Of a stretch of DNA of 42,088 nt, positions 1 through 42,088 are shown in pieces. A model generated the notes under the pieces. It had not been told where the DNA came from, did not search any database, and worked only from the letters and a program-made list of their open reading frames with translations. The number at the start of each line of letters is the position of its first letter. Position 1 is the first letter of the stretch. The stretch is from Thiobacillus sp. (GTDB taxonomy: Bacteria > Pseudomonadota > Gammaproteobacteria > Burkholderiales > Thiobacillaceae). The stretch covers positions 1-42,088 of the forward strand of contig JAIBFA010000013.1 of NCBI GenBank assembly GCA_019459325.1, in the 5' to 3' direction. The position numbers were made by a program, and so were the translations under genes.

Positions 1-138
1 GAGGCCAAACACGTCACCAAGCTGGCGCTTCTCCCTGCCCACCATGCGCGACGCGAACGGCTCTGGGTAGATCGACGGCTTGGTGCGCGGTGACACCTCA
101 GCTGCGTTGATGGCGATTGGGTCTGTCTTTTTTTGCAT
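1..138 (-). CDS. Cupin-domain protein, N-terminal part (cut by window edge)
   Basis: Only the first 46 codons are inside the window; the gene continues past position 1. The protein opens MQKKTDPIAINAAEVSPRTK and then has YPEPFASRM and a GREKRQLGDVFG stretch. I recognise this as the conserved start of a small (about 150 residue) single-domain cupin family found in many proteobacteria. The metal-binding cupin motifs would lie outside the window. The ATG at 138 has a GGAG ribosome site 6 bases upstream. It reads in the same direction as the DUF2938, flavodoxin and DUF2798 genes, after a 144-base gap, so it may be the last gene of that group or have its own promoter. Function unknown; a sugar- or metal-binding role would be a guess from the fold. 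Confidence 0.7.
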   Translation of the reverse strand, partial: MQKKTDPIAINAAEVSPRTKPSIYPEPFASRMVGREKRQLGDVFGL

Positions 139-282
139 GAATGTCTCCAGAGCACGGAAAGTGATGGCTAACAGGTATTTACCAGACCCGTCGGTCAGTA
201 TTATTAAGGCAGGCCACGGCCAAGAGAAACCTGTCTACCCGCAGCCATTATTCTGCTTTCCGATTACCGTGCACAGGTCGAG

Positions 283-510
283 TCAATCCTTCGCTGTGAG
301 AAGTTGAACGGCCTTCCGCGCCAGTGGGGTGACCAGCAGGACGGCTGGAAACGCAAAGAGCCACGCAGTAAGCCACGCACTACTCCATAGATTTGAGAAG
401 TTCGTTACCAGGCCGATAGCGCGAAACGTCGAAATTCCGGAGACCAACAGGGACATCAGCCCCGAAAGAATCAGGCTGAATAGCAGCGGTCCGTATTTCC
501 GGGGAATCAT
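283..510 (-). CDS. DUF2798 small membrane protein
   Basis: A 75-residue protein with two predicted membrane helices, roughly residues 8-30 and 42-65, and a positively charged start (MIPRKYGPLLF). The size, the LILSGLMSLLVSG stretch in helix 1 and the WLTAWLFAFPAVLLVTPLARK ending match DUF2798. I chose the ATG at 510 because it overlaps the stop codon of the upstream flavodoxin gene in an ATGA junction, which implies translational coupling; a longer reading from 768 lies inside the flavodoxin gene in another frame. The family has no known biochemical function. Its coupling to a flavodoxin-type oxidoreductase suggests a membrane partner in the same stress response, which is inference. Confidence 0.8.
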   Translation of the reverse strand: MIPRKYGPLLFSLILSGLMSLLVSGISTFRAIGLVTNFSNLWSSAWLTAWLFAFPAVLLVTPLARKAVQLLTAKD

Positions 511-1109
511 GCGAACGCCTCCAGGTTTTCTGCGAAGGTCAGGCCTGTGCCGGAGACACGATGCAGGGCCTCGGAGAAGTTTTTTCCAAACATCCTGGCC
601 GTCTTGATGTCGCCTGCCGGGAATGAATCGGCCGGCGCGGAGTGGCCTGCCTGAGCCATCATGCCCGACCAAGAGCCGAGTCGATTGGCGGCTTCGTCGT
701 AGGGAACACCGGTGTGTTGCTCGGGAAGGATAGGGTTGCCAACCCAGAGCATCCCGTGCTGCATGCAAAAAACGAACATCGACATCAGAGTTGACTGCTT
801 ATCGCCGGATGGCAGCGACGACACTGTGAACCCGGCAGCCAGCTTGCCATTGAGCTGCTGGGTACGCCACATGCGTCCGGTGGAATCCATGAACGTCTTG
901 AAAGGACCAGAGACGCCTCCGAGGTAGGTCGGTGAGCCAAGAATGTAGCCGTCGTACTTGAGCAGTTCATCGGGCGTCTTGATGAGGTCTTCTGCTTTCA
1001 GCATACGGACCTCGGTGTTTGGCACGCTATTGGCGCCTTTAGAGACATGGGTGGCAATGTGCTCCGTGTGCCCGTGGGCGCTGTGGTAGATGATGGCAAG
1101 TTTTTTCAT
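507..1109 (-). CDS. Flavodoxin-family NAD(P)H:quinone oxidoreductase (WrbA-like)
   Basis: A 200-residue flavodoxin-fold protein. The FMN phosphate loop is visible at residues 8-16 (YHSAHGHTEHIA) and a second FMN-contacting loop at about 58-68 (GSPTYLGGVSG), followed by FKTFMDSTG. Length and loops fit the WrbA/flavodoxin group, which reduces quinones by two electrons using NAD(P)H and so avoids semiquinone radicals. The cytosolic soluble character is clear. The ATG at 1109 has a GGAG about 10 bases upstream. The gene lies 49 bases downstream of the DUF2938 gene and its stop overlaps the DUF2798 start. Regulation probably comes from the MerR-type promoter at 1694-1724. Assignment to WrbA itself rather than a sister flavodoxin reductase is uncertain, so no symbol is given. 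Confidence 0.85.
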   Translation of the reverse strand: MKKLAIIYHSAHGHTEHIATHVSKGANSVPNTEVRMLKAEDLIKTPDELLKYDGYILGSPTYLGGVSGPFKTFMDSTGRMWRTQQLNGKLAAGFTVSSLPSGDKQSTLMSMFVFCMQHGMLWVGNPILPEQHTGVPYDEAANRLGSWSGMMAQAGHSAPADSFPAGDIKTARMFGKNFSEALHRVSGTGLTFAENLEAFA

Positions 1110-1158
1110 TTCTCTTACTCCGGACAGTAGTGGGATTTCTTTCAGGAAGACGCCGCTC

Positions 1159-1653
1159 TCATCGCGCTATCCCTGCAATGAGGACAGCGGACAAATAGAG
1201 GCCCAGACCAAAGACGGTGTGATTGACCACGCTTCGGATGCAGTTCTTCAGTGGCGTCGGCGTTTTGGAGGCAGCAAAGCCTGATCCCATGGCCGGTTGC
1301 ATCACAAAGAGCGGGGCCACGACAGTGCTCATGCCTACCAATACGGCCGGAACCAAGGATGGGGCACGTGTCCAGCCGATGCCGTAGATACTCACGAGCA
1401 ACCCCGCGAAGGCGATACCTGTTGCATAGTGGGTGAGCCAGCCCAGTGTGAGTTCACCAGGAATCGGCTGCGCTTTCCCGATGGATGCGTGGGCGAACCT
1501 GCCACGCAATAAGTGCCCAACCCATCTCCCGATAAACGCGAAATTGAGTGTTTGAACACCCATTCTCTTGAGGAACGTCAGCCATACGTCCATAACAACG
1601 GTAGCTCCGATCCCGATGAAAGCGATGTTGGCGATGTCTTGTAGTAGTGTCAT
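1159..1653 (-). CDS. DUF2938 membrane protein
   Basis: A 164-residue integral membrane protein with four likely helices. The IGATVVMDVWLTFLKR stretch, GELTLGWLTHYATGIAFAG in the middle and an HTVFGLGLYL ending are typical of DUF2938, a family of unknown function. The ATG at 1653 is preferred: it has an AAGGGA ribosome site, whereas the longer candidate start at 1695 falls inside the predicted -10 element of its own promoter. It is the first gene of the set read leftward (DUF2938, flavodoxin, DUF2798, perhaps cupin) and is divergent from the MerR regulator. The context suggests an inducible membrane component of a redox or xenobiotic stress response. Confidence 0.8.
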   Translation of the reverse strand: MTLLQDIANIAFIGIGATVVMDVWLTFLKRMGVQTLNFAFIGRWVGHLLRGRFAHASIGKAQPIPGELTLGWLTHYATGIAFAGLLVSIYGIGWTRAPSLVPAVLVGMSTVVAPLFVMQPAMGSGFAASKTPTPLKNCIRSVVNHTVFGLGLYLSAVLIAGIAR

Positions 1654-1693
1654 GAGAATCCCTTTTCTGTTGACTGATGGACTTGTTGAGCGC

Positions 1694-1724
1694 ACTGTAC
1701 AAGTTTAAGTCAACTTCAAGTCAA
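1694..1724 (-). promoter_or_regulatory. MerR-type promoter with 19-bp spacer
   Basis: On the minus strand TTGACT (1724-1719) and TACAGT (1699-1694) are separated by exactly 19 bases. An inverted repeat AAGTT-6-AACTT sits inside the spacer. Over-long 19-20 bp spacers with a dyad between the hexamers are the hallmark of promoters activated by MerR-family proteins, which twist the DNA to realign the hexamers. The regulator gene starts 12 bases away on the other strand, so this element probably drives the DUF2938 operon and also controls the regulator. Confidence 0.75.
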
Positions 1725-1735
1725 GGGGTCGTCAG

Positions 1736-2167
1736 ATGGATATTTCAGAAGTCGCCAAACACGCGGGGGTGCCTGCTTCGACGCTGCGCTACTACGAGAA
1801 AAAAGGGCTCATAGCCTCAGTGGGTCGACAAGGGATTCGACGCAGGTTCGCACCTGGTGTGCTGGATCAATTGGCATTGATTTCGCTAGGACAGGCAGCC
1901 GGACTCTCTTTGGATGAAATTCGCTCCATGTTCTTGCCCAACGGGCAGCCGAGCATCGACAGACAGATTCTGGCCGCCAAGGCGGACGAGATCGACTCGC
2001 TGATCAAGCGACTGAAAGCAATGAGCCGTGGGCTGCGACATGCGGCAGCCTGCCCCGCGCCTAGCCACGCCGAGTGCCCGAGCTTCCAGAAGCTTCTCAA
2101 AGCGGCAGCTTCTGGCGCCATTGAGAAACGCTGGAGGACTACTGAACTAAAACTTCCCAGCAAATAG
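1736..2167 (+). CDS. MerR-family transcriptional regulator
   Basis: A 143-residue protein with an N-terminal winged helix-turn-helix (residues 1-70; MDISEVAKHAGVPASTLRYY is the recognition module), a dimerisation helix around 75-100, and a C-terminal segment with C106 and C114 flanking H111 (ACPAPSHAECP). Such spaced cysteines in this family often bind a metal or act as a redox switch, but the ligand here cannot be read. The start at 1736 has AAGGGG 9 bases upstream. The divergent 19-bp-spacer promoter beside it is the expected target. The target operon encodes a quinone-reductase-type flavoprotein, so electrophile or oxidative stress is a reasonable inferred signal. Confidence 0.9.
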   Translation: MDISEVAKHAGVPASTLRYYEKKGLIASVGRQGIRRRFAPGVLDQLALISLGQAAGLSLDEIRSMFLPNGQPSIDRQILAAKADEIDSLIKRLKAMSRGLRHAAACPAPSHAECPSFQKLLKAAASGAIEKRWRTTELKLPSK

Positions 2168-2387
2168 AAACTGAAGCCGAGCCCCCCCCCCGATTGTGCG
2201 ACGTCGCATGCAATTCGTTGAGGGGACGACCTGTGAATGCAAGCGTATTCCGCATTCGCATTCCCATCGATGGCGAATGCCCGTTTGCAGGTGCATAGCT
2301 GACCTAGGCGGCGCAATACGCCACCGGCGGCTCAGGCCGAGCAGCGGTCGCACGTGTACCCCCCCACGAGTGTCGGTTGGTTACGGC
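2168..2387. other. Intergenic stretch with a C10 run and an inverted repeat
   Basis: No convincing gene is seen between the MerR gene and the converging hypothetical gene. The stretch has a run of ten C at 2182-2191 and an inverted repeat GCATTCGC (2252-2259) / GCGAATGC (2273-2280) with a 13-base loop. There is no T-tract after the repeat, so it is not a convincing intrinsic terminator. Confidence 0.4.
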
Positions 2388-2837
2388 CTAGTAAAAGAAC
2401 TCAGGAATGCCCAAGAAGGGGCCTGCCCCCCTTTGGTTGAGAAAAATGGAGACATGAAGGAGCAGAGGCGCAGAAGGCTCGAATGATCGCGGCCCAACTA
2501 CGCGATAGATGGAGTTCTCCGTCTGCACGAGGCCTGTCTCACGGTCGATTGCCTTGACCGTCGAGGTGATCCAGCATTGACCAGAGCCTTCGACGGTTCC
2601 CAACAACTTGGGCACCGACTGCGTCTTCCCGCCGGTCGTTGCATGCATCATGAGGACGTTCCACCCCTCGATCGCATGCCGAGCCGGCTGATCCACCGAA
2701 ATACCGCGTTCCAGCAACTGCATCTCCTCGTCAGTTGCGAACGCCAGCCTAAATTTGTCCCGGTTAGCGCGGACAACCTCGTCCAGGCTCTTGGGGATCA
2801 GATCTTGCAGATGGAACACTCCCGGATCGTCACTCAT
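2388..2837 (-). CDS. Uncharacterised protein, possibly the 3' part of a frameshifted gene
   Basis: A 149-residue soluble protein from the ATG at 2837. The N-terminal half is acidic and helical (LDEVVRANRDKFRLAFATDEE). The C-terminal half is beta-rich, with a WITSTVKAIDRETGLVQTEN stretch, a NSIYRVVGP segment and a LGIPEFFY end. This recalls an unnamed family seen in mobile regions of pseudomonads and related bacteria, but I cannot name it. The ATG overlaps the stop of the small upstream frame at 2834-3028. The same frame stays open back to a GTG at 2918, giving 27 more protein-like residues, and a T6 homopolymer (A6 at 2909-2914 on the plus strand) lies where one added base would join both frames. 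It may therefore be a broken 213-residue gene. Confidence 0.5.
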   Translation of the reverse strand: MSDDPGVFHLQDLIPKSLDEVVRANRDKFRLAFATDEEMQLLERGISVDQPARHAIEGWNVLMMHATTGGKTQSVPKLLGTVEGSGQCWITSTVKAIDRETGLVQTENSIYRVVGPRSFEPSAPLLLHVSIFLNQRGAGPFLGIPEFFY

Positions 2838-3028
2838 TTCGCCAGCTCCCCGAGCCGCCCAAGCGGCCCTGGCGTCGATAGAAGCCAACTCGTGACGGTT
2901 GTCCGCCGAAAAAAGCACGCAGCCTCGGTCAGTGGGGCAATCTTGCGCCGGATCCGGCGTGCGCCGCCAGGAAGCAATACCAAGTCGAAATCCTGGTAAC
3001 GGACGGGGTGTTCAGGGATTTTGTGCAT
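2834..3028 (-). CDS. Small ORF, possibly the 5' part of the same gene
   Basis: A 64-codon frame starting MHKIPEHPVRYQDFDLVLLP and rich in arginine after residue 24. It ends in a 4-base ATGA overlap with the 149-residue protein. Either the two are separate coupled genes, or the first 38 or so codons are the true start of one longer protein that lost its frame at the T6 run; the last 26 residues look less protein-like than the alternative frame. A GAGG about 11 bases before the ATG is a weak ribosome site. The AT-rich stretch at 3080-3120 just upstream is a plausible promoter region. No family is recognised. Confidence 0.35.
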   Translation of the reverse strand: MHKIPEHPVRYQDFDLVLLPGGARRIRRKIAPLTEAACFFRRTTVTSWLLSTPGPLGRLGELAK

Positions 3029-3206
3029 GCGTCAGGGCCTCGGATGAGAAAGACCCAAGAGCATGCATCACGCACCGGTTTTAATCAATATAACGCATAG
3101 TAATCAATAACTTAGTATCAGTCCATGCTGATCCACCCAGATCTGCGCGGACGCGAAAATTCGCATCCAGGGGCCTGGTAGGCAGGGGCATTCACTCCCC
3201 GACCTT

Positions 3207-4157
3207 TCAGATCGACAGCTGCACCCACATCGGCCGGTGGTCTGATAGGTAGTAGCGCAGATAGGCCTTGTAGTTCTTCGCGTTTGCGCCGCCTTCCCAT
3301 AGCTCGGGAAACACAACGGCGTCATAGTCGAACACGCCCTTGTTTCCCGTGAAGTGGTCCCTGGTCGTCTCCGGCAGGAAGGCTATCTGGTCGTAATTGG
3401 CATCGCTGCTGATGCTTGAGCCGATCTGCGTGGAGTGCTCGGGAAGATCGAGGCCGAGCTTTGTCAGAGCCTCGTAGATGGGATCGCCCGGTTCGCACTT
3501 GGGCATATTGAAGTCACCCAAGGCAACCAGTTCTCGGGTAAATGAGTAGGGACTCCTTTTTCTGAGGTCTGCCCATTTGGCCACTGCAAAGGTTTCCAAT
3601 GACCGACGGGCGATCGACGCCGGCTTCTCATCCCCGTAATACAGATGGACGTTCACGAAGATCATGGAGGTCCTGCCAACCGAGAACGCCGCAAGATAGG
3701 GCGTACGGTCAAAGCCATTGAACTGGGCATCGATGCCCGGCAGCTTGATCGACTTGTGCCGCGAGGGCGGAAAGGCGATTTCGCCGACCTCTTCCAGAAC
3801 GGCCAGCTTCCTGCTGTCGTACAGGAACGCCATGCGCTCATTGTTCCCCGCAGCGTCGGACATGAGGACGCGGAAGGATTTTGGGAGCTTCGCCTGAATG
3901 TCGAACAGGTCACCGAAGTTCTCGCGGCACTCCTGCACTGCGACGATATCGAACCAGCTGGCTATCTCGGCGATAAGCGACAGGTCCTGATCGCGCCGCT
4001 GCTGGGCGCCGAGGTTGGCAATGTTCCAAGTAGCAACGAGGAGCTTTCCCGCCTCGCGTTTCGGGATGGCGCGGGCTTTCCTGTGCTTCCGAAGGCGGGC
4101 AACCTCCGCGGCGACGTTGTATTCGAAGGGAAACTTCGGCTTTGGAAAAACAGGCAT
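3207..4157 (-). CDS. Endonuclease/exonuclease/phosphatase-family protein
   Basis: A 316-residue protein with the whole set of EEP-fold metal-site motifs in order: WNIANLG (44-50), VQE (74-76, the Mg-binding Glu), NVHL (169-172), GDFN (214-217) and SDHRP (305-309, the catalytic His). These residues form the divalent-metal phosphodiesterase centre shared by DNase I, exonuclease III and inositol phosphatases. The substrate cannot be read. No signal peptide is visible, so a cytoplasmic nuclease or phosphodiesterase is likely. The first 35 residues are basic (RLRKHRKARAIPKRE) and could help DNA binding. It stands alone in the accessory region, which would suit a defence- or element-linked nuclease, but nothing shows this directly. 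Confidence 0.85.
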   Translation of the reverse strand: MPVFPKPKFPFEYNVAAEVARLRKHRKARAIPKREAGKLLVATWNIANLGAQQRRDQDLSLIAEIASWFDIVAVQECRENFGDLFDIQAKLPKSFRVLMSDAAGNNERMAFLYDSRKLAVLEEVGEIAFPPSRHKSIKLPGIDAQFNGFDRTPYLAAFSVGRTSMIFVNVHLYYGDEKPASIARRSLETFAVAKWADLRKRSPYSFTRELVALGDFNMPKCEPGDPIYEALTKLGLDLPEHSTQIGSSISSDANYDQIAFLPETTRDHFTGNKGVFDYDAVVFPELWEGGANAKNYKAYLRYYLSDHRPMWVQLSI

Positions 4158-4445
4158 GGTCGGCCCTCTTAAAGCTTGCCAGAATCGAGCGGGGGAAGAC
4201 CATCACTTCCTCGATAATCACAATCTGTCAACAAGTCTTCGCAACCCTATACAGTAACCGTGCTCCATTTGAGTCAGTTTAGTGCTGATCCCGTGGCATG
4301 TAGGCGTTGTCGTGCGTTATCGTAATCACGACAATTGTCGTAAAACCCGCCTATTCACGACAATGGCCCACCGTGGCATAGCTCGGGTGCGCAGCCGGAT
4401 TAAGCACTGTTGGTCAACTTACGCTTTATTTTGTGGCCTCGCGGT
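4158..4445. other. AT-rich intergenic region with an operator-like palindrome
   Basis: No gene is supported here. At 4328-4341 there is a perfect 14-bp palindrome ACGACAATTGTCGT, and one half-site recurs as CACGACAAT at 4356-4364, 29 bases after the first copy (4327-4335). This full-site plus half-site layout resembles binding sites of small dimeric repressors such as phage or antitoxin regulators. It lies upstream of the EEP gene and downstream of the Sel1-like gene, so the EEP gene is the more likely target. An imperfect copy of a 20-base stretch (4421-4440) recurs at 5860-5879. Confidence 0.5.
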
Positions 4446-5561
4446 TTATTGCATCTTTGCCCACAGCGCTTGGGCGACCTTTCGTGCCATAGCGTCCTTC
4501 TTCGGGTCCAAAGGATCAAGTTGAACTCCGTCCTGACCACCGACAAAAGCCGGGCCGCCAACATCATCGTCGTAAAGGGAGCCGTCTTCGTTAATGGCGT
4601 AGTGCTCGTCCTTGGTTAGGTCCACCCCCACGAGTTCGGCGAGGTAGAGCCAAGTCCAGCAGCGGATGGGATCGCGGCCGTCATGCTCTTCAATCAACTC
4701 GCGCATGGCACCGGTATTGCCAGACTCGGCCGCGATGGTCAGCCAACGTCTGGCATCCTCTTCTCTACCCATTCGCTCCGCGATTCTGGCAACGGCCGAT
4801 GCATCCACGTCAAGGTCTACTCGGTCTTGCTCGAAGAAGGCGGGATCACCGAATTGTTCTGCGAGATCGAGAAGCGCTTGTTGGCTACCCAGGCGTGCTG
4901 CCTCACGTAGATGGTGTGCGTACTTCTGTGCGGTGGAAAGCGTGGCAGCATGTGCGTCAGCCCACTCCTTTTCAATGCCTTCCAAGACGCGCCCGCCCAG
5001 AGCCTGGTTGTACCAGTACTCGCTCCCGGTGTCTTGCGCGTCATCGGCATCTGCCGGTGCGTGAACGAGAGCAAGCGCATAGTGAGCATGGCCATTACCC
5101 TTGATGGCCGCGGCGTTGAGGCCATCAATCAGGATCGTCGACTCCCGGGCATCGGAACTAGACGGCACGGCCTCTAGGGCATTCTCTCGGTTGTCTTCAC
5201 CCTCGTCGTCGTACCATTCGTGCCCCGCAGATTCGAGCCGCCAATGGGCGATCAAATCGGCAAACTTGATAACACCGATCTCACGTTCCAGCAGGAACGC
5301 TGGCAATGCCGTTGCAACAGCCTTGGCAGTCTCCGGTAGGTACCCGATGTCGAGACACCGCCGTTGGATCTGCTCACAATGAAGGGAGACCCGGCACGCG
5401 GGCGGCAGGTCTGTAAAAACGCTCTCTGCAGTAAGCGCAGCGTAGGAGTTATAGCCAAACGATGTGGCCAGCAGTTCGTAGATGTGGGCCCGCTTGAAGA
5501 TGCTACCCGTGCTGGTCTGGATGTGCTGCTGTGCAGCGTATGCAAGTTCTTTGACAGTCAT
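4446..5561 (-). CDS. Sel1/TPR-like repeat protein of unknown function
   Basis: A 371-residue soluble protein. The first 45 residues (MTVKELAYAAQQHIQTSTGS ... FKRAHIYELLATSFGYNSYAAL) form a conserved-looking module often seen at the start of glyoxalase-superfamily-like or plasmid-borne proteins. From about residue 150 it has helical pairs with A-x-x-x-G-x-x-x-A spacing (AAAIKGNGHAHYALALVHA, LREAARLGSQQALLDLAEQF, WLTIAAESGNTGAMRELIEE), typical of Sel1-like repeats, which bind partner proteins. The acidic tail ends in a short helix. The ATG at 5561 has a strong AGGAAGGG site, and an AATAC-6-GTATT dyad lies at 5576-5591 just before it. Function unknown; these proteins are common in islands. Confidence 0.65.
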   Translation of the reverse strand: MTVKELAYAAQQHIQTSTGSIFKRAHIYELLATSFGYNSYAALTAESVFTDLPPACRVSLHCEQIQRRCLDIGYLPETAKAVATALPAFLLEREIGVIKFADLIAHWRLESAGHEWYDDEGEDNRENALEAVPSSSDARESTILIDGLNAAAIKGNGHAHYALALVHAPADADDAQDTGSEYWYNQALGGRVLEGIEKEWADAHAATLSTAQKYAHHLREAARLGSQQALLDLAEQFGDPAFFEQDRVDLDVDASAVARIAERMGREEDARRWLTIAAESGNTGAMRELIEEHDGRDPIRCWTWLYLAELVGVDLTKDEHYAINEDGSLYDDDVGGPAFVGGQDGVQLDPLDPKKDAMARKVAQALWAKMQ

Positions 5562-6107
5562 GACAACCCTTCCTCAATACCACGTCGTATTCGGGTCAGG
5601 CGCACACGTTTAAGTCCCCGACGACGAGGCTCAAAGAGAGGTTTCCAATGACAGTAGAGCAACGCCTTTTTTTACTCGTGTGCAAGTAAGGTGGGCACCT
5701 GCGGCTATCTTAGCCCAAGAAGCGCCTTACAGCTATCAGTGCAACGGCTGGCGAGTGAACTCGCCTTCAGAGGGAGAGACTGACCGGCCGACAGTCTTCG
5801 AGCACCCGGCGACAGGAGGGATCAAGCCACTGTGGCGACCGAACACGAATTGCCAAGTAACGCCTTATTTTGTGACTTCCGGCCAGTTGATGCTTGAAGG
5901 AGTATCAGGATCGCATCGGGACGGCCCACGAATCGGCCAGGATATGCTTAATTCTCGGTCATCTTTTAGCTAACGCCACAAGATGGCCATGATTCTTGTT
6001 AAAGACAAGGATTATGGCCATTTTCACGTCCAGACTCATTCCAAAAAAACATTGAAATCCGACGGCAAGATTGGCGGTAACGGGCTCCGCCAGGTGGAGT
6101 GACCGTC
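5562..6107. other. Non-coding stretch of the accessory region
   Basis: Apart from the promoter side of the Sel1-like gene and the hairpin at 5980-6024, I see no supported gene. One 97-codon plus-strand frame (5680-5973) has no ribosome site and no protein-like composition. The base composition is more AT-rich than the flanking core genome. The stretch leads into the integrase-like fragment at 6108, so it may be decayed mobile-element DNA. Confidence 0.45.
5980..6024 (+). repeat. Long hairpin: 20-bp stem, 5-base loop
   Basis: The arms 5980-5999 and 6005-6024 pair over 20 positions around the loop TAAAG. In RNA copied from the plus strand, all 20 positions pair if three G-U wobbles are allowed; on the minus strand the same three positions would be A-C mismatches. 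Each arm also contains the 8-base palindrome ATGGCCAT. The tail TTTT at 6021-6024 is part of the stem and no long T-tract follows, so a plain terminator is unlikely. Confidence 0.6.
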
Positions 6108-6158
6108 ATGGCACTTACCAACACCGCGATTCGCAACGCCAGCCCACTAGAAAAGTTA
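6108..6158 (+). pseudogene. Remnant of a P4-type tyrosine integrase (first 17 codons)
   Basis: The ATG at 6108 opens a frame reading MALTNTAIRNASPLEKL. P4-family phage and island integrases characteristically begin MALTDTAIRxAKPxEKPYKL, so 12 or so of the first 16 residues fit. The typical continuation (KLADGGGLYLLV) is lost: the frame runs into unrelated sequence (a GGDTRKSGGLL stretch) and ends at 6287. It is best read as a 5' stub left after deletion of an integrase. No tRNA gene, the usual integration site of this family, is seen beside it. The resemblance is short, so the call is moderate. Confidence 0.5.
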
Positions 6159-6331
6159 GGGGGAGATACACGAAAGTCCGGCGGCTTGTTGCGAACCCTA
6201 CCAATCACTGTTTTAATCAGACGCTCAATGCTTTGGAAGCGCAGCGCCGGCTGTAACGAATGCGTCGTTCAAATGATGCACAATTGACCCAGCGCACTTC
6301 TGTGGTACCCACCGCCAAAAAGGAACTCGAC

Positions 6332-6619
6332 ATGAGCACGAAAGACGAATTTGTCCGCAAAATGCACGCCAAGCTCGATCAATGGAATGCCGAGATCGAT
6401 GCATTGAAAGCAAAATCCGAAGCCGCTGAAGCGGAAGCACGCGCCGAATACCACAAGCAGCTCGAAACCCTGCGCAGCAAGCGTGATGACGCCCGCAGCA
6501 AGCTGAACGAGCTCGAGTCCGCCGGCGAAAGCGCCTGGGAAGACCTGAAGGCCGGCGTCGAACTGGCGTGGGAATCGGTCAGCGAGGCTATGCGTTCCGC
6601 GACGTCCCGATTCAAATAA
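6332..6619 (+). CDS. Small coiled-coil stress-type protein (sll1863-like)
   Basis: A 95-residue, highly charged, almost wholly helical protein with no cysteine. Residues 5-65 form a long heptad-like coiled coil (KLDQWNAEIDALKAKSEAAE is typical), followed by a short amphipathic segment with tryptophans (W69, W80) near the C-terminus. Composition and length resemble the sll1863-type stress-response family, often found with other stress genes. The ATG at 6332 is preferred over the frame start at 6260 because AAAGGA lies 6-10 bases before it. It is followed after 55 bases by the EncFtn-type ferritin gene in the same direction, suggesting a shared transcript and perhaps an oxidative or metal stress role. 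Confidence 0.65.
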   Translation: MSTKDEFVRKMHAKLDQWNAEIDALKAKSEAAEAEARAEYHKQLETLRSKRDDARSKLNELESAGESAWEDLKAGVELAWESVSEAMRSATSRFK

Positions 6620-6674
6620 ACGGTCCGGCCAGCGCCGGACACCTTTTCCACTCCCACACTACAGGAACCAAACC

Positions 6675-6962
6675 ATGGCAAACGAGGGCTATCACGAGCC
6701 GGTCGAAACACTCAGCACGGAAACCCGCGACATGCATCGGGCGATCATCTCGCTGATGGAAGAACTCGAAGCGGTGGACTGGTACAACCAGCGTGTGGAT
6801 GCCTGCACGGATCCGGAGTTGCGCGCCATCCTCAAGCACAATCGCGACGAGGAGAAGGAGCATGCCGCGATGGTGATGGAGTGGATCCGCCGGCATGACC
6901 CGAGGTTCGACAAGGAACTGCGGGATTATCTGTTCACCGACAAGAAAATCGCTCACGACTGA
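6675..6962 (+). CDS. EncFtn-family ferritin-like protein without encapsulin tail
   Basis: A 95-residue two-helix protein that matches the encapsulated ferritin family closely: YHEPVETLS, then MEELEAVDWYNQRVDACTDP and HNRDEEKEHAAMVMEW. By comparison with the Rhodospirillum rubrum protein the ferroxidase residues are E30, E60 and H63, all present; the outer entry-site acids correspond to E29 and E32. The family assembles as a decamer of two-helix monomers, oxidises Fe(II), and normally stores the iron inside an encapsulin shell. Here the protein stops at FTDKKIAHD, just after the helical domain, without the C-terminal loading peptide, and the next gene is an unrelated convergent one. The ATG has AGGAACC about 8 bases upstream. 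Family call is firm; the physiological partner is unknown. Confidence 0.92.
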   Translation: MANEGYHEPVETLSTETRDMHRAIISLMEELEAVDWYNQRVDACTDPELRAILKHNRDEEKEHAAMVMEWIRRHDPRFDKELRDYLFTDKKIAHD

Positions 6963-7055
6963 TCCCGGGCCGGATTCGGCCTGGAAGGCACCCGGGGTCC
7001 GCCGGTGAGGGCAGCGCAGAGCCGGCGCAGTACCTCTGGGACGCTGGCACCGTGA

Positions 7056-9899
7056 TCAGCCGGCAGGCAGGCGGTCGATCCAGGCACGCATCTCCAGCGG
7101 ACGCTGGAAATAATAGCCCTGGAAGCGCTCGCAGCCCTGCTGGCGCAGAAAGGCAAGCTGGGCTTCGTTTTCCACGCCTTCCGCCACCACCTCGAAATGC
7201 AGGTGGCGCGCCATCGAGAGGATGGTTTCGACCAGGGCGACGTCGTTGGGATCGTGCGGAATGTCCTGCACGAAACTCTTGTCGATCTTGAGTTCGAACA
7301 GCGGCAGGCGCTTCAGATAGGCCAGCGACGAATAGCCGGTGCCGAAATCGTCGATGGCGAAGCGCAGCCCGAGCGTCGCCAGCTCGGTCATGCGCGCCAC
7401 CGCCTCGGAGGCGTGTTCGACCAGCAGGCTCTCGGTTATTTCCAGCGTGAGATAGGTCGGATCCGCACCGGTGACGGCGAGGATCTCCTTGATCCGCTGA
7501 ACGAAGTCGGCCTGGTGAAACTGCCGTGGACTGACGTTGACGGCAATGCGCAGGCCGCGGCCCTCGGCGTCGAGGCGGGCGATGAGCATGCAGGCTTCGC
7601 GCAGCACCCACTCCCCCAACGGCACGATGAGCCCGGATTCCTCCGCCAGCGGGATGAAACTGGCCGGCATCACCAGGCCCCGCTGCGGATGGCGCCAGCG
7701 TACCAGGGCCTCGGCCCCGATCACCTGTCCCTCCGCATTCACCTGCGATTGCAGATGCAGTTCGAAGCTGCGATCGCGCACCGCTTCGCGCAATTCTCGA
7801 TCGAGCGCGTAGCGCTCGGCGATCGCCTCCTGCATGGTGGGCTCGAAATAGGCGAGCGCATTGCGTCCGCGTTCCTTGGCCCGATACATGGCGGTGTCGG
7901 CCTCGCGCATGAGGTCGTCGACGCTTTCCGCGTCCTTGGGGAACAGGGTGATGCCGATGCTGGCGCCGGTGATGTACTCCTGGCCGTCGAGGGTGACCGG
8001 GGTTTCCAGCGCACTGCGAATCTTCTCCGCGACCGCCATGACCAGGGAGCCGGCATCCTCCAGGCTGGCTGCCAGATCGGGCAGCAGAATGACGAACTCG
8101 TCGCCGCCCAGCCGTGCCACCGTATCGCCCTGGCGCAGGTAGTATTCCAGCCGCCGCGCCACTTCGCGCAGGACGGCATCGCCCATCGCATGGCCATGCA
8201 CATCGTTGATGCGCTTGAACTGGTCGAGGTCGACGAACATCACGGCGCCGCAGCGCCGGTTGCGGCGCGCGGCCGCCAAGGTCTGGGCCAGCCGGTCGAT
8301 GAACAGAACGCGATTGGGCAGGCCGGTCAGCGCGTCATGGTAGGCCAGACGCTCGATTTCGGCCTCGGCATGTTTGGCTGCGGTGACGTCCATGCAATGC
8401 CCGACATAGCCGAGGAACTGGCCTTGGGTGTCAAAGCGCGGGCTGCCCTGGTCGAGGATCCAGCGATAGTCGCCGCAGGCATGGCGCAGGCGGTATTCCA
8501 AGGCAAACGGTTCCCGGCGGTCGAAAGCGGCCTGATAGGTCTCGAGGCAGCGGGCGCGGTCTTCCGGATGCACGCCTTCGACCCAGCCCTCCCCCAGTTC
8601 CTGCTGAAGTGAACGGCCGGTAAAACGCAGCCAGGGTTCGTTGAAGTAATCGCACCCCTTGTCCAGGCCCGCGGACCATATCAGCGCCTGTCCGCTATTG
8701 GCCAGGGTGCGGAAATGCAGTTCGCTGTTGGCCAGGGCCTCGCGCAGCTCATACTCTTGCGAGACGTCGCGAAACACCAATACCACGCCCTGCAACTCGC
8801 CCTGGGCGTTGCGAATCGGCGCGGCACTGTCGGCAATGTGGTAGCGCGCACCGTTGCGCGCCAGCAGGATGGTGTGGTTGGCCAGCCCGACCACGCGTCC
8901 CTCGTGAATGACGCGTGCCACCGGAATCTCCGCCGGTGCGCCGGTGAGGGCATTTTCAATCACGAACACCTCGGCAACAGGACGTCCCCGGGCTTCCGCC
9001 TGGGTCCAGCCGGTAAGGCTTTCCGCCACCGGATTCATGAGGGTGATGCGCTCTTCGGTGTCAGTGGCCAGGAGGGCGTCACCGATGGATTGCAGGGTGA
9101 TGGCAAGCCGCTCTTCGCTGGTGACCAGGTTCGCCCGGGCTTCCTGTACGGCGCGTGCCATGGCATTGAAGCTCTCGGCCAGGGTCGCGATTTCCTGCCC
9201 GCCCTCTTCAGGTACCGCCACGTCGAAATGGCCGCTGCGCAGGGTGTTGGCCGCCTGCGCCAGGCGCCCCAGAGGAGAGGCCACATAGCGATGCAACAGC
9301 CACCCCAGGAGGCCGATCACCAACAACGTGGCGATCAGGTCCGCGGCGCGCGCCTTGAACACGAACTCGCGCATCACCTGACGCTCGCGCGTGAGATCGA
9401 AGCTGACATACACCATGCCCTGCCGCTGGCTGCGCACCTCTTGCGCGCCGGCGGACAACTGGAACGGCTGCATGGCAGCAAGATGGACGCTGTCCGGTGT
9501 GATCGAAAAAAATGCCGGCAGCCGTCCCTGTTTCACCTGTTCGAACCGGCGCAGATCGAAATCCGGCAGTACCTCCGTCACCGGCCTGCCGCGCCAGGCA
9601 TAGCGGTGGGCCGCCAGCACGCGGCCGCTGTCGTCGAGCAGCAACACTGTCGCCGAACGCGGGTCGGTCGCCACCTGGGCCAGATCCGCTTCCACCAGGC
9701 CGCGGCTGGTTTCCCAGCCCTGCTCGGCCATGCGCGCGAGATGGGCGGTATGGCCCAGCAGATCCAGCCTGGACTGCTGGTCGAGTTGCCCCAGCCGCTT
9801 GTGCAGTGCATTCAGCACCGACGCCCCCAGCACCACGAGCAGCAGCAGCGCCAGCCCCAGTGGCAGGGTGACCCGGAAGGGTAAGCGCCGTACCGTCAT
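7056..9899 (-). CDS. Membrane sensor diguanylate cyclase/phosphodiesterase (HAMP-PAS-PAS-GGDEF-EAL)
   Basis: A 947-residue protein: membrane helix 1 (about 9-32), a periplasmic sensor domain (33-184), membrane helix 2 (185-205), HAMP (205-258), two PAS domains (about 262-385 and 392-512), GGDEF (about 513-680) and EAL (695-945). The cyclase site RLGGDEF is intact (596-602) with an RxxD inhibitory site (R589-D592). The phosphodiesterase keeps EAL (730-732), NVSPRQF and DDFGTGYSSL (850-859). Both activities are therefore possible; which dominates cannot be read. Its ATG overlaps the stop of the upstream substrate-binding lipoprotein gene by 4 bases, implying that the two are made together and that the lipoprotein may present a ligand to the periplasmic domain. 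Confidence 0.93.
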   Translation of the reverse strand: MTVRRLPFRVTLPLGLALLLLVVLGASVLNALHKRLGQLDQQSRLDLLGHTAHLARMAEQGWETSRGLVEADLAQVATDPRSATVLLLDDSGRVLAAHRYAWRGRPVTEVLPDFDLRRFEQVKQGRLPAFFSITPDSVHLAAMQPFQLSAGAQEVRSQRQGMVYVSFDLTRERQVMREFVFKARAADLIATLLVIGLLGWLLHRYVASPLGRLAQAANTLRSGHFDVAVPEEGGQEIATLAESFNAMARAVQEARANLVTSEERLAITLQSIGDALLATDTEERITLMNPVAESLTGWTQAEARGRPVAEVFVIENALTGAPAEIPVARVIHEGRVVGLANHTILLARNGARYHIADSAAPIRNAQGELQGVVLVFRDVSQEYELREALANSELHFRTLANSGQALIWSAGLDKGCDYFNEPWLRFTGRSLQQELGEGWVEGVHPEDRARCLETYQAAFDRREPFALEYRLRHACGDYRWILDQGSPRFDTQGQFLGYVGHCMDVTAAKHAEAEIERLAYHDALTGLPNRVLFIDRLAQTLAAARRNRRCGAVMFVDLDQFKRINDVHGHAMGDAVLREVARRLEYYLRQGDTVARLGGDEFVILLPDLAASLEDAGSLVMAVAEKIRSALETPVTLDGQEYITGASIGITLFPKDAESVDDLMREADTAMYRAKERGRNALAYFEPTMQEAIAERYALDRELREAVRDRSFELHLQSQVNAEGQVIGAEALVRWRHPQRGLVMPASFIPLAEESGLIVPLGEWVLREACMLIARLDAEGRGLRIAVNVSPRQFHQADFVQRIKEILAVTGADPTYLTLEITESLLVEHASEAVARMTELATLGLRFAIDDFGTGYSSLAYLKRLPLFELKIDKSFVQDIPHDPNDVALVETILSMARHLHFEVVAEGVENEAQLAFLRQQGCERFQGYYFQRPLEMRAWIDRLPAG

Positions 9900-10858
9900 G
9901 TCGCCTCAGGCAAAAAACGCGGATCGGCCAGCCCTTCCAGTGCGGGAGTCTGCCGCAACAGGGCATTTGAAGTCATGATGCGGGCGACGTTGCCGGCGGC
10001 AGTCGCCAGGGCGGGGCGGGATCCATCCAGCCAGTTGCGGTTGGCCGCAAGGTCCATGAGACGGATGCCCTGAAGTGCCGCGCGCACCTTATGCGGACCG
10101 ACCCCAAGACGTGGGGCCATCCGGCGAAAGGCATCGTCAGGCGAGGTGCGCAGATAATCCAGCGCCTGAAAATGACCCGCCAGCAACTGCCGGAAATTGT
10201 CGGGCGCGTGCGCCAGGGCATCCGCGCGCGCCGCCAGCACGTCGACGATCAGCCCCGGAAAGGACGTGCTGTCAAAAAGGCGTTGGGCGCCCTGGGCCTG
10301 CAACTGAGTGGCGAAAGGCTCCCAGCTGACCAGTACGTCCACCTCGTCCGCGAGATAAGCCCGCAACTGCCGATCGCCCGTGACCCGCACTCTCACCACC
10401 TCGTCTGGCGCAAGGCCGGCCGTTTCGAGCAATTTGGTCAGCATCAGCGCGCCGGATGCAGTCTCTTCGACACCGATGCGTTTTCCCCTGAGATCCTCAA
10501 GCCGCTCGATGCCGGGACGGCTCATGATGACATCCGCCCCCGCGGAGTCATCAAAGACCAGGATGACGCGCACGTCGAGACCGCCTTCGCGGGCAAGCAG
10601 ACATTCGTCGAGGGTAAGCGTGGCCGCTTCCACGTCGCCGGTGGCCAGCGACATGAGATTGGCCGTGTTGGAGGGCATTTCCACCAGCCGCAGGGCGTTG
10701 GGGTCGTACAAGCCCAGATCGCGTGCAAGAAACAGGGGCTCGTAGCCGATCCAGAGGATACCCCCGACGCGCGTCAGGGGCGGCGGCGCGCTGCAGGCGG
10801 CAAGCGCCAGCGGCGCCAGCGCAGTGGCGGCCAGAAAACGGCGACGTCCCTTATCCAT
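9896..10858 (-). CDS. NMT1/ThiY-like ABC-type substrate-binding lipoprotein
   Basis: A 320-residue periplasmic binding protein. The signal region has RRRFLAA (a Tat-like twin-arginine motif) and a lipobox LAAC with C22, so it is probably an exported lipoprotein. The mature part has WIGYEPLFLARDLGLYD, a DVEAATLTLDECLLARE segment and LRGKRIGVEETASGALML, typical of the NrtA/SsuA/TauA/ThiY fold that binds nitrate, sulfonates or thiamine precursors. No ABC permease or ATPase gene lies nearby. Instead the stop codon overlaps the start of a c-di-GMP enzyme gene. The start at 10858 has AAAGGGGAGGG directly upstream; longer readings from 11344 would overlap the divergent gene. It is best viewed as a sensing subunit; ligand unknown. 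Confidence 0.85.
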   Translation of the reverse strand: MDKGRRRFLAATALAPLALAACSAPPPLTRVGGILWIGYEPLFLARDLGLYDPNALRLVEMPSNTANLMSLATGDVEAATLTLDECLLAREGGLDVRVILVFDDSAGADVIMSRPGIERLEDLRGKRIGVEETASGALMLTKLLETAGLAPDEVVRVRVTGDRQLRAYLADEVDVLVSWEPFATQLQAQGAQRLFDSTSFPGLIVDVLAARADALAHAPDNFRQLLAGHFQALDYLRTSPDDAFRRMAPRLGVGPHKVRAALQGIRLMDLAANRNWLDGSRPALATAAGNVARIMTSNALLRQTPALEGLADPRFLPEAT

Positions 10859-11076
10859 CCCTCCCCTTTCAGCAGGCTTCCCGCAATCGGCCCGTCCGGA
10901 TGGGCAGGTTTGCCAGAAAACCGGATTCATGGGCAATATTCGCACGAACCCTATTTGTGTGTTCGGCGTGCCCGGCATTTTCTTAACCCCAGGCGCACGA
11001 GCATACTCATGCTCCGTGGGCCGGAAAATGACTTTTCGCATGCGTGCCTCGTCCCTATGCCACCCATCAAATTGAA

Positions 11077-12360
11077 ATGAATGAACTGATCGCCTGGCTA
11101 CCTCCCGAGTTGTCCTCGCTGCCGCGCTACGTGGTGGCTCTGGCGATCGGCCTGCTGATGGGGCTGGAGCGCGAGCGCAACCCGGCGGCCAAGGCCGGCT
11201 TGCGCACCTTTGCGCTGACGGCGCTGCTGGGGGTATTGGCGGCACACCTGGCGACCGAGCTGGGCGAACTGTGGCTGGTCGCGGTGGGGCTGTTTCTGGT
11301 CGGCGGCATGATGATTGCGGCCTACCTGCGTTCACCGCAGCCACCGGATGGCGATCCCGGCACGACGACAGTGGCAGCGCTGATGCTGTGCTATGGCCTC
11401 GGCGTGCTGGTATGGCGTGAGGAAATCCAGCTGGCGGTGATGCTGGGGATTGCGGCCACCGTGCTGCTGTATTTCAAGCCCGAGTTACGCGGCTTCAGCC
11501 AGCGCATGAGCCGCCACGATTTGCTTTCGGTGCTGCAGTTTGCAGTGCTGGCGCTGATTGTCCTGCCGCTGTTGCCGAACCGGAATTACGGCCCCTACGG
11601 TGCGCTCAACCCGCATCAGATCTGGTGGATGGTGGTGCTGATCGCAGGCGTGGGGCTGGCCGGCTATGCCGCGCTGCGGCTGGTCGGTCAGCAGCGCGGC
11701 GCGGTGATGCTGGGCCTGCTCGGCGGACTGGTGTCGTCCACTGCCACCACGCTCTCATTCAGCCGCCACGCCCGTGCCAGCAGCGCGATGGTGCCGATCG
11801 CGGTGATCGTCATCGTGCTGGCCAACCTGGTGGTGCTGGTGCGCCTGGGCGTGCTGGCTGCCTTGCTGGCGCCGGGGGTGCTGCCGCAACTGCTGCCGGT
11901 GCTGCTTGGAGGGCTGGTCGCCGGCGGGCTCGGCGCGGTCTATGGCGTGCGGCTGTTACGGCCGCAGGGCGAGTTGCCTGCGCTGGCGATGGGCAACCCC
12001 ACCGAATTGCGCCCGGCGCTCGGTTTCGGCCTGATGTATGGCGTGGTGCTGCTGGCCGCGGCCTGGCTGTCCGACTGGCTGGGAAACCGCGGCTTGTATG
12101 CGGTGGCGCTGGTCTCGGGTCTGACCGACGTGGACGCCATCACCCTGTCCAGCCTGCGCCTGCACAATCTGGACAAGCTGTCGGTGGCGATTCTGGTCAA
12201 CGTCATCACGCTTGCGGTACTGGCCAATCTGGTCTTCAAATCGGTGCTCACCCTGGCCATTGGCGGCTGGCAGCTGGCGCGCCATGCCATCGCCGGCATG
12301 GGGGCCATGGGCCTGGGCCTGGTGGTGACCTGGGCTATAATTCGCGGTTTTTCCGCCTAG
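11077..12360 (+). CDS. MgtC/SapB plus DUF4010 membrane protein
   Basis: A 427-residue integral membrane protein with about twelve hydrophobic helices. The N-terminal third has the MgtC/SapB signature (ALAIGLLMGLERERNPAAKA followed by LRTFALTALLG). The C-terminal two thirds match DUF4010, with GGLVSSTATTLSFSRHAR and VSGLTDVDAITLSS. MgtC-type proteins are linked to Mg limitation and to inhibition of the ATP synthase in pathogens, but the function of DUF4010 fusions is not known. The start is uncertain: ATG at 11077 fits the family start, while a GTG at 11044 adds 11 residues; neither has a strong ribosome site. It is divergent from the substrate-binding gene and ends 14 bases before prfB. Confidence 0.85.
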   Translation: MNELIAWLPPELSSLPRYVVALAIGLLMGLERERNPAAKAGLRTFALTALLGVLAAHLATELGELWLVAVGLFLVGGMMIAAYLRSPQPPDGDPGTTTVAALMLCYGLGVLVWREEIQLAVMLGIAATVLLYFKPELRGFSQRMSRHDLLSVLQFAVLALIVLPLLPNRNYGPYGALNPHQIWWMVVLIAGVGLAGYAALRLVGQQRGAVMLGLLGGLVSSTATTLSFSRHARASSAMVPIAVIVIVLANLVVLVRLGVLAALLAPGVLPQLLPVLLGGLVAGGLGAVYGVRLLRPQGELPALAMGNPTELRPALGFGLMYGVVLLAAAWLSDWLGNRGLYAVALVSGLTDVDAITLSSLRLHNLDKLSVAILVNVITLAVLANLVFKSVLTLAIGGWQLARHAIAGMGAMGLGLVVTWAIIRGFSA

Positions 12361-12374
12361 TCATCGAGCCCATC

Positions 12375-13479
12375 ATGGAAGCCGAAAGCCTCAATCAGAT
12401 CGAATCCAAACTCGCCGACCTGGGCGAGCGTGCCACCCAACTCAGGGGGTTTCTTTGACTACGATCACAAAAAGGATCGTTTAGAAGAAGTTGTCCGTCT
12501 GTCCGAAGCCCCGGACTTCTGGAACGATGCCGCCCGCGCTCAGGAACTCGGGCGTGAGCGCAAGTCGCTGGAAGACGTGGTGGTGGTGCTCGACCGTGTG
12601 TCGTCGGGCCTGAAGGACGCCGGCGAACTGTTCGAGATGGCGCGCGAGGAGAACGACGACGACACGCTCGCCGCCGTGCAGGCCGACATCGCCGCCCTGG
12701 AACAGGACGTCTCCACCCTGGAGTTCCGCCGCATGTTCAACAACCCGGCCGACCCCAGCAACTGCTTCATCGATATCCAGGCCGGCGCCGGCGGCACCGA
12801 GGCCTGCGACTGGGCGTCGATGCTGCTGCGGCAATACCTGAAATACGCCGAACGCAAGGGCTTCAAGGCCGAGCTGCTGGAAGAATCCGAGGGCGACGTC
12901 GCCGGCATCAAGTCCGCCTCGATCAAGATCGAAGGCGACTACGCCTACGGCACCCTGCGCACCGAAACCGGCGTCCACCGTCTGGTACGCAAATCGCCGT
13001 TCGACTCGTCGGGCGGGCGCCATACCAGCTTCGCCAGCGTGTTCGTCTACCCGGAAGTCGACGATTCCATCGAGGTGGACATCAACCCGGCCGACCTGCG
13101 CGTCGACACCTACCGTGCTTCAGGAGCGGGCGGCCAGCACATCAACAAGACCGACTCGGCAGTGCGCATCACCCACCTGCCCACCAACATCGTGGTGCAG
13201 TGCCAGAACGACCGCTCGCAGCACAAGAACCGCGCCGAGGCGATGTCGATGCTGAAGTCCAAGCTCTATGAAGCCGAGTTGCGCAAGCGCCAGGCCGAGC
13301 AGGACAAGCTCGAAGCCGGCAAGGCCGACGTCGGCTGGGGCCACCAGATCCGTTCCTACGTGCTCGACAACTCGCGCATCAAGGACCTGCGTACCAACGT
13401 CGAAGTCTCCGCCATCCAGAAGGTGCTGGACGGTGACCTCGACGTGTTCATCGAGGCGAGCCTGAAACAGGGCGTGTAA
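12375..13479 (+). CDS. prfB: Peptide chain release factor 2 (programmed +1 frameshift)
   Basis: RF2 ends translation at UGA and UAA codons. The reading starts at the ATG at 12375, runs 27 codons to an in-frame TGA at 12456-12458, and continues after a +1 slip as GAC TAC GAT to the TAA at 13477-13479, giving 367 residues, the usual length. The codon-recognition motif SPF ([12 protein letters not shown]) and the catalytic GGQ ([18 protein letters not shown]) are both present. The slip lets RF2 regulate its own synthesis: when RF2 is scarce the ribosome shifts instead of stopping. It sits immediately before pepN here rather than directly before lysS; lysS lies about 5 kb downstream on the same strand. 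Confidence 0.97.
12444..12459 (+). promoter_or_regulatory. prfB programmed frameshift site
   Basis: AGGGGG (12444-12449) acts as an internal Shine-Dalgarno, three bases later CTT (12453-12455) is the slippery codon and TGA (12456-12458) the stop, followed by C. The arrangement is the same as in Escherichia coli except for TTT in place of TAT in the three-base spacer. The frame after the slip reads D-Y-D as in most RF2 proteins. Confidence 0.96.
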
Positions 13480-13625
13480 GCAACAGCTTGTGACCGCGCG
13501 CAATAAGCGCGTGGGTTGCAGCTGCCGGGCGGCGACTTCCCCGTCATGCCCCTCGACGAAACCGCCGCTGCGATGCGCACCCCTTCCAGCGCTGCGCCCT
13601 TTACCCCGCCACTGCCGGAGATCCC

Positions 13626-16328
13626 ATGCGCACCGAAACCCCCGTCACGCTGTTTCTGAAGGACTACACCCCGCCCGCCTGGTGGGTCGAGTCGGTCGAC
13701 TTGCATGTTTCCATTCGTGACGACCACGCCGAGGTTCGCTCGCGCCTGCGCTGCACGCGCAACCCGGCCGCCGCGGGCGAGGCACTGGTGCTGAATGGCG
13801 AGGCGCTGGAATTGATGCGCATCGCGCTCGACGGCGTGGCGCTTGACGCCACCCGCTACACGTATGCCGACGACCTGCTGACGATTGCAGGGCCGTTGCC
13901 GGATGAATGCGTGCTGGAGACCCTGGTGCACATCGCGCCCGACCGGAACACCCAGCTCTCGGGTCTGTACCGCTCGCGCGACGGCTATTTCACGCAATGC
14001 GAGGCGGAAGGCTTCCGGCGCATCACCTTCTTCTCGGATCGTCCGGATGTGATGGCAAGGTTCGCCTGCACGGTCGAGGCGGATCGTGAACGCTTTCCGC
14101 AATTGCTCTCGAACGGCAATCCCGTAGCAGCAGCGGTGTGCGAGGACGATGCGGCCCGGCACTGGGTGCGCTGGGAGGATCCCTACGCCAAACCGGCCTA
14201 TCTGTTTGCCCTGGTCGCGGCCAGGCTCGACGTTCTGGAGGACGAATACGTCACGGCTTCCGGTCGCCGGGTACGGCTCGCCGTCTATGTCGAGCCGGGC
14301 AAGCTCGACCAGTGCGGCCACGCGATGGCGGCGCTGAAAAAAGCCATGCGTTGGGACGAAGAGCGCTTCGGGCTCGAATACGACCTCGACCTGTACATGA
14401 TCGTCGCCGTCGGCGACTTCAACATGGGGGCGATGGAAAACAAGGGCCTCAACATCTTCAACACCAAATACGTGCTCGCCCGCCCGGACACTGCGACCGA
14501 CGCCGACTACCAGGGCATCGACCGCGTGGTGGCGCACGAGTATTTCCACAACTGGACCGGCAACCGCGTCACCTGCCGCGACTGGTTCCAGCTGTCGCTG
14601 AAGGAAGGCTTGACGGTGTTCCGCGACCAGGAATTCGGCGCCGACACCCATTCGCGTGCGGTCACCCGAATTCAGGAAGTGCGCGCCCTGCGCATCGGCC
14701 AGTTCCCCGAAGACGCGGGGCCGATGGCGCACCCGATCCGGCCCGCCTCCTACGCAGAGATCAATAACTTCTACACCGCCACCGTCTACAACAAGGGCGC
14801 GGAAGTCATCCGCATGATGCACACCCTGCTCGGGCGCGACGGCTTCCGGCGCGGCATGGATTTGTACTTCCAGCGCCACGACGGCCAGGCGGTCACCTGC
14901 GACGACTTCGTCGCAGCGATGCAGGACGCCTCCGGCGTCGATCTCGCGCTGTTCCGCCGCTGGTACGCGCGCGCCGGCACGCCCCGCCTGCATGCCACGG
15001 GGGCGTACGACGCCGCGACCCAGCGCTACACGCTCACGCTCACGCAACACCTCGCGCCGACCGCCTACGAAAAGCGGCTGGCCGAATCGGGGCAGCCCGT
15101 CGTCGAAGGCGTGCTGCATATTCCCGTTGCGCTCGGGCTGGTGTTGCCCGACGGCCGCGACGCACCGCTGCAACTCGCCGGCGAGCCCGAGGCGGTCGGC
15201 ACCACGCGCGTGCTGTCGTTCACCGAGTCCACGCAGACCTTCGTCTTCGAGGGTATCCCCGCCGCGCCCGTCGCCTCGCTGCTGCGCGATTTTTCCGCGC
15301 CGGTGTTGCTGGAATTCGAACAGACCGACTTTGAGCTCGCGCACCTGATGGCGCACGATTCCGACGCCTTCAACCGCTGGGAAGCCGGACAACGGCTGGC
15401 GACGCGTGTCCTGCTTGCGGGCATCGCGGCGGGCGGCGACGGCAGCGACTGGATTCCTGACGCCTTCGTCGCCGCCTGCGGCCGCGTACTCGACGGCGGT
15501 TTGCGCAGCGACCCCGCACTCGCCGCAGAAGCGCTCAACCTGCCCGCCGAAGCGGTGCTCGCTGAAGCCGTAGTTGCGCAAGGCGGCACCATCGACCCGG
15601 AAGCCATCCACACCGCGCGCGTGAATCTGCGCCGCCACCTCGCCACGCATTTGCGCGACAAGCTTGAAGCCGTGTGGTCGGCGCTCGCGCCGAGCGAAGC
15701 GTATGCCCCCGACGGCGCGCAGGTCGGGCGGCGTGCGCTGCGCAACACGTGCCTGGCCTATCTCGGTGAAAGCGACGCCGAGTACTTGAAAGCCTCGGTC
15801 ATGCCGCGCCTCACCGCCCAGCTCGCCCCCGGCGGCAACATGACCGACGAAATGGCCGCGCTGGCGACGCTCGCCAACCTCGACCTGCCTGAAAGAGAAG
15901 CGGCACTCGCCGATTTTTATACGCGCTGGGAAACCGAAGCCCTGGTCATCGATAAGTGGTTTTCCGTGCAAGCCACCTCGCGCCTGCCCGGCACCGTCGC
16001 ACACGTGCGAGCGCTGATGCAACACCCCGCCTTCGACCTGAAAAACCCCAACCGCGTCTATGCCCTGATACGCGGCTTCTGCGGCGCCAACCCGCGCCAC
16101 TTCCACGCCGCCGATGGCAGCGGCTACGCCCTGGCCGCCGACGTGATCAGCGAATTGCAGGCGACGAACCCGCAGGTGGCCTCAAGAATTGCGCGCAGCT
16201 TCGACCGCTGGCGGCAATTCGATGCAGGCCGCCAGGCGCACGCCCGTGCCGCACTGGAGCGCATCGCCGCTGTCGACGATCTGGCGAAGGACGTGGCGGA
16301 AGTGGTGGGGAATGCGCTGAATGCGTGA
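13626..16328 (+). CDS. pepN: Aminopeptidase N (M1 zinc metallopeptidase)
   Basis: A 900-residue M1-family aminopeptidase that removes N-terminal residues from peptides in the cytoplasm. The exopeptidase motif GAMEN is at 268-272 and the zinc site HEYFH at 304-308 with the third ligand E327 (in KEGLT), the exact HExxH-18-E spacing of the family. The N-terminal LKDYTPPAWWVESVDL and the length match the proteobacterial PepN subgroup (E. coli about 870). The ATG at 13626 has GGAG 7 bases before it. A 146-base gap separates it from prfB. It converges with recQ, whose stop is 32 bases away. A 916-codon antisense frame over it is a codon-bias artefact. Confidence 0.96.
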   Translation: MRTETPVTLFLKDYTPPAWWVESVDLHVSIRDDHAEVRSRLRCTRNPAAAGEALVLNGEALELMRIALDGVALDATRYTYADDLLTIAGPLPDECVLETLVHIAPDRNTQLSGLYRSRDGYFTQCEAEGFRRITFFSDRPDVMARFACTVEADRERFPQLLSNGNPVAAAVCEDDAARHWVRWEDPYAKPAYLFALVAARLDVLEDEYVTASGRRVRLAVYVEPGKLDQCGHAMAALKKAMRWDEERFGLEYDLDLYMIVAVGDFNMGAMENKGLNIFNTKYVLARPDTATDADYQGIDRVVAHEYFHNWTGNRVTCRDWFQLSLKEGLTVFRDQEFGADTHSRAVTRIQEVRALRIGQFPEDAGPMAHPIRPASYAEINNFYTATVYNKGAEVIRMMHTLLGRDGFRRGMDLYFQRHDGQAVTCDDFVAAMQDASGVDLALFRRWYARAGTPRLHATGAYDAATQRYTLTLTQHLAPTAYEKRLAESGQPVVEGVLHIPVALGLVLPDGRDAPLQLAGEPEAVGTTRVLSFTESTQTFVFEGIPAAPVASLLRDFSAPVLLEFEQTDFELAHLMAHDSDAFNRWEAGQRLATRVLLAGIAAGGDGSDWIPDAFVAACGRVLDGGLRSDPALAAEALNLPAEAVLAEAVVAQGGTIDPEAIHTARVNLRRHLATHLRDKLEAVWSALAPSEAYAPDGAQVGRRALRNTCLAYLGESDAEYLKASVMPRLTAQLAPGGNMTDEMAALATLANLDLPEREAALADFYTRWETEALVIDKWFSVQATSRLPGTVAHVRALMQHPAFDLKNPNRVYALIRGFCGANPRHFHAADGSGYALAADVISELQATNPQVASRIARSFDRWRQFDAGRQAHARAALERIAAVDDLAKDVAEVVGNALNA

Positions 16329-16360
16329 GATGCAGGCCTCGGCGCGGTGACACAGTGCAC

Positions 16361-18160
16361 TCAGCCCTCTGCCACCACCGCCAGCACGGCCTCGCCGTAG
16401 GCCTCCAGCTTCTTCGTCCCCAGCCCCGATATCTCGCTCAGCTCCGCCAGCGTGGCGGGGCGGCGCGCGGCGATTTCGCGCAGGGTGGCGTCGTGCAGGA
16501 TGACGTAGGCGGGCACGCCCTTCTCATTCGCGGTTTCGCGGCGCCAGGCGCGCAGGGACAGGAACAGCGGATCCTCGTCGTTGTGGACGCCTTCTCCGGA
16601 GCTGGGTGCGAAGCGTGATTTCTTGCTGCGGGCCGGCCGCACTTCGATCGCACGCAGCATGACGGTTTCCTCGCCCTTCAGCACCGGCTTTGCGGCGGCG
16701 GTGAGCTTCAAGGCGCCGTAGGCGGTGTGGTCCACTTCCAATAGCCCGCGCACCACCAGTTGCCGCAACACGGCGCGCCAGACCTTGTCGGTTTGGCTGG
16801 TGCCGATGCCGAAAACGCTCAACTGGTTGTGGCCGAACCGGTCGATTTTCTCGGTGGTCTTGCCGAGCAACACGTCGAGCACGTGGCCGGCGCCGAAGCG
16901 CTGGCCGGTGCGGTAGACGGTAGAGAGCAGCTTTTGCGCAGCTTCGGTGCCGTCCCACAGCGTGGGCGGATTCAGGCAGACGTCACAGTTGCCACAAGGG
17001 GGGCTGGTTTCGCCGAAGTAGGAGAGCAGCGCGACGCGGCGGCAGCTGGCTGCTTCGCACAGGCCGACCAGGGCGTCGAGCTTGGCGTGGCCGATGCGCT
17101 TGTGCGCATCCTCGGCTTCGCCCTCGTCGATGAAGCGGCGCTGGGTGACGACGTCCTGCAGGCCCCACGCCATCCACGCCTCGGCGGGCTCGCCGTCGCG
17201 CCCGGCGCGGCCGGTTTCCTGGTAGTAGCCTTCGACCGAGCGCGGCAGGTCGAGGTGGGCGACGAAGCGCACGTCGGGCTTGTCGATGCCCATGCCGAAC
17301 GCCAGCGTGGCGACCATGACGACGCCGTCCTCGCGCAGGAATCTCTCCTGATGGCGCCGGCGCGTGTCGTTGTCCATGCCACCGTGGTACGGCAATGCGG
17401 TGAGGCCGGCCTGCCTGAGCGCGTCGGCGGTTTCCTCGACCTTCTTGCGCGTGCTGCAATAGACGATGCCGGCTTCGCCTTTGTGCTCGCCAAGGAAATC
17501 CAGCAGCTGGCGGCGCGGCTCGGATTTTTCGGCAATCCGATAGCGGATGTTGGGGCGGTCGAAGCTGGCGACGAACACGCGCGCGGCGCCGAGATCGAGC
17601 CGGGTGAGGATTTCGGCGCGCGTGGCGGCGTCGGCGGTGGCGGTGAGCGCGATGCGCGGCACCTCGGGAAAGCGTTCGTGCAGAGCGGAGAGGCCGAGGT
17701 ATTCCGGGCGGAAGTCGTGCCCCCATTGCGACACGCAATGCGCTTCATCAATTGCAAATAGCGCGACGCGCGCCTGTTCGAGCAGGCTCTGGAAACGCGG
17801 CGTGAGCAGGCGTTCCGGGGCAACATAAAGCAGCTTCAGGTTCCCGGCCACGAAGTCGCGTTCGACCTGCATCGCCGCTGCGCCGTCGAGGCTGGAGTTC
17901 AGGAACGCCGCCGCGATGCCGAGCTCCTGCAGGGCCGCGACCTGATCCTGCATCAGCGCGATCAGCGGCGACACCACCACCGCGCAGCCTTCGCGCAGCA
18001 GTGCTGGAATCTGGAAGCACAGCGACTTGCCGCCGCCGGTGGGCATCAGCACCAGCGCGTCGTCGCCCGCCACGAGGGTATCGACGATGGCCGCCTGCTC
18101 GCCGCGGAACGCGGGGTAGCCGAAGACGCGGTTGAGCAGGCTTAAGGGGGTATCTGGCAT
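16361..18160 (-). CDS. recQ: ATP-dependent DNA helicase RecQ
   Basis: A 599-residue 3'-5' DNA helicase of recombination and fork repair. Walker A is TGGGKS (41-46), the DEAH box is FAIDEAHCVSQWGHDFRP, and motif VI is QETGRAGRDG. A zinc-binding RQC module follows with four cysteines (CRRVALLSYFGE then CGNCDVC), then the winged helix and a C-terminal HRDC domain (about 520-599; AELSEISGLGTKKLEAYGEA). Length matches E. coli RecQ (609). The start at 18160 (MPDTPLSLLNRVFG) is chosen because the family begins close to this helix; the ribosome site is weak. It is divergent from lysS across a 226-base region with an inverted repeat. Confidence 0.95.
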   Translation of the reverse strand: MPDTPLSLLNRVFGYPAFRGEQAAIVDTLVAGDDALVLMPTGGGKSLCFQIPALLREGCAVVVSPLIALMQDQVAALQELGIAAAFLNSSLDGAAAMQVERDFVAGNLKLLYVAPERLLTPRFQSLLEQARVALFAIDEAHCVSQWGHDFRPEYLGLSALHERFPEVPRIALTATADAATRAEILTRLDLGAARVFVASFDRPNIRYRIAEKSEPRRQLLDFLGEHKGEAGIVYCSTRKKVEETADALRQAGLTALPYHGGMDNDTRRRHQERFLREDGVVMVATLAFGMGIDKPDVRFVAHLDLPRSVEGYYQETGRAGRDGEPAEAWMAWGLQDVVTQRRFIDEGEAEDAHKRIGHAKLDALVGLCEAASCRRVALLSYFGETSPPCGNCDVCLNPPTLWDGTEAAQKLLSTVYRTGQRFGAGHVLDVLLGKTTEKIDRFGHNQLSVFGIGTSQTDKVWRAVLRQLVVRGLLEVDHTAYGALKLTAAAKPVLKGEETVMLRAIEVRPARSKKSRFAPSSGEGVHNDEDPLFLSLRAWRRETANEKGVPAYVILHDATLREIAARRPATLAELSEISGLGTKKLEAYGEAVLAVVAEG

Positions 18161-18184
18161 GGGAAACAGTGGGTGGACAGAGTG

Positions 18185-18232
18185 ATTCCGGCCCGGGCGG
18201 CCGGAATATCGGAGGGTCACATCGGATATAAT
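18185..18232 (+). promoter_or_regulatory. Inverted repeat and -10 box between recQ and lysS
   Basis: A perfect inverted repeat ATTCCGGCC (18185-18193), 5-base spacer, GGCCGGAAT (18199-18207) lies just upstream of TATAAT at 18227-18232. No good -35 hexamer is present at the standard distance; the right arm of the repeat occupies that place, which would fit an activator- or repressor-controlled promoter. The TATAAT reads towards lysS, 155 bases before its start. Confidence 0.45.
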
Positions 18233-18386
18233 TTTGTCACGTTTTGCGCGGTTCTTTGATTCAACCCCAAGGTTTTGCCATAAAGACCCCGACCGTTCGT
18301 GAACCTGCGAGGGTCTGCCGCGCCCTGACTGAGATGTTTGCCGATCGCCCCGGCCTCTGCACCCACCCCTTTTTCTGGTTCTGACA

Positions 18387-19892
18387 ATGAATACCGAAAC
18401 AAACACCCCCGCCCTCGACGAAAACCAGATTATTGCGGAGCGCCGCGCCAAGCTCGCCGCGATCCGCGAGGCGGGCGTCGCCTTTCCCAACGACTTCGAG
18501 CGTCACGACTACGCCGGCAAGCTGGCCGCTGCCCACGGCGAAAAATCCAAGGAAGCGCTGGAAGCCGAAGGCGTGCAGGTGCAATTGGCCGGCCGAATGA
18601 TGCTGAAGCGCGTGATGGGCAAGGCGAGCTTCGCCACCCTGCAGGACATGAGCGGGCGCATCCAGGTCTACGTCTCCAACGACCTCGCCGGCACCGAGGC
18701 GCACGACGCGTTCAAGCACTGGGATCTGGGCGACTTCGTCGGCGTGACCGGCACGCTGTTCAAGACCAACAAGGGCGAGCTGACCATCCAGGCGAAGTCG
18801 ATCCGTCTGCTGTCGAAGGCGCTGCGCCCGCTGCCGGAGAAATTCCACGGCCTCGCGGACCAGGAGCAGAAATACCGCCAGCGCTACCTCGACCTCATCA
18901 CCAACGACGACGCGCGCGAGACCTTTCGCCGCCGCTCGAAAATCATTCAGGCGATCCGCGCCTTCATGGTCGAGCGCGACTTTCTTGAAGTCGAAACACC
19001 GATGATGCATCCCATCCCCGGCGGCGCCGCGGCCAAGCCTTTCGCCACGCATCACAACGCGCTCGACATGGAACTGTTCCTGCGCATCGCGCCCGAGCTC
19101 TATTTGAAGCGCCTGGTGGTCGGCGGCTTCGAGAAGGTGTTCGAGATCAACCGCAACTTCCGCAACGAGGGGCTGTCGACCCGCCACAACCCCGAATTCA
19201 CCATGATGGAGTTCTACGAGGCCTACCGCGAATACCGCTATTTGATGGATATCACCGAGTCGCTGATCCGCGCCGCCGCGGTGGCCGCCACCGGCTCCAC
19301 CACGGTCATTTATCAGGGCCATGAAATCGACCTCGGCAAGCCGTTTTCCCGGCTGACCATCGTCGACGCGATCCGCCACTATCACCCGCACTACACGGTC
19401 GAGCAGCTGAACGACCGCGACTGGCTGATCGGCCAGTTCGTCGCCATGAAGGCCAAGTACCGCCCGCAGGACGGGCTCGGCGGGCTGCAATTGAGCTTCT
19501 TCGAGGAAACCACCGAGGCCCTGCTGATCCAGCCCACCTTCATCATCGACTACCCGGCCGAAGTCTCGCCGCTGGCGCGCCGCTCCGACAGCCAGCCCGA
19601 CATCACCGAGCGCTTCGAGCTCTTCATCACCGGGCGCGAGATGGCGAACGGTTTCTCCGAGCTGAACGACGCCGAGGACCAGTCCGAGCGCTTCATGGAG
19701 CAGGTGCGGCAGAAGGAAGCCGGCGACGAGGAAGCGATGCACTACGACGCCGACTTCATCCGCGCGCTGGAACACGGCCTGCCCCCCACCGGCGGCTGCG
19801 GCATCGGCATCGACCGCCTGGTGATGCTCTTGACCGATTCGCCGAGCATCCGCGACGTCATCCTCTTCCCGCAAATGAGGCGGGAAGCTTAA
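18387..19892 (+). CDS. lysS: Lysyl-tRNA synthetase, class II
   Basis: A 501-residue class II enzyme that charges tRNA-Lys. An OB-fold anticodon-binding domain (about 60-170; [20 protein letters not shown]) precedes the catalytic core. Motif 2 is visible as [20 protein letters not shown] (about 257-276) and motif 3 as [13 protein letters not shown] (about 469-481). Length agrees with bacterial LysS (505 in E. coli). The ATG at 18387 follows a poor ribosome site, but the downstream sequence [16 protein letters not shown]-type start (here [19 protein letters not shown]) matches the family beginning. prfB and lysS are often neighbours in proteobacteria; here pepN and recQ lie between them. Confidence 0.96.
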
Positions 19893-19977
19893 AGACAGCC
19901 CGCAGATGCGGCGTGAAGGCTGAACCCCTCCGCTAAAATCGAGCTCATTCGTCTATCCATTTTCCAGGCAAATCATC

Positions 19978-22635
<2,658 letters not shown>

Positions 22636-22912
22636 CTCCCCGGGGGTGGCTGGCTGATCCGCAGAATGGACGGACAAGCCAGGCTCGCGCAGTTTGCAAT
22701 TGATGCGCGCATGCAGCGCTGGCTCAAAAACCCTGGGCTGATCGCTGCTACACTTCACCCGGTGGGCTATCCAGCTAATATTCGAGACTTGATCCGTGTG
22801 ACGTGCTGCCAACAGTGCACACGCATCAAGAAATAAAAATACCTTCAACTCTTGAATTAGCCGGGCCCATGCATTAGCATTTTCTTAAAAACACATTACA
22901 CGGGAGCACACC
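22636..22912. other. Intergenic region before the cytochrome pair
   Basis: 277 bases without a gene. The last 90 bases are AT-rich (AATAAAAATACC around 22833 and TTTTCTTAAAAACACA before the start) and probably hold the promoter of the cytochrome genes; GGGAG lies 9 bases before the next ATG. CCCCGGGG right after acnA could form a small hairpin but lacks a T-tract. Confidence 0.4.
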
Positions 22913-23290
22913 ATGACGAAACGCGCTGTACTACTCACCCTCGCAGCCTTGGCTGTTGCCGCACTGCAAACCGGTTGCAGTGGTGACAAGACCTTGACCT
23001 ACCAGGCCAATATCAAGCCGATTCTCGACGCCAACTGCGTGTCCTGTCATGTGCCCGGCGGCGCCGGCTACGACAAATCCGGCCTGCGCCTGGACAGTCA
23101 TGAAGCCCTCATGAAAGGGACCAAGTTTGGCGCCGTGGTGGTGCCGGGTTCCAGCGTCAGCAGCACCCTGTACCGTCTGGTGTCGGGCCAAGCCGACCCG
23201 TCGATCCGCATGCCGCACGGTGCGGCCCCGCTGCCGGAAGCCGACGTGGCCACCATCGCTGCCTGGATCGATCAGGGCGCAAAGAACTAA
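22913..23290 (+). CDS. Monohaem c-type cytochrome lipoprotein
   Basis: A 125-residue exported protein. The signal peptide (about 1-21) ends in LQTGC, a lipobox with C22, so it is probably anchored to a membrane facing the periplasm. One haem-c site CVSCH is at 42-46; M100 (in IRMPHG) is a plausible second axial ligand. The layout (TYQANIKPILDANCVSCHVP ... GLRLDSHEALMKGT ... STLYRLVSG ... AWIDQGAKN) is that of the cytochrome c domain often called planctomycete-type, which also occurs in many proteobacterial redox proteins. It is followed after 22 bases by a membrane protein with a similar domain. An electron-carrier role is likely; its donor and acceptor are unknown. Confidence 0.85.
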   Translation: MTKRAVLLTLAALAVAALQTGCSGDKTLTYQANIKPILDANCVSCHVPGGAGYDKSGLRLDSHEALMKGTKFGAVVVPGSSVSSTLYRLVSGQADPSIRMPHGAAPLPEADVATIAAWIDQGAKN

Positions 23291-23312
23291 GTCCCCACCT
23301 GGAGCATATCCA

Positions 23313-24095
23313 ATGAGCAATCGCGGCTTCTTCCATTTCAGCGCCCTGCCGATGTCGACACGCATGGTCTACACCATGACGCTACTGGTATTGGGTACGG
23401 GTTACCTGTTCGCCATGCTGCAGGTGTTTTTCAGCCATGCAGGGCTCGACGGCAACGACAAGAATATTTCCGCCCAGGACATTCGCATCGCCTACCACGG
23501 CAGCGAAAGCGACACGCGCCTGGTCGCCGCGCTGAAAGGACCGATGGCGGGCATGCTTCCGGAATCGGAGCGGGCTGTCATTTTCAAATGGGTGGATTCC
23601 GGTGCCAAGCAGGAAGTCTTTGAAAGCGACGTGAAGCCGATCGTGCAAGAGCGCTGCCTTGCCTGTCACGACGGCAGCAACCCGCACATCCCCCTCCTGA
23701 CCAGCTTTGATGAAGTGTCAAAAGTGGTGGCCAGGGATACCGGCGCAACCATCCCGACGCTGGTGCGCGTATCGCACATTCACCTGTTCGGCATCACTTT
23801 CATCTTCTTCATCGTCAGCAGCATTTTCACGCACGCTTACATGCGCCCCCTGTGGCTGAAATGCGTGATCATCGTCCTGCCCTTCCTGACCATCCTCACC
23901 GACATCTTCTCCTGGTACCTCACCAAGTGGATTCCCGGTTTTGCCTGGTTCATCATCGCCAGCGGTGCCCTGATGGGGATTTCATTCACCGCGCAATGGG
24001 TCATCTCGATGTGGCAGATGTGGTTCTACACCCTGCCGCCCGACATTGAAGAGTGTGGCGGCGTTCTGCCGGTTCTGGGACGCAAGTCGAATTAA
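23313..24095 (+). CDS. Membrane-bound monohaem cytochrome c protein, uncharacterised
   Basis: A 260-residue protein with membrane helix 1 at about 17-40, a periplasmic domain of about 110 residues with one haem-c site CLACH (115-119), then three more helices (about 156-176, 182-203, 209-236) and a short tail. The cytochrome part (FESDVKPIVQERCLACHDGS) resembles the upstream lipoprotein. H155, H157 and H174 lie in or near helix 2 (VSHIHLFGITF, THAYM), so a b-type haem or quinone site is possible. GGAG lies 8 bases before the ATG at 23313; longer frames overlap the previous gene. I do not recognise a named family. A terminator follows at 24112. It looks like a two-gene electron-transfer unit. 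Confidence 0.75.
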   Translation: MSNRGFFHFSALPMSTRMVYTMTLLVLGTGYLFAMLQVFFSHAGLDGNDKNISAQDIRIAYHGSESDTRLVAALKGPMAGMLPESERAVIFKWVDSGAKQEVFESDVKPIVQERCLACHDGSNPHIPLLTSFDEVSKVVARDTGATIPTLVRVSHIHLFGITFIFFIVSSIFTHAYMRPLWLKCVIIVLPFLTILTDIFSWYLTKWIPGFAWFIIASGALMGISFTAQWVISMWQMWFYTLPPDIEECGGVLPVLGRKSN

Positions 24096-24111
24096 GCTGC
24101 GGCTGTCCGTG

Positions 24112-24144
24112 ACGGGCCGGATGAACGCTGTTCACCCGGCCCGT
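24112..24144 (+). terminator. Strong hairpin after the cytochrome genes
   Basis: Arms ACGGGCCGGATGAAC (24112-24126) and GTTCACCCGGCCCGT (24130-24144) form a 15-bp stem with a single mismatch and a GCT loop, starting 17 bases after the stop codon. Only a short T-run (TTT) follows, so it may end transcription inefficiently or protect the 3' end. Confidence 0.65.
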
Positions 24145-24230
24145 TTGCATTGCGGTCGTTGGGACGATTGGGGGGGCCCCAATAACGGACGTCAACGGGC
24201 GAATGCAACGCGATCTCCTGCGGGGGAACG

Positions 24231-26438
24231 TCAGAAAGTGAAAGTCACCGCGAACAGTTCGCTGATTTTGCCGGGCGCCTGTGGTTTGCTGACCACGTAG
24301 CCCTGAATTTCATCGCAGCCGTTCTGCCGCAAAAACTCCAACTGCTCGACGCTTTCAACGCCTTCGGCCACGACGCGCAGACTCAGGGAGTGTGCCAGCC
24401 TGATGATGGCATTGACGATTTCCGCATCGTCGCTACCGGTCAACACGTCGTCCACAAAGCTCTTGTCGATTTTCAGTGCATCGATCGGCATGCGCTTCAG
24501 TTGCCCCAGGTTGGAATACCCCGTACCAAAATCATCGATGTAGACGTGCAGCACGCGCTGACGCAGCGCATCGAGGATGCCGAAGGTGCGCGCAGGATTG
24601 TCCATCGCGGCGCTCTCGGTCACTTCCAGCTGCAAATGGGCGGGATCCATTCCGGTTTCCTTCAGGATGGTGTCGACATCTTCAATCAGGCGCGCGTCTG
24701 AGAGCTGACGTGGCGACAGATTGACCGCCACCGGCGGCGGATTGAGTCCCGCATCGCGCCACGCGATCCACTGTTCGCACGCCGTCCGCACCACCCAGCG
24801 CCCCACCGGAACGATGAGGCCGGTTTCCTCCGCCACCGGGATGAACTGTTCGGGGCCGACAATATTGCCCGAGCGGGGAAGCCAGCGAATCAGGGCTTCA
24901 AGCCCCACCACCCGGCCGCTGGCAAGATCGACCTTGGGCTGATACACCAGCGCCAGTTCGTTGCGTTCCAGGGCCTGGCGCAGGCCGTTTTCCAGCGAGA
25001 GTTGCTGCTGTGCGACCGTATTCAATTCGGTGCTGAAATACTCAAAGCCGCTGCGGCGCTGCTTGGCCTGATACATGGCCAGATCGGCCTGGCGCAGCAG
25101 CGTGTTGGCGTCGAGTGCATCGTCGGGATACACGCTGATGCCGATACTGGCGCCGATCGCATACCGCCGCGACCCCAGCTTGAACGATTCGACCAGCGCC
25201 TGCGTCAGCTTGCGCGCAACCCGGCCGGCGGCACGCGAGGCGGGGGGGTGGGTCAGGATGACGGCAAATTCGTCGCCCCCCAGACGGGCGACGAAATCAT
25301 CGGCACGCAACTGCTCGTCCAGCCGGTTGGCCACGACGCGCAACACCTGGTCGCCCACTTCGTGCCCCTGCGAGTCGTTGATGTGCTTGAATCGGTCGAG
25401 ATCGATGAACAGCAGCGAAACCTGGGATTTGTCGCGCTGCGCACGCGCCAGTGCATGACCGAGGAAATCCTGAAAATACGAACGGTTGGGCAGTCCGGTG
25501 AGCGGGTCGTGGTTGGCCAGCATGTCCAGCCGCATTTCGGAATAACGCCGCTCGCTCAGGGCCGCCGACACGAACAGGCCGCCCAGCGCCATCGTCATCA
25601 TGCTGATCTGCAGCGCGAACACGTCGCGCGGCGTGGTCGCGCTCGTGATCCCGCCGTAGGAGACCACCGCCACGCCCATCACGATGATTGCCGCCAGGAA
25701 AATGGCCAGGCTCGCGCCGGTCACCGAAAACCGCAATGCCGCCCACAACACGGCCGGCATCATCACGAAGAGGACGATTTCGGCAGGCCGCAAGGGCTCG
25801 ACGTACTCCATCATCACCAGGGTCAGCGCCATCATGCCGAGCACGAGCACCAGCCCTTCCAGTCGCGCGCCCTTGTTGGTCGGCAGCAAGTCCCAACGCG
25901 ACGCTGTCAGCAACACAGGGGCGATCAGGTACACCCCCAGCAAGTCGCCCAGCCACCACACCCACAAGCCTCGCAGCAGCATATCGGCCGACAGACTGCC
26001 AAAGAAATGCAGACTGAGCACGCCGGTGAGCGCGCTGACCGCACAGCCCAACGGCGCGGCCACCAGCGCAAACTTGGCCACGCTGGACACATAATCGAGG
26101 GTGCGACTGAAAGGCTGCAGATAACGCGGCAGGGTGCCCATGATCCACGCGCCGGCCGCCGCACCGAGGGCAAAGCGGAACGCGTCTTCCAGCGGCAGGT
26201 TGAGGCTGTTGACCGCCAGCGAGCCGAGCAGGACTCCCACCACCCCCGCCGCGCCGAAACGCAGGCTCGCCATGGCGCCGATGCCGGCTGCCAGCCAGAT
26301 GGCGGCGACCACGTGTGCCACATAAGCCGCAAGTTTGAGACTGAGCCAGCCTGCCAGTGCATACGCCAGCGCAGTAAGCCCGGCAATCAGCGCAAAGCGC
26401 CCGACTTCAGCGGGACTAGGCAGCGATAGACGGGCCAA
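24231..26438 (-). CDS. MASE1-GGDEF-EAL c-di-GMP enzyme
   Basis: A 735-residue protein: an N-terminal MASE1-type sensor with about eight membrane helices (15-295), GGDEF (about 300-470) and EAL (480-725). The cyclase site RLGGDEF is at 385-391 with the RxxD inhibitory site (R378-D381). The phosphodiesterase keeps EAL (514-516), NLSPRQLS and IDDFGTGYSN (about 634-643). Both domains look catalytically competent. MASE1 is an integral membrane sensory domain without a known ligand. It is the last gene of a tight three-gene operon behind a FIST sensor gene and an 87-residue protein gene (14-base gap), so its output is likely modulated by them. Confidence 0.93.
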   Translation of the reverse strand: MARLSLPSPAEVGRFALIAGLTALAYALAGWLSLKLAAYVAHVVAAIWLAAGIGAMASLRFGAAGVVGVLLGSLAVNSLNLPLEDAFRFALGAAAGAWIMGTLPRYLQPFSRTLDYVSSVAKFALVAAPLGCAVSALTGVLSLHFFGSLSADMLLRGLWVWWLGDLLGVYLIAPVLLTASRWDLLPTNKGARLEGLVLVLGMMALTLVMMEYVEPLRPAEIVLFVMMPAVLWAALRFSVTGASLAIFLAAIIVMGVAVVSYGGITSATTPRDVFALQISMMTMALGGLFVSAALSERRYSEMRLDMLANHDPLTGLPNRSYFQDFLGHALARAQRDKSQVSLLFIDLDRFKHINDSQGHEVGDQVLRVVANRLDEQLRADDFVARLGGDEFAVILTHPPASRAAGRVARKLTQALVESFKLGSRRYAIGASIGISVYPDDALDANTLLRQADLAMYQAKQRRSGFEYFSTELNTVAQQQLSLENGLRQALERNELALVYQPKVDLASGRVVGLEALIRWLPRSGNIVGPEQFIPVAEETGLIVPVGRWVVRTACEQWIAWRDAGLNPPPVAVNLSPRQLSDARLIEDVDTILKETGMDPAHLQLEVTESAAMDNPARTFGILDALRQRVLHVYIDDFGTGYSNLGQLKRMPIDALKIDKSFVDDVLTGSDDAEIVNAIIRLAHSLSLRVVAEGVESVEQLEFLRQNGCDEIQGYVVSKPQAPGKISELFAVTFTF

Positions 26439-26452
26439 GGGGTGAAACCGGT

Positions 26453-26716
26453 TTATTGCGTAGGATCGAGCTCGGCCCGCACCGACTCCAACGCATCCTT
26501 GAGCGTTTCTTCGGACAGGCCGTTGAGCTGTTCGGCCAGCATTTCAGCCGCGTCGATGGTATCGGCTTCATCGGGCAGACTGTCGGTGTCGAGGTTGGCA
26601 ACGAACACAGCCGCCGCGCCCGTCACCTGCAGCAACTGGCGGCGTTCGTTCATCAACATTTCGAGTTCTTCGCGCAGCAGGCGGATCTCGTCTTCTTTCA
26701 TGGCATGCAGCGGCAT
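26453..26716 (-). CDS. Small helical protein between FIST and GGDEF-EAL genes
   Basis: An 87-residue acidic protein. Residues 6-30 (KEDEIRLLREELEMLMNERR) are a strong coiled coil; a hydrophobic strand (GAAAVFVANL) and two more acidic helices (AAEMLAEQLNGL, TLKDALESVRAEL) follow. No cysteine, signal or membrane helix. The ATG at 26716 has GAGGAG with the right spacing. It lies 19 bases after the FIST gene and 14 before the GGDEF-EAL gene, so it is very likely co-translated with both. I do not recognise a family. A coupling or adaptor role between the FIST sensor and the c-di-GMP enzyme is inference from position and coiled-coil character. Confidence 0.75.
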   Translation of the reverse strand: MPLHAMKEDEIRLLREELEMLMNERRQLLQVTGAAAVFVANLDTDSLPDEADTIDAAEMLAEQLNGLSEETLKDALESVRAELDPTQ

Positions 26717-26735
26717 ACATATCTCCTCATTCTGG

Positions 26736-27836
26736 TCAGCCGAACAGGGTTAGCACCCCGGTGTAGCCATATAAACGGTTGTGGGAAATTTCGCCGTTGG
26801 CAAAAAACCCCACCAGGGGAAAATCTCCGAGGACATCGCGAATCAGTCCCAGTTCCCGATTCGGCGCGCCGAACATGTGCTGGCCGCGCCCCAGGCAGGA
26901 ATAATACACGCCGCCCCGGATCGGCGCGTTCATTTGCGCGCCGATGGCGCTGAGCATCCGCAGCAGATCCTCTTCGGCGGTTTGCTGGTCACGGCGGCAG
27001 AACAGCAGTTCATCCCCCGGCTCGACCGTCTCGCCGACTGCCACCAGATGGTTCTGGGGATCGACGCCCAGAATATTGCGCACCAGATAATCGCCGGTAT
27101 CCGATCCGCGTACCGGAAGGCCGACAAAAATATAGCCTGCCGCGCGCCGCAGGTCGCGCGCCAGCACCTCGCCGATTTCCTCCTTCATCACGTCGAGTGC
27201 CGGACGGTGATCGAGGCTGCCGATGACGTTCTTGTTGGCGGTGGTGATGCGGTGGCGCGGACCCAGCGGCGAAATGCCCTGCGTCAGCCGGGTGGCCAGC
27301 TTGACCCGCTCGCTGAACAGCACGCCGGACAGCCCGCCGCTCACCACCCCATCACTGATCTGGGCAGTTTCGCCGCGCGAACTCGACAAGCCCCCGACGA
27401 CGAACCCGCTCGACACGTGCGCGCCAAGGGCTTCGATCAGCTCCTGGATGCGCGTGTTGGCCGGGTCGCCATGGACGATGGCGAAATAGGCATCCGACGG
27501 CTGGCCCTCGATGTCCTGCGGCGTGCGCATCACCGGCAGCATACTGAAGTCGGCTGCTGCAAACTCGCCGAGCATTACGGCCATGGCGGGTTCTTCCAGA
27601 TATTCCGCACCGGTCGCGCACACCCCGACGCCCAGGCTGCCTGTCCAGTGCGGCACGCCGGTCGCACTCTTGAAAAAAGCCAGAATCGCGTCGAGCTCGC
27701 CCGCGAAGGCATCCGACACGTACAGAAACCCCAGTGTCGCCGCGGAGGGAATCGCGCCCAACTGATCCATGCAGGCCTGCGCAGCCCGGGTCCAGTCGGC
27801 GTGGGCGGCGTGGGCAAACTTGAAAGGGGTACTCAT
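26736..27836 (-). CDS. FIST-domain sensory protein (NosP-like candidate)
   Basis: A 366-residue soluble protein made of FIST N (about 20-220) and FIST C (about 225-350). Recognisable pieces are the FKFAHAAHADW start, SSGFVVGGLSSSRG, GGLSGVLFS, PIRGGVYYSCLGRGQHMFG and GFFANGEISHNRLYGYTGVL. FIST is a known ligand-binding signalling fold; one subgroup, NosP, binds haem and senses nitric oxide and is often encoded beside c-di-GMP or kinase genes. Whether this protein binds haem cannot be read, though several His residues (H9, H12) are present. It heads the operon with the 87-residue protein and MASE1-GGDEF-EAL. It likely feeds a signal into c-di-GMP turnover. Confidence 0.88.
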   Translation of the reverse strand: MSTPFKFAHAAHADWTRAAQACMDQLGAIPSAATLGFLYVSDAFAGELDAILAFFKSATGVPHWTGSLGVGVCATGAEYLEEPAMAVMLGEFAAADFSMLPVMRTPQDIEGQPSDAYFAIVHGDPANTRIQELIEALGAHVSSGFVVGGLSSSRGETAQISDGVVSGGLSGVLFSERVKLATRLTQGISPLGPRHRITTANKNVIGSLDHRPALDVMKEEIGEVLARDLRRAAGYIFVGLPVRGSDTGDYLVRNILGVDPQNHLVAVGETVEPGDELLFCRRDQQTAEEDLLRMLSAIGAQMNAPIRGGVYYSCLGRGQHMFGAPNRELGLIRDVLGDFPLVGFFANGEISHNRLYGYTGVLTLFG

Positions 27837-27965
27837 GGGATCATGTCGAAAGATGAATCACACCGGACATGGCATTCCGGCCATCAGAACGACAGCCCGG
27901 CTGGCGGCAAAACACGGCAAACCCATACCGAACTCTCATGGCGTCCACCGCGTTCCGGCCATGCA

Positions 27966-28355
27966 TCAGTAGCCCGTTTGGGCGCTGTGTGGCAATTCGC
28001 CTTCGCCAAAGAAACTCCACAGCAGATGGGCAACCACCTCGGGCGCAATCACGGTGTGCTGGTTATGCGTTTCCTGGAGTGCGATACGCAATTTTTTGCG
28101 CAACTCGGGATCGCCGGTCAGATCGAAAATAATGTCGACTTTCGCGCCCAGTGTCACCACCTCCATGGCGTCCTGGAACACGGGCACCTTGCTGTGAATG
28201 AAACCCAGTGCAACGGGCGATTCCAGATTACGGTGCGCGACGGCTACGATCTCCACGTTGACATGCTCTTCCTGGATTTTCTCCAGAAAATGCTCCGCAA
28301 ATTTTTCACCGACTTCACCCAGCCCAAGCAGAGCGACTTTGACAACATGACCCAT
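27966..28355 (-). CDS. Small Rossmann-fold NAD(P)-binding protein
   Basis: A 129-residue protein beginning MGHVVKVALLGLGEVGEKFA, with the dinucleotide-binding G-x-G-x-x-G at 11-16, then VNVEIVAVAHRNLESPVALG and KVDIIFDLTGDPELRKKL, the order seen in the N-terminal NAD-binding domain of homoserine dehydrogenase-like enzymes. No catalytic domain follows, so it is about a third of a normal dehydrogenase and may be a stand-alone nucleotide-binding or regulatory protein. GAGGGG lies about 9 bases before the ATG at 28355. It reads towards the FIST operon after a 129-base gap and is divergent from the prolyl aminopeptidase gene. Function unknown. Confidence 0.65.
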   Translation of the reverse strand: MGHVVKVALLGLGEVGEKFAEHFLEKIQEEHVNVEIVAVAHRNLESPVALGFIHSKVPVFQDAMEVVTLGAKVDIIFDLTGDPELRKKLRIALQETHNQHTVIAPEVVAHLLWSFFGEGELPHSAQTGY

Positions 28356-28587
28356 GGAACGACCCCTCTTATCAATTATGGTTGGAAACAGTAGAACCTG
28401 TTTTTTATCGATCGAGCAATCCGAACTGCCCGCCGGCGCACTGCAGGCGCACCGGAAGCATACGTACCCGGCACCCGCCTGTCGATACTGGATCGCAGCC
28501 GCTGTCGCACCCAAGCTACGCCTTCCGGCCTATTCATGCCCAATCAGCCAGGCGATATGATTCGGGCTTCGAATCAAGGCGCCCCTC

Positions 28588-29550
28588 ATGTCAGACATTG
28601 CTCCGCTCCACCCCCCTCTTTCCCCCTACGCCAGCGGCATGCTGGAAACGGCAGGTATCCACCGCATCTACTGGGAAACCTCCGGCAATCCAGAGGGCAT
28701 TCCGGTGGTGTTTGTACACGGCGGCCCCGGCTCCGGCACGTCGCCCAACCAGCGGCGGTTTTTCGATCCGGCGCGCTATCGAATTGTGTTATTCGACCAG
28801 CGCGGCAGCGGCCGCTCGACCCCCCACGGCGAACTCGCCGACAACACCACGCCGCATCTGATCGCCGACATGGAAGCGCTGCGGCGCGAACTCGGCATTG
28901 AATCCTGGCTGGTATTTGGCGGCTCGTGGGGCTCGACCCTGGCGCTCGCCTATGCCGAAACCCACCCCGAGCGTTGCCGCGGACTGGTGCTGCGCGGAAT
29001 CTTCCTGTGCCGGAAAAGCGAGATCGACTGGTTTCTTTACGGCATCCGCGCCTTGTTCCCCGAGATGCAGCGGCAACTGGCAGAATTCATTCCCGAAGAC
29101 GAACGCGGCGATCTGCTCACAGCCTACCACCGCCGGCTGATCGATCCCGACCCGGCGGTGCACCAGCCCGCCGCTTACCAGTGGGCCACCTTCGAGGCAT
29201 CGTGCTCGACCCTGCTGCCCAGTCCGGAGCTCATCGCCGCCTTCGGCAGCGAACAGACCGCGTTGTCGCTGTCGCGCATCGAGGCGCACTATTTCGTCAA
29301 CAACATCTTCCTGCCCGACAACAGCCTGCTCGCCAACATCGACCGCCTCCGCGCCATCCCCGCGATCGTCGTACAGGGACGTTACGACGCGGTCTGCCCG
29401 ATCGTGACGGCCGACGAACTGGCGCGCGCCTGGCCGGAAGCGCGCTACGTGATCGTTCCCGACGCCGGCCATTCCGCATTCGAGCCGGGCATCTGTCGCG
29501 AACTGGTTGCCGCGTGCGACCGCTTTGCCGCAACCGGAGCCTTCGACTGA
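28588..29550 (+). CDS. pip: Prolyl aminopeptidase (S33, alpha/beta-hydrolase)
   Basis: A 320-residue cytoplasmic enzyme that removes N-terminal proline from peptides. The oxyanion motif HGGPG is at 44-48 and the nucleophile S113 lies in GGSWGS (111-116); the acid is in RYDAVCP and the catalytic His in DAGHSAFEPG near the end. GDQRGSGRS-like FDQRGSGRS (69-77) and SEIDWFLYGI are family hallmarks. Length is standard (about 315). The ATG at 28588 has an AAGG upstream. Its TGA overlaps the next gene's ATG by one base (TGATG), so the thioredoxin-TPR protein is translationally coupled. Confidence 0.95.
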   Translation: MSDIAPLHPPLSPYASGMLETAGIHRIYWETSGNPEGIPVVFVHGGPGSGTSPNQRRFFDPARYRIVLFDQRGSGRSTPHGELADNTTPHLIADMEALRRELGIESWLVFGGSWGSTLALAYAETHPERCRGLVLRGIFLCRKSEIDWFLYGIRALFPEMQRQLAEFIPEDERGDLLTAYHRRLIDPDPAVHQPAAYQWATFEASCSTLLPSPELIAAFGSEQTALSLSRIEAHYFVNNIFLPDNSLLANIDRLRAIPAIVVQGRYDAVCPIVTADELARAWPEARYVIVPDAGHSAFEPGICRELVAACDRFAATGAFD

Positions 29551-30413
29551 TGACGCTGTCACCCTACGTTTTTGATGCCAGCGCCGAGAACTTCAACCGC
29601 CTGGTGCTGGAGAACTCGCACAAGGGTCCGGTGCTGGTGCACTTCTGGACCCCCAAGGCCGGCCCCTGCTTCATCCTGATGCCGCGCCTGGTCAAGCTCG
29701 CCGCCGAATACGGCGGCAAGTTCCTGCTGGTGATGTTGAATGCCGACGAGCTGCCGGAACTGGCACGGCGCTTCAGCGTGAACTCAGTGCCGACAGTGAA
29801 GTTCTTCTGGCGCGGCGAGGTCGCCCACACCATCCACGGCGCCGACCCCGACAGCAGTTTCCGCGAAGTGCTCGACCGCTTCATCGCCGGCGATGCCCAT
29901 CGCGCCCATGCACTGGGCGTCGCCGCGTGGCAATCAGGCAACACCCAGCAGGCACGCATGCTGCTCGCCAATGCGGCGATGGCCGAACCCGACAACCTCG
30001 CGATCCCGCGCGACCTCGCCAAATTGCTGTGGGCCGAGGGGGACGGCGAACAGGCCCTGAAGCTGCTCGACAGCCTGCCGCCGGAAGCGCGCGCCGACGA
30101 CATGATTGCGCCGCTCCACGCGCACTTGAATCTGGCGGAAACCGCGCGGCTGGCGCCGCCGCTGACCGAGCTGGAAACGCGCATCGCGCGCGATCCGGGC
30201 GACCTCGACGCGCATTACCAGCGCGCTGCGGTGCTGCTGGCGGCGGACGATTTTTCAGGCGCCATGGATGACCTGCTGTTGATCGCCCGCACCGACCGCC
30301 GCTACCGCCACGACCTTGGCCGCACCAGCCTGCTGGCCTTGTTCGATCTGCTGGGCGCTGCGCATCCGCTGACGCGGCAGTACCGCCAGGCTTTATCCGA
30401 ATCGCTGCATTGA
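29550..30413 (+). CDS. Thioredoxin-TPR protein (CnoX/YbbN-like) with altered active site
   Basis: A 287-residue protein: a thioredoxin domain (1-112) followed by TPR-like helical repeats (120-285). CnoX/YbbN proteins are chaperedoxins that protect substrates from over-oxidation and hand them to chaperonins. The usual WCGPC active site reads WTPKAGPC (33-40), so the first cysteine is replaced by A37 and only C40 remains; the cis-proline region VPTVKFFW is intact. It cannot therefore cycle a dithiol but could form mixed disulfides, as E. coli YbbN does with a single Cys. Start overlaps the stop of pip by one base, and its own TGA overlaps the TTG start of the DUF3025 gene. Confidence 0.85.
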   Translation: MTLSPYVFDASAENFNRLVLENSHKGPVLVHFWTPKAGPCFILMPRLVKLAAEYGGKFLLVMLNADELPELARRFSVNSVPTVKFFWRGEVAHTIHGADPDSSFREVLDRFIAGDAHRAHALGVAAWQSGNTQQARMLLANAAMAEPDNLAIPRDLAKLLWAEGDGEQALKLLDSLPPEARADDMIAPLHAHLNLAETARLAPPLTELETRIARDPGDLDAHYQRAAVLLAADDFSGAMDDLLLIARTDRRYRHDLGRTSLLALFDLLGAAHPLTRQYRQALSESLH

Positions 30414-31150
30414 ACTTCGATCACCCTGCCTTTTCGCCCTATCGGGAATTGATCGATGCACTGGACCTGGCGCGTGCGAGGCCCTCGCTGGACGACCTGA
30501 ACGCACAGGCCGACGCGCTCGACACACGCAATGCACGCGACTTGCCCGTGCGCTTTTTCGCCCCCGACGGCCGCCTCTCCGCGCGCGATTACGAAACCCA
30601 TATCCTTCACACCGGGCAGGTTCCGACCCGCGCCGATACCTGGCACGACGTGCTGAACGCGCTGGTGTGGATGCGCTTTCCGCGCTTCAAGGCCGCGCTG
30701 AACGCAGCTCACGGCGAGGCCCTCGCCACTGAGATCGACTCCCGGCGTGGGCGCCGACGCGACGCGTTGACGGTGCTGGACGAATCGGGGGTGTGGGTGA
30801 TCAGCCGCGACCCGGCCTTGCCTGAATTGTTGGTCGGGCGTGCATGGCACGCGCTTTTCTGGGAAGCCCGCTCGCGGGTCGAAACCGAGATGCGCTTTGT
30901 GGTGGTGGGGCACGCACTGCTGGAAAAGGCGCTCGCGCCCTACCCGTCAATGACAGGAAAGTGCCTGACGCTGATTTCGGATAGCCTCGATCCCAACGCG
31001 GGGGAGGCGCGGGCGGTTACTGCACTCGGCGCGGTCGACACACCGCGCCAACTCGCCCCGCTGCCGGTTCAAGGCATCCCCGGATGGGATGCGGCTAACG
31101 CGCAGGCAAGCTACTACGCCAATCAGGAGGTTTTCCGGCCGCCGCGCTAA
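30410..31150 (+). CDS. DUF3025 protein
   Basis: A 246-residue soluble protein of DUF3025, recognised by ETHILHTGQVPTRADTWHDV followed by LNALVWMRFPRFKAALN and the VGHALLEKALAPYPSMTGK segment. The family is widespread in beta- and gammaproteobacteria and has no known function; the conserved His and Trp (TWHDVLNALVW) suggest a possible active site. It begins with TTG at 30410, which overlaps the upstream TGA by 4 bases, so translation depends on termination of the thioredoxin-TPR gene. Its TAA overlaps the stop codon of the convergent STAS-like gene (31147-31150). Confidence 0.85.
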   Translation: MNFDHPAFSPYRELIDALDLARARPSLDDLNAQADALDTRNARDLPVRFFAPDGRLSARDYETHILHTGQVPTRADTWHDVLNALVWMRFPRFKAALNAAHGEALATEIDSRRGRRRDALTVLDESGVWVISRDPALPELLVGRAWHALFWEARSRVETEMRFVVVGHALLEKALAPYPSMTGKCLTLISDSLDPNAGEARAVTALGAVDTPRQLAPLPVQGIPGWDAANAQASYYANQEVFRPPR

Positions 31151-31515
31151 GCAGCCGTTGCCGGCAACTCGCCGCCCGCCACCCAGGCCTGCGCCAGCTC
31201 CAGCTCGTCGAACAGGCGGATATCCGCCGACATGAACAGTCGGTTCACCCACATGCTCCACGCCACCCACTGGTCGCCGGTGAGGATGGCGATGCGGCCG
31301 AAATCGTTCTTGTGCTCGCGCGAAAACTTCAGCTCCTCCCACGCAACGTCGACGCTGTACGACAGCATGTCGCGCAGGTCGAACAGCAGGTTGACCGCGC
31401 CCTGAAACTGGATCCCGTAGCCCACAGCCTGCTCGAATTCGCGGTAATCGTCCAGCGTGAACTGCCCCATCACGGTGACGGCAATCTGGTTGTCCTTGAC
31501 GTTCAGGCTGATCAT
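31147..31515 (-). CDS. SpoIIAA/STAS-like protein
   Basis: A 122-residue soluble protein starting MISLNVKDNQIAVTVMGQFT. The alternating beta-alpha layout, with NLLFDLRDMLSYSVDVAWEE and a helix ending SREHKNDFGRIAIL, matches the SpoIIAA-like (DUF3478-type) branch of the STAS fold, whose members bind lipids or partner proteins and lack an established role in most bacteria. The ATG at 31515 has GAGGAG 7 bases upstream, better than the track start 27 bases earlier. It lies 27 bases downstream of the EamA transporter gene, so the two are probably one transcript. Confidence 0.8.
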   Translation of the reverse strand: MISLNVKDNQIAVTVMGQFTLDDYREFEQAVGYGIQFQGAVNLLFDLRDMLSYSVDVAWEELKFSREHKNDFGRIAILTGDQWVAWSMWVNRLFMSADIRLFDELELAQAWVAGGELPATAA

Positions 31516-31542
31516 GGTGCGCTCCTCTGGAATGTGTTCCAA

Positions 31543-32409
31543 CTATAGCGAATCAGGCCGGGTTGGGGTGGATGCGCGAACCGCCCACACGCCGGCTGCC
31601 GCCACCACCGCCATGCCGATCCAGGCGAGGAGCGGCAGCCGCTCGCCGAACAGTAGCACGCCGTACAGAGCGGAAAACCCGACCGTGGTGTACGCCAGCG
31701 AGCCGACTGTCAGCGTGCGGCCGCGATGGTAGGCGCGCGTCAGCGCCAGCTGCGCCACGGTGGCGGTGACGCCGATGCCGATCAGCCACGGCCAGTCGGC
31801 TGCCTGCGGAATATGGAAGCCGGCCACCGCCATCCAGGCGCCGCCGCCGACGGTCGCAATCAGGGTGAAATAAAACACCACCCGCCATTCGGATTCACCC
31901 AGCCTGCCCAGTTGTTTGACGTTGACGTAGGCCACCGCTGCCAGCATGCCCGACGCAAGGCCTGCCAGCGCCGGTAGCCAGGCCTGCCCCTGCACCTGCG
32001 GCCGCAGCAGCAGCACGATGCCGACAAAGCCCAGCAGCACCGCACCGACGATGCTCCGCCCGTGGCGTTCGCGCAGCCACCAGGCGGACAGCGCGGCAAG
32101 GAACAATGGTGCGGTGTAATTGAGGGTGACCGCGGTGGCGAGCGGCAGCCGTGCCAGCGCGTAGAAGAACAGCACCAGCGCGGCAAAGCCCGACAGCCCC
32201 CGCCAGACATGGGCCCGGAAATGAGGCGTGGCCAGCGGCGCCAGCAGCCGGCGCTGGCTGATGGCGATCACGCCCCAGATCGCGAGCAAGCCGAACGCCG
32301 AGCGATAGAACACCAGTTCGGCGGGGGAAAAGGTGGCGGATGCATGCTTCACCAGCACGCTCATCAACGCGAACAGCGCCGCCGCCACCAGCATCCAGCT
32401 CGATTTCAT
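31543..32409 (-). CDS. EamA/DMT-family transporter
   Basis: A 288-residue membrane protein with ten predicted helices in two EamA repeats (about 1-135 and 145-280). The FYRSAFGLLAIWG stretch, ALARLPLATAVTLNYTAPLF in repeat 1 and a TVGSLAYTTVGFSALYGVLLFGERLP segment in repeat 2 are typical of the drug/metabolite transporter superfamily. Such proteins export amino acids, nucleosides or other metabolites; the substrate cannot be inferred. It lies downstream of the terminator that follows the Rieske gene, so it likely has its own promoter in the short 32410-32441 stretch or depends on readthrough. Confidence 0.9.
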   Translation of the reverse strand: MKSSWMLVAAALFALMSVLVKHASATFSPAELVFYRSAFGLLAIWGVIAISQRRLLAPLATPHFRAHVWRGLSGFAALVLFFYALARLPLATAVTLNYTAPLFLAALSAWWLRERHGRSIVGAVLLGFVGIVLLLRPQVQGQAWLPALAGLASGMLAAVAYVNVKQLGRLGESEWRVVFYFTLIATVGGGAWMAVAGFHIPQAADWPWLIGIGVTATVAQLALTRAYHRGRTLTVGSLAYTTVGFSALYGVLLFGERLPLLAWIGMAVVAAAGVWAVRASTPTRPDSL

Positions 32410-32434
32410 CTCAAGCGGTTCATCAGGAACAGTC

Positions 32435-32463
32435 GAAAAAAACGGGCGGTACCGACCGCCCGT
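32435..32463 (-). terminator. Intrinsic terminator after the Rieske oxygenase gene
   Basis: On the minus strand a 9-bp perfect stem (ACGGGCGGT / ACCGCCCGT, 32463-32442) with a 4-base loop is followed at once by a run of seven T (32442-32436). It lies 19 bases after the Rieske gene stop. This is the clearest factor-independent terminator in the left three quarters of the window. Confidence 0.9.
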
Positions 32464-32482
32464 GATGAATTTGAAAAAAAGC

Positions 32483-33631
32483 TCATTTCAAGTGCGGCTC
32501 GATCTCGCGCCGCCGGGCTTCATCGAGATGCGGCACAATTTCGCGCCGCAGGAAGGTATGGAAATGCATCATGCCGTCTTCCAGCGGCGACTGATACGGC
32601 CCGGTCTCCGAAATGCCCTGCTGATGCAGCGCGCGCCGCCCCTTGTGCATGCGCTCGCAGATGTCCTCGTCTTCCACCGCGGTCTCGTGATACGCCGCCT
32701 GCTCGGCCTCGACGAAGGCACGTTCGAACAGTGCGATATCCTCGGGGTAATAGAACTCGACGATATTGCTGCACGACTCCACACCGGTCGGCACGATCGA
32801 CGACACGACCAGCACGTGCGGATACCACTCGACCATCAGGCCTGGATAATAGGTCAGCCAGATGGAGCCGTGCGCAGGCGTCCTGCCCTGCTGATACGCC
32901 AGCACCTGCTCGTGCCATTTCTGGTACACCGGCGAACCCGCCTTGGCCAGACCGCGATTCACCCCCACCGTCTGCACCGACCACCAGTCGCCGTATTCCC
33001 ACTTGAGGTCGTCGCAGGTGACGAAATGGCCGAGGCCGGGATGATAGGGCGCGACGTGGTAGTCCTCCAGATACACCTCGATGAAAGTCTTCCAGTTGCA
33101 CGCATACTGCGTCACCTGCACGCGGTCGAGCATGAAGCCGGAGAAATCCAGTTCGCGCGCCGCCTGCATGCCGGCCAGATCGGCTCTGACGTCCCGTTCG
33201 CCGGCGAACAGCAGCCCCTGCCAGTTCTTGAGGCCACTGCCATTGAGGTTGAGGCAGGGATTGCCGGGAAATTCCGGCGCGCCCATCAGCCTGCCCTGAC
33301 TGTCGTAGGTCCAGCGGTGAATCGGGCAGACGATGTTGTTCGACGGCAGCTTGCCGCGCCCGGTCAGCATCAGCGCCTGGCGATGACGGCACACGTTGGA
33401 CAGCAGCTCGATGCCCGATCCGCTGTTGACCAGAATTTTCGCGCCGTCGAATTTTTCCAGCGCGTGATAGTCGCCCGACTCGGGCACCATCAATTGATGG
33501 CCCGCATAGCCGGGACCGCGCTTAAACAAATGCTCGAGTTCCAGTTGGTAGATGACTGGATCGAAATACCAGGAAACTGGCAACTGAGGCGAAGTTAGCG
33601 ACAAGGCGCTGGATTCGGCGAGATCGCTCAT
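32483..33631 (-). CDS. Rieske aromatic-ring-hydroxylating-type oxygenase alpha subunit
   Basis: A 382-residue oxygenase component. The [2Fe-2S] Rieske site is C81-R-H83 (in NVCRHRQ) and C102-x-x-H105 (in VCPIHRW). The mononuclear iron site is seen as FIEVYLEDYHVAPYHPGL (183-200), with H192 and H197 as ligands and D190 as the bridging acid; the third ligand would lie in the C-terminal domain. The family hydroxylates or demethylates small organic compounds using electrons from a reductase. No ferredoxin, reductase or beta-subunit gene is nearby, so it must borrow an electron donor. Substrate unknown. A terminator follows and a conspicuous hairpin precedes it (33718-33740). Confidence 0.9.
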   Translation of the reverse strand: MSDLAESSALSLTSPQLPVSWYFDPVIYQLELEHLFKRGPGYAGHQLMVPESGDYHALEKFDGAKILVNSGSGIELLSNVCRHRQALMLTGRGKLPSNNIVCPIHRWTYDSQGRLMGAPEFPGNPCLNLNGSGLKNWQGLLFAGERDVRADLAGMQAARELDFSGFMLDRVQVTQYACNWKTFIEVYLEDYHVAPYHPGLGHFVTCDDLKWEYGDWWSVQTVGVNRGLAKAGSPVYQKWHEQVLAYQQGRTPAHGSIWLTYYPGLMVEWYPHVLVVSSIVPTGVESCSNIVEFYYPEDIALFERAFVEAEQAAYHETAVEDEDICERMHKGRRALHQQGISETGPYQSPLEDGMMHFHTFLRREIVPHLDEARRREIEPHLK

Positions 33632-33717
33632 GGCGTACCCTACTCAAAACCAAGCCCCCTCCAGAAACGGTACTGGAGCGGCAAGCGTGATCGTGAAACG
33701 ACCACCATTAAAATAAT

Positions 33718-33740
33718 ATCGGGGCGATAATCGCCCCGAT
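33718..33740 (-). repeat. Perfect 10-bp hairpin upstream of the Rieske gene
   Basis: ATCGGGGCGA (33718-33727), loop TAA, TCGCCCCGAT (33731-33740). Read on the minus strand it is followed by ATTATTTTAA, a weak U-rich tail, and lies about 87 bases before the Rieske gene start. It could be an attenuator in a leader or an operator. A second palindrome GGAGGCGCCTCC is at 33833-33844, in the same 262-base gene-free stretch before xseB. Confidence 0.55.
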
Positions 33741-33893
33741 GCCCACCGGATTTACGGATGAACTCCCTGCCTGGATACAACGCGGCACGACACAGGGAAA
33801 GCGGGAAATTCTAGCATAGCCCCCTGCCCCGGGGAGGCGCCTCCGCCCTGAATTTGTTAAAGTAGCGTCCTTTCTCCGCCGGGTCCGATATTC

Positions 33894-34136
33894 ATGGCCA
33901 AATCCCGCGCCGCCACGCCTCCCAAAGATTACGAATCCGCACTGGCCGAACTGGACACCATTGTGGCTGAAATGGAATCCGGCCAGTTGCCCCTGGAAGC
34001 CTCGCTGACGGCCTACAAGCGCGGGGCCGAGTTGCTCCAGTACTGCCGGCAACAACTGGCGAACGCCGAGCAGCAGGTAAAAATCCTGGAAAACGGTAGC
34101 CTGCAGCCCTTCAGGACAGAAGACGCCGATGAGTGA
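33894..34136 (+). CDS. xseB: Exodeoxyribonuclease VII small subunit
   Basis: An 80-residue two-helix protein (YESALAELDTIVAEMESGQL, then LPLEASLTAYKRGAELLQYC) with the exact family pattern and length. With XseA it forms the ssDNA-specific exonuclease VII used in mismatch and crosslink repair; XseA is not in the window. The ATG at 33894 starts MAKSRAATPPKDYE. Its stop overlaps the ispA start by 8 bases. The order xseB-ispA-dxs is the common proteobacterial arrangement. Confidence 0.95.
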   Translation: MAKSRAATPPKDYESALAELDTIVAEMESGQLPLEASLTAYKRGAELLQYCRQQLANAEQQVKILENGSLQPFRTEDADE

Positions 34137-35016
34137 TTTTGCCGCCTGGACACAGGCATGCCAGGCCCGCATGGAAAGCGTGCTGGCCGCATGGCTCCCT
34201 CCCGCCCATATTGCGCCGCAGCGCCTGCACGAAGCGATGCGCTATGCGGTGCTGGGCGGCGGCAAGCGCGTGCGCCCGCTGCTGGCGTTTGCCGCCGGCG
34301 AGGTTGCAGGTGCCGACCCCGAACGGGTGCAGCATGCCGCAGCGGCGGTGGAACTGATCCACGCCTATTCGCTGGTGCACGACGACATGCCGGCGATGGA
34401 CGACGACGCATTGCGGCGCGGCAAGCCCACGGTCCATGTGGAATTCGACGAGGCCACCGCGCTGCTGGTAGGCGACGCCCTGCAGAGCCTGGCGTTCGAC
34501 ATCCTCGCTTCGCAGCCGCTGGCCGCCGATGCGGCCACCCAGCTCAACATGGTGCAGGTGCTGGCCCAGGCAGCCGGCTCGCGCGGCATGGCCGGCGGCC
34601 AGGCGATCGATCTCGCCAGCGTCGGCAAGCCGCTCGACCTGACCGAACTGGAATTCATGCACATCCACAAGACCGGCGCGCTGATCCGTGCCTCGGTGCT
34701 GCTGGGTGCGCAATGCGGCACCGTGACCGACGCGACCACCGCCGCGCTCGACCACTACGCCAAATGCATCGGGCTCGCCTTCCAGGTGGTCGACGACGTG
34801 CTCGACGCCGAAGCGCCCACCGCCACGCTGGGCAAGACCGCCGGCAAGGACGCGGCCAACAACAAGCCGACCTACGTCAGTCTGCTCGGTGTGGCGCGCG
34901 CACGCGAACTGGCGCAGGAACTGCGCGCCGACGCCCACGCCGCACTGGACAAACTTGGCGCACCTGCCGCACGGCTGCGCCAGCTGGCCGACTTCGTGGT
35001 TGAGCGGACGTTCTGA
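34129..35016 (+). CDS. ispA: Farnesyl diphosphate synthase (geranyltranstransferase)
   Basis: A 295-residue trans-prenyltransferase that builds farnesyl diphosphate from IPP and DMAPP for quinones and undecaprenyl carriers. The first aspartate-rich motif is DDMPAMDDD (85-93) and the second DDVLD (222-226); GGGKRVRP (43-50) binds the diphosphate. Length is typical (299 in E. coli). It overlaps xseB by 8 bases and ends 1 base before the dxs ATG, so all three genes form one transcript linking isoprenoid precursor supply (dxs) with chain elongation. Confidence 0.96.
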
Positions 35017-35017
35017 C

Positions 35018-36874
35018 ATGACCACCTCTTTGCTCGACACCCTCCATACTCCCGCCGACCTGCGGGCGCTTGCGCCTGACGACCTGCCGAAGCTGGCGGC
35101 CGAACTGCGCACGTTCCTGGTGGATTCCGTCGCCCATACCGGAGGCCATCTGGCTTCGAATCTGGGCGCAGTGGAACTCACCCTGGCGCTGCACTATGTG
35201 TACGACACCCCGCGCGATCGCATCGTATGGGATGTCGGCCACCAGAGTTACACCCACAAGATTCTCACCGGACGTCGTGAAGCGATGGCTGGCCTGCGCC
35301 AGGCCGGCGGCATCGCCGGGTTTCCGCGCCGTGCCGAAAGCGAGTTCGATGCTTTCGGCACCGGCCATTCCAGCACCTCGATCTCGGCCGCGCTCGGCAT
35401 GGCCGAGGCATTTCACCAACTCGGTTCCGACCAGCGCGCGGTAGCGGTCATCGGCGACGGCGCGATGACGGCCGGCATGGCGTTCGAGGCGCTCAACAAC
35501 GCCGGCGCCACGGATCTGCCACTCTTGGTGGTGCTGAACGACAACGACATGTCGATCTCGCCCAACGTCGGCGCCTTGAACAATTATCTGGCCCGGCTGA
35601 TGTCAGGCAAGTTCTACGCGGCGGCACGGCGAGCCGGCGAGAAGGTCCTGTCGGTCGCACCGCCGATTCGCGAGCTCGCCAAGCGCGCCGAGGAACACAT
35701 GAAAGGCATGGTGACGCCGGGTACGCTGTTCGAGGAATTCGGCTTCAACTACATCGGCCCGATCGACGGCCACGACCTCGACGTGCTGCTGGACACGCTC
35801 TCCAACATCAAGCAGTTGAGCGGCCCGCAGTTCCTGCACGTGGTGACCAAAAAGGGCAAGGGCTACGAGCCGGCCGAAACCAACCCCTGCCTGTACCACG
35901 GGGTGTCGCGCTTCGACCCCGCCGCAGGAATGGCCGAAAAGTCCGGCGGCAAGCCCACCTACACGCAGATATTCGGCGACTGGCTGTGCGACATGGCAGC
36001 GGCGGACTCGCGGCTGGTCGGCATCACCCCGGCGATGCGCGAAGGCTCGGGGCTGGTGCGCTTCTCGCAGGAATTCCCGAAGCGGTATTTCGATGTCGGC
36101 ATCGCCGAACAGCACGCGCTGACCTTCGCCGCCGGCCTCGCGTGCGAAGGGGTGAAACCCGTTGTGGCGATCTACTCGACCTTTCTGCAGCGTGCCTACG
36201 ATCAGCTGATCCACGACATCGCGCTGCAGGACCTGCCGGTGATGCTGGCGATCGACCGCGCCGGGCTGGTCGGCGCCGATGGCCCGACGCATGCCGGCAG
36301 CTTCGATCTCTCCTTCCTGCGCTGCATTCCCAACATGCTGATTGCCGCGCCGTCGGACGAGAACGAGTGCCGCCGTCTGCTGACCACCGCCTTTCTGCAC
36401 GCCGGTCCCTCGGCGGTACGCTACCCGCGCGGCAGCGGCGCCGGCGCCGCGATCGAACCCGGCCTCGAACCGCTCGCAATCGGCAAGGGCGTACTGCGCC
36501 GCAGCGGCCGCGATGTGGCGCTGATCGCATTCGGCAGCCTGGTCACGCCTGCGCTTGCCGCCGCCGAGTCTCTCGACGCCAGCGTGGCCGACATGCGCTT
36601 CGTGAAACCGCTCGACATCGACCTGCTGCGCGAGCTGGCGCAAGGCCATCACCTGCTGGTCACGCTGGAGGAAAACGCGGTGGCGGGCGGCGCCGGCGCC
36701 GGTGTGGCCGAAGCGCTGGCCGAACTGGGTATAAACGTGCCGATCCTGCATCTAGGCCTGCCCGACACCTTCATCGAACACGGCGACCCGCTCAGGATGC
36801 TGGCGAACTGCGGGCTCGACGCGGCAGGAATCGAACAGGCCGTCCGTCAGCGGATAACCCTATTACCCGAGTAG
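35018..36874 (+). CDS. dxs: 1-deoxy-D-xylulose-5-phosphate synthase
   Basis: A 618-residue thiamine-diphosphate enzyme that joins pyruvate and glyceraldehyde 3-phosphate in the first step of the MEP isoprenoid pathway; the product also feeds thiamine and pyridoxal synthesis. The ThDP/Mg motif GDGAMTAG (about 146-153) with N in LNNAG, the substrate-side GHLASNLG, and the [12 protein letters not shown] loop (about 417-428) are intact. Length matches the family (620). The ATG at 35018 ([18 protein letters not shown]) is chosen over upstream codons because it follows ispA at once and fits the family start. No terminator follows before folE2, which has its own promoter. Confidence 0.97.
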
Positions 36875-36916
36875 TTTACTCAACTATTCCAGCAGTTTAT
36901 ACTCAGTCTAAACTGC
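36875..36916 (+). promoter_or_regulatory. folE2 promoter with overlapping dyad
   Basis: TTTACT (36875-36880), a 17-base spacer and TATACT (36898-36903) form a good sigma-70 promoter. An inverted repeat GCAGTTTA (36892-36899), 9-base spacer, TAAACTGC (36909-36916) covers the -10 element and the likely start site, where a bound repressor would block RNA polymerase. It does not fit the Zur consensus as I know it. The folE2 ATG lies 22 bases further on with AAGGAG upstream. Confidence 0.6.
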
Positions 36917-36938
36917 ACAAAGACTTAAGGAGCCTGCC

Positions 36939-37748
36939 ATGAACCAGATTTGCGATACCGCCGTTTGCATGCCGGACGTGCAAAGCTCGGCCGACACACG
37001 GCAAATCGCCATCAACAAGGTCGGCATCAAGAGCATCCGCCACCCGGTCCGGGTGGCGGACAAAAGCGGCGGCGTTCAGCACACCATCGCCACCTTCAAC
37101 ATGTACGTGTACCTGCCCCACAATTTCAAGGGCACGCACATGTCGCGCTTCATTGAAATCCTCAACACGCGCGAGCGCGAGATTTCGGTCGAGAATTTCG
37201 AAGGCATGTTGCGCCAGATGGTCGAACGTCTGGAGGCCGAATCGGGCTACATCGAGATGAGTTTCCCCTATTTCGTCAACAAGGCGGCGCCCATCTCGGG
37301 CGTGCAGAGTCTGCTCGATTACGAAGTCACCTTCGTCGGGTCCCTCGAAAACGGCCAGTACGTCCACACCACCAAGGTTGTGGTGCCGGTGACCAGCCTG
37401 TGCCCGTGCTCGAAGAAAATCTCCGATTACGGCGCGCACAACCAGCGCTCCCACGTCACCGTCAGCGCAAAAACCAACGGTTTCCTGTGGATCGAGGACT
37501 TGGTGCGCAAGGTCGAAGACCAGGCCTCGTGTGAACTGTTCGGCCTGCTGAAGCGGCCGGACGAAAAATACGTGACCGAACGCGCCTACGACAACCCCAA
37601 ATTCGTCGAGGACATCGTGCGCGACGTTGCCGCAGCGATGAACGCCGAGCCGCTGATCGACGCGTACGCGGTGGAAGCCGAGAATTTCGAGTCCATCCAC
37701 AATCACAGCGCATACGCGCTGATCGAGCGCGACAAGACGAAGCAATAA
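36939..37748 (+). CDS. folE2: GTP cyclohydrolase FolE2 (type IB)
   Basis: A 269-residue enzyme converting GTP to 7,8-dihydroneopterin triphosphate, the first step of folate and related pterin synthesis. Recognised by [25 protein letters not shown], the metal-site SLCPCSK (C155) and [20 protein letters not shown] (E199 probably completes the site), and the GAHNQRSHV loop. Unlike FolE (type IA), the IB enzyme can work with several divalent metals, so bacteria often use it when zinc is scarce. It has its own promoter with a dyad. A 22-bp inverted repeat follows the stop. Confidence 0.95.
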
Positions 37749-37756
37749 ACGCTGCG

Positions 37757-37801
37757 CGCCAAAGCGACAAGGCCTGCAATGCAGGCCTTGTCGCTTTGGC
37801 G
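37757..37801. terminator. 22-bp perfect inverted repeat between convergent genes
   Basis: The 22-base arms 37757-37778 and 37780-37801 are perfect reverse complements around a single A. It begins 8 bases after the folE2 stop and ends 12 bases before the stop of the convergent protease gene. It most likely acts as a two-way terminator or transcript-end stabiliser, though real T-tracts are missing on both sides. Confidence 0.75.
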
Positions 37802-37813
37802 GGCAGCCCCAAA

Positions 37814-38464
37814 TCAATACCGCTGCGTCAGCGTCATCGTCTGCCCGTCGCGCTTCATCTCCATGCGATTCAGAAAACTCATCCCCAGCAGCGGCATGCT
37901 CAGACCGGTTTCCACCACCATGCCGTCCACCTGATTAAGCGTAATGCTGCCGACCTTGACCGTGTTGAACTTGACGCGCCAGGCCGGCACCACACCCGCG
38001 GCGGTGCCGACGCCGACAGCCTGACCTGCCTTGTAGTCGAGCCCCATGCGTTTGGCTTCGGCTGCATTGATGGCGATGCTGGTGGCGCCGGTGTCTACCA
38101 GGAAACTTACCGGATAGCCGTTGAGCGACCCGGCGGCCGCAAAGTGTCCACGCGCATCGGCAGTGAGCGACACGCTCTGGCGCTCGCCGGTCGCGGCTCC
38201 GCCTGCAAACGATTGCCCCATGCCGAGGGTGCGACGTTTGCCATCGACAGCGAAGCTGGCGCTGCCGGAATCAGCGGCAATCAGCTTCACCCCCTGTACC
38301 GTCTGCCCCACACTGAGCGTGCGCGGCTTGCCGCCGTCGATGCTGACGATGGCCTTGTCCTTGAACAGCCCCACCACCGACACGCTGGCCGCCCACGCCG
38401 CTGTGCAGACGAGCCACCCTGCGGCTATGATGCTTGCGATTGATTTCTTGCTGAGAGCCATCAT
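37814..38464 (-). CDS. Retropepsin-like aspartic protease (TIGR02281-type)
   Basis: A 216-residue exported protein. Residues 8-26 are a signal peptide or anchor (SIIAAGWLVCTAAWA). The region 28-90 is a beta-rich domain (VSVVGLFKDKAIVSIDGGKP) often placed before the protease domain. The catalytic motif FLVDTGATSIAI (121-132; D124) and the downstream flap PLLGMSFLNRMEM match the retropepsin-like family, which acts as a homodimer with one Asp per chain. Two starts are possible (MM); the outer one at 38464 has AGGA 6 bases upstream. The start codon overlaps that of the divergent amidotransferase gene within CATG. Substrate unknown. Confidence 0.88.
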   Translation of the reverse strand: MMALSKKSIASIIAAGWLVCTAAWAASVSVVGLFKDKAIVSIDGGKPRTLSVGQTVQGVKLIAADSGSASFAVDGKRRTLGMGQSFAGGAATGERQSVSLTADARGHFAAAGSLNGYPVSFLVDTGATSIAINAAEAKRMGLDYKAGQAVGVGTAAGVVPAWRVKFNTVKVGSITLNQVDGMVVETGLSMPLLGMSFLNRMEMKRDGQTMTLTQRY

Positions 38465-39173
38465 GCATCCTGTTTTGATTTTTCGTCATTCCCCCACCGA
38501 AGGGCCGGGGTATTTCACCACGTTTTTGGACCGCCACGGCATTCCCTGGAAACTGGTGCGCATCGACGCCGGAGACGCCGTGCCCGATACCCTTAACGGC
38601 GTTTCCGGCATCTGCTTGATGGGCGGACACATGAGTGTGAACGACGATCTTCCCTGGATCCCGCCGCTGCTGGCGCTGATTCGCCAGGCCGTCGCGGCTG
38701 ACATCCCGGTGATCGGCCACTGTCTGGGCGGACAGCTGATGGCCAAGGCGCTGGGCGGTTCGGTCGGCGCCAACCCGGCCAAGGAGATCGGCTGGGGCGA
38801 CGTCCGCATCACCGACGCCGAGGCCGCGCGTCCCTGGCTCGGCGATGCCACGGCGCCCATGCTGGCGTTCCACTGGCACGGCGAGACCTTCAGCCTGCCG
38901 CCCGGTGCCACCCGCATCCTCGACAGCGCCTTCTGCGCCAACCAGGCCTATGTGCTGAACGACCGCCATATCGGCATGCAATGCCATGTCGAAATGACCC
39001 CCGAACTCATCGCCAGTTGGTGCGACAACGGTGCCGCCGAAATCGCTGCCAGCGACAGCCCCGGCGTGCAGTCGCCCGACGCGATTCAGGCGGATCTGGC
39101 TGCCCGCACCGGCCGCCTGCATCAGCTGGCCGACAAAATTTATTACCGCTGGATTCAAGAGCTTAGAAAATAA
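38463..39173 (+). CDS. Class I glutamine amidotransferase-like protein
   Basis: A 236-residue protein of the GuaA-amidotransferase-like group. The nucleophile C87 is in IGHCLGGQLMAKALGG and the His-Glu pair in CHVEMT (H175, E177), with FHWHGETFSLP between them; all triad residues are present. Stand-alone members hydrolyse gamma-glutamyl bonds in small molecules or act as unknown amidotransferases; no synthetase partner is next to it. ATG at 38463 (MHPVLIFRHSPTEGPG) is the family start; it overlaps the divergent protease start by two bases, so each gene's promoter must lie inside the other. Confidence 0.88.
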   Translation: MHPVLIFRHSPTEGPGYFTTFLDRHGIPWKLVRIDAGDAVPDTLNGVSGICLMGGHMSVNDDLPWIPPLLALIRQAVAADIPVIGHCLGGQLMAKALGGSVGANPAKEIGWGDVRITDAEAARPWLGDATAPMLAFHWHGETFSLPPGATRILDSAFCANQAYVLNDRHIGMQCHVEMTPELIASWCDNGAAEIAASDSPGVQSPDAIQADLAARTGRLHQLADKIYYRWIQELRK

Positions 39174-39296
39174 TCGTGCAGGCGCCCCGAGAAGACCCTA
39201 GACAGCCGCATCGCGCGGCGTAGGATAGGCACCGGAGTCATATCCAGTCCCAAATGCATCACCTGAATACCTGAAACAGGAAATATTGGAGGATTT

Positions 39297-39710
39297 ATGC
39301 AAAACGTCGACTACACCAACTTCGATTTCGGCGAACGCCTGAACAGCTTCATTCACGAAGTGATGAATTATGGCGGCGCGCCCCGCACCGAAGCCGACCT
39401 CACCGAGGGCCAGAAAGTCTTCGTGCGCGCGGTCAAGCGCGAAATGGTCAAATACGCCGACCCCAACCGCCACGGCTACCCGCACAACCTGCTGGAACAG
39501 ATGGAATCCTTCACCCGCACCATCGGCGACCTGCACAACTCCTACTTCGACTCGGGCATGCGCAAGGTCAGCGATTGTCTCTACAACCGTTGGAAAATGC
39601 TCTACGAAGAAACCAAAAAGCTGGCTGCAGCCGGGGCCGACACCAAGCCTGCCTGGGTCGACGTGATCAAGACCGAGCAGACCGACATGCCGGCCTTCTT
39701 CGACGCCTAA
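39297..39710 (+). CDS. Uncharacterised soluble protein upstream of sat
   Basis: A 137-residue, mostly helical, soluble protein (MQNVDYTNFDFGERLNSFIH ... GYPHNLLEQMESFTRTIGDL ... SDCLYNRWKMLYEETKKL). No signal, cofactor motif or membrane helix; a single cysteine. The ATG at 39297 has a near-ideal GGAGG ribosome site, which suggests strong expression. A clear terminator at 39729-39755 separates it from sat, so it is its own unit, but it sits beside the sulfur-oxidation genes. I do not recognise a family. A role in sulfur metabolism is only suggested by position. Confidence 0.75.
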   Translation: MQNVDYTNFDFGERLNSFIHEVMNYGGAPRTEADLTEGQKVFVRAVKREMVKYADPNRHGYPHNLLEQMESFTRTIGDLHNSYFDSGMRKVSDCLYNRWKMLYEETKKLAAAGADTKPAWVDVIKTEQTDMPAFFDA

Positions 39711-39728
39711 GCGCTTGTAAAAATACAA

Positions 39729-39755
39729 AAAAAGCCCGGGCCGTCCGGGCTTTTT
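39729..39755 (+). terminator. Intrinsic terminator before sat
   Basis: AAAAAGCCCGG, loop GCCGT, CCGGGCTTTTT: an 11-bp stem ending in five T, 19 bases after the stop of the unknown gene. Because of the matching A-run it could work on both strands. Confidence 0.92.
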
Positions 39756-39877
39756 CATTTGCACGATTCAATATCAAACCCGCTTATCCTCAAATAAAAA
39801 TAAAGGATTATTCAGGCGTCAGACCGGGTGCTATGCTGCCCCGACTTGAATAACCCTAAAAAGTCTGAGGAGACAGC

Positions 39878-41086
39878 ATGTCCAAACTGGTACGCCCCCA
39901 CGGTGGCGGTGAACTCAAACCCCTGCTGCTGACGGGCGACGCACTCGCCGCCGAAAAATCCCGTGCTGCCTCGCTGCCCAAGGTCAAGATGTCCTCGCGC
40001 GAAACCGGCGACCTCATCATGATGGGCATCGGCGGTTTCACCCCGCTGGACGGCTTCATGACCCACGGCGACTGGGAAGGCGTGTGCGACGGCTTCAAGA
40101 TGGCCAACGGCCTGTTCTGGCCCATTCCCGTCACCCTCTCCACTGATGACGAGACTATCAAGGCCGGTGACGAGGTCGCACTGGTCGACGGCGAGACCGG
40201 CGACATCATGGGCACCATGAAGGTGACCGAGAAATACAGCATCGACAAGGCGCACGAGTGCATGCAGGTCTACAAGACCACCGACCTCGAGCACCCCGGC
40301 GTCAAGATGGTCATGGCCCAGGGCAAGTACAACCTCGCCGGCCCGGTCAAGGTCCTGTCCACCGGCAGCTTCAAGGAAGAATACGGCGACCAGTTCATGA
40401 CCCCGGCCGAAACCCGTGCCGCGTTCGAGAAAATGGGCTGGTCCAAGATCGCCGCGTTCCAGACCCGCAACCCGATGCACCGCTCGCACGAGTACCTGGC
40501 CAAGATCGCCATCGAGACCATGGACGGCGTGCTGGTTCACTCGCTGCTCGGCGCGCTGAAGCCGGGCGACATCCCCGCCGACGTGCGTTCCGAAGCCATC
40601 AGCGTGCTGGTCGACAACTACTTCGCTCCCAACACCGTGATCCAGGCCGGCTACCCGCTCGACATGCGCTACGCCGGTCCGCGCGAAGCGCTGCTGCACG
40701 CCCTGTTCCGCCAGAACTACGGCTGTTCGCACCTGATTGTCGGCCGCGACCACGCCGGCGTCGGCGATTATTACGGTCCGTTCGACGCGCAGAAGATTTT
40801 CGACGAGATCCCCAAGGACGCGCTCGAAACCAAGAACATGAATATCGACTGGACCTTCTGGTGCAAGAAGTGCGGCGGCATGGCCTCGCAGCGCACCTGC
40901 CCGCATACCAAGGACGACCGCATCCTGTTGTCCGGCACCAAGGTACGTTCGATGCTGTCCGAAGGCCAGGACCTGCCGGTTGAATTCAGTCGCCCGGAAG
41001 TGGCCAAGGTGCTGCAGAAATACTACGCCGGCCTCTCCGCGGAACAGAACGTCAAGGTCGAGTTGAAAGGCCACTCGGCAGCATGA
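39878..41086 (+). CDS. sat: Dissimilatory ATP sulfurylase
   Basis: A 402-residue enzyme. In sulfur oxidisers it runs in reverse: APS plus pyrophosphate gives ATP plus sulfate, a substrate-level phosphorylation. The nucleotide-site motif [13 protein letters not shown] (195-207, with HxxH at 201-204) and [12 protein letters not shown] (289-300) are intact. A CxxC...C..H cluster (C329, C332, C341, H343) is the zinc site of the homo-oligomeric dissimilatory type; no APS-kinase domain is attached. The ATG at 39878 has TGAGGAG 6-8 bases upstream; TATGCT at about 39831 may be its -10. It lies 184 bases before aprB, whose product complex makes its substrate APS. Confidence 0.97.
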
Positions 41087-41270
41087 TTTTTCCCTCCGAC
41101 AGCCATGCCGGAGGGGGTGTGCCCTGTTCGCAGCAAGGATCGATCAGGGCAAGGGTTTTAGGACACGAGCCTACCGGAAGCGGATTCGCGAGTCGCCCCG
41201 GCCAAGGACGGGTTCAGTTCTAAGCGGACCGCGACGTACGCGGATTGTTAGCTAACTTTAGGAGACTGTA
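41087..41270 (+). other. sat-aprB intergenic region with three small hairpins
   Basis: 184 bases without a gene. Inverted repeats are CCCTCCG (41092-41098) / CGGAGGG (41109-41115), GCCCTG (41121-41126) / CAGGGC (41145-41150), and CCGCG (41229-41233) / CGCGG (41239-41243). None has a T-tract, so they may be processing or stabilising structures in a sat-aprBA transcript, or mark a separate aprBA leader. GGAG lies 8 bases before the aprB ATG. Confidence 0.45.
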
Positions 41271-41756
41271 ATGCCAACCTATGTTCGTACCGACAAGTGC
41301 GACGGCTGCAAGGGTCAGGATAAGACCGCCTGCATGTACATCTGCCCGCACGATCTGATGAAGCTGGACAAGGACGGTTCGGAAACCGGCCATGCCATGC
41401 GCGCATTCAACCAGGAGCCCGAGCAGTGCTGGGAGTGCTATTCGTGCGTGAAGATCTGCCCGCAGCAAGCCATCGAGGTCCGCCACTACGCCGACGTCGT
41501 GCCGCTGGGCGGCATGGTGCAACCGCTGCGTGGTTCCGACTCCATCATGTGGACGATCAAGTTCCGCAACGGCACGCTGAAGCGCTTCAAGTTCCCGATC
41601 CGCACCACGCCCGAAGGCTCGATCGATCCTTTCGGTGGCAAGCCGACTGCCAGCCTGGCCAACATCACTGCGACCGGTTTCTTCACCGGCTCGGCCGATG
41701 GCGGCATCACCAAAGGCTATCGCGCAGGCAATCCCGCAGAACTGATCCGCAAGTAA
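41271..41756 (+). CDS. aprB: Adenylylsulfate reductase beta subunit
   Basis: A 161-residue iron-sulfur protein that carries electrons for the APS reductase AprA. Two [4Fe-4S] sites are formed by eight cysteines: C10, C13, C21, C25 (DKCDGCKGQDKTACMYICPH) and C53, C56, C59, C63 (QCWECYSCVKICPQQ), with the unequal spacing typical of AprB. The C-terminal tail (RTTPEGSIDPFGG ...) wraps around AprA in known structures. In this setting the complex oxidises sulfite plus AMP to APS, passing electrons to the membrane. The ATG at 41271 has TTAGGAG upstream; aprA follows after 18 bases. Confidence 0.97.
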   Translation: MPTYVRTDKCDGCKGQDKTACMYICPHDLMKLDKDGSETGHAMRAFNQEPEQCWECYSCVKICPQQAIEVRHYADVVPLGGMVQPLRGSDSIMWTIKFRNGTLKRFKFPIRTTPEGSIDPFGGKPTASLANITATGFFTGSADGGITKGYRAGNPAELIRK

Positions 41757-41774
41757 TCAAGAGAGGTAAACGAA

Positions 41775-42088
41775 ATGGCTGGAGAATTTGGTAATCCCGA
41801 AGTTATCCAGGAGGAAGTCGACATCCTCCTGATCGGCGGTGGCATGGCTTGCTGCGGCGCCGGTTACGAAGTCATGCGCTGGGCAGACGCCGCCAAGGCC
41901 GAGCTGGGCATGGATCTGAAAATCAAGCTGGTCGACAAGGCCGCGATGGACCGTTCCGGCGCCGTGGCGCAGGGCCTGTCCTCTATCAACACCTACATCG
42001 GCACCGATCAGGATCCCGCCGACTACGCCCGCATGGTCTCCAACGACCTGATGGGCATCACCCGCGACGACCTGGCCTATGACCTCGG
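41775..42088 (+). CDS. aprA: Adenylylsulfate reductase alpha subunit, 5' part (cut by window edge)
   Basis: The first 104 codons are present. The start MAGEFGNPEVIQEEVDILLI leads into the FAD-binding GGGMACCGAGYE, then VDKAAMDRSGAVAQGLSSIN and YARMVSNDLMGITRDDLAYD, which is typical of AprA, the FAD subunit that carries the sulfite/APS active site. AGAGAGG lies about 9 bases before the ATG. The gap to aprB is 18 bases, so the two subunits share a transcript. No aprM-type membrane anchor gene lies between sat and aprB; electron exit must therefore use a partner outside the window. Confidence 0.97.
   Translation, partial: MAGEFGNPEVIQEEVDILLIGGGMACCGAGYEVMRWADAAKAELGMDLKIKLVDKAAMDRSGAVAQGLSSINTYIGTDQDPADYARMVSNDLMGITRDDLAYDL

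Follow-up and report, generated by a model that had tools for sequence, protein, structure and literature searches.

A lipoprotein of the NMT1 fold as the probable input subunit of a membrane c-di-GMP enzyme in Thiobacillus

Two overlapping genes in a 42,088-nucleotide stretch of Thiobacillus DNA, the whole of which we call the window, very probably encode a single receptor, in which a substrate-binding lipoprotein serves as the input to a c-di-GMP enzyme in the manner of NspS-MbaA. The family to which they belong is widespread and modular, the same kind of lipoprotein being plugged into different signalling outputs that have been swapped repeatedly.

The two genes and their products

The substrate-binding protein (SBP; P0001) is a member of Pfam family NMT1 (PF09084; 67.7 bits, cut-off 20.5) and also matches NMT1_2 (51.3 bits, cut-off 24.7). 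Its top NCBIfam match is SsuA_fam (TIGR01728), where its 97.7 bits stay below the curated cut-off of 163.5 and so do not place it among these sulfonate transport SBPs, and no PotD-type family was found among its Pfam and NCBIfam matches at an E value of 0.001, which sets it outside the NspS-MbaA family. The AlphaFold2 model (pLDDT 91) has a complete SBP fold, with TauA (6ssy) as the nearest solved structure (TM-score 0.79 by query and 0.84 by target, 19% identity) and further matches to structures of SsuA, Thi5, DszB and PqqT. The N-terminus reads MDKGRRRFLAATALAPLALAACSAPP in the translation and contains RRRFL and, at residues 19-22, LAAC, which we take to be a twin-arginine-like motif and a lipobox. 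By motif, P0001 thus has the signal peptide and lipobox cysteine of a lipoprotein, from which we infer its export route and its actual lipidation.

The partner (P0002) has the domain order PDC-HAMP-PAS-PAS-GGDEF-EAL. Two hydrophobic segments, at about residues 5-28 and 184-206, enclose some 150 residues whose predicted fold (model pLDDT 83) has Foldseek matches that include WalK, DctB, DcuS, CitA and PctD, and pattern matching found the RxxD I-site, GGDEF, EAL and further EAL motifs. At the gene level this is the arrangement of an SBP-activated c-di-GMP receptor, in which the SBP gene stands beside one for a membrane GGDEF/EAL protein with a periplasmic domain. None of the 20 window ORFs scanned with Pfam was an ABC ATPase or permease, nor did any window ORF match our small home-made profiles for these proteins, which were built from two and three sequences, so that the adjacent permease and ATPase genes of an ABC importer SBP were not found in the window.

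Much of this had been anticipated by the sequence-only reading, which described an NMT1-type SBP with a Tat-like signal and lipobox, its 4-base overlap with the enzyme gene, a 150-residue periplasmic domain and no permease or ATPase gene nearby; the HAMP, GGDEF and EAL domains that it named are likewise present, but Pfam counts two PAS domains where it had one. An SBP gene ending in [AGT]TGA, which would allow a stop/start overlap but does not show one, was seen in 52 of the 79 sensor-coupled relatives scored and in 5 of the 23 ABC-coupled ones (L039, L077, L078 and near-copies left out; two of 81 sensor-coupled rows unscored).

Table 1. Features of the gene pair, with positions in the window
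Feature	Position	Strand	Basis
NMT1-fold substrate-binding lipoprotein P0001, 320 aa	9896..10858	-	Pfam, NCBIfam, AlphaFold2 model
RRRFL, Tat-like motif, residues 5-9	10832..10846	-	read from translation
Codon of putative lipobox cysteine Cys22	10793..10795	-	translation and aligned column
ATGA, SBP stop overlapping enzyme start by 4 bases	9896..9899	-	read from sequence
Membrane GGDEF-EAL receptor enzyme P0002, 947 aa	7056..9899	-	Pfam, NCBIfam, motifs
Periplasmic domain, about residues 32-182 (approximate boundaries)	9354..9806	-	predicted single PDC/Cache-like fold
HAMP domain, residues 201-252	9144..9299	-	Pfam PF00672, 51.9 bits
PAS domain 1, residues 268-379	8763..9098	-	Pfam PF00989
PAS domain 2, residues 418-500	8400..8648	-	Pfam PF08447
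GGDEF domain, residues 519-680, with RxxD I-site	7860..8345	-	Pfam 170.7 bits; motifs
EAL domain, residues 701-934	7098..7799	-	Pfam 247.3 bits; motifs

Conserved pairing and repeated exchange of outputs

A membrane sensor adjoins the SBP in 77 of 94 non-redundant related loci; ABC genes do so in 12, all of them low-scoring (<=231 bits), and the remaining five have neither. The loci counted were L036-L094 and L125-L164 minus L083 and L084, which have no SBP match, with the near-copies L044, L071 and L154 set aside; L095-L124 and those before L036 are short stretches around search hits. In a further 26 loci, kept out of profile building, 22 have a sensor partner, as do 22 of the 23 lipobox-bearing proteins of that set (lipobox read by eye), the exceptions being one lipoprotein that adjoins an EamA-like gene and three proteins lacking a lipobox that have no labelled partner. 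Twenty borderline loci (161-220 bits) are mixed, with a sensor in seven, ABC genes in 12 and neither in one. Because the pairing is conserved in 77/94 and 22/26 loci, it is more than chance, and we rejected a chance neighbourhood of the two genes; in the close family we found neither dedicated permease/ATPase partners nor a loss of gene order, either of which would have spoken against the earlier proposal.

The pairing recurs in Thiobacillus, in other proteobacteria and, with a kinase, in a planctomycete, and within the same SBP group the partners comprise GGDEF-EAL and GGDEF proteins, histidine kinases and PhnD-domain receptors. The suggestion of an NspS-MbaA-like pair built on a different SBP family is supported by this recurrence but was too narrow, given the kinase and PhnD-domain partners. 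An apparent NMT1-GGDEF-EAL fusion in the same genome (L084) was set aside, its NMT1 match being weak and partial (23.2 bits) and its N-terminus, by eye, resembling another binding-protein type.

Of 76 aligned rows of the sensor group, the window and L055 included, 68 have Cys in the lipobox column; among 12 ABC-coupled rows the four most frequent letters of that column, which account for 10 rows, are not Cys. L055, whose partner lies off the contig, was counted with the sensor group in the lipobox, tree and site-conservation tallies. In a tree rooted with TauA and SsuA, from which eight further long-branch rows were omitted (L161, L163, L155, L162, L159, L164, L158 and L058), all 68 sensor-group rows fall on one side (86/97), and in a wider tree (L188 left out) 79 of 83 sensor-coupled SBPs group apart from transport SBPs (SH-aLRT 80), while four SBPs with kinase partners lie outside the main sensor group. 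This SBP branch seems to have been recruited from transport and then specialised as a receptor subunit. On a quick tree that omitted three SBP fragments of <240 residues, the kind of output requires at least 13 changes, and PhnD versus other sensor types requires one. Distance correlations over 21 GGDEF-EAL pairs gave the sensor domain no special place: the EAL domain tracked the SBP (0.88) as well as the sensor did (0.86).

Proposed mechanism, ligand and alternatives

In the mechanism that we propose, export and a lipid anchor would place the NMT1-fold protein in the periplasm, where it would close on a small molecule and dock on the PDC domain of its partner; the HAMP and PAS domains would relay the change to GGDEF and EAL, and the balance of c-di-GMP synthesis and breakdown would shift, as it does when NspS acts on MbaA. 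The docking, the direction of the effect and the identity of the ligand are what we infer here.

PDC/Cache domains often bind ligands directly, and it is possible, if distinctly less likely, that the PDC domain senses a ligand of its own and that the SBP supplies a second, antagonistic or accessory input, so that two small molecules are integrated. Such a design would fit one partner clade that has its own full PhnD-type binding domain beside the lipoprotein; in P0002, however, no ligand site is evident in the PDC domain, which is divergent among relatives (14-79% identity over the aligned N-terminal part).

As to the ligand of the lipoprotein, Glu106 and Asp205 of TauA bind the amine of taurine (PMC6906117) and Gln30 binds the sulfonate. 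P0001 has the fold in common with TauA and SsuA of ABC importers, and the amine-binding acids of TauA are conserved or, for Glu, replaced by Asp: Asp109 (79/79) and Asp206 (76/79 sensor-group rows) align with Glu106 and Asp205. Unlike those proteins, P0001 carries a lipobox, has no permease or ATPase found nearby and has Trp in place of Gln30, as do most of the sensor group. Furthermore, some transport cousins sit in guanidine, ureide or amine-like gene contexts; among the neighbours selected at five cousin loci are creatininase, amidase, AtzH-like and glutamine-synthetase proteins, and a Guanidine-I riboswitch lies just upstream of the SBP frame in 7 of the 12 cousin loci, transport or orphan, that were scanned. 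Given the Trp, the retained acids and these nitrogenous contexts, the sulfonate, nitrate or thiamine-like ligand suggested earlier is unsupported. Our best guess from the sequences is that the ligand may be a nitrogen-rich cation of an amine, guanidine or urea-like kind, and neither a sulfonate nor nitrate.

That the lipoprotein has retained the specificity of its riboswitch-controlled transport cousins and acts as a sensor of free guanidine we regard as improbable. Besides the riboswitches, six guanidine-lineage ABC SBPs have W36, G38, T82, S105, G107, D109, E131 and D206 in common with it where aligned, but in a second guanidine lineage residue 131 is Ala instead of Glu, and other ABC lineages, riboswitch-free where scanned, are equally near in the wider tree and share with the sensor group Y39, D84 and E180, which the guanidine ABC proteins lack. 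No guanidine riboswitch was found at the 43 coupled loci scanned, nor did Rfam match one in the window, which leaves P0001 without this mark of the guanidine transport SBPs, and among family genomes pair and riboswitch are not associated (6/26 against 14/91, one-sided p 0.26; G026, G096 and G105, three genomes with short fragments, left out, and one of the 20 riboswitch genomes, G082, below the gathering score). Guanidine as the sole ligand was not adopted because of this result and because in the wider tree several ABC lineages form an unresolved fork with the sensor group. A first rooted tree had placed the guanidine-containing transport group as sister of the sensor group. No guanidine sensor of the SBP-receptor kind was among the matches listed in the guanidine-transport literature.

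Less probable again is an orphan transport protein that hands its ligand to an ABC permease whose gene lies elsewhere, the position of its gene reflecting co-regulation only. Cousins of 24-29% identity are indeed ABC-coupled in the same genome and in relatives, and SBPs can serve both transport and signalling (PMC9602780); yet, four rows aside, the sensor-coupled SBPs stand apart from the ABC-coupled ones on the trees, most carry a lipobox, unlike their ABC cousins, and the sensor partner is retained across several output types. An ordinary ABC transport protein was rejected, on the grounds that no transporter genes were found in the window and that it has a separate tree group and a lipobox.

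Known systems and implications

The receptor that we favour is best compared with NspS-MbaA, described in PMC8967002 and PMC9993111 as a periplasmic SBP and an inner-membrane GGDEF-EAL enzyme whose balance of c-di-GMP synthesis and breakdown is set by NspS binding. P0001-P0002 likewise joins a periplasmic SBP with a membrane GGDEF-EAL protein, but NspS, in Vibrio cholerae and Sinorhizobium meliloti, is a PotD homologue whereas P0001 has the NMT1 fold and a lipobox, P0002 has two PAS domains, and relatives of the Thiobacillus pair include histidine-kinase outputs. ScrB-ScrC of Vibrio parahaemolyticus is also a periplasmic binding protein and a dual-function c-di-GMP enzyme encoded together, in one operon with ScrA, which makes the signal (PMC10269520). 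By Pfam, in contrast, the genes flanking P0001-P0002 were not recognised as ScrA-like.

TorT-TorS and LuxP-LuxQ are examples of histidine kinases activated by SBPs. According to PMC11113362, many kinases activated by SBPs are encoded beside their SBP gene, and Gram-negative SBPs are diffusible. The P0001-P0002 family shares this adjacent encoding of SBP and receptor but differs in SBP family and in that its sensor-coupled NMT1 proteins mostly have a lipobox.

To our knowledge, few c-di-GMP enzymes have a known external ligand. This family offers many receptor pairs whose ligand site should lie in a separable, purifiable binding protein, so that binding assays can be used to look for ligands, and its natural output swaps are ready comparisons of one input driving an enzyme or a kinase. 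No NMT1-type lipid-anchored SBP coupled to signalling was described among the matches listed in the open-access literature, and the family would bring into SBP-driven signalling both NMT1 proteins and, apparently, a Gram-negative SBP with a lipid anchor. As a more speculative and rather doubtful extension, a branch of transport proteins may have become a receptor subunit with a lipid anchor that senses a nitrogen-rich cation, e.g. guanidine, and this one part may have been joined to c-di-GMP enzymes, cyclases and kinases across at least two phyla. If true, this would be an extracellular sense for nitrogen cations, perhaps guanidine, parallel to the cytoplasmic guanidine riboswitches and, in this Thiobacillus, controlling c-di-GMP.

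Anatomy of the gene pair

The sequence-only reading described a lipoprotein gene overlapping a HAMP-PAS-GGDEF-EAL gene, and this pair proved to be real: the stop codon of the substrate-binding protein (SBP) gene and the start of the enzyme gene share an ATGA, and the domains were confirmed by Pfam. The N-terminus of the SBP, MDKGRRRFLAATALAPLALAACSAPP, holds a twin-arginine-like motif and a lipobox, as read from the translation, and the protein also matches the SsuA family, below the family cut-off. In the enzyme, I-site, GGDEF and EAL motifs were found by pattern match. That no permease or ATPase gene lies near the pair held as well, as home-made profiles built from two and three sequences gave no ABC ATPase or permease match among the window ORFs, and none was seen among the 20 window ORFs scanned with Pfam. 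The nearest named relatives in a GTDB contig scan were Thiobacillus MAGs, and the closest matches in genomes of the family were mostly from the same genus.

Features of the window, with strand and identifying evidence
Feature	Position	Strand	Remarks
NMT1 binding protein	9896-10858	-	320 residues; NMT1 matches well over cut-off
GGDEF-EAL enzyme	7056-9899	-	947 residues; HAMP, two PAS, GGDEF, EAL (Pfam)
EncFtn-like encapsulated ferritin	6675-6962	+	153.5 bits; past enzyme gene end, opposite strand
sll1863-family stress gene	6260-6619	+	past enzyme gene end, opposite strand
Second GGDEF-EAL protein, with MASE1 sensor	24231-26438	-	adjoins FIST-domain gene
FIST-domain gene	26736-27836	-	

The predicted structure of the SBP (mean pLDDT 91, built from 25 sequences) has E. 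coli TauA as its best solved match (6ssy; TM 0.79 on the query, 0.84 on the target; 19% identity), followed by SsuA, with DszB, Thi5 and PqqT lower. The enzyme's first 249 residues gave a model (pLDDT 83, from 18 sequences) that matches WalK, in its single-PDC sensor, and portions of DctB, DcuS, CitA, PctD and TlpA, and because of these matches the periplasmic part, about 150 residues, is predicted to be a PDC/Cache-like domain.

Conserved pairing and exchangeable outputs

The pairing recurs in relatives. Three sources supplied these relatives: the same family, with a match in 64 of 117 genomes, the GTDB contig scan, with 25 loci, and the phylum, where 135 of 398 genomes had a match at 1e-30, a figure that counts transport proteins too. 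Surroundings were fetched for chosen matches, and partners were labelled by profiles made from Pfam-defined segments. A sensor partner adjoins the SBP in 77 of 94 non-redundant loci, 73 labelled directly and four added by inspection: L050, where the partner is split in frame, L052, where a PhnD-kinase partner lies just upstream of the SBP, and L152 and L153 (split). ABC genes accompany the SBP in 12 of the 94, neither kind is directly adjacent in four (L082, L089, L093, L094), and at L055 the contig ends 303 bases past the SBP gene. Against the family profile no ABC-coupled SBP exceeds 231 bits and two kinase-coupled SBPs score 218-221 bits, so that the score does not split the two couplings cleanly; 20 further borderline loci (161-220 bits) comprise seven sensor-coupled, 12 ABC-coupled and one with neither. 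At L019 and L039, from one Thiobacillus genome, the SBP gene is broken by a stop and the adjoining sensor gene is also in two frames.

A further set was obtained by searching 399 genomes of the order, with 32 matches at 1e-70, 26 of them in genomes with a copy not examined before, and partner labels relied on profiles fixed in advance. Here 22 of 26 loci have a sensor partner, which is split in frame at L200, L202 and L210; at L190 and L203 the contig stops within the partner, leaving the PhnD or HAMP part alone visible. Reading by eye gave 23 of the 26 SBPs a lipobox, and 22 of these have a sensor. At L208 the gene after the family lipoprotein is not a sensor but, judged by eye, an EamA-like transporter. 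The SBPs of L212-L214 have neither a lipobox nor a labelled sensor or ABC partner; additional SBP genes lie near L213 and L214, and flavocytochrome-like and cytochrome-like genes (read by eye) near L212.

By Pfam, 18 partner-type proteins are mostly HAMP-PAS-GGDEF-EAL, HAMP-PAS-GGDEF or HAMP-(PAS)-HisKA-HATPase, the last with or without a receiver. A second partner type, with the same kinds of output, carries a whole PhnD-like periplasmic domain (PF12974, 104-168 bits in six proteins), and since this domain stands beside the lipoprotein, such a receptor combines two folds of binding protein. Partners with a PhnD domain occur at L048, L049, L052, L053, L070, L073, L074, L075, L125, L127, L128, L145, L153, L156, L190, L191 and L193-L195; at L052 the SBP and PhnD-histidine kinase lie beside an opposite-strand molybdopterin oxidoreductase gene, a possible regulatory target.

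On a quick SBP tree the output kind changed at least 13 times, with 11 changes for kinase versus c-di-GMP, and the sensor type (PhnD versus other) once. The simplest reading would be that the lipoprotein acts on the periplasmic side and that outputs are exchanged behind the membrane. Distance correlations (SBP-sensor 0.86, SBP-EAL 0.88; partial 0.24 for the sensor, 0.45 for EAL) added no support for action on the periplasmic side, the values for EAL being at least as high as those for the sensor. One gene of the source genome (L084, 4978-7269, + strand) has GGDEF and EAL motifs and an N-terminus resembling another binding-protein type by eye, and looks like a one-gene version of the binding-protein and GGDEF-EAL idea.

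Origin of the sensor group and its predicted lipid anchor

A tree rooted with E. coli TauA and SsuA, from which eight long-branch rows were left out, placed 68 sensor-group rows on one side (86/97) and 16 transport or orphan rows on the other (93/79). With 19 more loci, sensor-coupled rows need two changes, and 79 of 83 fall in one group (SH-aLRT 80); four kinase-coupled SBPs lie outside this main group, in an unresolved fork of the wider tree.

The lipobox Cys is found in 68 of 76 sensor-group rows, the window and L055 counted; among 12 ABC-coupled rows, 10 are covered by the four most frequent residues of that column, none of them Cys. A lipobox-like stretch is present in a cyanobacterial ABC protein (L057), and some sensor-coupled SBPs have no Cys and an N-terminal hydrophobic stretch (e.g. 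L127, L141, L175, L184). Because Gram-negative SBPs are termed diffusible, in the introduction of PMC11113362, the predicted lipid anchoring would fit the role of a receptor subunit.

Candidate ligands and relation to known receptors

According to extracts of PMC6906117, TauA binds the sulfonate of taurine through Gln30 together with backbone groups, and taurine's amine through Glu106, Thr132 and Asp205; Asp205 is missing from SsuA, and a Glu106 mutant gave no measurable binding. In the SBP family, with numbering that we matched ourselves, Asp109 (79/79) aligns with Glu106 and Asp206 (76/79) with Asp205. Both acids are common to every ABC lineage compared and thus bear on what kind of ligand the branch as a whole binds rather than on the sensor group in particular. 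We would give roughly even chances to a nitrogenous cation as the ligand of the window SBP. Ten proteins picked at five cousin loci, i.e. loci of transport-coupled or orphan relatives, comprise creatininase, amidase, AtzH-like, isochorismatase, glutamine-synthetase, glutamine-amidotransferase and GMC oxidoreductase proteins, most of which suggest nitrogen-rich compounds at those loci.

Guanidine itself seems an improbable ligand. Tyr39, Asp84 and Glu180 are common to the sensor group and other ABC lineages and absent from the guanidine ABC proteins. Guanidine-I riboswitches occur in seven of 12 transport-cousin loci scanned, each time immediately before the SBP frame, with five lacking them, and the source genome has two; no guanidine riboswitch was found in the window or at 43 coupled loci scanned, and among the 117 family genomes pair and riboswitch showed no association (6/26 versus 14/91, one-sided p 0.26). 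The earlier guess of a sulfonate, nitrate or thiamine-like compound is not supported, as the amine-binding acids are kept and the column of the sulfonate-binding Gln30 is occupied by Trp36.

In one SBP lineage (L082, which is G000:C7 of the source genome, L089, L093 and L094) no ABC genes are labelled directly after the SBP, which lies under a Guanidine-I riboswitch in L082, L089 and L093; some ABC matches lie 2.5-4.5 kb off the SBP in L082, L089 and L094, and in L093 the SBP is followed by genes of the isochorismatase family and of an EamA-like kind, the latter identified by eye. A distant relative, annotated as ABC substrate-binding protein, occurs on 67 plasmid records, with Klebsiella, Enterobacter and Escherichia contributing many of them; identity is below 60%, and near 25% for the enterobacterial rows listed.

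SBP-driven GGDEF-EAL receptors are a known kind, since NspS-MbaA (described in parts of PMC8967002 and PMC9993111) and ScrB-ScrC (PMC10269520, likewise) exist, and SBPs of 13 families are described as acting on receptors in part of PMC9602780. That article was the only one found in the open-licence literature on NMT1 together with c-di-GMP and a substrate-binding protein, and no description of an NMT1 SBP paired with a GGDEF enzyme was found there. The proposed likeness to NspS-MbaA is supported in outline by the conserved pairing, but not in its choice of ligand. In that outline, the pair would contain an NMT1 receptor subunit, predicted to be lipid-anchored, and belong to a widespread family whose outputs can be exchanged, as a variation on the receptors already described.
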